Assembly: GCA_933228895.1 (NCBI GenBank)
Contig: OW121846.1
Location: 82,162,064-82,226,063, forward strand
Length of the DNA: 64,000 bases
Direction: 5' to 3'
Source: Platycnemis pennipes
Lineage: Eukaryota > Arthropoda > Insecta > Odonata > Platycnemididae
Of this stretch, positions 1 through 64,000 are shown piece by piece. The notes beneath the pieces were generated by a model. The model was given only the letters and a program-made list of their open reading frames with translations. It made no database searches and had not been told where the DNA came from. The position numbers and the translations under genes were made by a program. Positions within the stretch are counted from its first letter, which is position 1. Each line of letters starts with the position of its first letter.

Positions 1-3000
1 CACTCTTTATATTAATATATATTGTCATCAGATCAATTTCTGAAAATTTTACATCATTGCATCACAATTCTCTCGATCATAATCAGTATTGGAATGTTGT
101 CCCCATATTATTTGATGTTGTTTGCAAAGAACAGCGATGCAATGCCTATGTCCGTATTATATCCTGTTATATCTCAAAATTCGCTAGTCATCAGGATCTC
201 ACATGTTCTCCTGATTTGATTAACACAATCAATCTTTTATGAGTTGACTTTCATGATGAGAAATAAGCAGTTTATTAAGACCTTTCGAATTCCTACAGTT
301 TTGAGTTTTCCTTCACATCCCATCTTTCATCCTTCATTTATCAACTTTACATATCAATTACTGTCTCAAGCAATGAAAAGTATAGCTTACAAGTATAATG
401 TAACTATAACTTAAGGATGATTCATATTTAATGAAAAGGTTGGGAAAATGTGGTCTGTGTGGGACCAAGGAGATTGACGTATTAAAAGCATTTGTTATTA
501 ACTCATTTATGTCAATTCATACGAGAGCATCATGAATTTGATATGAGATTGATGTGAAACTAGGTATTCACTTTAAACTTGGATGTGATGAATGATGAAG
601 ACTGGAAATCCATGAGAGACAATGAATTTGCTCACAAACTGGGAGAAAAAATAACAATACTGTGCGGTTGCAGTACTTATAGAAGAGTTTCAGTATCAAT
701 GACTTCACTATCACTTGTCCTTAAAGTTAAAATTATGAAGGGATATCTTCCTCCCTCTCTCAAAATGTCTGTATGCTAGGTTAGAAACATTTAAGGTATC
801 TCGTGCCCTTTTTAGAACAATTAATCTTTTTGTGTAACAATATTACTCTTTTAGGTAAGGTCAAAGGGGTTAGGGAAGTTCAAGGTGAATGGTGGGAAAT
901 CTCAGGGATAGGACAATACCATGAATGGTGAGATGGGATAGAGAGGGTGAGGTAGGCATACCGAACAAATTAGAACAAGAGTCTCCGGTGGAGGACTACC
1001 ATTTGATCTTAATTACACCAATAAGCAGGGTAGAATGGTGTACGAGAGTAACGAATGAGTGGATCTGTTCTGCTTTCCTTTTGGAAAAGAATGATTAAAA
1101 TCATTATTCTAGCAATGTGGCAAAATTGCGATGGCTGCATGGTCAGGTCGCAAACTTTTATGAGCTTACGGGTTTATTTTCAACCAAATTGAAAATATTT
1201 TCTGAGGCGAGTTTTCGTTAAACTAGTTAATTATGATCTAAATTGAGCTGAAATATTCAATAGAATGATTGATTATACCCATGACAAAGTAACTGCTGAA
1301 AAGTTTTCAAACATGGAGAATTGCTTTCATCAATTGTGCTAAAGTATGCCTTTCCCCTGAAAAAGGTATCATGTAAAGCCTGATAGGGCCTGTTGTCCAA
1401 TCCTTTTCTTATTGACCATAGAGACTACATATGGCCAAACCTCTTGTGTTACATTCTGGCCTTATTGTCCCTTGAGCAGCATCAAGTAGATTTATGCATA
1501 AGAATCAGGCATTTTATGCACTAATTTCCAATTAGGAAGTGGACAGTGCTTATTGCTAAAATTGAAATTTTGCAAAGACCCAAAAATATTAAGGATGAAA
1601 CTTGGACACAATAAGAAATATAATGCAAAAACTTAACATGAAATGGCACAAACGAGACAGTCCCAGGTCATCCTCAAAGCCTCAGTCTAAAATACTCAGG
1701 ACATATTGATGGTGTCTGGCAAAAAAAGAACGTCGCCACTACTATTTCATCAGAATCGCAATGCAGCCGTGGCTTGATAAAATGATTTTCAACCCTCACT
1801 CATGCCTTTCTTCACGCAATTCCCACATGGAGAAAAATCGCCAGAAAAAAAGCTCCCCATTGCTCGCTAAAGTGAGGGTGGCCTCTCCACTCTCCCTCAA
1901 AACGACTACCCTATTGTATAATTCATGGTTTCTCTTCTCAGAACCCAAGTCACAACACTTAAATTTACCTCTTCATCTTGTATGATAGTGATTTATAATC
2001 AGGTGGAGAGGGCAGATGGGAATGTTAGATAGGAGGAAGAGAGATGTTATTATGGTAGGCAATCATTAACTTAGGTCATTTGCACAATTATGAATAGGTG
2101 GGTATTTGGGAAGACACGGTAATTTATAGTGGATAGAAAACCACCATCAGCTTTGGACTTCTCTTTACAAAAGCATCAAGGGGCCCAAGTTTTATGTCCT
2201 GTTTTATGAGGTACTACTGCAGTAACCAATGTTCATGGCACTTGTACTGTAGACCCAGTTTTGGGTAAAGATCCCAAGTCCCTAAATCAGATGGAAGAGT
2301 AGTACTTGAGTAGTGATCCTATCCTGGAAATGGGATCCTCTGTGACCAACTGACCAGTGTTGTATAGCCTCGTGTACTGTGAAATTCAAACTCCAGTATG
2401 TGTGTTGATTTAAAATATATGATATTTATCAATTTTTATCAATTGAGATTTATTAGTTTTATCAATTGAGAAGAATACTACATATGTACTTATGAATAAT
2501 TGTAGCTATTTTATTTTACTAATAATGTTTTGAATTAATATAATTAAAAGTGAAATAATTTTGTGGATGATACAATACCAACAAAACTTTTCTAATTCAC
2601 TGTATTTAAGGTTGAATATTTGGAATTTAGTTGAACCTACCGCAATAATTACTCTTATTTGAAAAGTTGCTCTGTAATTTTCTTTGATTTTGCCAGGTAA
2701 TATGGGAGCTATCTGCTTCCATTTTTTTGAGCTGCTAAATAGGTCAGTGTTTGAGGGCAGTAGTTTCTCCTCTGTAACAGGAGGCATCTGAAGATTCACT
2801 TCAACCTGAAAATGTCTCCTTTAATAGAGAAAAAAAACTCATGATGAAACACTGACCTACACAGCTGTAGTGGAAAAATGGAACCAGATATGACAAGATA
2901 CAGTGGATGTCTTTGTTCCCATTGTTAGAGAGATTTCCTCATCAAATGTTCTCATATTCTAATTGAAACAGAGTTAATGAATGAAGCCTCTGGCAATAAA

Positions 3001-3451
3001 TTTCCAAGGAGGCATAATTTATATTCCATAATTTGGTGATTATTTCATGGTCTGGTTGTATTGTATCATTTATTGTAAATGTACAGAACAAGTCTAGAAA
3101 TCTGGCAAAAGCTTGTAAGGAATTGAAGCATTCAAGGTTTTAGTTTAGTACTCATTTGTATAAAATTCAGAGAGGCTAGAAATTTACTACTGCGAGAAGT
3201 TTAAAAGCTAACTTGTTGTTTTGGTACCTTAGCCAGCCACTAGCCTTTCACTCCCTAAAGCCCCTTTTAGCCCACCTCATTGCCAAACTTCCCATACGTT
3301 CCTACTTCCTTCATGCTGGTCACGGTCACTAATTTTACTTTTCTCTGTATACCTGCAGTTCTCTCCACTTAACATTCACTTAAGGATCAGTATTGTTTGT
3401 CAGAAATCTACCAGAAATTGTAGGTTTATGGACTGATTGTGCCTGTGTTAC
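1..3451. other. AT-rich non-coding DNA, nothing recognised
   Basis: No open frame here looks like a known protein on either strand, and I find no clear TIR, LTR or tRNA-like module. Short direct echoes of 'ttttatcaattgag' occur near 2430-2475. If the p24/TMED exon at 8544 is in a plus-strand gene, this stretch could be upstream intron, but no GOLD-domain exon could be found in it. Confidence 0.5.
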
Positions 3452-3459
3452 CTCCTCTT

Positions 3460-6400
3460 CAAGGCCGGATTTAGGAACCTGTAGGCTAAATCCATTTGCC
3501 GCCCCCCCTTTTTTTTAGAGACTCACAGATAATGGACATATTATACACAATATGTTATACATATTATACTTTCATTTTATACAACAAATGATAGATTCAG
3601 TTATTCAAATAAAATTGTCCTGAAGAGTAAAACTAAAACCACACAAAAACAGTTTATTACTGGTTTATTTGTTGACATTAAAAAGATAGATGTTATACGG
3701 GTTACCATAATACAAACATGAATAAATGTACAAACACAATATAGTTGAATGTTTGGGCTTAAGTACATTCTATACTTTCGTATATGTTCAAAACAACATA
3801 GTTTTCTTATGAGATTTCTTAATGGCAAACTCGTTAATAATGTCCTCATATGAAAGTGTTTTTGTTGTATTTGCCTCAATACACAGTAAAGAAAGTTAGT
3901 TTAACCTTCGTTTGGAAGTACTAGTTCGTAGGTAATTCTTAACTCTTCTAAGGCAGGAAAAACTACGTTCTCCAGCGCAATTCATAGCAGGTATGCACAA
4001 ACTTATCCTTAAAGCGATGTCCAAATGTGGGTACACATCTTCTAGTGAGTTAAATCTTAGGAATTTTAAAATTTCTTGTAACAATTTTCCTGGTGGTTGA
4101 TCAATCCCCTCAGCCCAGTGCTTTTGGAAGTGGATGCACTCTTCAGTAAAATCAGAATCCAAATCATTTGTGTAGATATTGTAAAGATTGGTCGCCTTCT
4201 TTCTCAATTTCTCTTCCATGTCTCTCTGATCAGTCTTGTAATCACACAACTGAGTTAAGAAGTAAAATCTGTCTTGAAACACGTTATAGGCCACTTTTCT
4301 TTTCTTAAATTCAAAAACAAAAGAGTCTATAACTGGTAAAAACGTATTTGTTTTAAGATCATCCCTGCCGGTAAAGTTTACTTCACCACTTCGGTCTTCG
4401 TCAGCCCAAACTTTTCTTTTTAGTTGTCTTTTTCATAAGATGTAGGTTTGGTTATATCCATAGCCAATTTCTCGCAGTAATCAAAATGGTTTCTCTGTTC
4501 AATCAAATATTCTTCAAGAGAACCATACAAATCTCTTACTGATAAAACATCTACAGTTTCACTCTGCATGGCTTTGCTAACTTTATGAATTCTATGGAGT
4601 ACGGTGCTCCAGAAACATACCATAAAAGTGGTTTCAAACCTTTCTAATCTTCGAAGAATTCCTTGGGATTTACATCTAGTTGTTGCTTTTTCTGTTGAGT
4701 CATTGGAAATTTCTGTCAAAGCAATGCGTACTTCTTCCCAAGACTCTCGTAAACTTTGGCACGCATCATCTCTAGCTGACCATCGAGTAAGACACACTTT
4801 TTTTATTGTCTTCTTCTGATACGATGTATCCATAACGCTTTTTGTTAAACATCCCCATCGCTTTGTAGAGCACGTAAAAAATACATGTATTTCCTGAAGC
4901 TACATGAAAATTTTGCACGCTTTTCCACATGATTCTGTAGCAGACGATCCAGCAAGGTTTAGGGAATGTGCCGCACATGGTATGAATAAAGCTAAAGGAG
5001 CTTTTTCCTTTATTTTTGCTTGCAGACCATTGTAAACACCGGCCATATTTGAAGCGTTATCAATCGATTGTCCTCTGCAATCATCAATGCTTATTTTCAG
5101 ATTTTCGAGCTCATTCATCACGCTCTTGAACATTTCTTCTGATTTATGACCCGCTGATGGAATGAAAGTAAGAAATCTTTCACACGACGCACCGTCACTT
5201 GTAACGTATCTAACAGCAAGCACTAACTGGTGTACATGTGGCATGTCTGGGGTCGAGTCTATGATGAGAGCAAATTATTTAGTTTGTTTCAAATCTTCAC
5301 AAATTACTTGCCTAACATTTTGAGCCATTAACTCAATTACCTCTTCGCAAGTCTTGGAAGAGAGATAATTTGTATTGCCACTACCGCAATTACCGTATTT
5401 TTCGATGTGAGCTGCTAAGAATGGATCAAACTCTGATATCAGCTCGAAAGCCATTAAAAAATTTCCATTCCTATTAGAACCAATTACCTCATTGTCACCT
5501 CTCAAAGCGAGACCTCTTGATGTCAGGGCCTTAACGGCCGCTACAACTCTTGTTAAAACATTTCTCCAATAGTGTGTTTCTTTGTCTATCTGTTGTGTAA
5601 GCATACTGTCAACATGGTTAAGAGAAATTCTTCTTGATTTTAGAGTAGTTATTGCAGATTTGTGTATTGGTGAATTTTCGTGGTGACATGCCCGATATTC
5701 TCCATTTTTGCAGTCTTTAAAACCATCTTTATCGTCAAATTGTGATATTTCTTTGCTGTTAAACGCTAAACAAGGTCCTCAAAAGACTGATCCCTAACTT
5801 TTGGAGAAAATCATCCATTTCCTTTCATGAACTTCTCCATTTTTTAACTTTCGTTTAAATAGAGATTTAGTCAAATATCTCTTTTGATCTTTGCACTCTC
5901 TTAAGCTGTTAGTTGAATCTAAATATATTTTGGTCAAAGCCATTTTTTGCTATTAAATCTCGAGTAACATTGTTTAAGATACACGAAGCTGGATCCTTAT
6001 CTAATTTGGTAACTAATGGTTGCGAACTTACTTCTATTTCAGTAGGTTCTGGTAGGCACAGCTGTTTTTGAGCAACTTGGCCTAGTGAAAGCATAGTCGT
6101 CCCCTACAGAATCATCACAAACATCAGCACTGCCACTAGCACTTTCTGATTTCCCTTCTTTTTCATTATCATTCTTTTTCTCTACTGGCGAAGCATTAGT
6201 TTTAAAATCCAAATTAGTTTTTTTGTTTGTTTCAGAACATGTTCTTGTTCCTGAAGTTTCAATTTTGATCATTTTTTGTACTCAGAACCACTGAGTCTCT
6301 TTCTATTGTCACTCATAGTAGTATACTTTTATGAGCTGTATCTTCCTTAATTGAATAATTTAAGCCAGTAATCACAGCACAATCATAACTACACAGCAGC

Positions 6401-6823
6401 AGATCACAAAAACATTACCGTTGTTCATCACCGATTGACACACTGTTTTACCGAAACATAAACAAGAGAGGTTAGGAAGGTTTGTTGTAACAGGGTAGTG
6501 ACACTGACTGGGCCTACAGTGTTGTCAGATCGAATCACGGTGCTTGCGCCTTGCAGTGTTGTCAAACCAAATTACACTACATGTAAAATGTGCTACAAAA
6601 TTATGTGAAGTAAATTCGTATTATGCTATGAAAAGAATAAACATATTTCCTTTCCGTAAATGAATACACTACCTACATTTCAAAGATACCTCTAAAGAAG
6701 TTTCTGTTATTAAAATAATGGAAATGTATATTTTCAATTTTTAGTAAATTACCAAAGTGCCGCCACTTAAATTTTGCCGCTCTATGCTGCAGCCTTTTCA
6801 GCCTATTTATAAATCTGGCCCTG
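3460..6823 (-). mobile_element. hAT DNA transposon, complete ends, dead
   Basis: The ends form an imperfect terminal inverted repeat: CAAGGCCGGATTTA at the left and, reversed, CAGGGCCAGATTTA at the right. The element is flanked by a perfect 8-bp direct repeat, CTCCTCTT, at 3452-3459 and 6824-6831, the diagnostic hAT target duplication. The 3,364-bp body carries a decayed transposase on the minus strand. Seen directly: ends, duplication and coding remnants. Inferred: one insertion followed by mutational decay. Confidence 0.93.
3896..6272 (-). pseudogene. hAT transposase pseudogene (DUF4371 / TTF-zinc-finger type)
   Basis: The transposase reads from about 6272 down to 3896 in several minus-strand blocks. 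An acidic, Lys-rich N-terminus lies at 6272-5909. A DUF4371-like block (5604-5275) contains LALRGDNE. After one in-frame TAA at about 5272, the frame continues with ALIIDSTPDMPHVHQ and an RNase-H-like region (CRGQSIDNASNMAG) to 4900. A block with VCLTRWSARDDACQSL covers 4833-4420. The C-terminal hAT dimerisation segment, AGERSFSCLRRVKNYLRTS, lies at 4294-3896. These motifs are those of ZMYM/TTF-type hAT transposases, which cut and paste DNA in the nucleus. Frameshifts and at least one stop separate the blocks, so no functional product is expected. Confidence 0.88.
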
Positions 6824-6831
6824 CTCCTCTT

Positions 6832-7378
6832 CACCCTATAACCTCTACCCCAGTGACCTAAACTAATGCCATATGTTTTACTTCTATTAAACTCATCATT
6901 TTCTTTTCTTCCTCCTTCTTTCACATTGTTCTGAGTACTTACTCATTTCTTCCCTTTCCCCCTCTTATCCATTATTCTCCCCTGGATCGCAAAATTCAGG
7001 AGTTCACTATCTTTCATAACGTCTTCACAAACATTTTTTCTGCCTCCTTCACATTTCTTCCAACAACTTTTCTCCTCACCCACCATGCCTACTACTTATT
7101 TTTATTTGCCTTCCTCTTTACCATCTTACCCTTTCCACCTTCCTCCAGATCAACATCTCAGAAGTATTTTACCAACTTTCATCCTCTTTTCTCAAAGACC
7201 AAATTTCAAAACTATGAAATTCCACGCACTGTTTCAAAGTTTTCATATGTATTTTCAAGTGTGTGCCCGCACTAATAGGTGCTTCAGACTGGGAGGAAAG
7301 TGCAAGGATGGGAATGAAAGGGAAAGGAGGAAGGGTGGAGAGAAACCTGTGTTGGCATTAGCCTGCTAATATTGAAAA
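6832..7378. other. Pyrimidine-rich non-coding DNA
   Basis: The stretch 6900-7160 is strongly C/T-rich on the plus strand and its open frames are low-complexity. Nothing recognisable, apart from a possible extension of the neighbouring SINE tail toward 7260. Confidence 0.4.
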
Positions 7379-7560
7379 GGTACCAAGGGGACTATGGCTT
7401 AACGTCCCATTCGACGGATGGAGTGCTGTAATTGAATGTCTCCACAAAGCACTCAAGTAGGGGCTGGATTACTGATGAAAAATGTCTTCCACTGCAGGGA
7501 TTCAAACCCAGCCCATCACGGTGAGAGGCCAGTACTCTAACCACTACACTCTCCTGGCCC
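7379..7560 (-). mobile_element. tRNA-derived SINE (minus strand)
   Basis: Read on the minus strand, the element begins near 7560 with a tRNA-like head. It has an A-box-like TGTAGTGGTTAGAGT (about 7534-7548) and a B-box-like GGGTTTGAATCCC (7497-7509), spaced as in an RNA polymerase III internal promoter. A non-tRNA body ends near GGGACGTTAAGCC and a C/T-rich tail. Such SINEs have no ORF and rely on LINE enzymes for mobility. I could not find a target duplication, so the exact ends are approximate. Confidence 0.75.
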
Positions 7561-8543
7561 AAAATTACAAGTTTTCCTTTATCTTTTATCTCTATTTATT
7601 TACTTAAATGTTGAGCCAAGCCTTCCCATCTCCATAGGATCTTATTGTATTTTTACTGTAATTTATCTTTATCCTGTATTTCTCACACTGATCCTGAAAC
7701 ATGGTTAACAATGACTACAGTCCATGGGTTGACTGGCTAATTATACTTGGTCATCCGTGACATCTAATTTTATGAACACATTGCCTACCTATTATTCTAA
7801 TGTCAAGCTTAATCCATTTATTCCTTACAATTTCTTCTGTGTAAAAATTAAATGACCCATGTAATAATATGGAGCCTTACCGCACTTCTGCTGGTGGCTC
7901 ACCTGCCCCTGCCATCTGCCCTTGTGGCATCTTTTAGGGTAACAGGTAGATAGATGATGGTGAATATCATTTTAAGGGAGACTTTCTATCTGTACTCTGT
8001 CATGCCTCATGTCAGTTTAAAAATCTCCTATTTTCTAAACTCTTTCAATAGTTCTGTGGTCACATGGTCCATTCAAAATGTCTTTTTGATTTGATATGGA
8101 ATGGAATTGAATAATTTGAAATAGAATTGAATAATTCTGGTTATTTGGAAATTTAAAGAAAGAAGGTTTCTAATGATTTTAAATATTTTATTCATGGATT
8201 CATGCAATTCTTTTATCAGTTGCTGAATGTTTTGTGAGGTGATAAATTGTCAAATATCATCAATGAAGAGGATTTCTTGGCCACTAGCTATATGATTTGC
8301 TGATTGTATATAACATTTATGCATACAAAGAAAAAGAATAGGCCAAGAAATGTTCCTTGGGGATTTTCTAAGGTGTACACTGTTAAAAGGGTACTTGAAA
8401 TTATTCAATACATAGTGGAGTTAAAAAAATCTTTGTCTCTCTATAATAAAACCTTTTACCCTATGTGTCAAAAATTCCCTGCATTCCTATTCTTAGCCTT
8501 GCTTAATATTTAAATGCTCATGATTTTTGTAATTGCTCTTCAG
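7561..8543. other. Non-coding DNA upstream of the TMED exon, probably intron
   Basis: AT-rich with no recognisable coding or repeat module. It ends in a polypyrimidine tract and CAG acceptor at 8541-8543, so its right part is most simply the intron before the p24/TMED exon. Confidence 0.5.
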
Positions 8544-8711
8544 GACACCATGCAACGAGTTCGGGGTTATTTGACTAAAATACGACATTTGCAAGATCAG
8601 CAAAGAGCATTTGAAGCAAGAGATAGGAATATTGCTGAAAGCAACTTCACAAGGGTCAACTTGTGGTCTTTTGCTCAAATTGTGATGATGATTATTGTTG
8701 GAATCCTGCAG
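8544..8711 (+). CDS. p24/TMED family cargo receptor, one internal exon
   Basis: A 168-bp exon in phase 0 on both sides is bounded by a CAG acceptor (8541-8543) and a GTAATA donor (8712). It encodes 56 residues: a short coiled coil (RVRGYLTKIRHLQDQQRAFE), the p24 signature block ARDRNIAESNFTRVNLWS, then the single transmembrane helix (FAQIVMMIIVGILQ). p24 proteins (TMED1/3/5-like) are type I membrane proteins that select cargo in COPI/COPII vesicles between ER and Golgi. The GOLD domain and signal peptide would be in upstream exons. The cytosolic tail with the dibasic and diphenylalanine sorting signals would be in the next exon. I could find neither in the window. Reading through the donor stops after seven residues. 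Confidence 0.85.
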
Positions 8712-8860
8712 GTAATATTTGGGTATCTGACCTAGAACAGAGTATATTTCATGGTGATGTTCTTCTCATTCTGCTATTTAGATGATGAACATTAGTTGTT
8801 TCAAAAATAAAGAGAAGAAAAAGTTTCTAACTTGATTCAGGGCAAGGGCCTAGCCACATT

Positions 8861-10587
8861 CCCAGGTAGAACACCAAAGTCACAATGACATCATTTTGAC
8901 GTCATGATCAGGTCACGGGCTAAAAGTCACGGTGACGTCAAAATGGGCAACAGCGGGGACGTCCTCCGTGAGTCATTTTGACGTCATCTTGACCAGAAAA
9001 TGACTCCATAGCTAATGCTATGAGGGACGTCCTTCTTAAGTCATTTTGACCTCATCTTGACCTAAAAATGACCTTCAATAGTACCCAAAATGCACTTAAA
9101 TTTATGTTCAAAATTATGGTGGGATTTGATAAAACAATGAAATCAATGTGAAAGGTTTATTGAATATCTCACGTACAAAACAAAAATTATCAAATATCCT
9201 GCATATCGCATTACTATTAGCACTCTTCAAAGAAGAATCATTCCCACTGCCATCCGAACTCTGATCGATTCCATTGTCACATCATCAGAACTGATTTCAT
9301 CACCAGAGGCTGATGAACTGGAGGATGAATCAGACTCCTCCTCACGCATTGCCTCCAGGTTCAACCTATCCTCAACCATGGGTACTGCTCTTCTCCTATT
9401 CCGCCTATCAACCTTCACAGACAGCAAAGCATACTAGAACACAAGCCCTTCAAAAACTCACAATAAATACCATATAAATGCAAACTTGTGCTGCAGTCCG
9501 ATAGAATTTTTGATCATAGAGTCTGCAGTGAGACATCGCGACATATAATGTGATAACTCGCATTGTAATTGGAACTTACAAAGTTAGTAATGGGAAAAGT
9601 TCTTAATGTGACATATTATATTCTTAGCTGAATCTTTAATTTCTATTGAGATGAGTAAGTGACCATGACAAATTCAAGAACTATTGAATTAATCTTCAGC
9701 AAATAGAGTGAACTAAACACAATGACAATTTCAAATATCAACACAGCAGACCAGCAACAATTCGGTCAGAAAAACCTTAAAACAAAACGGAGCGCTAAGG
9801 GGAACAACCATAGAGAATCAATCAGACTAATCGAAAAATACAATTGAAAATGGGCATTTTGTCAGCGTCGGCCGGCGAATGAATAGGATTACCTTGATCA
9901 ACATGATGACTCCCCAGTAACGAGAAAAAAGAAGTTATACTTTTTGTGTTGCTTTCCATCTTGAGGCGAAACGGGGAACAGCGTGAAATTTTGCAAACAT
10001 TCGTGAACACTTTCCCCACTGACAGATCTTCATAACTTCTTCCGCTCTCACCCGACGTGTTTGATCGTAGAATTCAAGAAGCGACAAGTACAAACGGAGT
10101 CATTAAATGTTATTAAGTTTTGGTATCGAAACACTTTAGGCATAGCCGCAAGTTTCCTGAAAGAGTAATTTTGTTTAAAAAATAGATTCATTTTAATAGA
10201 GAATGAAACCAATATTTCTGAAAGAGAAATGTGAAAAGTATACTGGCTGACGTGGATAGTTGAGCGCAGCGGCGCAATAAGCACACAATTTCAAATCCTT
10301 CAACTCCTTTAAATTCAAATTACACTGCCTGAAGTTTATGCGACTTCCTGTGTTACCAAGGTCTCGGATCACGAAAAGCAAAAATCCATAGAAAAGCCGA
10401 CCACGATATTTCTTGAAGGTTTGCAGAATCATTACATAGGACTAAACATTTCTTGACGTCATCTTAACATCATTTGACGTCACCTGGAGTGCTTCGTCAC
10501 ACAGAGGTCATTATCAGGTCCCATGAAGTGAGGTGCATCACTATGATGTCAAAATGACGTCATTGTGACTTTGGTGTTCTACCTGGG
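8861..10587. mobile_element. CCC-TIR DNA element A, inserted in the 5S SINE
   Basis: The two ends form an inverted repeat of about 40 bp beginning CCCAGGTAGAACACC. The surrounding SINE shows that the insertion duplicated only TT (8859-8860 and 10588-10589). The termini carry six exact TGACGTCA palindromes: 8897, 8933 and 8979 on the left, and 10454, 10475 and 10555 on the right. There is no recognisable transposase, so this is probably a non-autonomous copy. It shares the CCC(T/A)(A/G) terminus and WW duplication with elements B (12601-14548) and C (28824-29181). TGACGTCA is the classical CRE/ATF-site palindrome, though its role here is unknown. Confidence 0.85.
9227..9427 (-). CDS. Small acidic Ser-rich ORF inside element A, function unknown
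   Basis: A 66-residue frame contains a basic start (DRRNRRRAVP) and a run of Ser and acidic residues (EEESDSSSSSSASGDE). It may be a last exon of something, since CTAG precedes it on the minus strand. I do not recognise it, and it could be chance. It is listed only because it is the sole non-trivial frame in the element. Confidence 0.2.
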   Translation of the reverse strand: MLSVKVDRRNRRRAVPMVEDRLNLEAMREEESDSSSSSSASGDEISSDDVTMESIRVRMAVGMILL

Positions 10588-10825
10588 TTGAAACACTGGT
10601 TCCCATTAGATAACTGAAGTTAAGCAACATTGGGCCCAGACTGAGGTTGGATGGTTTACCCTCCTCCATACCTCTACCGTGGTGCTCTTGTCCCCTGTCT
10701 GCGAGTGGCGGGCAGGTTAAATGTGGGTTGGCCCAATGGATCTGAAGAGGTTTAAGTGCTAGGGGGGCTCAAGAAGACACCCACCTCCCACCCCTCCAAT
10801 TTACAATATTTTATTCTAACTTGAT

Positions 10826-11100
10826 CATTATCAAATGAAAGTAGATGAGTCAGACATTGTGGATTAAAAGATGTTTTCTTAAAATTGCTTGATGGAAATT
10901 TTTAGTGATTAGTCTATGTATATGTAGTCTAGTTCATATGGTACTTCTGTCAGTACGGTGAAGTTAAGACTTTTTTGTCTCTATAAATTTGTTGCCAGCT
11001 TTTTAAGTAACTTTCAGGAAATAGGTTTTATTTTGCATTATAGAAGAGAATCATTGATTGGTCCCATGCTCCATAACTGCTATCTTAAGGTGAACAGAGT
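10826..11100. other. Spacer between SINE and hAT element
   Basis: AT-rich, with no feature recognised. Confidence 0.4.
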
Positions 11101-11248
11101 ATAGAAACTAGGGTTGGGGCAGGGATTTGAAGATTCGGTCGAATCCTATCGAATCCATGGATTCGAGATTCGATCGAATCCATGGTTAAAACATTTGATC
11201 GAATCCAAAGATTCGATCGAACCAATGGATTAAAGATTTGAATACCAG

Positions 11249-11485
11249 TTGTGCAGATTCTATATACCAGTGGCAGAGAACTACAGTATGTCCTCGACTT
11301 ACGCCAATCCGAGAGACATGTATCCGGAGTTGAGCAGATTTTCAGTGAGGCCGGTGACATGCTTGCGTTTCTCCGCGTTTCTATTGCCGCGACAGATTCA
11401 ACCGCATGACAGCCCACGACTGATTGCCAAGCCCGCAAGAGCTGTTGACAAACTACGGGTGTTCGGAATGCTAACTCTAGTTTAA
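11249..11485 (+). pseudogene. hAT transposase C-terminal fragment
   Basis: In one frame, around 11330-11380, the DNA reads VEQIFSEAGDMLAFLR, matching the ERxFSxAGxxxxxxR core of the hAT dimerisation domain. The following frame gives DRFNRMTAHD, like the conserved NRLM segment, so a frameshift lies between. An inverted copy of this piece and its 3' flank lies at 12345-12600 plus 14551-14700. It is a broken remnant, distinct from the transposase end at 17579. Confidence 0.6.
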
Positions 11486-11660
11486 GACATTACATAGTTC
11501 GATAGGTGATATTTGATCATCGTGATGTTGAAAAAGTCTGATATGATCAGGCATCAACATCTTTTTTCGGCGTAGTATGACCTTCCCGCATAAGTCGACA
11601 CGTAGTTAATCATCTGCTCCATAGATGACTCCTGTTGTCATTACCGCAAAAAAAGAAGTT
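11452..11660 (+). repeat. Left arm of a hAT-derived inverted repeat
   Basis: This stretch (for example AAACTACGGGTGTTC, AGTTCGATAGGTGATAT and CCATAGATGAC) is repeated in inverse orientation at about 12398-12598. The two arms flank the Harbinger-type MITE. The repeat continues leftward through 11290-11450, which pairs with 14551-14700. Together they make a fold-back structure later split by insertions. Confidence 0.75.
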
Positions 11661-11810
11661 TTGGAATTATACTTATTTTAGATTTAAATATCCAGTGAAA
11701 TAAAGATTTCATTTGTTTTTCTTTCGGCATTGTCGTATTATGTTTACTTAACGTAGATGGCATTTTCAGTAATCGACGGCGATTGCTGCTGTGAAAGTGG
11801 CACCCCTTAA

Positions 11811-12336
11811 AGGTGGGTTTATAGAAAAAATTAGCACGAAATTAACTTAAGCACTTAAAGTGAAATTAACTTAATGCCCATGGGACTTTGATAGAAAAAA
11901 ATAGTGTGGACTGAATGCCATCTATCTGTTTTTTAAAAGAACTAATCGCCAATGCATATTCTTCAGTATTCAATGACGGAAAGATTCTGGAAATCTTGTC
12001 ATGTACGCAGGAAAACTGCAGTACAGTCTGAATGAAAAAAGGAGTAGACTTCTACTTAAAATTTTTCATCCCGTGATGTTTTCTTCCTATGATTCATGAC
12101 CAATATGAACAAAACACTGAAGAAAGGCGATGAAACAAGTGACTTCGACACTGCGCTCCTAAGTTAATTTCACGCTAATTCAAATTCAACCAAAGCTTAG
12201 GCTAATTTTTTCCGTAACTTAAGACAGGTTTCGAGCTAATTTTTTCTATGAACACCGCCATTGCCAGTAGGGTTCTTGAAACTCACGCTGTCACCGCTAA
12301 CGTTAATTTCGCATAAATTTTTCTATAAACCCACCT
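11811..12336. mobile_element. PIF/Harbinger-type MITE
   Basis: This 526-bp element has terminal inverted repeats beginning AGGTGGGTTTATAGAAAAA and is flanked by TAA at 11808-11810 and 12337-12339. A 3-bp TWA duplication is characteristic of the PIF/Harbinger superfamily. It has no coding capacity, so it would depend on a transposase from elsewhere. Confidence 0.8.
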
Positions 12337-12344
12337 TAATGGTT

Positions 12345-12598
12345 CAAAAGTGGATAGGTAAGTTGTGATGTTTCAACTTTCGTGAATTCCTTCTTCTTTT
12401 TTTTTGCTGTAATGGACAATGTGTCATCTATGGAGCAGAAAAGTAACTATGCATCTACTTATGCAGGATGGTCAAACTATGCCGAAAAAAGATCACCACA
12501 TCAGACTTTTTCGCCATCACGATTATAAAATATCACCTATCGAACTGTGTAATGTATTAAACTAGAATTGGCGTTTTGAACACCCGTAGTTTGGCATC
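12345..12598 (-). repeat. Right arm, first half, of the hAT-derived inverted repeat
   Basis: Inverse copy of 11452-11660. The arm is cut at 12600 by element B and resumes at 14551-14700, where it is the inverse of 11290-11450. It includes a mutated copy of the hAT fragment. Confidence 0.75.
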
Positions 12599-12600
12599 AA

Positions 12601-14548
12601 CCCTAGTAGCACAATAAATGCTCACCATATGCTGAGTATGAACAACTGTCCGGGTAATCATATGCTTTAAATATGCGGAAAACTTTTTCGAAAATATGCT
12701 GAGCATGTTGTCAACACAGGCATGGCTATTTGAGGAAACATGCTGAGCATATTTCAATTAAGTTTTGTAGCATATTTAATCTATCACCATTCAGGATCAT
12801 TTTATCGGAGGAAGAAAAGTCCAAAAAGCAAATTAAATGGAATAAATTTGAACTTCAATGCCCGTATTTCAATCAAAAATGTACCATTTACTATGGTCAG
12901 TTTTTAACTGAAATATCGGAGTTTGATTTTCTTCCATTTAACTAGCTTTCCAGACTTTTCTTCATCCGAATAAAATATCTTTAGCACAAGTTGATCGTTG
13001 ACCATCATCCGACCGTATTTCATCTTAAAGTTAGATGCAAAATACAACTTTCGCAATGTTATACTAGTCTATATTTCTGCTTCTCCTTTCAATGGGTGAT
13101 GAGTGAAGTGCCCATAATTGCAACTGCACTGACTGGATATTGCAACGTTTAATATGTATTCACACTTAATAATTACGACGTTCGGGAAATGATTTTATAA
13201 AGAAGCAGCTGTAAATTTTAATATTTATTAGTATTCCTTCTAAATTCAATTATTTCACTCTCTTGACGATCAGTACCACATAAAATATACATTTCAACAT
13301 AGCACGTGTCATCTCAAAGTAAACCAGTATGACAGCACATGGTACGAGAAATATATACAATTGAGATTGCTTTTGCTTTAGCACAACACCGGCAACACAA
13401 CTTTAATTTTATTTGACCTATTTAATAACCAAGGGTATTTTTAATCCACTCCCTTCTCAGTAATGTAACTATACATTTTCCCGAGAGGAAGTTCTTTTAA
13501 ATTGTTTCAACACTCATCACTACACTAAGATTAATCAACAATTCGGACGTTTTCACGTTCATATATGAACTATAAGTTGAATTATGATCTCAATCCTCAT
13601 TAGGCTCATTCCAAAATACCGAGCATGGTAATAATATAACATATCTGAAAGAAGAAAAAGAATTGTTGTTACTACTCTTGGCAGGAATCCAATAAAAACC
13701 ATTGGGAAGGTTATTAAAAACAATGACAAATTGATGACTTTTCTTCAACAAAATCTATTTTCAATTACGTAAATTTACTCGCTGTACCTGAATCGCCTGA
13801 ATGCTCAAACATGATCATCAATGATAGGATGATCATCCCATTATCAAATGAAGCTGCCGTGAACACCAACAGTTTAAAATGCAAGTTAGCGAGGAGCTTA
13901 CTCTGGCTAACTCCCACATTCATTTATCAACATAATTCACCACCGCTCTGCTTTGCGATGTTGGTGATACCACCCTTTGGTATACACTCTCCAAACACCG
14001 CGAAATATGAGATGAACGGTAAGCTTAATGGACACCATCGGCACAATTATGAACATACAGAATAGTTATTTACTATCATTAACATTAATTTAGGTCTAAT
14101 TAGTAGAAAACTGTTTGAAAACCATGGACATACAAGCGAAATTAAGTGGGACGATGATGGATATTGGTATGATCAGTTATCATAGCATGACTGAGCATGA
14201 TAGTGGACTCTGGTAAACTCAGCTGAAAACTCAAAGTTGTAGACTTAAGAGTTATGGAAACATATAAATAAACATGTCAGTCAATAAACAATGAGCTATT
14301 TCCATCAAAATATTTTAGACATATTCTTTGAACATATGCTAGAAATATGTTGAGCACGTAACATCAAAATATTTTAAGCATGTTTTTCTAACATATGCTA
14401 GAAATATGCAGACTGCATGCTATAAAATGAGTGGCTCCTAAAATGACATGAAAACATTTTCAGCAGATGCTCACAATATGATTCGAAAATGTTTCCTTGA
14501 GCATAATGGAAATGCCGTATGTGCTCAGCATCTTTTGTGCTACTAGGG
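12601..14548. mobile_element. CCC-TIR DNA element B
   Basis: The ends are CCCTAGTAGCACA and its reverse complement, flanked by AA at 12599-12600 and 14549-14550. Deleting the element plus one AA restores continuity with the inverse copy at 11440, which supports a 2-bp target duplication. Subterminal regions carry repeated near-palindromes of the ATATGCTGAGCATAT type (12633, 12697, 12738) and the related CATATGCTAGAAATATG (14334-14402). No protein is recognisable. Confidence 0.82.
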
Positions 14549-14550
14549 AA

Positions 14551-14700
14551 CTTTTGCGCGCTTGGCAATCAGTCGCGGGTCATCACACAGTTGAATCTGT
14601 CATGAAAACAGAAATGCTGAGAAACGCAAGCATGTCACCGGCCTAACTGAACATCTGGATCCGTGTAACTCAGATCCGTGTAAGTCGAGAACTTATTGTA
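14551..14700 (-). pseudogene. Inverted, decayed copy of the hAT C-terminal fragment
   Basis: The reverse complement reads like 11290-11450, including GGCCGGTGACATGCTTGCG and a block corresponding to the ERxFSxAGD region, with further substitutions and small deletions. It is the continuation of the arm at 12345-12598 after element B. Confidence 0.65.
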
Positions 14701-14734
14701 ATGGCTCGTTTTTAGCATTTAAATCATAAATACC

Positions 14735-14899
14735 TGTCGTTGTTTCACTTAAATAATTCGTAATTAAACTATACTTTCACAGTCTATACACACTCAACAC
14801 TTCGTTTTATTACATTCGTCTCACTTGACTACACATAAACAAAATTGTTTGTTACATAAACTTTCAATAATGTATTCTTGTAAAATATAACTTTCAACA
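14735..14899 (-). repeat. Copia 3' LTR
   Basis: 165 bp, identical by eye to 17302-17466. The polypurine tract AAGGGGGAG lies immediately upstream on the minus strand. Confidence 0.93.
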
Positions 14900-15043
14900 C
14901 TCCCCCTTAACAAATCAATTTTTGAACCTTTAAATTGACACACAACAATTAATAACCTTTTTACAAAAAACACAGTCAAATACAACTCAATCCTAATTCA
15001 TTAATAAAATTTGAAGTTTTTACTCCCCCTAAATTTTAACTTT

Positions 15044-15361
15044 TCAAAAACTATCCCCAGCCAAAGAACCTCCTAGCAACTTCCTCTCTTGCTCCAAACG
15101 CAACCGCTCCAGCCGCGTTTGCTCAGCCACCTCCAGCCTCTTGAGGCGCTCCTCCTCTCGTGCCAACCGCTCCTCCTCCTCCTTCATCTTCTTCAGAGCC
15201 TCCTGCATGGCTGCTATCGTCTTCTTTCCAGGCCCCTTCTTCTTGTCATCCTCTTTCGCCTCCTTGGCACCCTTTTTCTTCTTCTTGTCGTCCCCGTCGC
15301 CATCCTCTTTGGCCGCATTTTCCTTCTCCTCTTCATCCACGGCAGCACCCCCAGCCTTCAC
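15044..15361 (-). CDS. Second frame of the captured eIF5B segment
   Basis: An open frame of about 105 codons continues the eIF5B similarity after the frameshift. It contains KKKGPGKKTIAAMQEALKK and KEEEERLAREEERLKRLE. It has no ATG at its start (GTG at 15361) and would be translated only by frameshifting. After LEQERK at about 15085 it leaves the eIF5B match (LLGGSLAGDSF) and stops, marking the downstream capture junction. Confidence 0.7.
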   Translation of the reverse strand: MKAGGAAVDEEEKENAAKEDGDGDDKKKKKGAKEAKEDDKKKGPGKKTIAAMQEALKKMKEEEERLAREEERLKRLEVAEQTRLERLRLEQERKLLGGSLAGDSF

Positions 15362-15795
15362 TTTCTCCTCTGCTGCCTTGGCGCTCTGCTCCTCTGTCTC
15401 GAGGGCGCCTTCCCCTTCTCCGCTGCAGCCTTCTCCACAGAAGCCTTGGATGCTGGTGCTCCAGCTGTTGCAGCTGCTGCACCCTCTTCCACCATGCTCT
15501 TTCCATCTTCCTGACCCTCTTCTGCAGGTTTCTTGACCCCTTGCTGCTTCTTCACGGCCAACTTCTTCTGCTTTTCTCGATCTTTCTTCTCCTTCTTCTG
15601 CACAGCCGTCTTGACGGTCCCCTCGGCACCCTTAGCCCATTCCTCCTTTGGTGGTGCCGCGGCATCCGCCCCCTCCTTCCCCTTCTTCTTTGGCACTTCC
15701 TTCTCCTCAGCCTCCCCCTCATCCTTCCTCACGCCCGTGTACTCAAACTCCAGCTCTGCCAGCATCTTCTCTACGTCCTCCTCACTACTACTTGC
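15085..15795 (-). pseudogene. eIF5B: Captured host eIF5B cDNA segment
   Basis: About 710 bp of GC-rich sequence codes for part of the charged N-terminal region of eIF5B, the GTPase that joins ribosomal subunits. Remembered eIF5B landmarks occur in the right order. These are a DVEKxLAELExEY block, VKTAxQKKxEKKxREK, KKKGPxKxTxxAMQEALxK, and the heptad coiled coil KEEEERxxREEERxKRLE ending LEQERK. The first two are in the gag frame. The last two are in a second frame (15361-15044) reached by a one-base shift near 15405-15420, where ALETEEQSAKAAEEK continues the reading. No introns interrupt it, which suggests capture from spliced mRNA. The GTPase domain is absent. Confidence 0.85.
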
Positions 15796-17181
15796 ACTAC
15801 TTAACGCTACTGCATTGTAAATTCCATTTTTGTCACTATCATATTTCGATTCTACACACCCTGTCGACATCATGGCCTTGTTCGACATTGCTTCTAGTAT
15901 GTAAAGTCCCTCTCTCTCTGGAGCTTTAAAAATATCTTCTCCCTTGAACCTTCCCACACAGAAATCAGCAAAAGTTTCACATGAAATTCCCTTTTTCGCC
16001 AACTTTGAGCAAGATATAAGGTTATAATTGAAATCTGGTACATATAAAACAGCCGTAAGTTCCAAAAGTACGTTACCACACTTAGATGCTAACTCTACTC
16101 GTACCGTTCCCGTTCCTTCCACTTCAACACTGCCCCTTCCCATATGTACGTAGCCTTTTATTGGTTTTAATGAAATAAATGCCGATTTGTCCTTGCAAAT
16201 GTAGTCAGTCGATGCGTTGTCCAATATCCACTCATTGTCTTTCATTCTCATAGTCGTCAAATTCACTGCGTTTATACATGATATCGTCTTCATGCCGCTA
16301 CATACCGATTTAGGTTCGTAATCTTCTTCCCCCTTTTTCTTAATATCTAAATCTCTATTTTCCGCACAATCTCTCGCGAAATGACCACTCTCTCCGCAAT
16401 TGAAACATTGTCGATTTCGAGGGCAATCTCTAGAAATGTGTCCCCACTTATTACAATTATAACACTTTCTATCATCATTGCTTCCATTTTTCTGCTCCAT
16501 CGGTGGCCTGGTTTGGGTTGGGTGATAACCGCGATAGCTTTCCCATTGTCCTCTCCATCCTTGGTTGAAATTTGACGTCAGCGCTCCGTGTACCGCCTTT
16601 TTTTTGTCACAGGCCATCTCGTCTTCTTGCAATAATACAGCTTTAACTTTTCTTGTTGATAGCTCCCTGTCGCCACCCAGAATTGCAATGGTGACTCTGT
16701 GGGTATCGGGAAGACCTGCCAGGAATAGGCCTGCCAGCTGCTTGTCGTTGAGCTCTAATCCGTATCCTGCACTTTGGACCACTCTGTTCAAACCTTGTAT
16801 CTCAGCCATGTATTGATGCATCGTTTTCTCCGGCGTTTTCAGTACGTTCATCATTTGCTTCATGACCTTCAGGCATTTGGTCAATGTAAAAGATGTATGG
16901 ATTTCCTTTAAAATGTCCCAAGCGTCCTTTGCAAAGTCGTTATCACCAATATCTTCAACATATTCCTTAGATACCTGTTTCAGTAGGAAAGCTAGGGCCT
17001 TGCGATTCAGTCGTGCTTTATCGATATTTAAATCATCAACTCGTTCTTCATCAAAACCGGGGTCTATGGCATTCCAACAGTTCTTTTCTATTAATTCAGC
17101 TTTCGCTACTTTGGACCAAGAATAATAATTTGTAGTATTTAGCTTTTCAATTCCATATTTCGTCGTGTCTCCATCCGCCAT
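15358..17181 (-). CDS. Copia Gag-protease fused to eIF5B N-terminal segment
   Basis: This 607-residue frame starts at an ATG (MADGDTTKYGIEKLN), about 120 bp inside the 5' LTR. Residues 1-190 are a UBN2/Copia-type Gag. Around residues 238-272 are two CCHC knuckles, CYNCNKWGHISRDC and CFNCGESGHFARDC. A protease-like region follows, but its active-site motif is WILDNASTDY where Copia normally has D(S/T)GA, so it is probably inactive. GLYILE marks the Gag-pre-integrase boundary. From about residue 465 the frame changes character, to GC-rich DNA and Lys/Glu/Ala-rich protein, and matches host eIF5B: EEDVEKMLAELEFEYTG, then VKTAVQKKEKKDREKQKK. It stops prematurely at RQQRRK after a frameshift near 15415. 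Gag would make particles; the fused tail would have no obvious replication role. Confidence 0.9.
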   Translation of the reverse strand: MADGDTTKYGIEKLNTTNYYSWSKVAKAELIEKNCWNAIDPGFDEERVDDLNIDKARLNRKALAFLLKQVSKEYVEDIGDNDFAKDAWDILKEIHTSFTLTKCLKVMKQMMNVLKTPEKTMHQYMAEIQGLNRVVQSAGYGLELNDKQLAGLFLAGLPDTHRVTIAILGGDRELSTRKVKAVLLQEDEMACDKKKAVHGALTSNFNQGWRGQWESYRGYHPTQTRPPMEQKNGSNDDRKCYNCNKWGHISRDCPRNRQCFNCGESGHFARDCAENRDLDIKKKGEEDYEPKSVCSGMKTISCINAVNLTTMRMKDNEWILDNASTDYICKDKSAFISLKPIKGYVHMGRGSVEVEGTGTVRVELASKCGNVLLELTAVLYVPDFNYNLISCSKLAKKGISCETFADFCVGRFKGEDIFKAPEREGLYILEAMSNKAMMSTGCVESKYDSDKNGIYNAVALSSASSSEEDVEKMLAELEFEYTGVRKDEGEAEEKEVPKKKGKEGADAAAPPKEEWAKGAEGTVKTAVQKKEKKDREKQKKLAVKKQQGVKKPAEEGQEDGKSMVEEGAAAATAGAPASKASVEKAAAEKGKAPSRQRSRAPRQQRRK

Positions 17182-17283
17182 CTTGATCTTTCCTTTATAT
17201 TTTTTGCCGGCCGTCTATTCTTTCGTTTCCGCCCTTTCTAACGTATTTTTTCTCTTCTCAATTCTTTTCTACTTTTCACTGAG

Positions 17284-17301
17284 CGCCATGGGCCCATAAC
17301 C
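17284..17301 (-). promoter_or_regulatory. Copia primer binding site (initiator tRNA-Met half)
   Basis: On the minus strand, immediately after the LTR, the sequence reads GGTTATGGGCCCATGG. Its first 13 bases complement the anticodon-arm region of animal initiator tRNA-Met, the half-tRNA primer used by Copia. Confidence 0.8.
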
Positions 17302-17466
17302 TGTCGTTGTTTCACTTAAATAATTCGTAATTAAACTATACTTTCACAGTCTATACACACTCAACACTTCGTTTTATTACATTCGTCTCACTTGACTACA
17401 CATAAACAAAATTGTTTGTTACATAAACTTTCAATAATGTATTCTTGTAAAATATAACTTTCAACA
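17302..17466 (-). repeat. Copia 5' LTR
   Basis: 165 bp, identical by eye to 14735-14899. It ends next to the primer binding site. As the 5' LTR it should contain the element promoter, though I see no decisive TATA placement. Confidence 0.93.
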
Positions 17467-17578
17467 ATACCATGGTAGGAAATTTTTAAGCAGCATATTG
17501 TAAACTAATAATTCTTGTCCCCGTATGAATTCTTTGAAATTTCCCAATTTGAAAATTTTAACATATAAGTTCCTCTGC

Positions 17579-17704
17579 ATTCTTCCAGCAACAGTATTTT
17601 CAGAATTAGCCTTCAGTACTGCTGAAAATTTGGTTGATATAAGAAGAAATCGATTAGATCCTGACAGAGTGAAAATGCTGCATTTTATAAACACAAACTT
17701 GTAA
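17579..17704 (+). pseudogene. hAT transposase C-terminus of the enclosing element
   Basis: One frame reads PATVFSELAFSTAENLV then RRNRLDPDRVKMLHFINTN before TAA at 17702-17704. This is the classical end of a hAT transposase: the FSxAG dimerisation core, the RNRLxPxxV segment and the FLNxN tail. It lies on the plus strand, 370 bp inside the right terminus of 11109-18072, as expected for that element's own gene. Upstream coding sequence is not recognisable, so only the 3' end survives. Confidence 0.75.
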
Positions 17705-18080
17705 TCTATTTTCATGAATTTTCTATGAATTTTCAATTTTATTTAAGAAAAATTAAACTTTGATTTACTTTCAAAATTACCCATTTTTATATTTGCCCTC
17801 AAACATGTCCTTAATTTCAGAGAGTGGGGAGTATATGACCATTATTCATTTATTATTTACTTTAAGAAATAAGATTCTGCTTCGATTGGATTTAATTAGA
17901 GAATTCACGAGAAAGGAAGCATTATTTAACAATTTACAGATAAAAGGAAGATTTGAATTTAATGAAATTGAGGAGGATTAGGATTTGGGATTAGGATTCG
18001 AGATTCGGATTCAAGATTTGGATTCGATAAAAAAACAGGATTTGATCAAATCTTGGATTCGCTCCATCACTAATAGAAAC

Positions 18081-18841
18081 TATTTGATTTTGAAAACTGA
18101 AGGACTGTTATTTTGGGAATGGTGCATTGGTTATAGTTTCTCTGCTATGAGGCATTCCACATTTAGTTGACAGTATGGGCCTTATGGAAAACATTGTTCC
18201 TAAACATATGCTTTCTGTAATTGACTGTTTGTGGCTTCACTTCATGGAAGTTACTAATATCCATAGGAAAATGCTTTCTGGCAACGTTGACAATCACCAG
18301 TTAAGTGCCAAATTACTTTTGGTTAGCATCGGGAGGTTAACAAAAGATGCCAATGAGTGGGTTTCTGGAAAATGAATAACTAACCTGTATGTACCAAATT
18401 TTAGGATTAAGGTAAATTGAAATAGGACTTTGTAATCTTTGAAATCGGACATCTTAGAGAAATGTAATGCTCACAAGGTTTTGAAAGTGACTGCATCCAG
18501 CATTTCTATTAGCTTCAAATTTCTGGAATATGTGTCAGAAGTGACATATGAAGTGTAGTGTGCAATCAAGCAAAGAATAACGCCCAGATTAGCTTTTACA
18601 AAATCAGAAATTCTTGTAGAACCTCAGAGCGACTCAATGGCTGAAATAATTAGCAACCTAATGTTCACCTTTAAAACAGCAGGTTCAACATATTTGTTCT
18701 CTTGAGTAATCATAGAGAAATTTCATTCCTGATACAATGGTGGAAAATAGGGATCCCTGCTTTCTCAAATAGACCCTGAAAAATGGCATGACAGAAAGTA
18801 CTTGGATGTATCACAAAAATATATTATTTGACTTGATATAG
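18081..18841. other. Non-coding spacer
   Basis: Short frames only. Nothing recognised. Confidence 0.4.
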
Positions 18842-19325
18842 TTAGAGATGGACAACTTGGTAAATTACCGTGGTATTTTTCGTAAATTCCCAACACCCCT
18901 GAAAATTACCGTAATAAACAGTAATTTTCAGAAGAGTTCTTTTTCAGAAAACTTCTTCCTAACAAAGAAACTGTTGGAATGGGTAATATTATAAATTAAG
19001 AAGCTAAAACGATTTTGTTTACATTGTGTCCATGATTAATTCCAATTAATTCAGAGGAAAATAATAAATGCACATTGCGCAGAGGTATGTCTTTGGAACG
19101 AAAATTTCTCATAGTGTGACAAAAGAGAGGCAAAATGCGTGTTGCTGCCAACTTCGTTTTAAATTTTTTAATGAGTTATAATAGATAAACATCGTGATAT
19201 GTTTGATATAAGCATCGGAATTTATATCTCAATGCTATTTGATTTCGTTTGGAGTCCTCTGATAAGGATTTGCAACTCATAACTCAAAATTACCGGAAAA
19301 TTATGGTAATTTACCCATTATACCC
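18842..19325. mobile_element. Possible decayed hAT-type MITE
   Basis: The left edge TAGAGATGGACAACTTGG is hAT-like. Inverted GGTAAATTACC motifs occur near both edges (18858 and 19305), with ACCGTAATAAACAG-like internal echoes. The right end is degraded and no target duplication is visible, so this is tentative. Confidence 0.35.
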
Positions 19326-20150
19326 AGCTTCAATAAATTTTCTTAATTCCATAGCATTTCTTGCTTAATTTTGCAGATCTAAGTGTTGCAGAAATTTGTT
19401 TAAAAATAGAAAAATGTGGAGTGTACTGCAGTAAGTTTAATTGTAATAATTATTTGAGCCGTATTGTTTAATCAACTTCATTATAAAGAGAAAATGGTTT
19501 ACCTTTCCTGTATGAGAGAATTAGATTGTATAATTAGATATTAAACAGCTTCATACGTAGCTCCTCAAGAATCCATAAGGCTTTTAACTTCCTCCATATG
19601 ACCTGATGGGCTTGGCTGTGGTTGGAGTGGGTCTTCTGATGAAGAGAATTTTAGATGGAGATGATGAGAAAGATGTCAGGGACACAAATAACTGAAATTA
19701 TCCTGCAAATTGTCTACCTGCCACATTTCCTCTTCCACTTTCATAATTTGGTGAAAAATCTCCAGAAAATTGGAAAAACTACATTTTTTCAATTTTTTTT
19801 TTTCAATTTCCAATTTCCTGGAGTTTTTCCAATTTTCTGGAGAGACATTGTTGAAGCTTTCTGATATGAGTCTTTTAGCACTTTCTTAAGAGATGAATTA
19901 TTCATCCCAACAAAACTCTTTGCTAAGGCCCAAATCATTTCAATAGGATTCAGCTCTCAGTGGTATGGTGGGAGTCAAAGTACTATGCATCCATGAGCTT
20001 TAGACGGTTCATAAACCCTCAGTTTTTCAAATTTTTACTGCACTTGATTGACTTAATGTAGTAGATCTCTTTTTAAACAGTCTTTATCAGTGTGAGAATG
20101 AAAAGACTGTATGATTGAAGTCTTCATAAATGTTGATATTTTTATTCGTC
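19326..20150. other. Non-coding spacer containing one long hairpin
   Basis: Apart from the inverted repeat at 19760-19842, nothing is recognised. Confidence 0.4.
19760..19842. repeat. Perfect 21-bp inverted repeat
   Basis: The 21 bases from 19760 (starting CTCCAGAAAATTGG) recur as an exact reverse complement at 19822-19842. A 41-base, T-rich spacer separates them and itself contains a weaker inner copy (CAATTTCC). This could be a tiny MITE core or a foldback transcript. Confidence 0.8.
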
Positions 20151-20162
20151 AGCCACTCTTCG

Positions 20163-23100
20163 CTCGCGGCTGAGCTTAAAGCCACCGAGTGCGTCCACTG
20201 GGTTGCGGATGGTGGGTGGGCCTCTAGATATAGAGGTTAGCTGCAAGATAAGCGAGTTTACTCGTCGAATAAGCAGTCGTGGACAAATAGCGACGGCATT
20301 CCGAGGGCATATTGGTCTATCCTTGTGGGTAAGGTAGGCCTTAAATAATACAGAACCTGTGAAGATGCCGTGACTTGGCGATGGAGGCCGCCAACAATTA
20401 CGCTTCCCATCACCCGAAGGAGAGGGCAGCAGCTCTTCTTCACATGAGTGAAGGTGGAGACCACAGTACAGCGACACTCATTTCACTACAGGCATGGTAA
20501 CATTTACTTTAACGGCTGTAGTACTGCGATGTGGAAGGCAAGGGGAAACCACCACATTATTATCCCGAGGAGTCGCAGCTACTCCACTCTTTCCTTTATT
20601 ATCAAGACGTGATGGCACCCTCTCGAGTAAAATATTCCGGAAGTAAAATAGTCCCCCATTCGGATCTCCGGGCGGGGACTACCCGAGAGAGTACATCAGT
20701 CAAGTGTGATACTCATTTTAGGGTAGGAACGTGGAACGTGCGATCACTTCGGACCTGCGGAAGACTGGAGAACCTGAAGGTGGAAATGCAGAGAATGGAC
20801 CTCGATGTATTGGGAATCAGTGAAATGAGATGGCCCGAAGAAGGAGACTTTTGGAGTGGAAGTTATAGAATTATTCACACCGGATCACTGAATGGTAACG
20901 CTGGAGTAGGCATAATGCTCAGGAAGAGTGCGGGACTGCGTGTGAAGAGCTTCCTGCAATACAGTGAAAAGATTGTAATGGTTAAAATTGAAACTAAGCC
21001 TACAGATACCATTGTGGTGCAAGTTTACGTGCCTACGTCGGACTATCAAGATGAAGAAGTGGAAGACGTCTATGAAGATATCACTGAAGTAATAAAACAG
21101 GTAAGAGGAGAAGAAAACCTAATTATTTTAGGAGACTGCAACGCTGTCGTCGGCGAAGGACAAGATGGAAGAATAATTGGAAAATATGGATTGGGAAACC
21201 AAAACGAAAGAGGAGAAAGACTGCTGGAGTTCTGCGCACAACATAAGTTAGTGGTTACTAACACATTGTTTAAAAATCACAACCGAAGAAAATACACATG
21301 GAAGATGCCAGGAGACAGAGGAAGATTTCAAATAGACTACATTTTAGTGAAGCAGAGGTTCAGGAATCAGGTGAAGGACTGCAAAAGCTACCCGGGTGCA
21401 GACATCGGCAGCGACCATAATTTAGTGATGATGAAATGTCATCTAAAATTCAAGAGATTGAAGAAAACAGTAAAGAACATTTGGCAAGTAGAAAAACTAA
21501 AGGATACTCAAAATCAGCTGGAATTTCAAAAAGCAGTAGAAAACAACATAGGAGAGGACCTGACTGAGAAACCAGTAGAAGAGCGTTGGGAGAACATTAA
21601 ATGTGGACTACAAAAAGCCGCAAAAGAAGTTCTTGGAAGAAGAAAAGTTGTTAAGAAGAAACCATGGATCACGGAAGAAGTCTTAGTGCTGATTGAAGAA
21701 AGAAGAAAGTACAAGAATGCGAAAACTGAAGAAGGGCAGCTTTGCTACAAAAGAATAAGGAACGAAGTAAGTTGCAAAGCCAGGAAAGCTAGAGAAATGT
21801 GGATGAACAATCTGTGCGAAGATGTACGAAACAACCTTACCATTTGAAAGGTGGAAGCTGCCTATAGGATAGTGAGGAACCACTTCAAGGAACGGAGCGC
21901 AAGATGCAATGCTATAAGGGACAAGAATGGAGAACTTTTGATTGAAAATGAAGACAAAGTGAAGAGATGGAAAGAATATCTCGAAGAGTTATACAACGGG
22001 AACGATCTCAGCACGAAACGGATTGAAGAGGAAAGCAAAGTCGAGAAGGATAATATGGGAGCATCAATATTGAGATCGAAAGTCGACGCAGCAGTAAGGG
22101 ACCTTCGGATGAATAAGGCTTCTGGAATTGATGATATACCCGCAGAACTGATAAGGAATGTGGGAGAGAGGTCATTGGCCCAACTTTATAATGTCATCTG
22201 CGACATGTACTCAACAGGAGAAATACCCAGGGTCTTCAAGAAAAACATCATCATTCCTATTCCCAAAAAGAAGAGAGCAGAGAAATGCGAAAATTTTAGG
22301 ACTATAAGCCTGACGACACATGCATCGAAGATATTGACAAGGTTCATCTACAGAAGAATAGAACGAAAAGCAGAGGAGTTCCTGGATGAAGATCAATTCG
22401 GATTCAGGAAAAGTAAGGGTACAAGAGAAGCAATATTGGCCCTTAGGCTGCTTATAGAGAAGAGAATGGAGAAGAACAAACCGACCTTCATTGCATTTGT
22501 GGATTTAGAGAAGACTTTCGACAACATGGATTGGAATTCAATGCTTGATATTCTGAAAGGAATTGGAGTTTCCTACAATGATCGAAGAATTATCCACAGT
22601 TTGTATAAAAACCAAGCAGCTGTGATTAAATCTGGACCCAGCTGTGAAGAAGCAAGAATAAGGAAAGGAGTGAGACAAGGCTGTGCACTGTCTCCCGTAA
22701 TTTTTAATGTTTACATTGAGAGAGCCATCAATGAAGTCAAGGAGAAGTGTTCTGGAGTGAACATCCACGGAGAAACAATCAGCATGCTACGATTCGCTGA
22801 TAACATAGCTCTCATAGCAGAGACAGAGAAGGAGCTGAATAAGATGCTAACAACCATGGAAAGGACAATGGCCAGACATCAGCTGAAGATCAATAAGAAT
22901 AAAACTAAGATATTGGTGTGCAGCAAAAGAGAAGAGGCCAAAACCAACGTTAAACTAGGAAAACAGAAACTGGAAGAGGTGAAAAAGTTCTGTTACCTGG
23001 GAAGCAGAGTAACCAACGATGGACGAAGCAAGAAAGAAATAGTGAGTAGAATAGCCCAGGCAAAGAGGGCATTCTATCAAAAGAAGAATCTACTAATAGC

Positions 23101-23586
23101 TGAAAATACAAGCTTGGAAGTAAGGATGCAATTCATTAAAACGTATATCTGGAGCATGTTCCTTTATGGCAGTGAGGCATGGACGATGACAGTAGCGGAG
23201 AAGAAAAGGGTGGAAGCATTCGAAATATGGTGCTATCGACGAATGATGAAGATAAAATGGATCGACCGAGTGACAAATGAAGAAGTCCTAAGAAGAGTGG
23301 GAGAAAAGAAAAGTCTGCTCAAAACTCTAAAAAGAAGACGGGACAACCTAATCGGCCATGGCATCTTAAGACACGATGGCCTGATGAAGACAATCGTCGA
23401 GGGAAAAGTGAACGGGAAAAATGGAAGAGGCAGGCCTCGTATGAGTTACATGGAGCAGGTCGTAAAGGACGTGAAAGAGAGGAACTACGTTGGTATGAAG
23501 AGGTTGGCCGATAGAAGAATCGAGTGGAGGCCATCAGTGCATCAAACCAATCCTAGGATTGTTGACCCTTGATGATGATGATGATG
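20163..23586 (+). mobile_element. Full-length RTE-clade LINE
   Basis: A 12-bp target duplication, AGCCACTCTTCG, flanks the element at 20151-20162 and 23587-23598. It has a 5' UTR of about 450 bp, one long endonuclease/reverse-transcriptase frame, and a very short 3' UTR ending in TGATGATGATGATG. The TGATG-repeat tail and single ORF are typical of RTE elements. The duplication is intact, so the insertion looks fairly recent, but the ORF carries inactivating changes. Confidence 0.9.
20612..23572 (+). pseudogene. RTE endonuclease-reverse transcriptase, one stop and FADN site
   Basis: I chose the ATG at 20612 (MAPSRVKYSG) because the longer frame begins without an ATG. Domain order: an APE-type endonuclease with GTWNVRSL, GISEMRW, ILGDCNAVVG, IDYILVKQRF and GSDHNLVMM (20720-21450), then a linker, then reverse transcriptase with VDLEKTFDNMDW and RQGCALSPVIFN. 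The catalytic box reads MLRFADNIALIAET where active enzymes have FADD (codon AAC at 22802-22804). An in-frame TGA at 21845-21847 splits the ORF; the frame continues unchanged to TGA at 23570. The product would nick target DNA and copy the RNA at the nick. Both lesions make this copy inactive. Confidence 0.92.
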
Positions 23587-23849
23587 AGCCACTCTTCGAT
23601 AGCATTTTTCCTCCAACTTTTTGTAGGCAAGGAATCTAATTTTCTTGAATGGTAAGATGCATTACAATTTTTAAAAAAGGTCTTTTTCTGATCAAAATGT
23701 GCAGGAATTCAGATTAATGCTACAGAATACTAACTAGGAAAATATATTCAGTGCCCTTTCATTTGAAGATAGTTTCTCCTTTTGTTATGACACTTATCTG
23801 AATATTTTTCATGTTGCATTCCTAGTATTAATTAAAAAAATCAAAGATA

Positions 23850-25196
23850 GTGCCCAATTCCAAACCTTGGATTACAGATGATATCCGTATTTTATCACGA
23901 GACCTCAAAAAGATGGCATCTTCATTGCGATTCACTGAAGATAAGAAACAGGTTGAGGAATATCGTGTACTTAAAAATCAATACCATAAGATACTACAAA
24001 CAGCAAATAGAACATACAATGATGATATACTATTAAATTGTAACAATAAGTCAAAAGCTGCATGGAAAATAATTAATAATATAAAAGTGAAGACAAAAAA
24101 TACTGTTTTACCAACTCTGATTAATGCCCAAAACTATTTGCCACTGGCACTTCAGTTTAATCATCACTTTACTTCCCTTAAAGCACCCTCTCAGGTATCA
24201 ACAAATTTCCTCCAGCCTCTCATTGGATCATCCATTTTCATCAGCCCCTGTGTGGAATCTGAGCTGTTTAAAATTATTAAATCTTTTCAGGGCAAAGTAA
24301 GCTGCGGCCCAGATGAAATACCCAGTAAATTGATTTTTCATAGCCTTGACCTAGTTAAGGAACCAATGTTATTCCTCATCAATTGGTTCAAGGAATCTTC
24401 CCAGCTCAGCTTAAAATCTCTTAAAGTATCCCAATTTATGAAAACAAAGGCTCGTATGATGATTTCGACAACTACAGTCCAATTGCTATCCAAAATGCTT
24501 TCTCAAAAATATTTGAAAAATTTCTACATAATAGACACTAACCTCCTTCATAGAAAGACTAGCATACTCTCTCAATTTTAACACGGCTTCTGAAAGGGAA
24601 GATCTACCCTATCTGCCACTTGTGAAGCAGTCTACACTGCTTTGAAGTCCCTTGACTATAAAAACGAGACTATAGGATTATTTTTTGATATATCCTAAGC
24701 GTTCGATTGTGTTAACCATCAAATACTTCTGAGGAAGCTTGAAAGACTGGAAATCAGAGGGGAACCAAACAAATGGATTGGCTCTTTCCTCAGTGATCGC
24801 TCATAGATTGTATCAGTCAATGTCAATGGAATGAAATATACCTCCCCTCCTCAAAATCGCCCTGGGTGTTCCACAGAGATCCTTATTAGGACCACCTCTC
24901 TTCCTGCTATACATAAATGATCTCCCTCTGGCCATCAGCAATATTAACGGCCTCACCCCAATCCTTTATGCCGAAGTCACTAATGTCATATATCTGACCC
25001 ATCATATCCCAACCTTATTGAAAAAGCAAACAGAGCCACAGAGAATATTAGGAACTGGTGGCAAGATAATGGACTACACATAAATGCAAATAAAACCCAA
25101 ATGTCAAAATTCTCCTATTGCAATAATGTAAAAGAGAGCTGCGTAGTTAAAGTAGGTAATCAGCCTATTATGCAAACCTCTCAGGTAAAATTCCTT
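23850..25196 (+). pseudogene. Decayed Jockey-type LINE reverse transcriptase
   Basis: The first block (23850-24581) reads KPWITDDIRILSRDLKK and later GKVSCGPDEIPSKLI, matching the linker and start of Jockey/CR1-type reverse transcriptase. After frameshifts, the DNA still gives GRSTLSATCEAVYTALKSL, the F-D-x-S-x-A-F-D motif with a stop inside (24690-24710), GVPQ followed by LGPPLFLLYINDLP (24870-24925), and a degraded YADDT-equivalent (YAEVTNV). The copy ends abruptly at 25196, where a CCCTGATAGAAATAAAC end and a palindromic array begin. Many stops and shifts show that it is old. Confidence 0.82.
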
Positions 25197-25495
25197 CCCT
25201 GATAGAAATAAACTCCTCCATGGTGGGTAGGCCTACCCTCCAGTGAGGGTAGTCGGATGGTAGTGCTACCCACCGCCTACCCTCCATGGAGGACGGAGCA
25301 TATTTTAGAACATTGGAGGGTAGGCCCTACCATCCACAGAGGGTAGGACTACCCTCTATGGTGGGTAGGGCTACCCTCAATGGAGGGTAGGGCTACCCTC
25401 AATGGTGGGTAGGGCTACCATCCATGGAGGATAGAGCTACCCTCCGTCGAGTGTAGATGAAGGGGAGGGCTACTATCTGTGTAGTGTAGGGAAAG
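25197..25495. repeat. Palindromic array behind a CCC-type terminus (element D, one end)
   Basis: Starting with CCCTGATAGAAATAAAC, which resembles the end of element C (CCCTGGTGAAAATAAAC), the region becomes about ten repeats of a 20-24 bp unit. The unit's consensus, CTACCCTCCATGGAGGGTAG, is a self-palindrome. Units are imperfect and some are inverted. I could not find the matching right end, so this may be a truncated CCC-TIR element. Confidence 0.7.
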
Positions 25496-25924
25496 GGTAA
25501 TGCTATCCTTCAAATCTAGGTTTCACATCATATACAGAGTAGTACATATATTTCGAAAGTGTAATAACGTATTTGCATTAATCCTGATTCTTCAGGAAGT
25601 GGTACACTACGTCACCAAGAGCAATGGAGAAATATCCAATACAACACTTCCACGAACTGTTAGTGCATTCCCCTTCCCTTATTATTTCCCTTAGCATTCA
25701 ATAGCATATATATTTTTCTCACGCCACAACTAATGTGACAAGTTTAATGAAACACTAGAGGCTGTGGTTAAAAATAAAACATTTATTCATTTTCCACAGT
25801 AAATGCGGGTCACAGAATTGTCATACTCCCTGCACATTCACTCCCTGCCCTGAAACAAAAGAACAGAAATATTGTACACTATGCCATATAAAATAAATAA
25901 CAGTAGCAGTAATCAAGGTAGACT

Positions 25925-25972
25925 ACCTGGGTGGTTACTATTTTGCCCAACCCAAAAAAAAACCACCCAGGT
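25925..25972. repeat. Hairpin, 12-bp arms
   Basis: ACCTGGGTGGTT at 25925-25936 and its exact reverse complement at 25961-25972 are separated by 24 bases that include an A-run. Role unknown. Confidence 0.7.
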
Positions 25973-26743
25973 GTTTAAAAGAAAAACATTAAAAAAACAA
26001 TAAAACCTGATGAGCACAATTCTTATTTTATAGGAATGAATAAATCTTGTGTTGAGTTTAAATTAAATTAACTTTTAATAATGTCTTTAAAAAATACAAA
26101 TTTAATAGAATTCTCTAACTTGAATCACTAAGAAATTTTAAAGGGAGTTTAATATTAATATGACAAACAGAATCACCTCCTATGACAAAAATTAATATCT
26201 TTAATCATACAGACATTAAACTTAATGAAGTAAAATGTTTCTTCATAGTGTACACATGAATTTAAGTAGGGTTCATATCATCATACAAAATGTCACACTC
26301 TTTCTACTCTTCCTTAACATAAATAACACACACATTAATAGAATTTTCTATCTTGGATAGGCTATTTATATTGACTAGAGTTTTGGTTATATTTTTTTGA
26401 TGTATCTGATCTAACATGGCAAATAAAGCATTATTATTGTTATAGTATATATTGCGAAGCATAGGAAATATTTGTATTCTGAACTGTATAGCTCTAGTGA
26501 ATTTTCTTTTTCAATCTTGTGGTTCCACAAAGTGAAGCCTCAAACGTTGAACCATCTAGTGAATATGTATCAATAATAGCCTATGAAAACTATCAAAGTT
26601 AAAAAAGTCTCCTCCGTTAAACATGGTATTAATATGATAACACAGAAAGAAAAAGCACGAGCCAAATCCACAAAAATAAACTTTACTACAACCCAGGTTT
26701 CACTGTATTACAGCATCGTCAGCACCTGATGGTATTAATAGTC
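25973..26743. other. Non-coding AT-rich DNA
   Basis: Nothing recognised beyond short A-rich tracts. Confidence 0.4.
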
Positions 26744-26751
26744 ATTTTATT

Positions 26752-27110
26752 TAGGGATGGGTCGGTTCGGTTCTTCGGTTCTCGGTTCCACCGGTTCTTG
26801 AGCTTAGAACCGGAACCGAGGCCAAAAATATTCGGTACCGAAATAATTGGCGCGAAAACCAGTTTGAAACCTACTCACACTCCGAAAGTGGAGGCTTCAC
26901 ATTAAAACCTGGTGAAATAGTGTACTTAGATGCTTCAAAGTCGCGAATTATTCTAATTCAGTCTCTGAAAATGATTATTGATTACCTTATCTTACCATTG
27001 AGCAATGCAAAGTAAGTGGTAAATTAAGAACCGGAACCGAGAATCGGAACCGAGAACCGAAGTTAAGAACCGAACCGGAACCGAAAAAAAGTGGAACCGA
27101 CCCATCCCTA
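26752..27110. mobile_element. hAT-type MITE
   Basis: A 359-bp element with terminal repeats beginning TAGGGATGGGTCGGTTC and an internal array of CGGTTC/GAACCG motifs. It is flanked by a perfect 8-bp duplication, ATTTTATT (26744-26751 and 27111-27118). It has no coding capacity and is a typical non-autonomous hAT derivative. Confidence 0.92.
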
Positions 27111-27256
27111 ATTTTATTGGCTCCAGGGCATCCTGCTCACGGAGTCCTCTGCTACTGTGCAGCATTGTTTGAACTTCCCATGATTATGGGCCAACTTAAC
27201 AACACGCTTTTTAAAATTATACAAAGGGTTTATAAATGAATTAACTGAATAAATAT

Positions 27257-27371
27257 ACCTCCAATACTAGTTAATACTCCAATACTAGTTAATACCTCCA
27301 ATACTAGTTAATACCTCCAATACTAGTTAATACCTCCAATACTAGTTAATACCTCCAATACTAGTTAATAA
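27257..27371. repeat. 19-bp minisatellite, six copies
   Basis: The unit CCAATACTAGTTAATACCT repeats at 27261, 27279, 27298, 27317, 27336 and 27355. One unit is a base shorter. The copies are otherwise near-identical. Confidence 0.9.
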
Positions 27372-27688
27372 GCTTTATTGGAGTGTATGGTCTACATTGA
27401 AGCATCGGTAGCACTATCTTGTGGCAGGTAGAGGAAAGAGTTTGATGTCACACATATGATTTAATGGCATGCAATAGTTTGCCATCGCATTTTTGGGCTT
27501 TTGAATTTTTTCACTTTTTAATTAATGAGGAAAAATACTTAAGGTCACTTTAAAATCGAGCGGCTTAAAGTACATACTACAGATGTTATAAACTTCGATC
27601 AAGACAATGAAAAAATAATAGGAAACTACCCTATTGAGACCTAGCTGTTATATATCCTTCAAAAATTAACTTTGGGATCAGGAATTGT
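27372..27688. other. Non-coding spacer
   Basis: Nothing recognised. Confidence 0.4.
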
Positions 27689-27770
27689 GGGTGGTGTGAT
27701 GGTCTTCGCATTGGTTTAGCAAGCCAAAGGTCTGTAGTTTGTCTCTCGGTCCAGGAAACAATTATCCTAT
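27689..27770 (+). mobile_element. Decayed tRNA-derived SINE head
   Basis: The stretch GGTGGTGTGATGGTCTTCGC, followed by GGTTTAGCAAGCCAAAGGTC and then GTTTGTCTCTCGGTCCAGG, has the A-box, anticodon-arm and B-box layout of a tRNA-like SINE head. The B-box (expected GGTTCGAATCTC) is clearly mutated. The tail is not defined. Confidence 0.5.
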
Positions 27771-28821
27771 CACAATTTTCATTGCACCTGCTAGCTGTGT
27801 GCACCGACCATGTAACATCATGCAGTAACCATATTTTTACTCACCTCTTTGGGATTATTGATTAGTTCTCTGTAACTTATTTGTGCACAACCACACTCAA
27901 AGCTCCCCAGATCTTTTTTAGGTGAAGGCATTGGGTCTTCCACGTGGCAACATCAATCAGAAGCCCTGAAGATGAAGTGCCCTTCAAAATGTTTGATAAA
28001 ATGGAGCCCCTGATGTGGAAGACCCAAGAAGCCTTTACTCCTATGCATTCATCATTCTTATTGAAAAGATGTGTTGCTGATTTACTCCATGATGTTTTAA
28101 CTCTGTATTTAATTTTATCCACAGGTAATTATGCTGAAGGGCCTCTTTGAGAATACATCACATGCACACAGGCTATTCAGGAAAGACATATCCTAATTTT
28201 TACAAAAACTATAGGGTAGCATATATATTTTTCTACACTGTTGGTGAAAAATGTTTTATGCCAAAGAAGAAACAATTTATAATTACTAATAAGTATAATG
28301 TTTTTTATGTTTCCTTTTGATATGAATCCAAGTCAATTTCATGGGTACAATTTTGTGATTTGTAATGAAATACTCATGAACAAAGTGACATTAGTCAAGG
28401 TAGTATGTAATTGATGTAGCATTAGTAGAAGCTGTTTTCAGTGACATTATGCTTATTTGATTACCAATGCAATCGCAAACTAGCATTCATCAATTATATG
28501 ATGAAAATTTCATGAAGCTAAGGCATTTTAAAATTTTTGTGTATATCGTTGAAACAATGGAAACCTACATTTGATGTTTTACAGTTTAAATATTTTCTGT
28601 ACAAACATTTGTTGAATGATTTACGAAGTATTTGTTCTCTGAGGTGGGTGAGTGACTGGCAGTTATGTAATGGTTCAATTTTTTGTAGACCTGTGTCTTT
28701 TGTATCTTCAGTTAACAAGCTGTATGTTAACTTAATGAGTCAAATAAATCTGTGATAGAGAAAAACAATTATTCTTCAAATGCATCCTCAACATGAAATT
28801 TCTTTCATAATCTTACTGAGT
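27771..28821. other. Non-coding DNA with a small imperfect inverted repeat
   Basis: TTGGGTCTTCCACGTGG near 27930 recurs inverted near 28010-28027, which may be a small foldback remnant. Nothing else recognised. Confidence 0.35.
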
Positions 28822-28823
28822 TA

Positions 28824-29181
28824 CCCTGGTGAAAATAAACTATGGTGTGCTTAGAATGTGACAAAAGTGTGATTACAGTGTGCGTGCACCGTGACAAAAG
28901 CGTAAATTGGGACTCAAAAGCGTGCAGAAAGCGTGATAGACACTGTGACTAATAGCCTTGTACAGTATGCTGCACATTGTGGTCACACTGTCCATCATGC
29001 TTTGAAGGCAGTGTGTGTACACTGTGACTAATAGCCTTGTACAGTGTGCAGAACATTGTGGCCACACTGTCCATCACACTTTGAAGGGAGCACACAGTGT
29101 ACATACACTGTAACTAATACACTTGCACAGTGTGATACACATTGTTGTCACACTGTCTGTCACGGTTTATTTTCACCAGGG
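28824..29181. mobile_element. CCC-TIR DNA element C with internal tandem repeats
   Basis: The ends are CCCTGGTGAAAATAAAC and its reverse complement, flanked by TA at 28822-28823 and 29182-29183. The 358-bp body is mainly about three copies of an 80-90 bp unit. Each unit contains CACTGTGACTAATA, a CACATTGTGG-like near-palindrome and CACACTGTCCATCA. No coding capacity. TA duplication alone would also fit Tc1/mariner, but the terminus resembles elements A and B. Confidence 0.82.
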
Positions 29182-29183
29182 TA

Positions 29184-31131
29184 TTGTTATATTAGGGAGG
29201 AAAAACTATGGTAGACGAAAGTTAGACGAAGTTACATATCATGTTTATAACACTGTTGATATTTGGATTTACATAAGGATGTGAAAACCTTAAAATTTTG
29301 ATTGAGTAAAGATATCCAAATTCATTCACTTAACTGGATTAGGGTAACTTTTGTCTTTTTTGCCCATATAAATGAACTTGGTCATTCATGTTATTATGAT
29401 GTCTTGCAACTTTCTACCATTAATAATGGGAGCAAACATATAAAACTCTCAGGTCCTCCACAAAGCCATGTGAAAATGTGTAGTATTCATTGAAATGAAA
29501 ATTCAGTTTACTTTCCCGATTGTCTTTAGTCACCTTCAGCAATCATAAGGCATTCTTAAGGCAGCAGATGAAGAAAGGTGTCATTAATATGTGTACGCTC
29601 GAGTTATTTTACTCTATTTACTTTAAATTAAGTATCACTCTAATTTAAATTACTTAATGTTGGAGGTTGAGGAATGTGAGGAGGGAGGGGAGTATAGGAC
29701 TGGGGTCTTGAGAGGTAATACACCTTTACAACAGAAAAAATGACCATATATGGGGCAAGTCTGTATTTTTATTGACAATTTTTGTTGATAAATTACATGA
29801 CTGTTTTTGTTGATATGAGTCGCTAACGACTGGTTGTCACCTTTATTGACTGACCGGAAATGTTGACTATTTAGATATGAGAAATTTTAGACGTTCACAA
29901 TAATAACCCAGAGCCAGTCAAATTTTTTGACTCAATTTCCTACGCAAATACTCAACACTGTAAGTAACAATTGAAAACTGATTAGCGAGGGTAGTACGAT
30001 TTGTGTATTTATTAGCTACCAAGACACCATAAACATTATGAATAAAACCCCTTGTGGTTTTCATAAGCTTCCTATGGTCTATTGGGGTGACGGTGGCAAC
30101 AGGTGAGCAATTAATTGCTCATGCAGGTGAAACCTTATCTTTGGTCAGAATCTGGAACAGGATACTTATATTTTACACTTGTACATTGACGTATGGTCTA
30201 GATGATAAAGAAAACCCTCAATACCTTTTAATCTCGAGGTTGCCATGGAGAAATGAAAAAAGAGAGAGTTGTTGTTGATTTTGACGGTTGGACAGAAAGG
30301 AAAGAAAGTTCTTGAATTTGTACATAGAAAATAAAGAAAAGAAACAATAAATTGTAAGTGGTGTTCTGGAAATTAATTCAACCGCTGCTATATGATAACA
30401 TGCATCCAGTAACCTAGCGAATCAAAAATGGCTCTAGTTACACACCTGATACGTCTGGAGGCAAACTGCTGGCTCACAGAAAGTCTGTAGTTTCACCCGA
30501 CACTTCATTGATACCCTCCTTCAGCCAGAAAACATAAGGTGACTAACACTTGATACATGATGATAGTTAAGATAGAAATTGGTGTGAATATCAGCAGTAC
30601 AATTTTATGATTTCTTTCAGTGTGAAAAGGAACATGGCAATAAAAATCATCATGAACACATCTTATTTGATTTGTTACAATGCCAAGATTGCGTGAACAG
30701 GTATTCTTTTTAACTACGGAATTAACTCAAATATACTTTTAGTTAATTCCACAATTATGGGGTGTACATATTAAATTTTGAAATGAAATTCCTTAAAATA
30801 CTTTTCCTTAAATATGTCATATTCTTTGACAGTATGCATGGAGCTCTATTCCATGTTGCTTTGATTTATCATAAAATGATAATGACAAAAGAATTATATA
30901 CTGCAGTAGCCCTGCATTGCTGGTTATTTTCACTCACTTGTGAGTGAACGCTTAATCAGGAGAGACTTTTTATTTTTAGCTCTGTTTCAAGAATACTGCT
31001 CAAATATAAAGGCAAAATTTTTATTAACTCAGAAATGTTTTATAAACTCATCATCTACTAACTCAAACAAATGATATGAATCATGAAGATTCTTCACTTT
31101 ACTCTCATATGTACAGTGTCTTTACTCTCTT
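29184..31131. other. Non-coding AT-rich DNA
   Basis: No coding similarity. A short inverted repeat, GGAATTAACT/AGTTAATTCC, occurs near 30718-30757. Otherwise nothing recognised. Confidence 0.4.
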
Positions 31132-31229
31132 TTGTACAGTGTCTTTTGGACAAATAAAATATATTATTATATTATTATTATGCTAAATACCATTCTCTGC
31201 AGAGGGTTTCTCATTGGTAGTTTCAATCA

Positions 31230-32079
31230 CCAACAATATCTCCACTACAATAGTTGCCACCCTATTCACACCAAGCGCTCCATTCCTAACTGCCTTTCCA
31301 TCTGCAGACACAGAATTTGCAGTGACACCTCTTCCCTCAACAAATACTTAAATAATCTTCATTCTGCTCTCTGCAAATGCGGATATCCTGAAAAGCTCCT
31401 CCACAAGAAAATCCTCCCCCACTCTTCCAAATACATTCCAAAAGACAGACCTCCATATTCAGACACTGGACTGAATATATGCACCACTTTCTTCCCCGGT
31501 TCCCACAAACTCAAAACCATTCTTAAGGACCTCTTTCCCATTCTGAAAAACAGCGACATCACTTCTTCTCTCCTTCCTCGTTGCCCCTCCACTTCCTACA
31601 GACGGCCACCGAACTTAAAAAATATTCTCAAGTCCACGAACCCTCTCTATCGCACTTCTGATTCTCCTCCCCCACGGCCTTCTCCATGCAATCGTCCCAG
31701 ATGTAAAACCTGTCCTTTAATGCGGTCCGCACCTACATCTCCACACCCCCTCATCACTTCTTTCCCCTCCTCCCAAGCTACTTGCCAGTCCAAAAATATT
31801 GTGTACCTTCTGACCTGTAATTTTTGTCCCGCGTTTTACGTTGGCGAATGCACTACACCCTTGGCAATCCATATGAATAATCATCAATCTTCCACAAAAT
31901 CCGCCATATTTTCATCATTTCCAATCCCTATACACACTCCTTCCCACGGCCTCCCTTTTGATAAATGCTTTTCCCTCTCAATACTTGAATCCCTACTGGA
32001 CCATGCTAGCAAAATAGAGGTCAGGACTCGTAGAATGCTTTTATTTGGGCTCTCCGTGCATTTGAGAAGCCCGGATTGA
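31230..32079 (+). pseudogene. Penelope-like element, RT tail and GIY-YIG endonuclease
   Basis: The frame carries two hallmarks of Penelope-like elements. The first is the post-RT segment HPIHTKRSIPNCLSICRHR, followed by KCGYPEKLL. The second is the C-terminal GIY-YIG endonuclease, whose core reads NIVYLLTCNFCPAFYVGE. The following helix reads TPLAIHMNNH, where the family has LxxRxxxH, so the catalytic Arg is replaced by His. The reverse transcriptase proper is missing upstream, so this is a 5'-truncated copy, the common state for these elements. The frame stops at 32077-32079, and the 3' UTR leads into a hammerhead-like stem-loop. Confidence 0.85.
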
Positions 32080-32202
32080 ATGTACAGCATTAATCACCCC
32101 CCCCAGTCTCATCCCTCACCCCTCTTCCTTCCTTCCAATTGCCTTCACACCCTCTCCCTCCCCTCCAACTGCCTTCACACCCTCGCCGCACACTTCAGTT
32201 CC

Positions 32203-32245
32203 TCTCCAGCTGACGAAGACTGCAGAGGCAGTCGAAAGCTTCAAC
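32203..32245 (+). ncRNA. Hammerhead-like stem-loop in Penelope-like 3' region
   Basis: CTGACGA (32210-32216), one extra A, a perfect 6-bp stem GACTGC/GCAGTC with an AGAG loop, then GAAA (32234-32237) closely follow the CUGANGA-stem II-GAAA core of hammerhead ribozymes. Such ribozymes are known in Penelope-like elements. The extra A next to stem II and the lack of an obvious stem III and cleavage triplet argue that this copy is inactive or only a relic. Confidence 0.5.
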
Positions 32246-32445
32246 TGTTCTAAATGTGAGTGTCCCGCTTTTTATATTTTTGTGTTTCTATGTTTTTTGT
32301 GTGGTATCTTCGTATGTGTGTATATGCCACACACATACTATGATGATGCTCAATAATCCATTCCAGGAACATTGCAATAATGTTGAAATAATTGTTCCCT
32401 GAATGTTCAAAATGTCACTACTTGATATATTTCTGCGATGTTCAA

Positions 32446-32620
32446 AATGAATGTTAGCGAACGATCCTGCAACCATTCTGAAGTATTCAATGAATGTTCC
32501 TGCAACCTTTCTGAAAAGCTCAGTGATTCCTGCAACCATTTTGAAAAGCTCAATGAATCCTCCTCCAACCATTCCGAGATGTTCTGCAGCCATTTTTAAG
32601 CGTTCCATAAATGCTCCTTT
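32446..32620. repeat. Imperfect tandem repeats, about 30-34 bp
   Basis: Units containing CCTGCAACCATTCTGAA recur at about 32466, 32500, 32529 and 32562 with drift. Related units occur at 33470 and 33705, so the intervening DNA may belong to the same unrecognised element. Confidence 0.6.
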
Positions 32621-32754
32621 AGCCATTATCTCATGTCCAGTGAATGTCAATAAAATAATTTACAATTGTGAGTAAATTATTTTATTGTAAGTAAATTTAA
32701 TGCTCTCCCTTCTTACTCCAGTGCTCCACTGTGTTGCAAGTGCTCTCTCTTCAG

Positions 32755-32800
32755 CTCGTTGAAGAGGGCCACTTTGTGGCTGAAATACACGTATCCGACG
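32755..32800 (+). ncRNA. Second hammerhead-like stem-loop (Penelope-like relic)
   Basis: CTCGTTGAAGAG, stem GGCCAC (32767-32772), loop TTT, stem GTGGCT, then GAAA (32782-32785) has the same plan as 32210-32237 but a different sequence. This suggests the tail of a second Penelope-like family. Confidence 0.4.
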
Positions 32801-33889
32801 CACATCCTCGTTTTATCCTTCCACATGACTATGCTCTTTTTGAGCTCTATTCTCCCAGGAGGTGTGCCCATCTGAGTGTGTAAGTGAGTGTTTTTTCTGA
32901 GTGCTTGTGTGTTTGTGTTCATAACCCAGGAATCCTGACCAGGGTCCCATCAGCCCTGTGAATGATCCCAATTGGGTTGAGTGTGTGTGTCTGTGGTTCT
33001 GTCACTGACGAGGAAGTAACATTCCCGTAAACCAACACAGAAGGGTTTTCTGGTTGAGAGGCTGTAGTTGGTTACTGCTACGTGGAATAGACCCTCCCGC
33101 AAACCAACGCAGCAATTTGTCCTTGATGAGGGTTGCCAATTTTACGGCCATTGGAGAATTTTAATTTTATTTGTCACTTTAAGAGGCCTTAGAGCTCATC
33201 TCCTTAGATTTGATAGTAACTCTGACAAATTTGCGTATATATAACCATGGTAATAAATTACACTACCTATTTGTACCTTACATGTTGATTGAACTGAACA
33301 CTTTTTTGGCTGTTGAGTCCAACAATAGAGAGTAATTATTTCTGTTAGTGACAGGACCTTGAATGTCATGTGATGCATATGACACTTTGTATTGGTGGTC
33401 TCATACAATGCTTAAATCTGCCATTAAAATAATCATATATGGGTTTATACATCACAGAAACATGGCAGAACCATTCTGAATGCTCCTGCAACCATAGCTA
33501 ACTATAGATTGCTATGTGTTTTAAAAGCATTGCAATTCTGTACATGTGGTTGCAAAAGCATTGATTTTTCAATTAATGATAATACTTTAATAAATCAATA
33601 TAAGTTGATTTTTATGGTAATGAAAGCTTTTAATATCAAACTCATCAATTTAATCATAGTTTGATGTAAGTATTCAGAAAAATGCGTTGCAAAAATATTG
33701 TAGAACCATTCTGAATATTCCTGCAACAATTATGAACCAATCCGTGCAGCAGTGGATGTAGCCCACCGATGAAACCACAAGAGCAGGAGTTATATATTAG
33801 GGACCTTGAAGTTCCAAAATTCCCTGAAGGGAATTTTGATATTGGCAATATGTCGACCGCAGTCCTCTAGGTATTACATTGATGTTCAT
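32801..33889. other. Non-coding DNA with a short perfect hairpin
   Basis: GT-rich at 32870-33000. An 11-bp perfect inverted repeat with a 2-base loop (CAAAATTCCCT) lies at 33815-33838. No coding similarity. Confidence 0.4.
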
Positions 33890-34070
33890 TGTTGAACTGA
33901 GCAATTTCTCATATTCTTTTGTTTGTTTATTCCTGTGGCATTTTACTTCTATCTATTGTTGTGGTTGTTGATAAATGTCTTCCTATAAGTAAAGATGTTT
34001 TTTCTTAATAAAAGATTTTATAATGCGTCCTATGTGAATCTGCTCCCATCCTCATAACCCCAAGAATAAC
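33890..34070 (+). repeat. Copia 5' LTR
   Basis: Starts TGTTGAACTGAGC and ends ...CAAGAATAAC. It contains ACTTCTATCTATTG and an AATAAA at 34009-34016 that could serve as polyadenylation signal. Confidence 0.88.
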
Positions 34071-34074
34071 GACA

Positions 34075-34106
34075 GGCCCAGCATGCTTCCACTGCGCCAC
34101 TCTGCT
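34075..34106 (+). promoter_or_regulatory. Extended primer site complementary to initiator tRNA-Met 5' half
   Basis: GGCCCAGCATGCTTCCACTG continues as CGCCACTCTGCT. These 32 bases match, with a single mismatch, the reverse complement of metazoan initiator tRNA-Met from about nucleotide 33 to its very first base. Copia elements prime from a cleaved initiator-Met half-tRNA, but normally only 13-15 bases match. Here the entire remaining 5' half is represented. Confidence 0.75.
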
Positions 34107-34129
34107 AGATAAAATAAGAAAAATCAGCC

Positions 34130-35187
34130 ATGGAAGGAGAAAGAACAACTCAAGAACTATTTGATGGAAATAATTACGATGACTGGAAATTTTTAATGGA
34201 GATTATCTTGGATGAACGTGAATTATTGTACCTCGTGGATAATACTTTTGAGAGTTTTGAAAGTCCTTTATTAGTCAAACCCAAAGATGAAAGAGTCACT
34301 CAAACCAGAGAGAGAGAAGCAAAGCTGCATAAATTGAGATCTGAAAACAAAATGGCTAAAAGAGTAATAGTAACCCGAATCAAGAGGGACTACTTTGATA
34401 TCGTGGAAGGATAAGCAAACGCATATGATGTTTGGATGGCTTTGTCCGAAAGGCCTTTAAGTATAAACCCCAAGAAGAAGATTTCAAAAAGTTCTGTACT
34501 GTCTTTGATGGATATGTGAGAGAGTTGGCCAACAAAGAAGAAATAATTAGTGAGAAGAGTCAGCTTGCAAAATTCCTCGCATCAATGCCAGACGATTATG
34601 TGAGTGTAGTAACTACACTCAGAGCGGTTGCCACAACTGGGAGTCTAACAATGTCTCTGGTTAGACAGAATATTGAAGAATTTGAAGACAGCCACCAGAA
34701 GAAAGCGAAGAGCAGCAGTACCAACTTCCAACTGACTGCATTTGCCGAAGTCCGAGGAAGTCACCACCAAAACCAGCAATTCAAGCCTTTCCCTTTCAAC
34801 TGCGACAATTGTTGGCTAAAAGGGCATACATTCGCAGACTGTTTCAAGCCAGGAGGAGGAGCACATCAACGTGGCAGAGGAAGAGGAACGCATCATCAGG
34901 GAGGCCGTGACGGTGGAAATTGTGGAAATCATCAGCAAGGAGGTACCGGCTATCATCAGAATAATGGGTTTAGTTTTAAAAATAATACTGGTAGAGGTAA
35001 GACTCATGTAAACTATATGGAAAGAAATAATGATAATAGTAGTAATAATGATAAAGAATATGTTGCCTATAGCTTTTATATTGAAATAGATAGGTACCTG
35101 TTATGTGAATGGTAAAGCAGAAGCAGACGACACTGTTATCAAGTGACTGGATACTTGACTCTAGAGCTTCTGGATCATTCCACCGTT
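34130..35187 (+). pseudogene. Copia Gag and start of protease
   Basis: Gag starts MEGERTTQELFDGNNYDDW. A TAA at 34412-34414 and a shift break the frame, which resumes at 34432 (YKPQEEDFKKF) with the UBN2-type helices. One CCHC knuckle, CDNCWLKGHTFADC, follows at about 34800. The tail is Gly/His/Asn-rich. After another break, SDWILDSRASGSFH is the protease active-site region (DSGAS changed to DSRAS) and is cut at about 35185 by the nested element. Confidence 0.85.
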
Positions 35188-35593
35188 ATGTACGGGACAT
35201 TTGTACTAATTTTTACAACTTTTAAATATTATTTTCTGCCCCTAATATTTGTTGTTTTTTATTGAAACAATTATTAATTGTTAGGTGTAGGCCTAAACTA
35301 TTTGTCAAGTACATAATAGTTTTGGCCTTAACCCTTTGTTATAACTGTTGCAAGAAAAAAAAAGTGCCTGTTACGTACGGGACAAGCTGGGTCAACCACT
35401 TGTTTGGCTCATGTTATGAAAAATGGTATTTCAGCTCAATTAGAATTTTCGCAATGCTGTGCTATTTTTTTTCATATACCTTAAAAAGGATGCTTCAAGT
35501 ACATATGTTTAACATTATCAACAAAACATTTTCAACTAAGTTACAATTTTTTTACCTTTTGTTACGTACGGGACAAGGGTGTTACGTACGGGA

Positions 35594-35707
35594 CATCGTA
35601 CACTTCAGGTTAAAAGTAATTGAAAATAAACAGTTAACATGGTAAAAAAACATCGTACACTTCAGGTTAAAAGTAATTGAAAATAAACAGTTAACATGGT
35701 AAAAAAA
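35594..35707. repeat. Perfect 57-bp tandem duplication
   Basis: The 57 bases starting CATCGTACACTTCAGG at 35594 are repeated without change at 35651. Confidence 0.92.
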
Positions 35708-35976
35708 CACATTTATCAAAAAAGGTTATTAAGCAAATTACAATAGAAGAAGAGAGTATGTTTACAAGCATTATTCTCTAGATCATTTATCTTGTCTTAC
35801 CTTAGCTTAACTATAATACAATTAAGTTATCAAAATATTATGCAACTACTAAAATATTGTTACCATGGTGTTAATATAAAAGACAACTAGAAAGATATCA
35901 GAGTTCATATTTTAACATCTTCAAGGTTAAATTTATATAGTCTGTTGTTGACCACTGTAGGAGGAGAAATAACTAA

Positions 35977-37008
35977 TCACCTCTGTCTCTTTATTGTGTA
36001 CAATTGGCCATTTATAATGCCCTGGAGGACCTGTACCACGACTGTAACTTTCAATTGCTTCTCTGAGACAATTTCTGTGATTTCTCCTGGAAATAAATCA
36101 CCATTATATTGCACTAGAACCCACTGACCTTCTCTAAATTCTGCCTTCACTTCAACAAATGGGTCTAGATTCAAGTTGATATCTTTAGCGTGTTTCTGTC
36201 CTGAAAAACTTTTATTTGTGTAAGATATCACGTGAAAGCTAAGGATACCTGGTACTGCTTGAACTTTGTACCAAGGCTTTACTTTGGTGATGGTATCATT
36301 TATAAAATCTTCTACAGCATAATATACCTGGGTCTTTAAACAAACTTTTGAAGCGACAGTTGCAAAGTCCTTGGCAGATTGAATAGAGCAGCCTTCTCCC
36401 TGTGCCATCATTTTCATCCTCACTAGCCTCTTGACATTTCCACCAACACCATCCACAATACCTTTGCCATGTGATGTTGCGAAATACTTCCATGTGAAGT
36501 TTCTATTAAATTTCTCTGATAAAACTTGAAGGGTTCTTAGCATAAACTTGTTTTTAAATTCAGAGGAGGGACCATTGCTCCAAATCACTTCCTCATACTG
36601 CTTACCATTGTCTTTCCTGAAAATGTCATCACATAACAAGTTTAAAAATACAAAGACAGTGTCTTTGTCCTTATTCTTGCAGTCAGAACAGATAATAAAT
36701 GTTTTGCATTGACCATCATTAAAAAATGCAGCAGTAAATAACATGATGCAAGTGTGACACCAAAGTACACTCTGAATTTCATTTTGGTACTCACAACTGA
36801 ATGACATGGCAAAATCAATTTGTAATATACGCGTTGAAGTAGTTGCCTTGTCTAATGCAAATTCCTCGTTTTGAATCCGCTTGGTGTTAACATGTCTTAA
36901 CATCTTAGGAAAGCTGTGAATTAATTTTTCATGAACATCACCAGCACTGTCTTCTCCTACATTCAGTTTGACTCTCCATTCATCCCTCTTCACCCATTCT
37001 TTACACAA
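35977..37008 (-). pseudogene. HGKG-motif transposon protein, C-terminal part
   Basis: About 340 residues continue the gene that starts at 41120. Recognisable blocks are IWSNGPSSEFKNKF, FATSHGKGIVDGVGGNVKR and WVLVQYNGDLFPGEI. I have seen this set of motifs in many unannotated arthropod and cnidarian transposon-associated proteins but cannot assign a superfamily name. HGKGxxDGxGG could be a catalytic or structural core. This part is open for more than 1 kb, suggesting that the element was intact until fairly recently. It is separated from the N-terminal part by Tigger. Confidence 0.6.
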
Positions 37009-37682
37009 TACAGTAGAAGATCGATAATCCGGAATGCCCGGGACCAGACACGTTCCGGTATAAAGATATTTCCGGTGAATAGATCGCTTTACTTGACGTA
37101 GGCAACCCCGCAATACAGTAGGCAATCCAGCTGTAAGAGCGCTGGGGTATCGTCGAAAGTGAGCAGTGAGAATTTGTCTATGGTAAATGAGGTGGCAAGC
37201 AATGATAAAAATAAACGTGTTATAACAAAATTTATTTTACGAAAAGCATATTCCAAGATTTCTCATATTTAAAAGTTGTAATGGGAGAACAGTCTAGATG
37301 AGACCACCTGTAAATGGAAAGAAATAGCACTTAATTATGTAATCTGAGCAGAATATCTATATTTCGCAGGCCCATATTGCAAATCACGACTATAAATCGG
37401 AACTATTGCGAAAAATCGTCGAGAGTAGATGAAAATTCCACGTCGAATTTACGACTAGTGGCGCAAAAATTGAAGGTTTTGGAAATAAAAAAAGCACTTC
37501 GAATAAAATAATACTAATAATAATTGATAGAATTTTCTCGTGTAATTAAAAAGTTAATTTGAAAAATCGTTGCGCATAGTATGAAAACATATGTTCGAAA
37601 AAATGCATAAATTACCAACGCTAACTAAAGTAGCATAAGTCCAAAAAAATGTATTATTTACGTACGATTGTCATTTGGACCT

Positions 37683-39359
37683 TTATTTGGCCGGGTGGAG
37701 TGAAGCCATATCATCCTCGACAGCATCATCTAAGGGCTTGGCGATCTTCTTAAACAGGTCCGTTAATTTGGTCTGCTTCCACCTGCTTTGGCTCTCTTTC
37801 ACTAGCTTTTCTTTCAAACGATAAAGGTTCAAGATGTCTGTGTCTTGGGAAGAGGTCCTCCTTTCCATGTACTTTATTAGTTTTTCAGCACATTCGATGG
37901 CCTCAGTCGTGGATATTTTCTCCTCATCCACGCTACTCTCACTATCGCTCTCATCATTGCTCGTGATGGTTGAGCCAGTAACCGCATCCACAATTTCACT
38001 ATCTGTGAAACTCTGATACACAGGGGCGTTTTTGTCGCAATTACTCCACTCCTTTATTTCCTCGTCGCTCAATTCAGCGTTCAGCTCCTTGAAGAAACTA
38101 AGAAAGTCGGAAGAGTCTTCGCCCACTGGCTCAAAACCAAGGAACTCATTCTGGTCGTCTGTTCCTGGTTGAAAATCTGGTAGCACATTGTTCCAACACC
38201 TCTTCAAAACAGTGGGTGTTACTTTCTCCCACGCTTCAGCTATACACCACACCGCATTTTTTATAGTAAATTCTTTTTTAAATTTTTCATAGCTGTAGGC
38301 ACCTTCACACTGTATTATAGTTTTCATTATCTCACTTCTGTAGTGACACTTCATGCTGTTTATGATACCTTGATCCAGGGGCTTAATTAGGGATGTGCAA
38401 TTTGCTGGAAGGTATGATATAATGACGTTCTCCTCCACTAGACTTTCTGCGGGGGGATGGGCAGGGCAATTGTCCAATAACAGTAAAATTTTCGAGTCTT
38501 CTGGAAGCCCTATAGCCTTGTAGTAATCCCTAACCTCGGGCAAAAAATGACGATAGAACCATTCCCTAAACAGGTCCTGCGTTATCCACGCCCGTTTATT
38601 TGAACGATATATCACTGGAAAATGCCGGATGCCCTTAAACACTCTTGGTTTAGCACTTTTTCCAATTACCAACAGCTTGCATTTATGATTACCGGCAGCA
38701 TTCGCGCAAGCCACGACGGTAAGTCTTTCCATCGATTCTTTCGCTCCGGTTGCTGCCTTCTCATCACTGCAGACAAAGGTTTTGCGAGGAAGACAGCGCC
38801 AGAACAAACCTGTCTCATCCATGTTGTAAATCTGCTCTGGTAAAAGATTATGGTCTTCCACCAACTTAGCCAGCTTATTCACGTACTCCTCCGCAGCATC
38901 ATAATCAGCTGACATTTTTTCACCGGTCACTTTCAAATAGCGAATGCCATGCCGCTTTTTAAATTTCTGCAGCCATCCTGATGAATATTCACAAGGCGTA
39001 GTTACATTGAGCTCCTTGTGGAAATATTTTGCTTTCTCCATTATGATGCCACCTGAAATTGGAATACCCTCACTTCTCCGCTGCCGGAACCACTCGTACA
39101 CCACCTTGTCCAGCTCAATGTTGCTAGCTCCCCGTAAATTTCTCCTTTTCGAAATTCCAGCCAACGAATCGGATTCCGCGATGAACTGTAAAATTTTATT
39201 TTTCTGTCCCTTGATATCATAAATAGTCGACTGTCCAACACCATACTCTTGGCGAAGTTTCGAAACACTGACACCTCGTTCTAATTTTCCCAGCAGCTCC
39301 ACTTTTTGCTGAAGAGAGAGTGTTTTTCTTTTTCTCTTTGAGCCAACTGCTTCTTCCAT
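37683..39359 (-). CDS. Tigger transposase, intact 558-residue ORF
   Basis: Uninterrupted from ATG (MEEAVGSKRKRKTLSLQQK) to a stop at 37683. Domains: an N-terminal Psq/CENP-B-type helix-turn-helix (about residues 8-60), a second CENP-B/Tc5 helix-turn-helix (about 75-145, ending SGWLQKFKKRHGI), then the DDE catalytic domain. The three acidic residues lie in YNMDETGLFWRC, ILLLLDNCPAHPP and SLIKPLDQGIINSMK, with 32 residues between the last two. The tail is acidic. The protein binds the terminal repeats and moves the element by cut and paste in the nucleus. Length and motifs are normal for Tigger. Jerky-type host genes derive from this family, but the TIRs and TA duplication show that this is a transposon. 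Confidence 0.93.
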   Translation of the reverse strand: MEEAVGSKRKRKTLSLQQKVELLGKLERGVSVSKLRQEYGVGQSTIYDIKGQKNKILQFIAESDSLAGISKRRNLRGASNIELDKVVYEWFRQRRSEGIPISGGIIMEKAKYFHKELNVTTPCEYSSGWLQKFKKRHGIRYLKVTGEKMSADYDAAEEYVNKLAKLVEDHNLLPEQIYNMDETGLFWRCLPRKTFVCSDEKAATGAKESMERLTVVACANAAGNHKCKLLVIGKSAKPRVFKGIRHFPVIYRSNKRAWITQDLFREWFYRHFLPEVRDYYKAIGLPEDSKILLLLDNCPAHPPAESLVEENVIISYLPANCTSLIKPLDQGIINSMKCHYRSEIMKTIIQCEGAYSYEKFKKEFTIKNAVWCIAEAWEKVTPTVLKRCWNNVLPDFQPGTDDQNEFLGFEPVGEDSSDFLSFFKELNAELSDEEIKEWSNCDKNAPVYQSFTDSEIVDAVTGSTITSNDESDSESSVDEEKISTTEAIECAEKLIKYMERRTSSQDTDILNLYRLKEKLVKESQSRWKQTKLTDLFKKIAKPLDDAVEDDMASLHPAK

Positions 39360-39589
39360 TATCGAGTAAGATGATCAGGCTATTGCTTGGTTTAACACTT
39401 CAGGACAAGACCTGCTCACCACGTCATAAAAGCAACCAACTATCGTAGCCACGGCGAAACAAGTCCGATGACAGATCAAAAAGTGAAAGGGAACCTATGC
39501 CCTTGAGCCAATAGATAAGCTCCTTCACCGCTCCTTCCCCCTGCTGACCCTTACGACGTTGTCACATTCCTTGTGCCGCTAGGGGATTC

Positions 39590-39624
39590 CTCAATATGAG
39601 TCATTTCGCATGACTCATATTGAG
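39590..39624. repeat. Perfect 15-bp hairpin in the Tigger 5' region
   Basis: CTCAATATGAGTCAT, loop TTCGC, then the exact reverse complement. It lies about 230 bp upstream of the transposase start on the minus strand, and could be an operator-like or RNA structure. Confidence 0.8.
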
Positions 39625-40275
39625 TATGAGTGTTTTGAGTGTGATCCGTGTGAGTTTCTATCTTACTAACATGCGAACATCCGGAAAAGGGAATGCTATT
39701 GCCCTGAAAACTAAAGCTGAAATAATGCGTTTTTATACTTTAATTCTCGTAAGGAATTATCATGGAATAAGAAGACGTGAAGGTGAAAGACGTAGGGTTA
39801 TTCCTCTCCGGGTAGGAAAGAAAAAAGTAATCAAATTACGAGTAGGTGACTGAGGGGTACCCACTATGTAACATCTACTCGGCCATGATACATTGAAACT
39901 TTGGAGGCGAGGCGCTTGCAATGTAAGCTTTCTCCCCACTTCATTCCTCTCGTAGAGAGATCGCGCAAGTTCGCGGAATAGACGTCGTATGTGGCTGACG
40001 CCGTGGGATGGGTAGAAACACGATTATGCATTCCATGAATAATAATATTATAAATAATTCCTTAATAAATAATTTCTATATATGAATAATTCCTTGACGA
40101 AGCCTAATAGGCTCTGAAGCAACACTTAAACCGCTTACAAAGTGGTATTTTCGGCGGTACGACTAAAAAATTGCATACCCAAAATAATTCCGGAAAACCT
40201 TCCGTTGTTTGGATCTTCCGTTATTTAGAATTCCGGATTATCGATCTTCTACTGTATTTTGATTTCTAGCTCATT

Positions 40276-41120
40276 AGGAAAAGGTAGGTACTAGTTTACC
40301 TCCTGTACATTTTTCACAATTATTCTTCCAGCAAGAAGAGTTAATAGAACTATCACATAAAACACTGCTCCAAAAGTCATTATTGTATTGGATCTTTAAA
40401 GATTTTAGTTTTAAAATAAAATTTTCATGAATTTTGTACTTGCACTGTTCAGAAGGAGTTTGTTTCAGGAGGAGGACATTTTTAGGCCTTAAGCAGTAAA
40501 ACTTTGAAAACCCAATTTTAATGTCCACGTGGAGTTCTTTAAATACACAATAGGCTTCTTTTAGAAACATGGTAATAAAATGTTTTTGCAGCTTTATTTT
40601 TTTTCCATCATTCCAAATAGTGATAACATCTTTCATGCCTGGACATGTATAGACAATGTCGGGGCGAAAATAAAAATTTGTCACAATTTTGTAATCTTCT
40701 TTCTCTTGCTTTTCATCTAATTTTGTTTCCATTTCTTCAGAATGATCCAAATTCAAGAGTTTCACTTGTCCTTGGACGACAGCCTTCTTTTTTCGGGGAG
40801 ACTTTGGAAGTGCTAGAACAGTTTTTAAGACTGCTTTACAGAAGGTCTGTTTGCAGCTGTAGGGCGAGGGACCTGAATTACATTCAGGAGAACTGACCTG
40901 AGCTGGATTTTTTAGCTTAAGTTTGGTTGCTCTTTGCTGTCGCTTTCTGTCCCTTTCATACTTTTTCTTTGTCAGTAATATTTTCTCTTTGTTTTTTTCT
41001 TAATTCATTAATCCTCTTCCTTTCTTTTTCTAAGTACCCATCACGATCATTTGCTTTGAGTCTATCACGCATTTTCTTTATTCTAGCAGCATCAGTTGAC
41101 TTAGGTTTTTCCACCTCCAT
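40276..41120 (-). pseudogene. HGKG-motif transposon protein, N-terminal part
   Basis: Starts at ATG 41118-41120 with a Lys/Arg-rich segment (KKMRDRLKANDRDGYLEKE). A one-base shift occurs near 40955. The frame then runs through DIVYTCPGMKDVITIW, KIGFSKFYCLRPKNVLLL and CWKNNCEKCTGG. The CPGxKD and GFSKFxxLRPK blocks occur in the same protein family as the HGKG part. After CTGG there is a GTAAAC that could be a splice donor, then stops, then the Tigger insertion. The first exon, intron and second part may therefore be arranged around the Tigger site. Confidence 0.6.
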
Positions 41121-41746
41121 TTAAATTCTGAAAAAAGTAAATCATTTTTAAACCTAAAAGTTTCAGGCATTACTCTGTGGTGCTTATGTAAACTTACTTA
41201 AATAAAAATACTTCATGTAGTCAACATTTGATTATTTTCTGACCTGAGTCCCCACGTAGTAATTAGTCACAAAAATAACACGTGCTGTAATCACTCGTGC
41301 GCTAGAACATAAGAAGTGCTGGCTAAAGGTGACTGTAGATTCTAGTATCACCAAACATCTAATCGAGAACAACTATCCCAGTGATTTCACACCTGAGGTC
41401 TACCACACACAAAAGAAGCTAAGTTCCTCCTTCCTGCCTTGAAGAACTGGAGATTGTTGAGGCGACAAAATCAAATAATACAAACAGTCATGTCTTACCA
41501 TTTCACTCACCTTACTTTTTGAAACCTTCTCTCCCCTCCCCCTTTGAACCTCAAATTTCACTTGTTCTTCTGTTTACTACAATGTATCCTTTCAACCACA
41601 GCACCTACTCCTCTGCTACTTTGTAATCGTATGAATTAACCTAATTCCTGGCCCTTCTACCAACCAATGCATCATGCCACACCCCCCAACCTCGCCTAAA
41701 AATTCATGAGTGCCCTGAGCACAATTTTTAGTTTAATTGCCATAGA

Positions 41747-44700
41747 TAGAGATAGGAAGATTATGTGGACCGCATAAGTTTTTAATTTCATCAAAATGCA
41801 AATAGCTTGACTTTTTGAGTACCCTTACGTCATCCCTAGTACAAATTTACTGTGCATAATATCGCATAATCTGACCTCTAATGCAGCATACCACATAATT
41901 TGCATTATGCGTGCATAATCTGCGTAATTCTCACGCAGCCGGCTTAATTTTTGTTCTAAAAAGCAGTTTTATGGCCTCTCTCGATACCGGACGCATGCCT
42001 TTCACCTCCAATTCCCACGCCAGTTTGATGTGTAGCCACCAAAATACATTGTATTTCAGTGGCTCCCAACAACTGACATTGAACGTAGCCACCGAAATAC
42101 AATTTCTGTATACAATACAATGTATCTTGGTGGCTACGTCCGATGTCGGTCGTTGGGAGGGGGGCTTTTGTAACCGGCCTTTTCAAGGAAGTCAGTACGG
42201 CAGTGAGCGTCGACGGGAAATAACAAGTGGAGGGAGCATCGACATCACATTTGAAAACATGCGAAAACAACAATCAGTGACAGTGTCAACTCGTGCATAC
42301 TCATATCAACATGAAGGTATGTACGTGTTCGATCAAACAAACCGAATTATGCATTGTCGCTTCTGTCAAGTTCGCGTAGAGTGGGAAGGAAAGAGTACAG
42401 TTGATAACCATGTGAAATCAGCCTCTCACCTCAAAGAAAAGGAAAATTTCAAAGACCCAAGCAATACCAAGAAAAGGCAATCTTCTTTAAGTGATAGTTT
42501 TGACCATGCCAAGAAAACGAAACAGGACAGAGAAGAGTTTATTAAATCTGTGACTACCGCCTTCGTGCAGGCCAACATACCACTGATGAAACCGAACCAC
42601 GAATCAGTTCGAAATCTATTAAAGAAGTATATTCCCGGTGAGTACAAAGTAATATAAGTCGATATTTTAAGTGTCATTTATTCTTATTCACGCATCGAAA
42701 TTGATTGAGTGAAGGAATAAAGATCAGCATCACACATAACCTCAAAATCACTTGTCATTAGTATCAATGTTTATACATATATATTTTATTTTCAAGTGCA
42801 GGGGACTTGCCTATTTTTTAAACACTACGAGAAAAGTATGTGAATTTACTTAAGAAGGAGAATGAAGATCTCATTAAGTCCAAACTGAAAGGGAGGAAGG
42901 TGGTTGTTTTCGGTGATGAAACAACCAACAAGAAAGGAGAGGCTATTTCATCAGACTTTGGAAAGTGCTTCCTTGTGCTGAATCTCCTGACACTTTTCTG
43001 TTTGTTGGCTCAGTGAAGGTCTTAACGGCATGCAATGCAGACCAAAGCTGTAAAGCAATTATTCAGGTAATGTTATATATTATATAATGGTTCAGAATTT
43101 TAATTTTGATTTTAAGTTTTGTGAAAATTTTCAGCATTCAGTTTTTTTTATTTTTTAGACTCTCAGCCAGTATGACATTACATATGAGGATTGTGTCGCT
43201 GCAGCATCTGATAGTGTGGCATACATGGGTTTATGTGCAAAGCTCTTGCATGAATTGGTGAATCCGAAACTTATCCATATCCAGTGCTGGGCCCATAAAG
43301 CTGACAAGGTGGGCAAAGTTTTCCCTGAAAAGCTACCAAGGCTGAATGAATGTGTGTCAAACACTAAAAGATTATTTAAGAACACTAGGAAGAGGAAACA
43401 CAAGTATATGAAGTTCTTGCAAGACTCTTATGCATTCAGTAAAGGAGGCAAAACTTTTTCCCCTACCTATTATGACAAGATGGGGATCATGGAGGAGGTC
43501 TGCTGAATACGTGTTTGTGTATGTGGAGGATGTTTGGAATTATGCTCAGAGTATCCCTGATTCCGAATCTACTAAGTCAGCAAAATATTTTAAGAAACAC
43601 TCAAAAGAAGCTCTCTTTGTAGTGGACTACTGCACACCTATCTGTAATTTAATTTTATTTTTAGAGGGATCATACCCTGTATCACATGTTTTAAACTCCA
43701 AGGTGAATGAGGTGAGGAAAGTGTTTTCAGTTGTGAAATCTGCTAATGATATAAAGGCTGCTTTGTACCCTACAACAAATGTTATTGTTGAAGAAATTTC
43801 TTGTAGTCAGAGACAAAAGAATCTTCTTGAGAGGTTTAAGTCTGTGTGTGTTAAATGTTGTGAGATTATTGATAGTCTGCTATCTGGTGACCCAGCAAAG
43901 ATTTTTTTTAATCCTCTCGTACTCTCTTTGATCCGCAAAGAATAGTTGTAGGCTGCAGTGAGTCTCAACTTTTAGAAGCCAAAGATGCCATATCTTTACT
44001 GGATCCCATTCCATGTGCCAATTTCTTAGTGCTGCATGGGCTCTAGAGTGATTCTGCCAAGGAATTTACAAAATCCAATGTTCTTACCAAGAAGGGTAAA
44101 CAATTTGATGTAGTTTATGATGCTCTTTTAAGTATACAAACAACAAATTCCACATTCTCTGCTCTTTGTTTGTCTGTTCTTTTTATTCCTGCTGCTAACA
44201 TAGATAGTGAGAGAGCCTTTTCGGGGTATAATGATATCCTTACACCCAAAAGAACAAGGTTGACTGCAAAAAATACAGAAAGTATGGTATGTATATATCT
44301 TAATGATGGTATGACATTGGCAATGGGATGTGATGATGTTGTGAATAACAATAATTCTACAGCAGCCTCTGATTGTGAGACAGCATGCTGCTGGCAAGAT
44401 TTCAATGATGAAGATCCTGATGACCCCATCCCATGCCCATGATAATTTATACTTTGCCATAGGTGATTAAATTGATAAATCTCAGGGGTTATAATCAGCA
44501 TTTACTGTGATTGTTTAATTATCCATGTTCATTGTAATGTAATTGTTTTTTTGGTTACATTTTATCCAATAAAAATGTCAATCCTTAGCTTCAAGGTTAA
44601 TTTTTCACCATCCAGTTCCTGATTCCTTCAGTAAAAGGTTGGCTTAGATTTGAGTATGCCTCATGAAATATGTATTTCTAACAGGTAAATTTCCATTTTG

Positions 44701-44998
44701 CCTGATGAAACTACGAATTGATTAAATAATTGAGGGTACCTGATGAGAATGAGGTACACCGGATAGGGTTCCATAAAATATGGAGAATGGCAAAGGGCAT
44801 TATGCCTGACGGGATTATATGTGCGATGGAGGCAATCTCCAAAATGTTGCATAATTTTCATGAAATCGCATAATTGCAATTTTTAAGCCCCATATGGTCA
44901 GCATAGATATCAGAATTTTTCCGCATAATGGCCGCATAAATAATCATTATTTGGTTGCATAATAGTGGGTTTCAAAATGCATAATCTTCCTATCTCTA
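41747..44998 (+). mobile_element. hAT transposon, CGGBP1-like, with introns
   Basis: Terminal inverted repeats TAGAGATAGGAAGATTATG are perfect over 19 bp. They are flanked by a perfect 8-bp duplication, GCCATAGA (41739-41746 and 44999-45006). The 3,252-bp element carries a plus-strand transposase in several exons with mutations. It inserted about 620 bp upstream of the HGKG gene start in the enclosing element. Confidence 0.93.
42259..44442 (+). pseudogene. CGGBP1-like hAT transposase, spliced, mutated
   Basis: The first exon starts at ATG 42259 and encodes a BED/CGGBP1-type zinc finger, CRFCQVRVEWEGKSTVDNH then VKSASH. CCCG|GTGAGT at 42638 and TGCAG at 42797-42801 fit an intron. The next exon gives KGRKVVVFGDETTNKKGEA with a preceding stop and a frameshift near 42990. 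A second intron fits TTCAG|GTAATG (43067) to TTTAG (43158). Then come QYDITYEDCVAAASDSVAYM and IHIQCWAHKADKVGK. The C-terminus has IPAANIDSERAFSGYNDIL, the dimerisation core. CGGBP1 in vertebrates is a domesticated hAT relative; here the TIRs show that it is a transposon. Confidence 0.85.
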
Positions 44999-45694
44999 GC
45001 CATAGACCTAGACTTTTCTGGCCTAAATATACATATGGCTTCATTTTCTCTTTTAGAGTTAAATATTATCACCATTTAGCAATGAAACGACATATTCAAT
45101 TCGTTTTTATGTGTATTGCACATTATTTTGTGTAATGTCCCATACGTAACGTTACGTACGGGGCACCAAAAAATTGAACATTAGGGTATGTTTACATTTA
45201 ATTAGTTTTTTTACAACATTATAAGCATTTAGTTTTACACAAAAGCTGTACAGAAAATCATATTTAAAGTAGCTGTCTGTCAAGAAATTTGCTGAAAAAA
45301 GAAATTTATCTATTTTATGTTACGTACGGGACAATGTATTAAACACTATGTTTTATCATTATATAAATGCAAACTAAATATAACTTGGTGATAGAAACTC
45401 TTATTTGGTACTATATTTTGATATTACAATAACAAAGACAAATACAAATAGTATTTATTTAAGCTTTGGTATGGCAACTCAACCCATGATAACAGTAAAT
45501 TTTGAACATCTGATGAAGAGACAACTTTGACCCAAGGTTACCTACACATTTAAACATATTTGACTGAAATTATTAGTAAATACTCTTAATACAGTGTTAT
45601 AAGAAGACAATCATGACATAATAAATTAAATTTTTTTTAAATATTTTTTTCCAAAAGTTAGGTACCTATTTTCATGGAATTTCATTCTGACCAT

Positions 45695-48600
45695 TTAATC
45701 CATGCTAACACTCCAGCAGAAAATATTGGACAAATCAAGCCTGTAAAGAACTATATTGCCAAAACCAAAGATTTTATTTTAGCGGAGCAAAGGGCAAATG
45801 TAAGAGGAAAAATCGTGATAAATGGAAAATAGGTTAATATCGAATTTTTTAATGTTTTAATGGTACAGAATTTAAAATGTAATTTGTGTCAATTTCAACG
45901 TTAGAAGATAAGGGATGCAGAATGACAATTGATGAAGGGAAATTTACAATTGTGCATAAACAGTCTCAGAACATAGTATTGATAGGCTATCGATGTGGAA
46001 GTTTATATAAAATAAGGCTGACTTCTGAATTGCCCAGTAATAAATTCTGTAATATCGCAGTGACAAGTGAGCTCTTACACAGGAGGCTGGGGCATTCATC
46101 AACTATGTGTATTAAGACATTAGCTGAGTGTGTTGATGGGATTGGTGAGGTCAAACTAACCTACAATATGTGTGAAGTGTACGTATCGGAGGTAAGCAAG
46201 TTAGTGTGTCTCACAACTCAGCAAGGGTTAAGACTACCAGACCCTTAGAAAGGGTTCACTCAGATCTGTCTGGTGCTATTTCTCCTGCTGCATATAATGG
46301 GGTTCAGTGCCTCATAAGTTTTGTGGATGATTATACGCATTTCACGGTATCATTTGGGCTTAAATTAAAATCAGAAGCAGCTAGTTTTGTCAAACAGTAT
46401 GTGGCGATGGCCAGTAACAGATTTTATTTTAACAAAGTACAATTCAGATGTGATAATAGAACTGAGTATGTAAAAGAAGAAGTAATTGATTTTTTCAAGG
46501 ATAAGGGAATTCAGTGGGAATTAACTATACCTCATACTCCGGAATTAAATGGGGTTGCAGAACGCATGAATCATACTATTAATGACAAGGCTCGATTCAT
46601 GCTCATAGATGTGAATATTAGAAAATGTTCTGGATTGAAACTGCTCCTACAGCTGTTTACATAATTAATAGACTGCCTACAAGAGATTTAGAATGTAACA
46701 AAGTGCCAGCTGAGACGTGGTTCAATGTCAAACCTAATTTAAGTAACTTGAGGGTATTTGGGTGTCAAATGTCAAATTTTGGTGTCAAAAATGTATATGT
46801 CAAGAAACATAAAGTACAGATACATGGTAAATTTCATGAGAGATCTAAAAAATGTATTTTCTTAGGTTATTGTCCTACTGGTTATAGATGGTTACATAAA
46901 TAATAATGTTTGTGTAAATAAAATGTAATGATTGTGGAGTCTCTCTGAACACAAAGTTATTTCTGCGTGAGATGTTGTGTTCAATGAGGAGAGGAATAAA
47001 ACCGATAATCATGACTGGGATTATGTCTGGGAAGATGAGAGGAGAGGAAATGTAGATGGAGATAAGGAGGAGGAAATTGAGAGTGATGAGAATCAAAATG
47101 AGATTGAGAATATTGCAGGAAATACCCCAATTCAGGAGGAGCCGAGGAGTAGTCGAGCAACCAAAAAGCCAGAATACCTGAAGGACTATGCCAGACTGGC
47201 AGTGAGAGATGGTGTAATTAAGGAGGAGAGTGAAGATAGAGTGGAATTCTGACTGTTAACCTTCCTTCTTTCTGATTGGGAAAAAAGTAGAATCACCCTC
47301 TATACAGGTAATAGAAGAAAATTCAAATTTGGTGTTTAATGCTGTTGGCTTTGCAGATGGTGCACCTGAGTCATATGATGAGTTACATGATAGATATGAT
47401 AAAAAGGAGTGGCTTAAAGCAATGCAGGAGGAGATGAATGCTTTGAACTCAACAAATACATGGGATTTGGTAAAATGTCCAATGGGGAGGAAACCTATAA
47501 AAAGTAAGTGGGTGTTTGCTCTAAAACATAACAGTGAAGAAGAAGTGATAAGATACAAGGCAAGGTTAGCAGTAAAAGGTTGTTCACAGAAAAAATGAGT
47601 AGATTATTCGGAAACCTATGCTCCGGTAGCAAGACTGTCAACATTAAGAATATTACTCAGTATCATTAATCATAAGAATTTGTTTGCTCATCAACTTGAT
47701 GTGAAAAATGCATTTCTAAATGGAATTTTAAAAGAAGAAATTTATATGATCCCTCCAGATGGTATGAACGTTATGGATGGTTTAGTGTGTAAGTTAAATA
47801 AAACCCTATATGGGTTATAACCCTAATAGACCCTAATTAATTAATAATTAACCCTATACACAAGCGCCAATGGAATGTAATGCTAGGTTTCATGCATTCA
47901 CTATCAAGATAGGGTTCATGCAATGTGTTACAGATAAGTGTGTATATGTAAGATCAGTAGGATCTACAATTGACTACTTGTTATTATATGTAGATGATTT
48001 TATTGTGGCAAGCAATGTTGAATTGTCCCTTAAGTTTGAAAAATATTTTTATGCAAGAATTTGAAATGAGAGATCTTGGAGAGTTAAATTATTTTTTTGG
48101 ACATTAAAACTTAAAGACAGGGCAATATATACTATAGTAAGTATCTCAGCCAAGATGCATAATTAGATAAATTAGTAGATAGATTCAAATTGAATACAGC
48201 CAATATTAGAGACACCCCTTTGGCAACTACAAATTTTGTGATATTCCATCCTAACCCATTGAACATACAATGTATAGATCTTTAATTGGTGGGCTGATGT
48301 ATGCCTGTGTCACAACTAGATCAGACATCGCAGCTTCCATCAGTTTTTATAGCCAATTTCAAACAAAACCAACCAAGTCATTGTGGGCTGGTTTGAAGCG
48401 GGTTCTGTGCTATCTCAAAGGTACTAAATCATTACGTTTGGTATTTAGAGGTTTAAATGATACAGCCATAGTTAGGTATGCAGATGCTGATTATGCAAAC
48501 CATGAAGACAGGAAATCTGTTTCTGGTCATGTCTTCCAAGTTTTTGGTGATTCTGTTCTGTGGGCTTCTAGGAAACAACAAACTGTTGCTCTCTCATCTA

Positions 48601-48929
48601 CAGAGTCTGAATAATTATCGTTAGCTTCAGCAACTGCTGAATTGTAGTGGATGCAACAGCTGTTAAATGAATTGAAAATTGAAGTAGTAACACCTATTAT
48701 TATTTATGAAGACAATAAATCATGTATAGACTCACTTATTAAATGGGATCAAAGAAGACTAAAACATGTTGACATTAAATATAATTTTGTAAGAGACCTT
48801 ATTCTACATAGTGTTTTAAAAGTTGCATATATTCCAACGGATTGTCAAACCGCTTATATCTTTACTAAAGGTTTGCCTCTTGTATCATTTGCAAAGCATA
48901 GATCTGAACTAGGTCTACAAGAAAAATAA
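45695..48929 (+). pseudogene. Copia protease end, integrase, RT and RNase H
   Basis: Continues the Copia polyprotein after the nested DNA. Order seen: the protease tail VNIEFFNVLMVQNLKC with a stop; a GAG-pre-integrase segment (46071-46190, ELLHRRLGHSS); integrase with HSDLSG, SFVDDYT and LNGVAERMNHT (46206-46670) and a frameshift near 46640; and the spacer. Reverse transcriptase follows with SKWVFALKHNSEEEVIRYKA (47500) and HQLDVKNAFLNGIL. A 50-bp disruption lies at 47820, then LLLYVDDFIVA (47975), the YVDD catalytic box. RNase H ends the polyprotein, with SLIGGLMYACVTTRSDI (48275) and YADADYANHEDRKSVSGHV. Many stops and shifts: dead copy. Confidence 0.88.
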
Positions 48930-49003
48930 ATGTAATAAATCAAAGGAAATTGTATGTATTAAACAAACTTGTATGAAATGACTTGTAATGAGAAATTTAG
49001 GAG

Positions 49004-49180
49004 TGTTGAACTGAGCAATTTCTCATATTCTTTTGTTTATTCCTGTGGCGTTTTACTTCCATCTATTGGTGTGGTTGTTGATAAATGTCTTCCTTTAAGT
49101 AAAGTCGTTTTTTCCTAATGAAAGATTATATAATGCGTCCTATGTAAATCTGCTCCCATCCTCATAACCCCAAGAATAAC
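49004..49180 (+). repeat. Copia 3' LTR
   Basis: Preceded by a short purine-rich tract (GAAATTTAGGAG). About 94 percent identical by eye to the 5' LTR, with GTTT missing near 49033. Confidence 0.88.
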
Positions 49181-49819
49181 AAAAATAATAATAACAACAG
49201 CTTTGAGAAAATACTCTTCAATCAATGAGAACCCTGATTTCTATTTTAAAAATGCCCGAAATTAGAAGATAATGAAGATACCTCAAGAATAAGAAATAAG
49301 CAATTTCTCACGCAAAAACAGTTTTAGTAAAAAAAAATGTGCACCCATTTTTTTAACCAAAAATGGTACTAAACTATTTCCCTATTATGGTCGTAAACTA
49401 TTGGTTTACTTAACTATTTCCCGCTAATAACATAAAGTTTAGATACGAGCGATTCTATCGACAAGTATCGCTGTTTTCCATAGGCCGCATAGGCCTATAA
49501 GGATATAAATATATATAATATTATAAAAACTGCAGATATTCATGTAATTACCTCGATCTGGACATGTCAGAAGTTATGGCAGTCATAGTTTAATGTGCAT
49601 AGTATGATCATGGATGGGTATGTTCGTGGTGCGTTGATTGCAACCATTGCAACATTGTAATCATTGTTTGTCGTAATCGATTTTCGAGACAGCGGAGAGG
49701 GGTGGAAAGGGGACGAAATAATTCGATAGATTCATAGATTCGATAGCTGTCGAGGGAGACTCGACTGACTGGAATTTAAGGCGGGAAATGTCGTATGTCA
49801 TTCCGACATGATTAACATC
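49181..49819. other. Upstream region of the next host gene
   Basis: Non-coding. CpG dinucleotides become more frequent from about 49620, which would fit a promoter, but no decisive element is visible. Confidence 0.35.
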
Positions 49820-49879
49820 AGTTTCGTTGCAAGCGTGTGGCGGGTGTTGTTAGGCGATAAGGTCAAACCCGTCGTACAG
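49820..49879 (+). promoter_or_regulatory. Candidate transcription start and 5' UTR exon
   Basis: ACATCAGTTTCG around 49816-49827 contains the arthropod initiator consensus TCAGTY. CGTACAG|GTATAAC at 49880 is a plausible splice donor that could pair with the acceptor CTTTCAG at 50263, just before the coding start. No TATA box or DPE was seen. This is inference only. Confidence 0.25.
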
Positions 49880-50268
49880 GTATAACTTAGAAAAAAAGCT
49901 ATTGTATTGACTTTTATGATGACCCTGGCGCATTGCTACAGAGTAGTCATTCCGTAGTTATGTCATAATATTTTTTACTTGCTGGAGACTGGAAATTGTC
50001 GAAATTGAAGAATATTAATTTTTCTCTGTGGCATTAAGTTCACCGGGTAGCATGTCCAATTTAATTATGGGTAGATGTGAGCCTAAGGGTCACGAACTTC
50101 AAATGTTTATCCTGCGGAAACGGTGTTCATTAATATCGTGGTCTTTAAAAAAAAGATTGTTAATGACCATGGGTTGTAATTGATATTCCGGTTACCTTTT
50201 CTGAGGAGGCGAGTGTTTCTCGGGATATGGTTTTGTTGCTATCGTAATTGTTCCTTCTTTCAGTTACA

Positions 50269-50367
50269 ATGACTGACAGTGGTAATGCACAAATCTCGGA
50301 TTCTTCCATTGAATTTGCAAAAGCTATTAGTGGAGATGTCTCCGATGAAGTGAAAGTGGAGAAAGAG
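50269..50367 (+). CDS. Host gene, first coding exon (33 codons)
   Basis: Acceptor TTCCTTCTTTCAG ends at 50263. A 5-base leader follows, then ATG and MTDSGNAQISDSSIEFAKA, ending EVKVEKE at donor GTACGT (50368) in phase 0. The acidic, Ser-rich start is unremarkable. It joins in frame to the exon at 50498. The clean splice sites, intact frame and neighbouring CpG-rich DNA indicate a real gene rather than a transposon. Confidence 0.75.
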
Positions 50368-50497
50368 GTACGTAGTTAACTTGAGGTTGGGATATTTTAC
50401 CTGAAATGTTGATTGTTCCTCAACAGTGGCGTTAGTTATATTCTAACTTTTATTTTATCAAATGCGCGCTTTTTTAATGTTATTTTATTTTCCGCAG

Positions 50498-50652
50498 ATA
50501 AAGTACGAGCAAGATATAGATGAAAAACGGTTTTTGGCATTTAAAAAGATGATGATGCATAGCGAAGTGTACACCGAATTCTTGAAGCAGAGAATGGGAG
50601 CACACGCAGATGCCAGAAAATTTGAATGTGTCCGGAAGAAAAATTTAATGAA
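50498..50652 (+). CDS. Host gene, second coding exon; possible HELLS-like helicase
   Basis: Acceptor TTTTCCGCAG ends at 50497. The exon reads IKYEQDIDEKRFLAFKKMMM, then HSEVYTEFLKQRMGAHADA, and ends at donor GTAAGT (50653) in phase 2. The RFxxxxxxxxxSEVYxxFLxxRM pattern resembles the segment before the SNF2 domain of lymphoid-specific helicase (HELLS/LSH), RYRRLQHLLEKSNIYSKFL in the human protein. HELLS remodels nucleosomes to support DNA methylation. The resemblance is short, and other chromatin remodellers share similar segments. No further exon was found before 64000, so the next intron may exceed 13 kb. Confidence 0.7.
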
Positions 50653-51413
50653 GTAAGTCATACTTGAAGAAGACCGTGGTTAAATGCAATCACCATTACT
50701 CGCAATGATTTGTGGGATCCAACAGCATATTATTTTACTATTACGATTTTGTTTGTGCGGGTTCACAGCTCAGGTAAAACTCATTTGGACTAGGGGAAAG
50801 TATGTTTGTGCTACTTAAGTGAAGGCATAATTTTGGATTTCACTGATGCAGTCATTGTAGTTCTCACATTTTTTCACTGACATATTATCAATGTTATATT
50901 AATATATATGTATTAGAGTTAATATATGTATTTATATTAATATGTAAAAATATGCACACACACCCCAACAGCACACCATATACCAAAAACAATCGATATA
51001 TGTATGCCATACGTATACCCAATGCTTACCAACTTCTGGATGTAAGCCGGTGTAAAGCTGCCCACACAGCACAAATGGAATAATACTTGCATAATATTCA
51101 AATATTATGCCCTAATTATACCATGGCAGTGGTATAAGATGTGCCTAAAATGTACATAAACTGTGAATAGAAATGGGCTAATGTCCCCATAAAGACCTCT
51201 TTTATGTGCATAATGTGCAGAATCTAGACTGTGACTGTAATAGTATATTATGTGCATAATACTTGAATATTATGTGCACATTATCTAATATTATATATCG
51301 CATGCATAGTACTCTAATCTCATAGGCATTATTTAATCTATTGTGCATATTATTCTGTTAATTATATATCTAGTTAGACCAGCAGGGTCCATGTCAAACA
51401 ATTAACAGCAAAC
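50653..51413. other. Intron-like AT-rich DNA
   Basis: Begins at the GTAAGT donor. Contains TATTAATATATG-type stretches and scattered GCATAATATT motifs at 51080-51350. Nothing coding. Confidence 0.45.
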
Positions 51414-51416
51414 TAA

Positions 51417-51815
51417 AGCCCGTTTCACACGATACTTGATCCAGTACAAGGTCTAGTATACTCGCTAGTATGCTAGCTTTCCAGTATCGTATGAACAAAG
51501 CCAGTATCCTGGCTGGCAAGCATGCTAGCTAGTATACTCGCTGAGCTACTGGATTTCATGCTTGATGCGGTACTGGATTTCTAGTAGGACCTAGTAGCCC
51601 AGTAGCCATCGACCAATCAAGTCACGTTACAGACGCTGTGTGAACTTTTAAATTAGTATGGAATCATATGGAATAACCGATTCATAGCAAGCACAAGGTT
51701 GATGATGGTGTGAAACTTCCCAGGACGGTTCCAATCATACTAGATTACGTCCTCAATATCAAGTAGTGGCTAGCACACTAGGTCTTTGCTGGATCAAGTA
51801 TCGTGTAAATGGGCT
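51417..51815. mobile_element. PIF/Harbinger-type MITE
   Basis: A 399-bp element with inverted repeats that begin AGCCCGTTTCACACGATAC on the left and AGCCCATTTACACGATAC on the right, both continuing TTGATCCAG. TAA flanks it at 51414-51416 and 51816-51818. The interior holds several CTAGTAT/ATACTAG palindromes. The TWA duplication points to PIF/Harbinger; it is non-autonomous. Confidence 0.88.
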
Positions 51816-51818
51816 TAA

Positions 51819-52789
51819 GGACTTACCTCTTTGCATAATAGGCACTGAAAAGGCTGAACTAGCCGACCTGGCATGATCTCGGATTGGTTAGAGCAGATCA
51901 CATAATTTGATTCGGCATAATTTGGCACACGTTAACTACACACAACACTTAGACCGTGCTAAATTCGTGCACGTCTTCGGCTTCTTGATGTCACATAGAG
52001 AATTCACCAATTTATGCGAGTTAGACAATTTTAAGCAAAAACGACTATTTGTAAATGAAATACATTACCTTTATTGACACTATTTCCATTTTCAATGATT
52101 GCATTCACTTGCCTTTGTAACACATAAGATTCCAAATCTGAGGTATAATCACAAGCCAATGTGACAATCGCCAATATCAAACCGCATGACATGTGAATCA
52201 AAAGGTGCGATCGAGCTTGCTTTTTTTATAACATTTACTTTTAAATTTTGATCTGTGTATACAAAATCCAGCTGTCTTTTAAAAGAAACACTCCTCTAAA
52301 AATTGAAACTATACATTGCCAACAGGTGGTTCGTTGAAATTTCATTGAAAGTCAATTACTGCATTGTCATAAAACCAGGGTGTCCACTGACCGGGAAAAC
52401 CTGAAAAATCGGGAATTATTCGTGAATTTTCAATGCAGGGAATTGTTCATGGATTATTTGTGATTTTCTGGTCTGAGTCAGGAATTTAAAAAATTCTTTA
52501 TTCAATACAAAATCCTTATTTTATAAATAGGATATACAACGATGACTTTCAGATTTATATATATGTATGATTTGATAACTGTACAAGATGTAATGGATTT
52601 GCCGTTGGTATGAATCAATAAATAAACGATGAAAAAGTAGTTCGGCTCAATGAATCTTCAGCGCAGTATGCAGTTCGGAGACATCAACTGATTGAATGTC
52701 GTCGAACAGATGCCTTCAGCATCACGTCAAGTGTCCTTTGTTCTCATTCATTGCACATTGGACTAAGCCCATGATACGCAAACATATGC
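51819..52789. other. Non-coding DNA with one transposon-like end
   Basis: CAGGGTGTCCACTGACCGGG at 52377-52396 looks like one end of a hAT-type element and leads into GGGAATTnTT-type repeats, but I found no partner end. Otherwise nothing. Confidence 0.4.
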
Positions 52790-52797
52790 CTAACGTG

Positions 52798-54799
52798 TAG
52801 TGATGGCCGGATCGGATCCAAAGACACGGTGTAAAATCGGATCCGGATCGTAGATTTTAAATTTTCGCGGCTTAGCGATCGAAGTGACCCGTGAATGGAA
52901 TGTAGGTACAGTAGATGTTGACAAGAGGATGTGTAACTCAGGTCACGAAATTAGATGAAAATGTTCCCGGGCAACTATAAGCAAGATAAAGAAATATGAC
53001 AATTTTTTCCCCACTACCCTGGTATCACAGGAAAAATTACGTTGGATGTCACGTGGGTACATTCGCCTACATTCGCCAGGATCAGGCAGACAACGAGAGC
53101 TAGTTTACTGTGCGAAGTTCGATCCGTATCGCAATTTAATTTTTCTTTCAGTCATTGCATCGAAAATGTTATCATCTTCAATTTCAAACCATTACATCTG
53201 AATTCTCACTTTATTATACTTTTGTTGTTTAAATTAGATTTACAAATGTACCATTAATAAATTAAGGATGGTCGGGTTGGATCCATGGGTCTTTCATTTC
53301 ATTTGCTACTGAAAACATATCCGAAGACAGTAAAAATTCAGATCCGGATCGGAGATTTTAAAATTTTGCGGCTTAATGATCGATGTGCCCTGCGAATGGA
53401 ATGTACATACGTATGGTAGATGCTGACAAGGAGAGGTTGTGTAACTTGGTCACGAAATGAGAAGATTTTTTCCGTGCCACAAAAACCAAATAAAAACATA
53501 CTCGTCGTGACTTTTTTTTCTCCATAGGCCCGGATGCGCGAGAAAAAAAATTAAGCCAAATGTCACGCAGGTCGCCTTCATTCGCCAGATTCCCGTGACC
53601 CTATGATAGCGTAGTTGCTAAAAATGAGGACTAGTGTACTGCCGGTCGCGAGTTCAATCCTTAGCACTGCATAGGAATACAGGCTATGCTGTAGGCAGTT
53701 AAAAAAAAGTAGATTATCAGAAATCTCATGTGAATTTATTATTAAAAAAATAATAAAATTTGGCGTTAGTGAAAGGATTGAAAAAATTTTTATTGCAGAA
53801 ATAAATCGTGTAATCATTATGTTAACTTTACAATGTATTTTTGAGTGACGCATTTGAAAATCAGGTTTAAATGAATGAAGTACAAAAAAGTCAGTATCCA
53901 CACACAAAGGTTGGAAATGAAGGATGATAAAGTTTTTGATTCAATGGCTGAAAGAAAAATTTTAAACAGCGATAAGAATCGAACTTTATTACCCGCAGTC
54001 CACTACCCCACTCTGCTATTGTCGGCTTACCCGATTTATGAGAATACATGCTCCCCACATGTCATTCTACTTTTTTCTTGCGAACCCGGGCCAATGAAGA
54101 AAAATCCGAGACTTTTAAAATTTTGTTTATAGTGTCATGAAGAAAGGCTAATTTCATTTCAAGATCAGAGTTACACAACCTCTTCTTAGGAGTAGAAAAT
54201 TCTCAAATTTCATTTCAAAGGTTATTGTTAATAAGACATTGCAAAATTACTAGTTTAGCAGCTTGAAATATTCTATAATAATTTTTTCGTCTTAAAAATG
54301 GAATCTCTGGATCATAAATGGGATCTCTTGGCCACATTAAAATTTTTTTTTGTTTCTAAAAAAGAATTTGAAAGCATTTAAGGATTTTATTAATAATTCG
54401 AAAATAATTCCTTTATTAATGAAAATGAAATTATAATGTTTCTTTTAACTGCACTCTAAGTTGTACAGGTTTCAAAAATGTATTGCTTGATGAATATATG
54501 ATAAGGAAGGTGATCTTTATGTTAGAAGTAATAAGATATAGTTATTGCATCTGTAAATCTTGATCCAGGAAAATATTATCCACATAGATGATAGGAAGTT
54601 GATTTTTTCTACAATAAATTTACTTGTTTTTTGGTAATACTATTGTTGCTGTATTTATGTTTATTAAAAATCTAGGATTAGAAAATGAATGAAATTCTCA
54701 AACAAGTATCTGAAACTAAGGATCCGAAACTGAGCTAAAGATCTGAAACCCAGGCAAGGATCCGGATCCGACAAAAAAACCTGGATCCATCCATCACTA
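52798..54799. mobile_element. hAT element, non-coding, with internal direct repeat
   Basis: Ends TAGTGATGGCCGGATCGGATCC and, reversed, TAGTGATGGATGGATCCAGG. Flanking 8-mers CTAACGTG (52790-52797) and CTAACATG (54800-54807) differ by one CpG transition and fit a hAT duplication. GGATCCGGATC-type palindromes cluster at both ends. A block of about 240 bp (52835-53075) is repeated at 53340-53580 with divergence (CGCGGCTTAGCGATCG versus TGCGGCTTAATGATCG). No transposase was recognised. Confidence 0.85.
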
Positions 54800-54807
54800 C
54801 TAACATG

Positions 54808-57681
54808 ATATTTAAATGAATACAAGTACCCAATATTTTTTGGCCCATGTGGTTGTTAATTCTCCCAGTGTCTGGTGACAATTTTAAAATATCGGTTTCG
54901 AATACAGTAGAGTGCTTATTATCTGTTCTAATGAAGGGGGTAGCCCAAACAGATAATCCGATCACATTCCACTGTGTGGTACCTAGTTATGGCCTTGGTT
55001 TCAGCACCATGCTTTCTTAAACGCTTTTTGTGGTAAAATCAGGCATTCCTTCGTTCCATTTAGTACTCATAAACATTTCGCCACCATAAATTTATGACTA
55101 TTGCTTGTATGCAATAAATATCTTTTATCAATATGTGGAACAATCGGAGGTGAATCATATTTCGAGACGTGCCCTGCGTTCCATTCTATGCATTCGCGTA
55201 ACTATTATTATACCTACTTGCGGTAATTGCCCGTATTTTCTGTTCTGTTGTCATCTATAAGCATTTAAATTCAAGGTCACTGTCTTTTAAACCGTGTTTA
55301 CACAATGCATATTCCCGCGTGAGTAGATGCGTGAACACATTCATCATCAAAATTAGCATCGTATAATATGCAAAATTACAGAAGTGCTTGTGTGCACGTG
55401 TGGCCATTATATAAAATTTGGAAAATTAGTTCACACATCTGTCCAGCGATGTAATTGTGCAATTAGCATCGTGTAAACATGCCTTACCCGCATTGTGAGG
55501 AATGTGACCATGCAGATTGGCAAAATTTCCTTCACTTTTTTCCACTTCCTAGAAACGTTAAGATAGGTGATGACTTGACTATACATCGGAGACTAAATGA
55601 CTCTTCCATTTCGAGCATATAGGAGCTTAGATGGGGTTCTTCTCGCGCAAGAGTAGACAGAAAGTGAGGCGAACCTGTAAGGGTAGGATTGCAAAATTCT
55701 TAGGAAGGAGTGGAAGGGTAATGAAAACATACGTGGAGCCTTGGAAGCGTTTACAGAGATAGTGTCGAATACTAATAAAAATTCTTTACTAATAGTAATG
55801 TGCCAGGCAATTAAAATATTATTAATAATGCAGAGTAGTGCAGTAAATATGATATAATCCATTTTCAAATATGCACTAGAAACTAAATTGAAAATAGTTA
55901 GGGAAACAATTATTAAATCTTAGTAAAAATTTAGAAATTTGTTACCATAAAGCTTCACCTCTATGGTTACTTATTTTTAGCAAATTTAGAGGAGGAAATT
56001 GATTACACTGTTGTGATTAATTTTGAAATAAACTTGTTTCTAGTAGAATTCTGGATAACATTCATTACGAAAGTTACACAACAAGAAGAGGTTGAATAAT
56101 TTAGAAGAGGTTGAATAATTTAAACTCTTTTGCATCTATTTACCTCTACATTTATTATCAATCATTTCCAAGAGGAATCAACGTTTATCTTGCATCTACT
56201 GGTGACACTGTTACCCAGAAACACATTCTTTGGCTTTTTGTCTTCTCCTTGGCTCCTCCACAAAAAGGCACCTGAAAGCAGCATGATCAGAAGACTTAAA
56301 TATTGCAATAACTACATCTTTCTATTTATTATTAAAAGCAGGAAAAAACTATTAATAGTTAAATTCGATCAATTTACAATGACTCAACGCTCAACGACCT
56401 TCCATCAGGACATGGCACAAAAAGCATAAATGTGTACAAATCACACCTATGAAAGTTACCTGAACAAATGAACTCACCCTTGTTTCCTTCTGCACTAAGA
56501 TGCACAATGCTGACAATGCCATAAAAATCTCGTCCATAGTCCCGGAACCTTGCAAGAAGTATTAGTGACAGTCTCATCTACGAAAAAAACTGAACTATTA
56601 AGCAAACAGTTCATAAGAGAAATAAGTATATTTTCAGTGATGCCATGAGCGAACATTCTCTGCTCAATAATATTATATGAACACATGTTATCAGTATCCA
56701 GTTCAAAACATACCTCCTAGAATGAGGATTTTCACATCACAAAATCCATCCATTCCTTTCACTTTGTCGTAGTTTTCCTTCTAATTTAATCCTGGAAAGA
56801 AAGCCAAAAAACTTCCTTTTTCACAGTCCACACATGGTGTGGAAATGTTGAATATCTTTAACGTGACCAAAGATCACAAAGCCTTTTATCAATTAACTAT
56901 TTTAACCACATGAGATGGCTTTCAGCTCCACATGCAGTAGCAACCAAAACTTCACAAAATGATGTGCAACGAAAGTTAACACAATCCAAGATGGATGTTT
57001 TCACGTACTGCATTCAGAGTGAAGTTAGCATCTTAATTCGAAGTAGGGGTGTGAAGTAATCAGAATTTTAACTTTTTAACCATTTATTCTCATTTTAAAA
57101 TTATATCAATACTTATTTTCTGCCATATTTCCATATTTATTCACTAGTATTATTATATGAATTAGTTTCAATGTATCAAATGCTTAAGCAGTAGGTGGGA
57201 GGGCTTAGTTTTTGTAAACCTCTGGTTTCATGTTTTTGATGTTCGAAAACCAATGGCCAAGCCAAGGCCCAGTAGTTCCCTTTAATTTTGAAACCATGCG
57301 ACATGCAGCGCCACCATCTTACCTCGACCAACTTTTCTAAGCTTTGAGTACACAGCCTAATCCATTTTTTTCAATTTATTTATGACGGAGGCACAATGAG
57401 CGATTCCTTTGATATTATTTTCATTAGTAAGAGAAGAACACTAATTTTCTCAGCAAACTGCAAGCTGAGAAAGAATTATTCCAGTTTTAAGGTATATAAG
57501 AACATCGGCTTCTGACTTACTGTCGATGCAAAAAATGAGTTTGGATACAAATAGCAAAATAACAGGAGAGCCTACGGAAAAACTGATCGCACCGTATTAT
57601 TTCTTGATTGATTCTGCACTTTTTGACGATAAATTGAGATTTTTCAGACGAATAATAATATTTTTTTCATAGGGTGTTAGG
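54808..57681. other. Non-coding AT-rich DNA
   Basis: At 54904-54980 a short palindromic pair (ACAGTAGAGTGC...TTATCTGTT and its inverse) resembles a miniature pogo/Tigger relic. The rest shows no coding similarity or clear repeat. Confidence 0.4.
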
Positions 57682-58250
57682 TACAGTCGGATTCAAAAGC
57701 CGGGCGCTGTAAAGGTGGCTGGGGGCGCCAAAATTGAATAACATCTTTTTTTAGTTGAAGAAAAATAATTTTTTTTCTACGGGGTGCGGCTACCATCTAG
57801 TTAGCCCAGGGCGCCAAGGTGCACCAAGGTAGCTTTGATATGCTACTGTTGGGGATAAATACTTTAATTGCAATTTATAACAGTTAGTTATATAAAATAA
57901 CCCTTAACTTCAGTGGGGTTACCCTTGCTCTCACAGTCAATTGGAGCACTGAAAATAGTATTTTCCTACTACTGCTACTTGACGGTGGAATTTACTCTCT
58001 TATTTCACAAAAACTAATTTGGTGCCTTTCAATAGAACGTCGCCTCGTAAATGCAGTTTTGTCAGTATTCACACTCCGTGTTGTCACTAGGGTTTATTTC
58101 ATGCTTTTAAATATCGTTCATTGCCGAAAGTTTTTTTCGGTGCTAGCACGGTGAAAACCACACGAGCGTATGACAATAAAACCTACTACTTTCGGTGCTA
58201 GAGGTAATAGCGCTTAAAATATTTTGTCCATGTTCCGGTCTGCCAGGGGC

Positions 58251-58296
58251 GGCTCCAACCAGAGATTGGGGCACCTTCAACCAGAGATTGGGGCAC
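58251..58296. repeat. 22-bp direct duplication
   Basis: CAACCAGAGATTGGGGCACC occurs twice back to back in a locally GC-rich stretch. Confidence 0.85.
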
Positions 58297-58674
58297 CTTC
58301 GTGCCACGGCGGCTCTGGGGGGTGGAGTACACCCAAGGAAAAAGGGGTTCCGGGCCTCTCCTCCCAGGAATTCGTAATTAACCAACTGCAAAAAGGCAAA
58401 TTTCAATGTGCTTATTTTGTTACCCTTTTTCGTGAAATATTATTTTGATGTACTGCGACTCTTATAAAATGAAGAATAAAGTCTTACATAGTTAATGAAT
58501 ATACCTACCTAAAACCATACTTCGTAGGGAAAAAAATATTCAGGCTTTCAGTTTTAGATCCAAAAAATATTCCGCGTTTTGGGAGGGGGGGGACAATCGC
58601 CCCTACCCCTTGATCCCTCCCTGTGGTCTACGGGATGGTGATCGGAATGCCAGTGAGTTCGTGTGCCGCGTTAT

Positions 58675-58712
58675 ACCTGAATAGCCAGGCCTTCTGGCCT
58701 GGCTATTCAGGT
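58675..58712. repeat. Perfect 17-bp hairpin with 4-base loop
   Basis: ACCTGAATAGCCAGGCC, loop TTCT, then its exact reverse complement. Unusually strong and GC-rich for this window. A terminator would need a following T-run, which is absent. It could be a small snapback insertion or a transposon foot. Confidence 0.92.
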
Positions 58713-58856
58713 CCCGGTGCCGTCCCGAGGTGGCACTTATCGGCAGAATGGTAGGTTAGAGTAAAATGGGGAAATGAAAGTCTGTCTTTTTCTTACACTG
58801 TCGATTATACTCAAGGAGAACTTACGGTAGCCCGTCATTCATTTCATTCAGACCGG

Positions 58857-59952
58857 TATGCCACTAAACGAAGCAAATAGAGGCAAAATTATAGGCATGG
58901 TGGAGGCAGGAGTGGGGGTGACCGCTATTGCCCGAGAATAAGAATTAGATAGGAGCACTATTGATAGATGGATCAAGCGATGTAGGGAGGGTGATGAAGC
59001 TTTAAAAAGAAGACCGAAAATGGGAGGCCTCGTTGCACAACTAGGTAACAGGACGAGAAGTGCGACAAAGTTGTTTAGATCAGCGTTTGTTGAACAGTGG
59101 AACTGCTGTCATCAAAAGGTAACTAAGAATGAATTGTGGCAGTTCAAAAATACGGCGGCGTTACCATGATGTAATTATCCCCAATTACAGGCCGGCGATA
59201 AAACCCGTGACAAACGAAGAATCCCGGAAGCCAGGCTTGAATTCGCTCAGGCATACACTGCAATGAGCCAAGCTTATTGGGATTTGGTTACTTCCAGTGA
59301 TGAAAAAACTTTTAGAAGTGACCAACATGGAAAAGTTCAAAATGGTGCCCACGTAACTCCAGGTAAAATATCAATAAATGGAGTCAACATTCCCTGCGAG
59401 TAGTTAATTCTTTTATCAAAACTCCATTTCGGATTTTTCGCAGGTTCCAGGCAGAGCATACTTTAAATAATAATAGACCTGACCACATAAGTCTGAGCTT
59501 TTGGTGGGCAAGGTCTGCGACGGGACTAGGGCCTTAGGTCAAAACACCGAGAAAAATGAAATCCCAGGAGTACGTGGGTATTTTATGGACACGATTTCTG
59601 CCATATATATCGTGCCTAAGGGAGAGGACGTAGTTTTGTGCCGGACATCTGCCCCATCCATTGATCAGCAGAAACGACACGCTTCTTCCAGCAGCCTCGC
59701 AGTATTGAGGTGCTACCGTGGCCATCAAATTTGCCCGGCCTCAATCCCATTGAGAATATCTGCGGCCTCATTGTCAGTAAATGGGAAAATGAGGGTGAGA
59801 AGACAGAAGAAGCTTTGGAAGCTCGCGTGAGAGACGTGTGGGACAGTTTATCCCGGCAACCAACAATATTGCTACACATGATGCGGACAATGCAGGATAG
59901 AGTTCTGTCTTCAATAAATAATCGCGGTGATATCACAAAATACTATATGTAG
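58857..59952 (+). pseudogene. Tc1-like transposase pseudogene
   Basis: Starts MPLNEANRGKIIGMVEAGVG, a paired-type helix-turn-helix, with a stop in the next helix. RSTIDRWIKRCREGDEALKR follows. After shifts, the DDE domain appears as AYWDLVTSSDEKTFRSDQHG (about 59275-59335), a degraded QDNAPxH (QDICPIH, 59643), and the clear C-terminal block LPWPSNLPGLNPIENICGLI (59710-59775), which holds the last acidic residue region. It ends at TAG 59950. The internal section between the first D and QDICPIH is rearranged. Confidence 0.85.
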
Positions 59953-60290
59953 GATGCAATTTTTATCATTTCTAAAGGTTTTTCCATCACTGAAAATGAC
60001 CAAATCCCAGTAGGGTGGACTCATTTTTACATATGCCTGACCGAATTCAAGCATAGCATCACGGTGTTTTTCATTTACAACGGGTTTTATTACCGGTCTG
60101 TCATTATGGCTTTGCGAAGTCACAGCAGTATTGCTGAATTGCTACAAATTATTCTTTGTTGCCTTTTGATGACAGTAGCTCCACCAAACAACATTGCCAC
60201 ACTTCTTCGTCCTGAAGCTTCTGTTCTGAAGCATCTCCAGTGTTCACTCTTTGGACTTGTTTTTTAATTCTCGCTACCTTCCTTGTATCC
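59953..60290 (-). pseudogene. Tc1-like transposase fragment, opposite strand
   Basis: On the minus strand, a block corresponding to CHQKATKNNL is followed by PVVNEKHRDAMLEFGQAYV then PYWDLVIFSDGKTFRND. These parallel CHQKVTKNEL and AYWDLVTSSDEKTF in the plus-strand copy. This is a second, diverged fragment abutting the first tail to tail. Confidence 0.75.
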
Positions 60291-61118
60291 TTTCCTCCAG
60301 CAAAATATCTCGCTTCGATATACTTATATCTAGCTGTTTCTGAAACAATCCTACTTCCAAGTTCCCGAATGCTTATCCGTTGTTGTTATGTCACTGAAAT
60401 ATAGTTTCCCGTGAGAAGTGAAATTTTCTTTGCTTAAGCTCTGAAAACAACGGTTAATTAGCATGAACATGACATCAACCTCTCACAAAATTGAGAATCT
60501 TCTAAAAGGAGCAAGGAAGCACAGTTTTAGCATGCTGATTTCTCGTTAAACCACAAGTGGACACGATGATTAACCTGTGATAAACAGCAAATATAGTAAA
60601 GGTTATAATGAAAACAATTCTCGAATGAATAAGATACCCAGACTTTAAGGAGTTTTATATTTGTTCTATGAAAATCAATGAAGAAATAATTTTTTATTCC
60701 TGACTTAATTATTCTAAAATATAAAAAGTAAAATATTCATCAGAGTTCGTCGCTATCCGAGCCAAATAAGTAATTCCTTTAAATTGTAATTGAAAAATAC
60801 TTAGCGTTACCATTCTGCCTCATACCTATATTCTCAAAAATACTTCACTATCCCTCTCCTGATTGCCCATAGGAGTCATAGCAAAAGAGAAAAAAACGAC
60901 CAAGTCGTGACATAACGCTGGCACTGCAGTTTTCATTGGTTTGGCATGGCGGGTTATTCGTCTTGCGTTCATTCTGCGGTTTGAAAAAAAAATTAAACGG
61001 AGTTAATTGATTAAGTGGAAAATTATTTATTGACATAAGAGTACCCTGAGTGTTATCCGAGGATTTATATCTTAGATTGTTTTAAATATTTATTTACGAA
61101 GCGACGGGCAGAAAGATT
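60291..61118. other. Non-coding interior of the Tc1-type element
   Basis: Nothing recognised. Confidence 0.4.
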
Positions 61119-63077
61119 CACCTCTTCTCAGCGTAGTTCACCGAATTTATTGCAAAATATCAGCGCAGAATAAAAAATATCGATTCTAAGCCACCTCTCT
61201 CTTTTATGTTTACCAACCTAAATCATTTAAACAGCTGGATTTCAACTAAAATTGACGCTATCACCTCTTCTCAGCATAGTTCACCGAATTTATTGCAAAA
61301 TATCAGCGCAGAATAAAAAAATATCGATTCAAAGCCACCTCTCTCTTTTAGGTTTACCAACCTAAATCATTTAAACAGCTGGATTTCAACTTAAATTGAT
61401 GCTATCACCTCTTCTCAGCGTAGTTCACCGAATTTATTGAAAATATCAGCGCAGAATAGAAAATATCGATTCATAGACCCACCTCTCTCTTTTATGTTTA
61501 CCAACCTAAATCATTTAAACAGCTGGATTTCAACTAAAATTGACGCTATCACCTCTTCTCAGCGTAGTTCACCGAATTTATTGAAAATATCAGCGCAGAA
61601 TAAAAAATATCGATTCTTAGCCCACCACTCTCTTTTAGGTTTACCAACTTAAATCATTTAAACAGCTGGATTTCAACTAAAATTGACGCTATCAACTCTT
61701 CTCAGCGTAGTTCACCGAATTTATTGAAAATATCAGCGCAGAATAAAAAATATCGATTCATAGACCCACCTCTCTCTTTTATGTTTACCAACTTAAATCA
61801 TTTAAACAGCTGGATTTCAACTAAAATTGACGCTATCACCTCTTCTCAGCATAGTTCACCGAATTTATTGCAAAATATCAGCGCAGAATAAAAAATATTG
61901 ATTCTAAGCCACCTCTCTCTTTTAGGTTTACCAACCTAAATCATTTAAACAGCTGGATTTCATCTAATATTGACGCTATCACCTCTTCTCAGCGTAGTTC
62001 ACCGAATTTATTGCAAAATATCAGCACAGAATAAAAAATATCGATTCTAAGCCACCTCTCTCTTTTAGGTTTACCAACCTAAATCATTTAAACAGCTGGA
62101 TTTAAACTAAAATTGACGCTATCACCTCTTCTCAGCGTAGTTCACTGAATTTATTGAAAATATCAGCGCAGAATAAAAAATATTGATTCTAAGCCACCTC
62201 TCTCTTTTAGGTTTACCAACTTAAATCATTTAAACAGCTGGATTTCAACTAAAATTGACGCTATCACCTCTTCTCAGCGTAGTTCACCGAATTTATTGAA
62301 AATATCAGCGCAGAATAAAAAATATCGATTCTAAGCCACCTCTCTCTTTTATGTTTACCAACTTAAATCATTTAAACAGCTGGATTTCAACTAAAATTGA
62401 CGCTATCACCTCTTCTCAGCGTAGTTCACCGAATTTATTGCAAAATATCAGCACAGAATAAAACATATCGATTTTGAGCCACCTCTCTCTTTTAGGTTTA
62501 CCAACCTAAATCATTTAAACAGCTGGATTTCATCTAATATTGACGCTATCACCTCTTCTCAGCGTAGTTCACCGAATTCATTGAAAATATCAGCGCAGAA
62601 TAAAAAATATCGATTCATAGACCCACCTCTCTCGTTTAGGTTTACCAACTTAAATCATTTAAACAGCTGGATTTCAACTAAAATTGATGCTATCACCTCT
62701 TCTCAGCGTAGTTCACCGAATTTATTGCAAAATATCAGCGCAGAATAAAAAATATCGATTCATAGACTCACCTCTCTCTTTTATGTTTACCAACCTAAAT
62801 CATTTAAACAGCTGGATTTCAACTAAAATTGACGCTATCACCTCTTCTCAGCGTAGTTCACAGAATTTATTGCAAAATATCAGCGCAGAATAAAAAATAT
62901 CGATTCTAAGCCCACCTCTCTCTTTTAGGTTTACCAACCTAAATCATTTAAACAGCTGGATTTCATCTAATATTGACGCTATCACCTCTTCTCAGCGTAG
63001 TTCACCGAATTTATTGCAAAATATCACCGCAGAATAAAAAATATAATATCTATTCATAGACCCACCTCTCTCTTATA
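61119..63077. repeat. Satellite array, 143-bp unit, about 13.7 copies
   Basis: Units start with CACCTCTTCTCAGCGTAG at 61119, 61262, 61406, 61550, 61693, 61837, 61980, 62123, 62265, 62407, 62550, 62694, 62839 and 62983 (last one partial), with spacings of 142-145 bp. Copies differ at only a few positions. Shared variants (ATGTTTACC/AGGTTTACC, CAAAATATC/AAAATATC, CATAGACCC/CTAAGCC) are distributed as expected from unequal exchange. Each unit has CAGCTG, TATCGAT and ACCTAAATCATTTAAAC. It is not a CRISPR array: there are no unique spacers. Confidence 0.95.
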
Positions 63078-63432
63078 GCTGACAGACTGACCAACACTTT
63101 ATAATCTGCAAATCTAACGGACATGATCAACTCACCTCCCACTTTAAAACCCTCATCCACTCCCTCCCATGTATCTCTTACTAGTGGCCTATTCTCCCCA
63201 TGCTTCTCTCTCGTGCGGCAGGAAGCGTGGGGCAGGAAAGGTTCTCTATAGTTTTCGCAGGGGTATGCATTAAAAGATTTTTCATTTTTATATATAAATT
63301 AAAATACTTTTCTCGCGATCTTTATGTGTAAGTAAAATGTGGAAAGAGGACAAAATATTACTTTTTGAATGCTCATCATTAAGTAACGTAATAGAGAACT
63401 ATTGTTAGAAGTAGTGCACGGAGGAAAAAAAA
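63078..63432. other. Non-coding spacer in the Tc1-type element
   Basis: Nothing recognised. Confidence 0.4.
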
Positions 63433-63510
63433 TGTCATCTGACGGAATCGATCCCGTACCTGTCACGAGCTGAAGAGACCTGCCGAAACCATCACGGCCA
63501 CGGTCCTACG
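63433..63510 (-). mobile_element. Possible tRNA-derived SINE head
   Basis: On the minus strand, an A-box-like TGGCCGTGATGGT, an anticodon-arm-like stretch and a B-box-like GGGATCGATTCC have tRNA spacing. An A/T-rich tail (CATTTTTTTTCC) follows. No cloverleaf closes fully, so a functional tRNA gene is unlikely. Confidence 0.4.
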
Positions 63511-64000
63511 AATGCTTGCAGTGTATTATATCTTTACATTTTTCATATCCGTCATTTGCATCAGTACTTCGAGTTGTGGATTTATGTATCCCTTAAGAGC
63601 AGTTCAGAGGAGTTTCCAAAGTAATTAGAACAAGGTTAATACAATTACTATTATCACAATCGAAGACCCGAAAGGCAAAAGGCAGCCGTGATCGTTCCGA
63701 AATACGTGAATACAACTCGGGTAATAGTTCCTGTGGAAAAGTTGTCACACAAACATGATCATTAATATATGAATGGGGAACGGTCATGGGAACTGTATAA
63801 CAGGTAGAAACTGAATTCCGAAAAGTGGCGAAAGTGGCGCCGCTCGATTTGTTGCGTTACTTTTGAATCCGACTGTACATGCGTAAAAAGTGCCATTTTT
63901 TGATGGTCTTCGAAGAAAGTGACGACTTTGATGATTTGTAGCCCAACAAGTTTTTCAATAACAATTAAGGTTTGAACATTTTCTACAAGTAAACGACAGT

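Follow-up and report, generated by a model that had tools for sequence, protein, structure and literature searches.

Capture of a spliced eIF5B mRNA segment by a non-autonomous Copia retrotransposon lineage in the damselfly Platycnemis pennipes, as read from genome sequence

A Copia-type LTR element in the genome of Platycnemis pennipes carries, behind its Gag and protease region, a coding segment that matches the host gene eIF5B, and it belongs to a lineage with at least 54 loci in the same genome. The element lies in a 64,000-nucleotide stretch of contig OW121846.1 (GenBank assembly GCA_933228895.1, positions 82,162,064 to 82,226,063), hereafter the window. It is very probable that a non-autonomous Copia retrotransposon transduced spliced eIF5B mRNA by template switching and afterwards spread with the aid of enzymes provided in trans. 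Particles of an ancestral element would have taken up spliced eIF5B mRNA alongside the element RNA, and reverse transcriptase would have begun on the element, jumped to the eIF5B mRNA at a short match and then jumped back. An internal stretch of eIF5B replaced the integrase core, the reverse transcriptase (RT) and part of RNase H (from the start of integrase to the end of RNase H), and the chimera kept its LTRs, primer site, polypurine tract and Gag, which would have allowed enzymes acting in trans, presumably those of pol-bearing relatives, to copy and integrate it. Spread to at least 54 loci was then accompanied by stepwise loss of internal sequence.

The window element is one complete Copia-type LTR insertion of 2.7 kb on the minus strand (14735-17466). 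The 5' LTR (17302..17466) and the 3' LTR (14735..14899) are identical at 165/165 positions and have TG...CA ends, and the element is flanked by the target-site duplication (TSD) GGTAT in element orientation (ATACC on the plus strand), at 17467..17471 on the 5' side and 14730..14734 on the 3' side. Directly after the 5' LTR stands a putative primer-binding site, GGTTATGGGCCCA (17289..17301, minus strand), which we take to be complementary to the anticodon arm of initiator tRNA-Met. The native 3' tail (14900..15032, minus strand) ends in the polypurine tract AAGGGGGAG, directly before the 3' LTR. The initial annotation had listed identical 165-bp LTRs, a 5-bp duplication, a primer site and a polypurine tract for this element, and all of them are present.

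A 607-aa open reading frame (15361..17181, minus strand) starts with an ATG at 17181 and ends at a stop codon at 15358-15360, and it comprises Gag, two CCHC zinc knuckles, a protease/beta-barrel region and the first of two eIF5B frames. As had been described, the gag frame stays open into GC-rich, Lys/Glu-rich coding sequence: no stop lies between gag-protease and the eIF5B segment, and GC content is 57.5 % in the captured segment against 41.3 % in gag-protease. Pfam searches of the window frames returned Retrotran_gag_2 (PF14223, 7.9e-14), the CCHC knuckle (PF00098, 7.4e-14) and Pol_BBD, the beta-barrel of the protease region (2.6e-17). Neither an integrase core nor RT was found by Pfam in the two window frames scanned, which agrees with the earlier proposal that eIF5B had taken their place. 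The window element is a Ty1/copia derivative without autonomy, because integrase core and RT are absent. It is unlike Ty1/copia elements in this absence, and like them in Gag, CCHC knuckles, protease region, remnants of the pre-integrase domain and RNase H, the 5-bp TSD, and the RT of its relative L029. Protease activity may be lacking from the lineage too, given that the active-site motif is D-N-A in the window frame and D-N-A or D-N-T in 33/33 chimeric copies scanned, compared with D-S-G in P0121, one of two relatives (P0121 and P0122) obtained in a protein search with Gag in which candidates were limited to 0.55-1.75 times the query length, a range that excludes full Copia polyproteins. A 34th locus scanned, the pol-bearing L062, had no match to the protease motif.

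The pol-bearing relative L029 has a copia-type RT domain (RVT_2), an LTR 97.6 % identical to that of the window element and a 3' tail identical to the window tail at 133/133 positions. No intact helper was found among L029, L062 and L063, the pol-bearing relatives fetched at length, all of which look broken or truncated, and the native integrase peptide described below was not found in the pol-bearing relatives fetched. The pol gene was seen in pieces: in divergent copies an integrase zinc finger follows the protease region, RNase H comes last, RVT_2 is found in L029, and no complete copy was seen. A search of viral contigs for relatives gave 14 pattern matches, of which 0 were confirmed.

The captured coding segment spans 704 nt (15080..15783, minus strand), corresponds to residues 226-478 of Ischnura eIF5B and is very rich in Lys, Glu and Ala. 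On its 5' side it adjoins the last native stretch, which holds the secondary 5' junction (15784..15829, minus strand), and on its 3' side, after the secondary 3' junction, a decayed remnant of native RNase H coding sequence (15033..15079, minus strand; compared by eye with L034, L029 and further copies). The two eIF5B frames of the window copy are separated by a frameshift near 15405, in a region (15390..15420, minus strand) where one 35-nt unit present in 15/15 other aligned copies is missing; host eIF5B has a repeat at the matching site.

Sequence comparisons identify the captured segment as eIF5B, as had been proposed from motifs. In a search of PDB (177,635 sequences), human eIF5B was the sole strong match to frame 2 (1.3e-11; next 0.07), and Pfam gave no significant domain for frame 2 (best 0.018). 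For the frame-1 region, the single match in the protein database (E up to 0.01) among 4,490 candidates was eIF5B of Hetaerina americana (4.8e-11). Against 120 eIF5B relatives, the two pieces scored 124 and 136 bits, above the maxima of 57.8 and 55.5 for 200 shuffles of each piece and the 46.2 and 47.8 of the reversed pieces, and the top two of the 120 for both frames were the odonates Hetaerina and Ischnura. In trees of 31 rows each, the window piece grouped with Hetaerina and Ischnura, with UFBoot 100 in the frame-1 tree and 70 in the frame-2 tree. The comparison of both frames with insect eIF5B thus places odonate eIF5B first and does not favor the generic coiled coil that had been named as the alternative. 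That a generic charged coiled coil, or a linker encoded by Copia, resembles eIF5B by composition has next to no probability, for although the segment is Lys/Glu/Ala-rich and frame 1 alone had no match in PDB, the shuffled and reversed controls stayed below half the score, and the reading is refuted because, exon by exon, the nucleotide sequences of host and element copies agree at 79-93 % and the matches end at splice sites.

The host eIF5B gene is located on the minus strand of contig C9, and its exons are numbered here as assigned in this analysis. The window piece takes in the last part of host exon 3, exons 4 and 5 in full and 24 nt at the start of exon 6, and the introns between these four exons, approximately 11.0, 5.5 and 3.5 kb long and bounded by GT...AG in the host, are absent from the element. 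The exon 3/exon 4 junction falls at 15543..15544 of the window on the minus strand (host AAGAAGCAG / gtgag ... acag / GAAGGGGTC; ~11 kb absent), the exon 4/exon 5 junction at 15294..15295 (minus strand; host GGCGATG / gtgag ... caag / GGGACGAC; ~5.5 kb absent) and the exon 5/exon 6 junction at 15103..15104 (minus strand; host CTGGAGCAG / gtgcgt ... acag / TTGCG; ~3.5 kb absent). In the longer copies L030 and L034, a 289-nt match to the exon-6 region stops at its donor site, and L030 passes from there straight into more eIF5B coding sequence. The absence of three introns at GT-AG sites indicates that the captured template was spliced mRNA, so the claim that spliced eIF5B mRNA was transduced holds for three of three expected introns, and alignment with the species' own gene placed no intron within the segment. 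Insertion of a genomic eIF5B fragment into the element, or recombination with it at the DNA level, would be aided by the presence of both sequences in one genome, but the ~20 kb of intron in total that is missing at splice sites refutes this explanation and leaves it extremely unlikely.

Identity to the host protein is 199/223 aa for the window copy and 224/254 aa for the longer copy L031, compared with 193/247 for Ischnura. Elements and host eIF5B form a clade (UFBoot 81), and the elements alone form one clade with a UFBoot of only 72 (the Anabrus row, which was empty, was left out of this tree). The host protein is more similar to the elements than to Ischnura eIF5B, which suggests a donor within the lineage of P. 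pennipes itself, at a time after Ischnura had branched off.

An LTR search in which the best 40 of 156 candidates were scored yielded 16 LTR pairs approximately 2.6 kb apart, the window element included. Gag-protease, eIF5B and tail occur in identical order in 15/15 of the other LTR-paired loci, LTR-LTR identity is ~97-100 % across the paired copies, and exact 5-bp TSDs flank 13/16, all 13 of them different, the copies without one being L011, L012 and L022. These observations uphold the view that the chimera retrotransposed after the capture. In 10/16 paired copies, the reading frame that opens at the gag ATG continues beyond residue 466, the start of the eIF5B part in the window copy. Protein searches gave at least 47 distinct loci outside the host gene, or at least 54 with the paired ones; both counts are lower bounds, since the best candidates alone were scored. 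The search for further copies proposed in the initial annotation therefore returned at least 54 loci that match the segment outside the host gene, and its claim that a young element had captured eIF5B stands as to the capture, while the young insertion was not the capture event, the capture being older and the lineage comprising at least 54 loci. Two loci, L042 and L043, resemble one duplicated locus. For 23 of 24 loci, distances in Gag rise with those in eIF5B (Mantel r 0.90, 0/1000 permutations), which indicates that the two parts travelled as a unit. The lineage has several structural subfamilies, the window element being a young copy of the shortest one seen.

Copia sequence was found beside the eIF5B part in 40/40 loci inspected of the 54; among the other 14, the match runs unbroken across a host exon boundary in 8 and lies within exon 3 alone in 6. 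These contexts bear on the idea that Copia invaded a processed eIF5B pseudogene made by a LINE and that both then moved together. Processed copies would likewise be intronless, and LINE ORFs are present in the window, yet the LTRs and TSDs lie outside both parts, the insert sits inside pol with native sequence on either side even in the oldest copies, and none of the 40 loci inspected is a stand-alone eIF5B retrocopy, so that this origin is very unlikely, if somewhat less so than capture of genomic DNA.

Transduction into the element itself is recorded in more detail by divergent copies, in which native sequence runs through the pre-integrase domain (WHNRLGH) into the integrase zinc finger (C..C..GKA) and switches to eIF5B inside that finger, at the position of Ischnura residue 207. 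Five divergent copies keep approximately 110 nt more native sequence than the window copy has at 15784..15829. The native integrase peptide was found at 13 loci, as the junction sequence in 5, as a peptide running into the eIF5B match in 6, and continuing beyond it in L030 and L034. These last two keep native integrase past the older 5' junction, where both parents are consequently visible, and an 8-nt match, GGCAAGGC, is common to native element and host at this junction. Splicing into the element was considered as the joining event and rejected, as the older 5' junction is ~310 nt past the exon 3 acceptor of the host, in the interior of that exon. On the 3' side, eIF5B ends near residue 703 in L034 and is followed by RNase H, and it ends near residues 484 and 494 in L031 and L032, each in frame with RNase H. 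Each of the 3' edges of the eIF5B part examined in other copies ends in AAG, while that of L034 does not, and what follows the insert is native element sequence, not a poly(A) tail. In L031 a single frame of 726 aa stays open from a point within Gag, across the entire insert, to the native end of pol, and this frame is interrupted earlier, also within Gag; the eIF5B match of L032 contains two stops. Given the longer structure in the divergent copies, later deletions account for the window junction near 15790-15810 and for the 3' edge at 15080.

How many captures took place is less clear-cut. Two separate captures of eIF5B mRNA (Ischnura residues ~207-494 and 416-703), in place of one large capture trimmed by deletion, have a considerable chance of being correct, if somewhat below even. 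L030 and L034 have more native integrase 5' of the insert together with a later eIF5B start, and both lack three of the four substitutions that are frequent elsewhere in the family, which speaks for two captures; against this, L030 and L034 have four differences from the host in common with the other copies, and over 199 nt the distance from the host is much the same for all copies. The L031-like and L030/L034-like junction types may fit either two captures or a single large one followed by recombination.

Acutely transforming retroviruses of the gag-onc type are replication-defective, carry a piece of host mRNA in frame behind Gag and depend on enzymes supplied by a helper. The lineage described here would resemble them in being a defective element with a host piece behind Gag and borrowed enzymes, and would offer a Copia parallel to their presumed origin; it differs in being an intracellular Copia element for which no envelope or infection was seen and in having no known effect of the host piece. 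In LTR-mediated retroposition of metazoans (Tan et al. 2016), as described in PMC5408686 and PMC8277862, template switching at short stretches of similarity brings mRNA sequence into an LTR element, the copy is made by LTR retrotransposon machinery, and one family, CG17604_r, is said to have amplified. Compared with the cases outlined there, the present lineage is alike in the absent donor introns, the short match at the older 5' switch and the outermost LTRs and TSD, and it differs in that a single ORF links Gag and the protease region to the host segment, in that eIF5B sequence stands where most of pol used to be, and in the diversification of the chimera into subfamilies with at least 54 loci. 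Bs1 of maize is an LTR element with transduced pieces of host genes, from three donor genes, that form a hybrid gene (PMC5408686, PMC13317346), whereas here one donor gene is joined to an insect Copia element. No animal Copia element with captured eIF5B was found in searches of the open-licence PMC literature. Capture of host mRNA by LTR elements was thus known before, in plants and as chimeric animal retrocopies, and what is new is a diversified Copia lineage with a captured host mRNA in an animal. The chimera itself is a spreading mobile lineage, with donor, introns, older junction, deletion series and many copies all in one genome, and steps of transduction are readable from it, namely the switch site, the length of the match, the later losses and the persistence of a defective chimera.

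Selection on the insert was assessed from variants and from dN/dS. Variants in the eIF5B part of the young subfamily comprised 10 silent, 16 replacement and 4 nonsense changes in frame 1 and 4, 16 and 0 in frame 2 (15 of 16 copies; L009 was left out because its junction differs), and they look neutral. Gag-protease variants in the same subfamily numbered 40 silent, 66 replacement and 3 nonsense (expected 27, 69 and 4 %). Comparisons of L031 or L032 with other copies gave eIF5B dN/dS of 0.34-0.53, from pairs that are not independent, and the remaining copy pairs gave 0.20-1.32. A neutral null based on the noncoding mutation spectrum had a mean of 0.69, with values of 0.40 or below in 2.8 % and of 0.45 or below in 6.5 % of 1000 simulations. 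For gag-protease in 11 copies dN/dS was 0.19-0.84, with 6/55 pairs above the null mean of 0.72, and host-element comparisons gave 0.13-0.31 at dS 0.18-0.25, values that include constraint on the host. From the neutral-looking young variants, together with a frameshift in the eIF5B part that is common to young-subfamily copies, the insert is at present probably a passenger, and the lower dN/dS of the deep pairs hints weakly that it was possibly constrained earlier. It is unlikely that, for part of its history, a fusion of Gag, protease, integrase finger, eIF5B and RNase H was made under selection, with the eIF5B region aiding the RNA or particle of the element (for example by ribosome tethering); if it was, an LTR retrotransposon of an animal would have gained an adaptive component by transducing a host domain. 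Bearing on this fusion are the 726-aa open frame of L031 and the joining of eIF5B to RNase H in frame in L032.

The protease motif D-S-G is replaced by D-N-A/T in all 33 chimeric copies scanned, namely at 16213-16221 (minus strand) in the window copy and in 32 others. Two eIF5B-carrying copies on contig C3 of the same assembly, at positions 9614710 (L042) and 10049493 (L043), lie approximately 435 kb apart in opposite orientation, give the same counts when compared to the host gene, and probably represent a segmental duplication. At a further locus, L025 (C9:124378000-124387500), two ends of eIF5B-carrying elements lie in inverted orientation and the flanking sequence is mirrored, as if the locus belonged to an inverted duplication. 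The host gene for eIF5B itself harbours, in one of its introns, a different, distantly related Copia element (approximately 1807-5976, minus strand, of locus L048, C9:13071801-13081800).

Among the protein relatives found by the gag search, P0122 is a Frankliniella occidentalis gene model in which a Copia gag is followed by a Lys/Glu-rich stretch and then by RNase H. The sole match of the Lys/Glu-rich stretch was a weak one to Utp14 (0.0057), and the stretch is possibly a further capture or a mere gene-model artefact. The RNase H portion of P0122 is 32% identical to a retroelement fragment in the window (48273-48920, plus strand).

Other retroelement sequences on the plus strand of the window are a Copia gag-like fragment (34429-35115), with a Pfam score slightly below the cut-off, an integrase core fragment (46176-46664), and a LINE-type element (20522-23572), in which a 441-aa endonuclease ORF precedes a 574-aa reverse transcriptase ORF. 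DNA transposon sequences are found on the minus strand, and comprise an open frame of 563 aa for a Tc5/pogo-type transposase (37683-39374) containing DDE_1, HTH_Tnp_Tc5 and CENP-B_N domains, and a remnant of a hAT transposase dimerisation domain (3896-4432).
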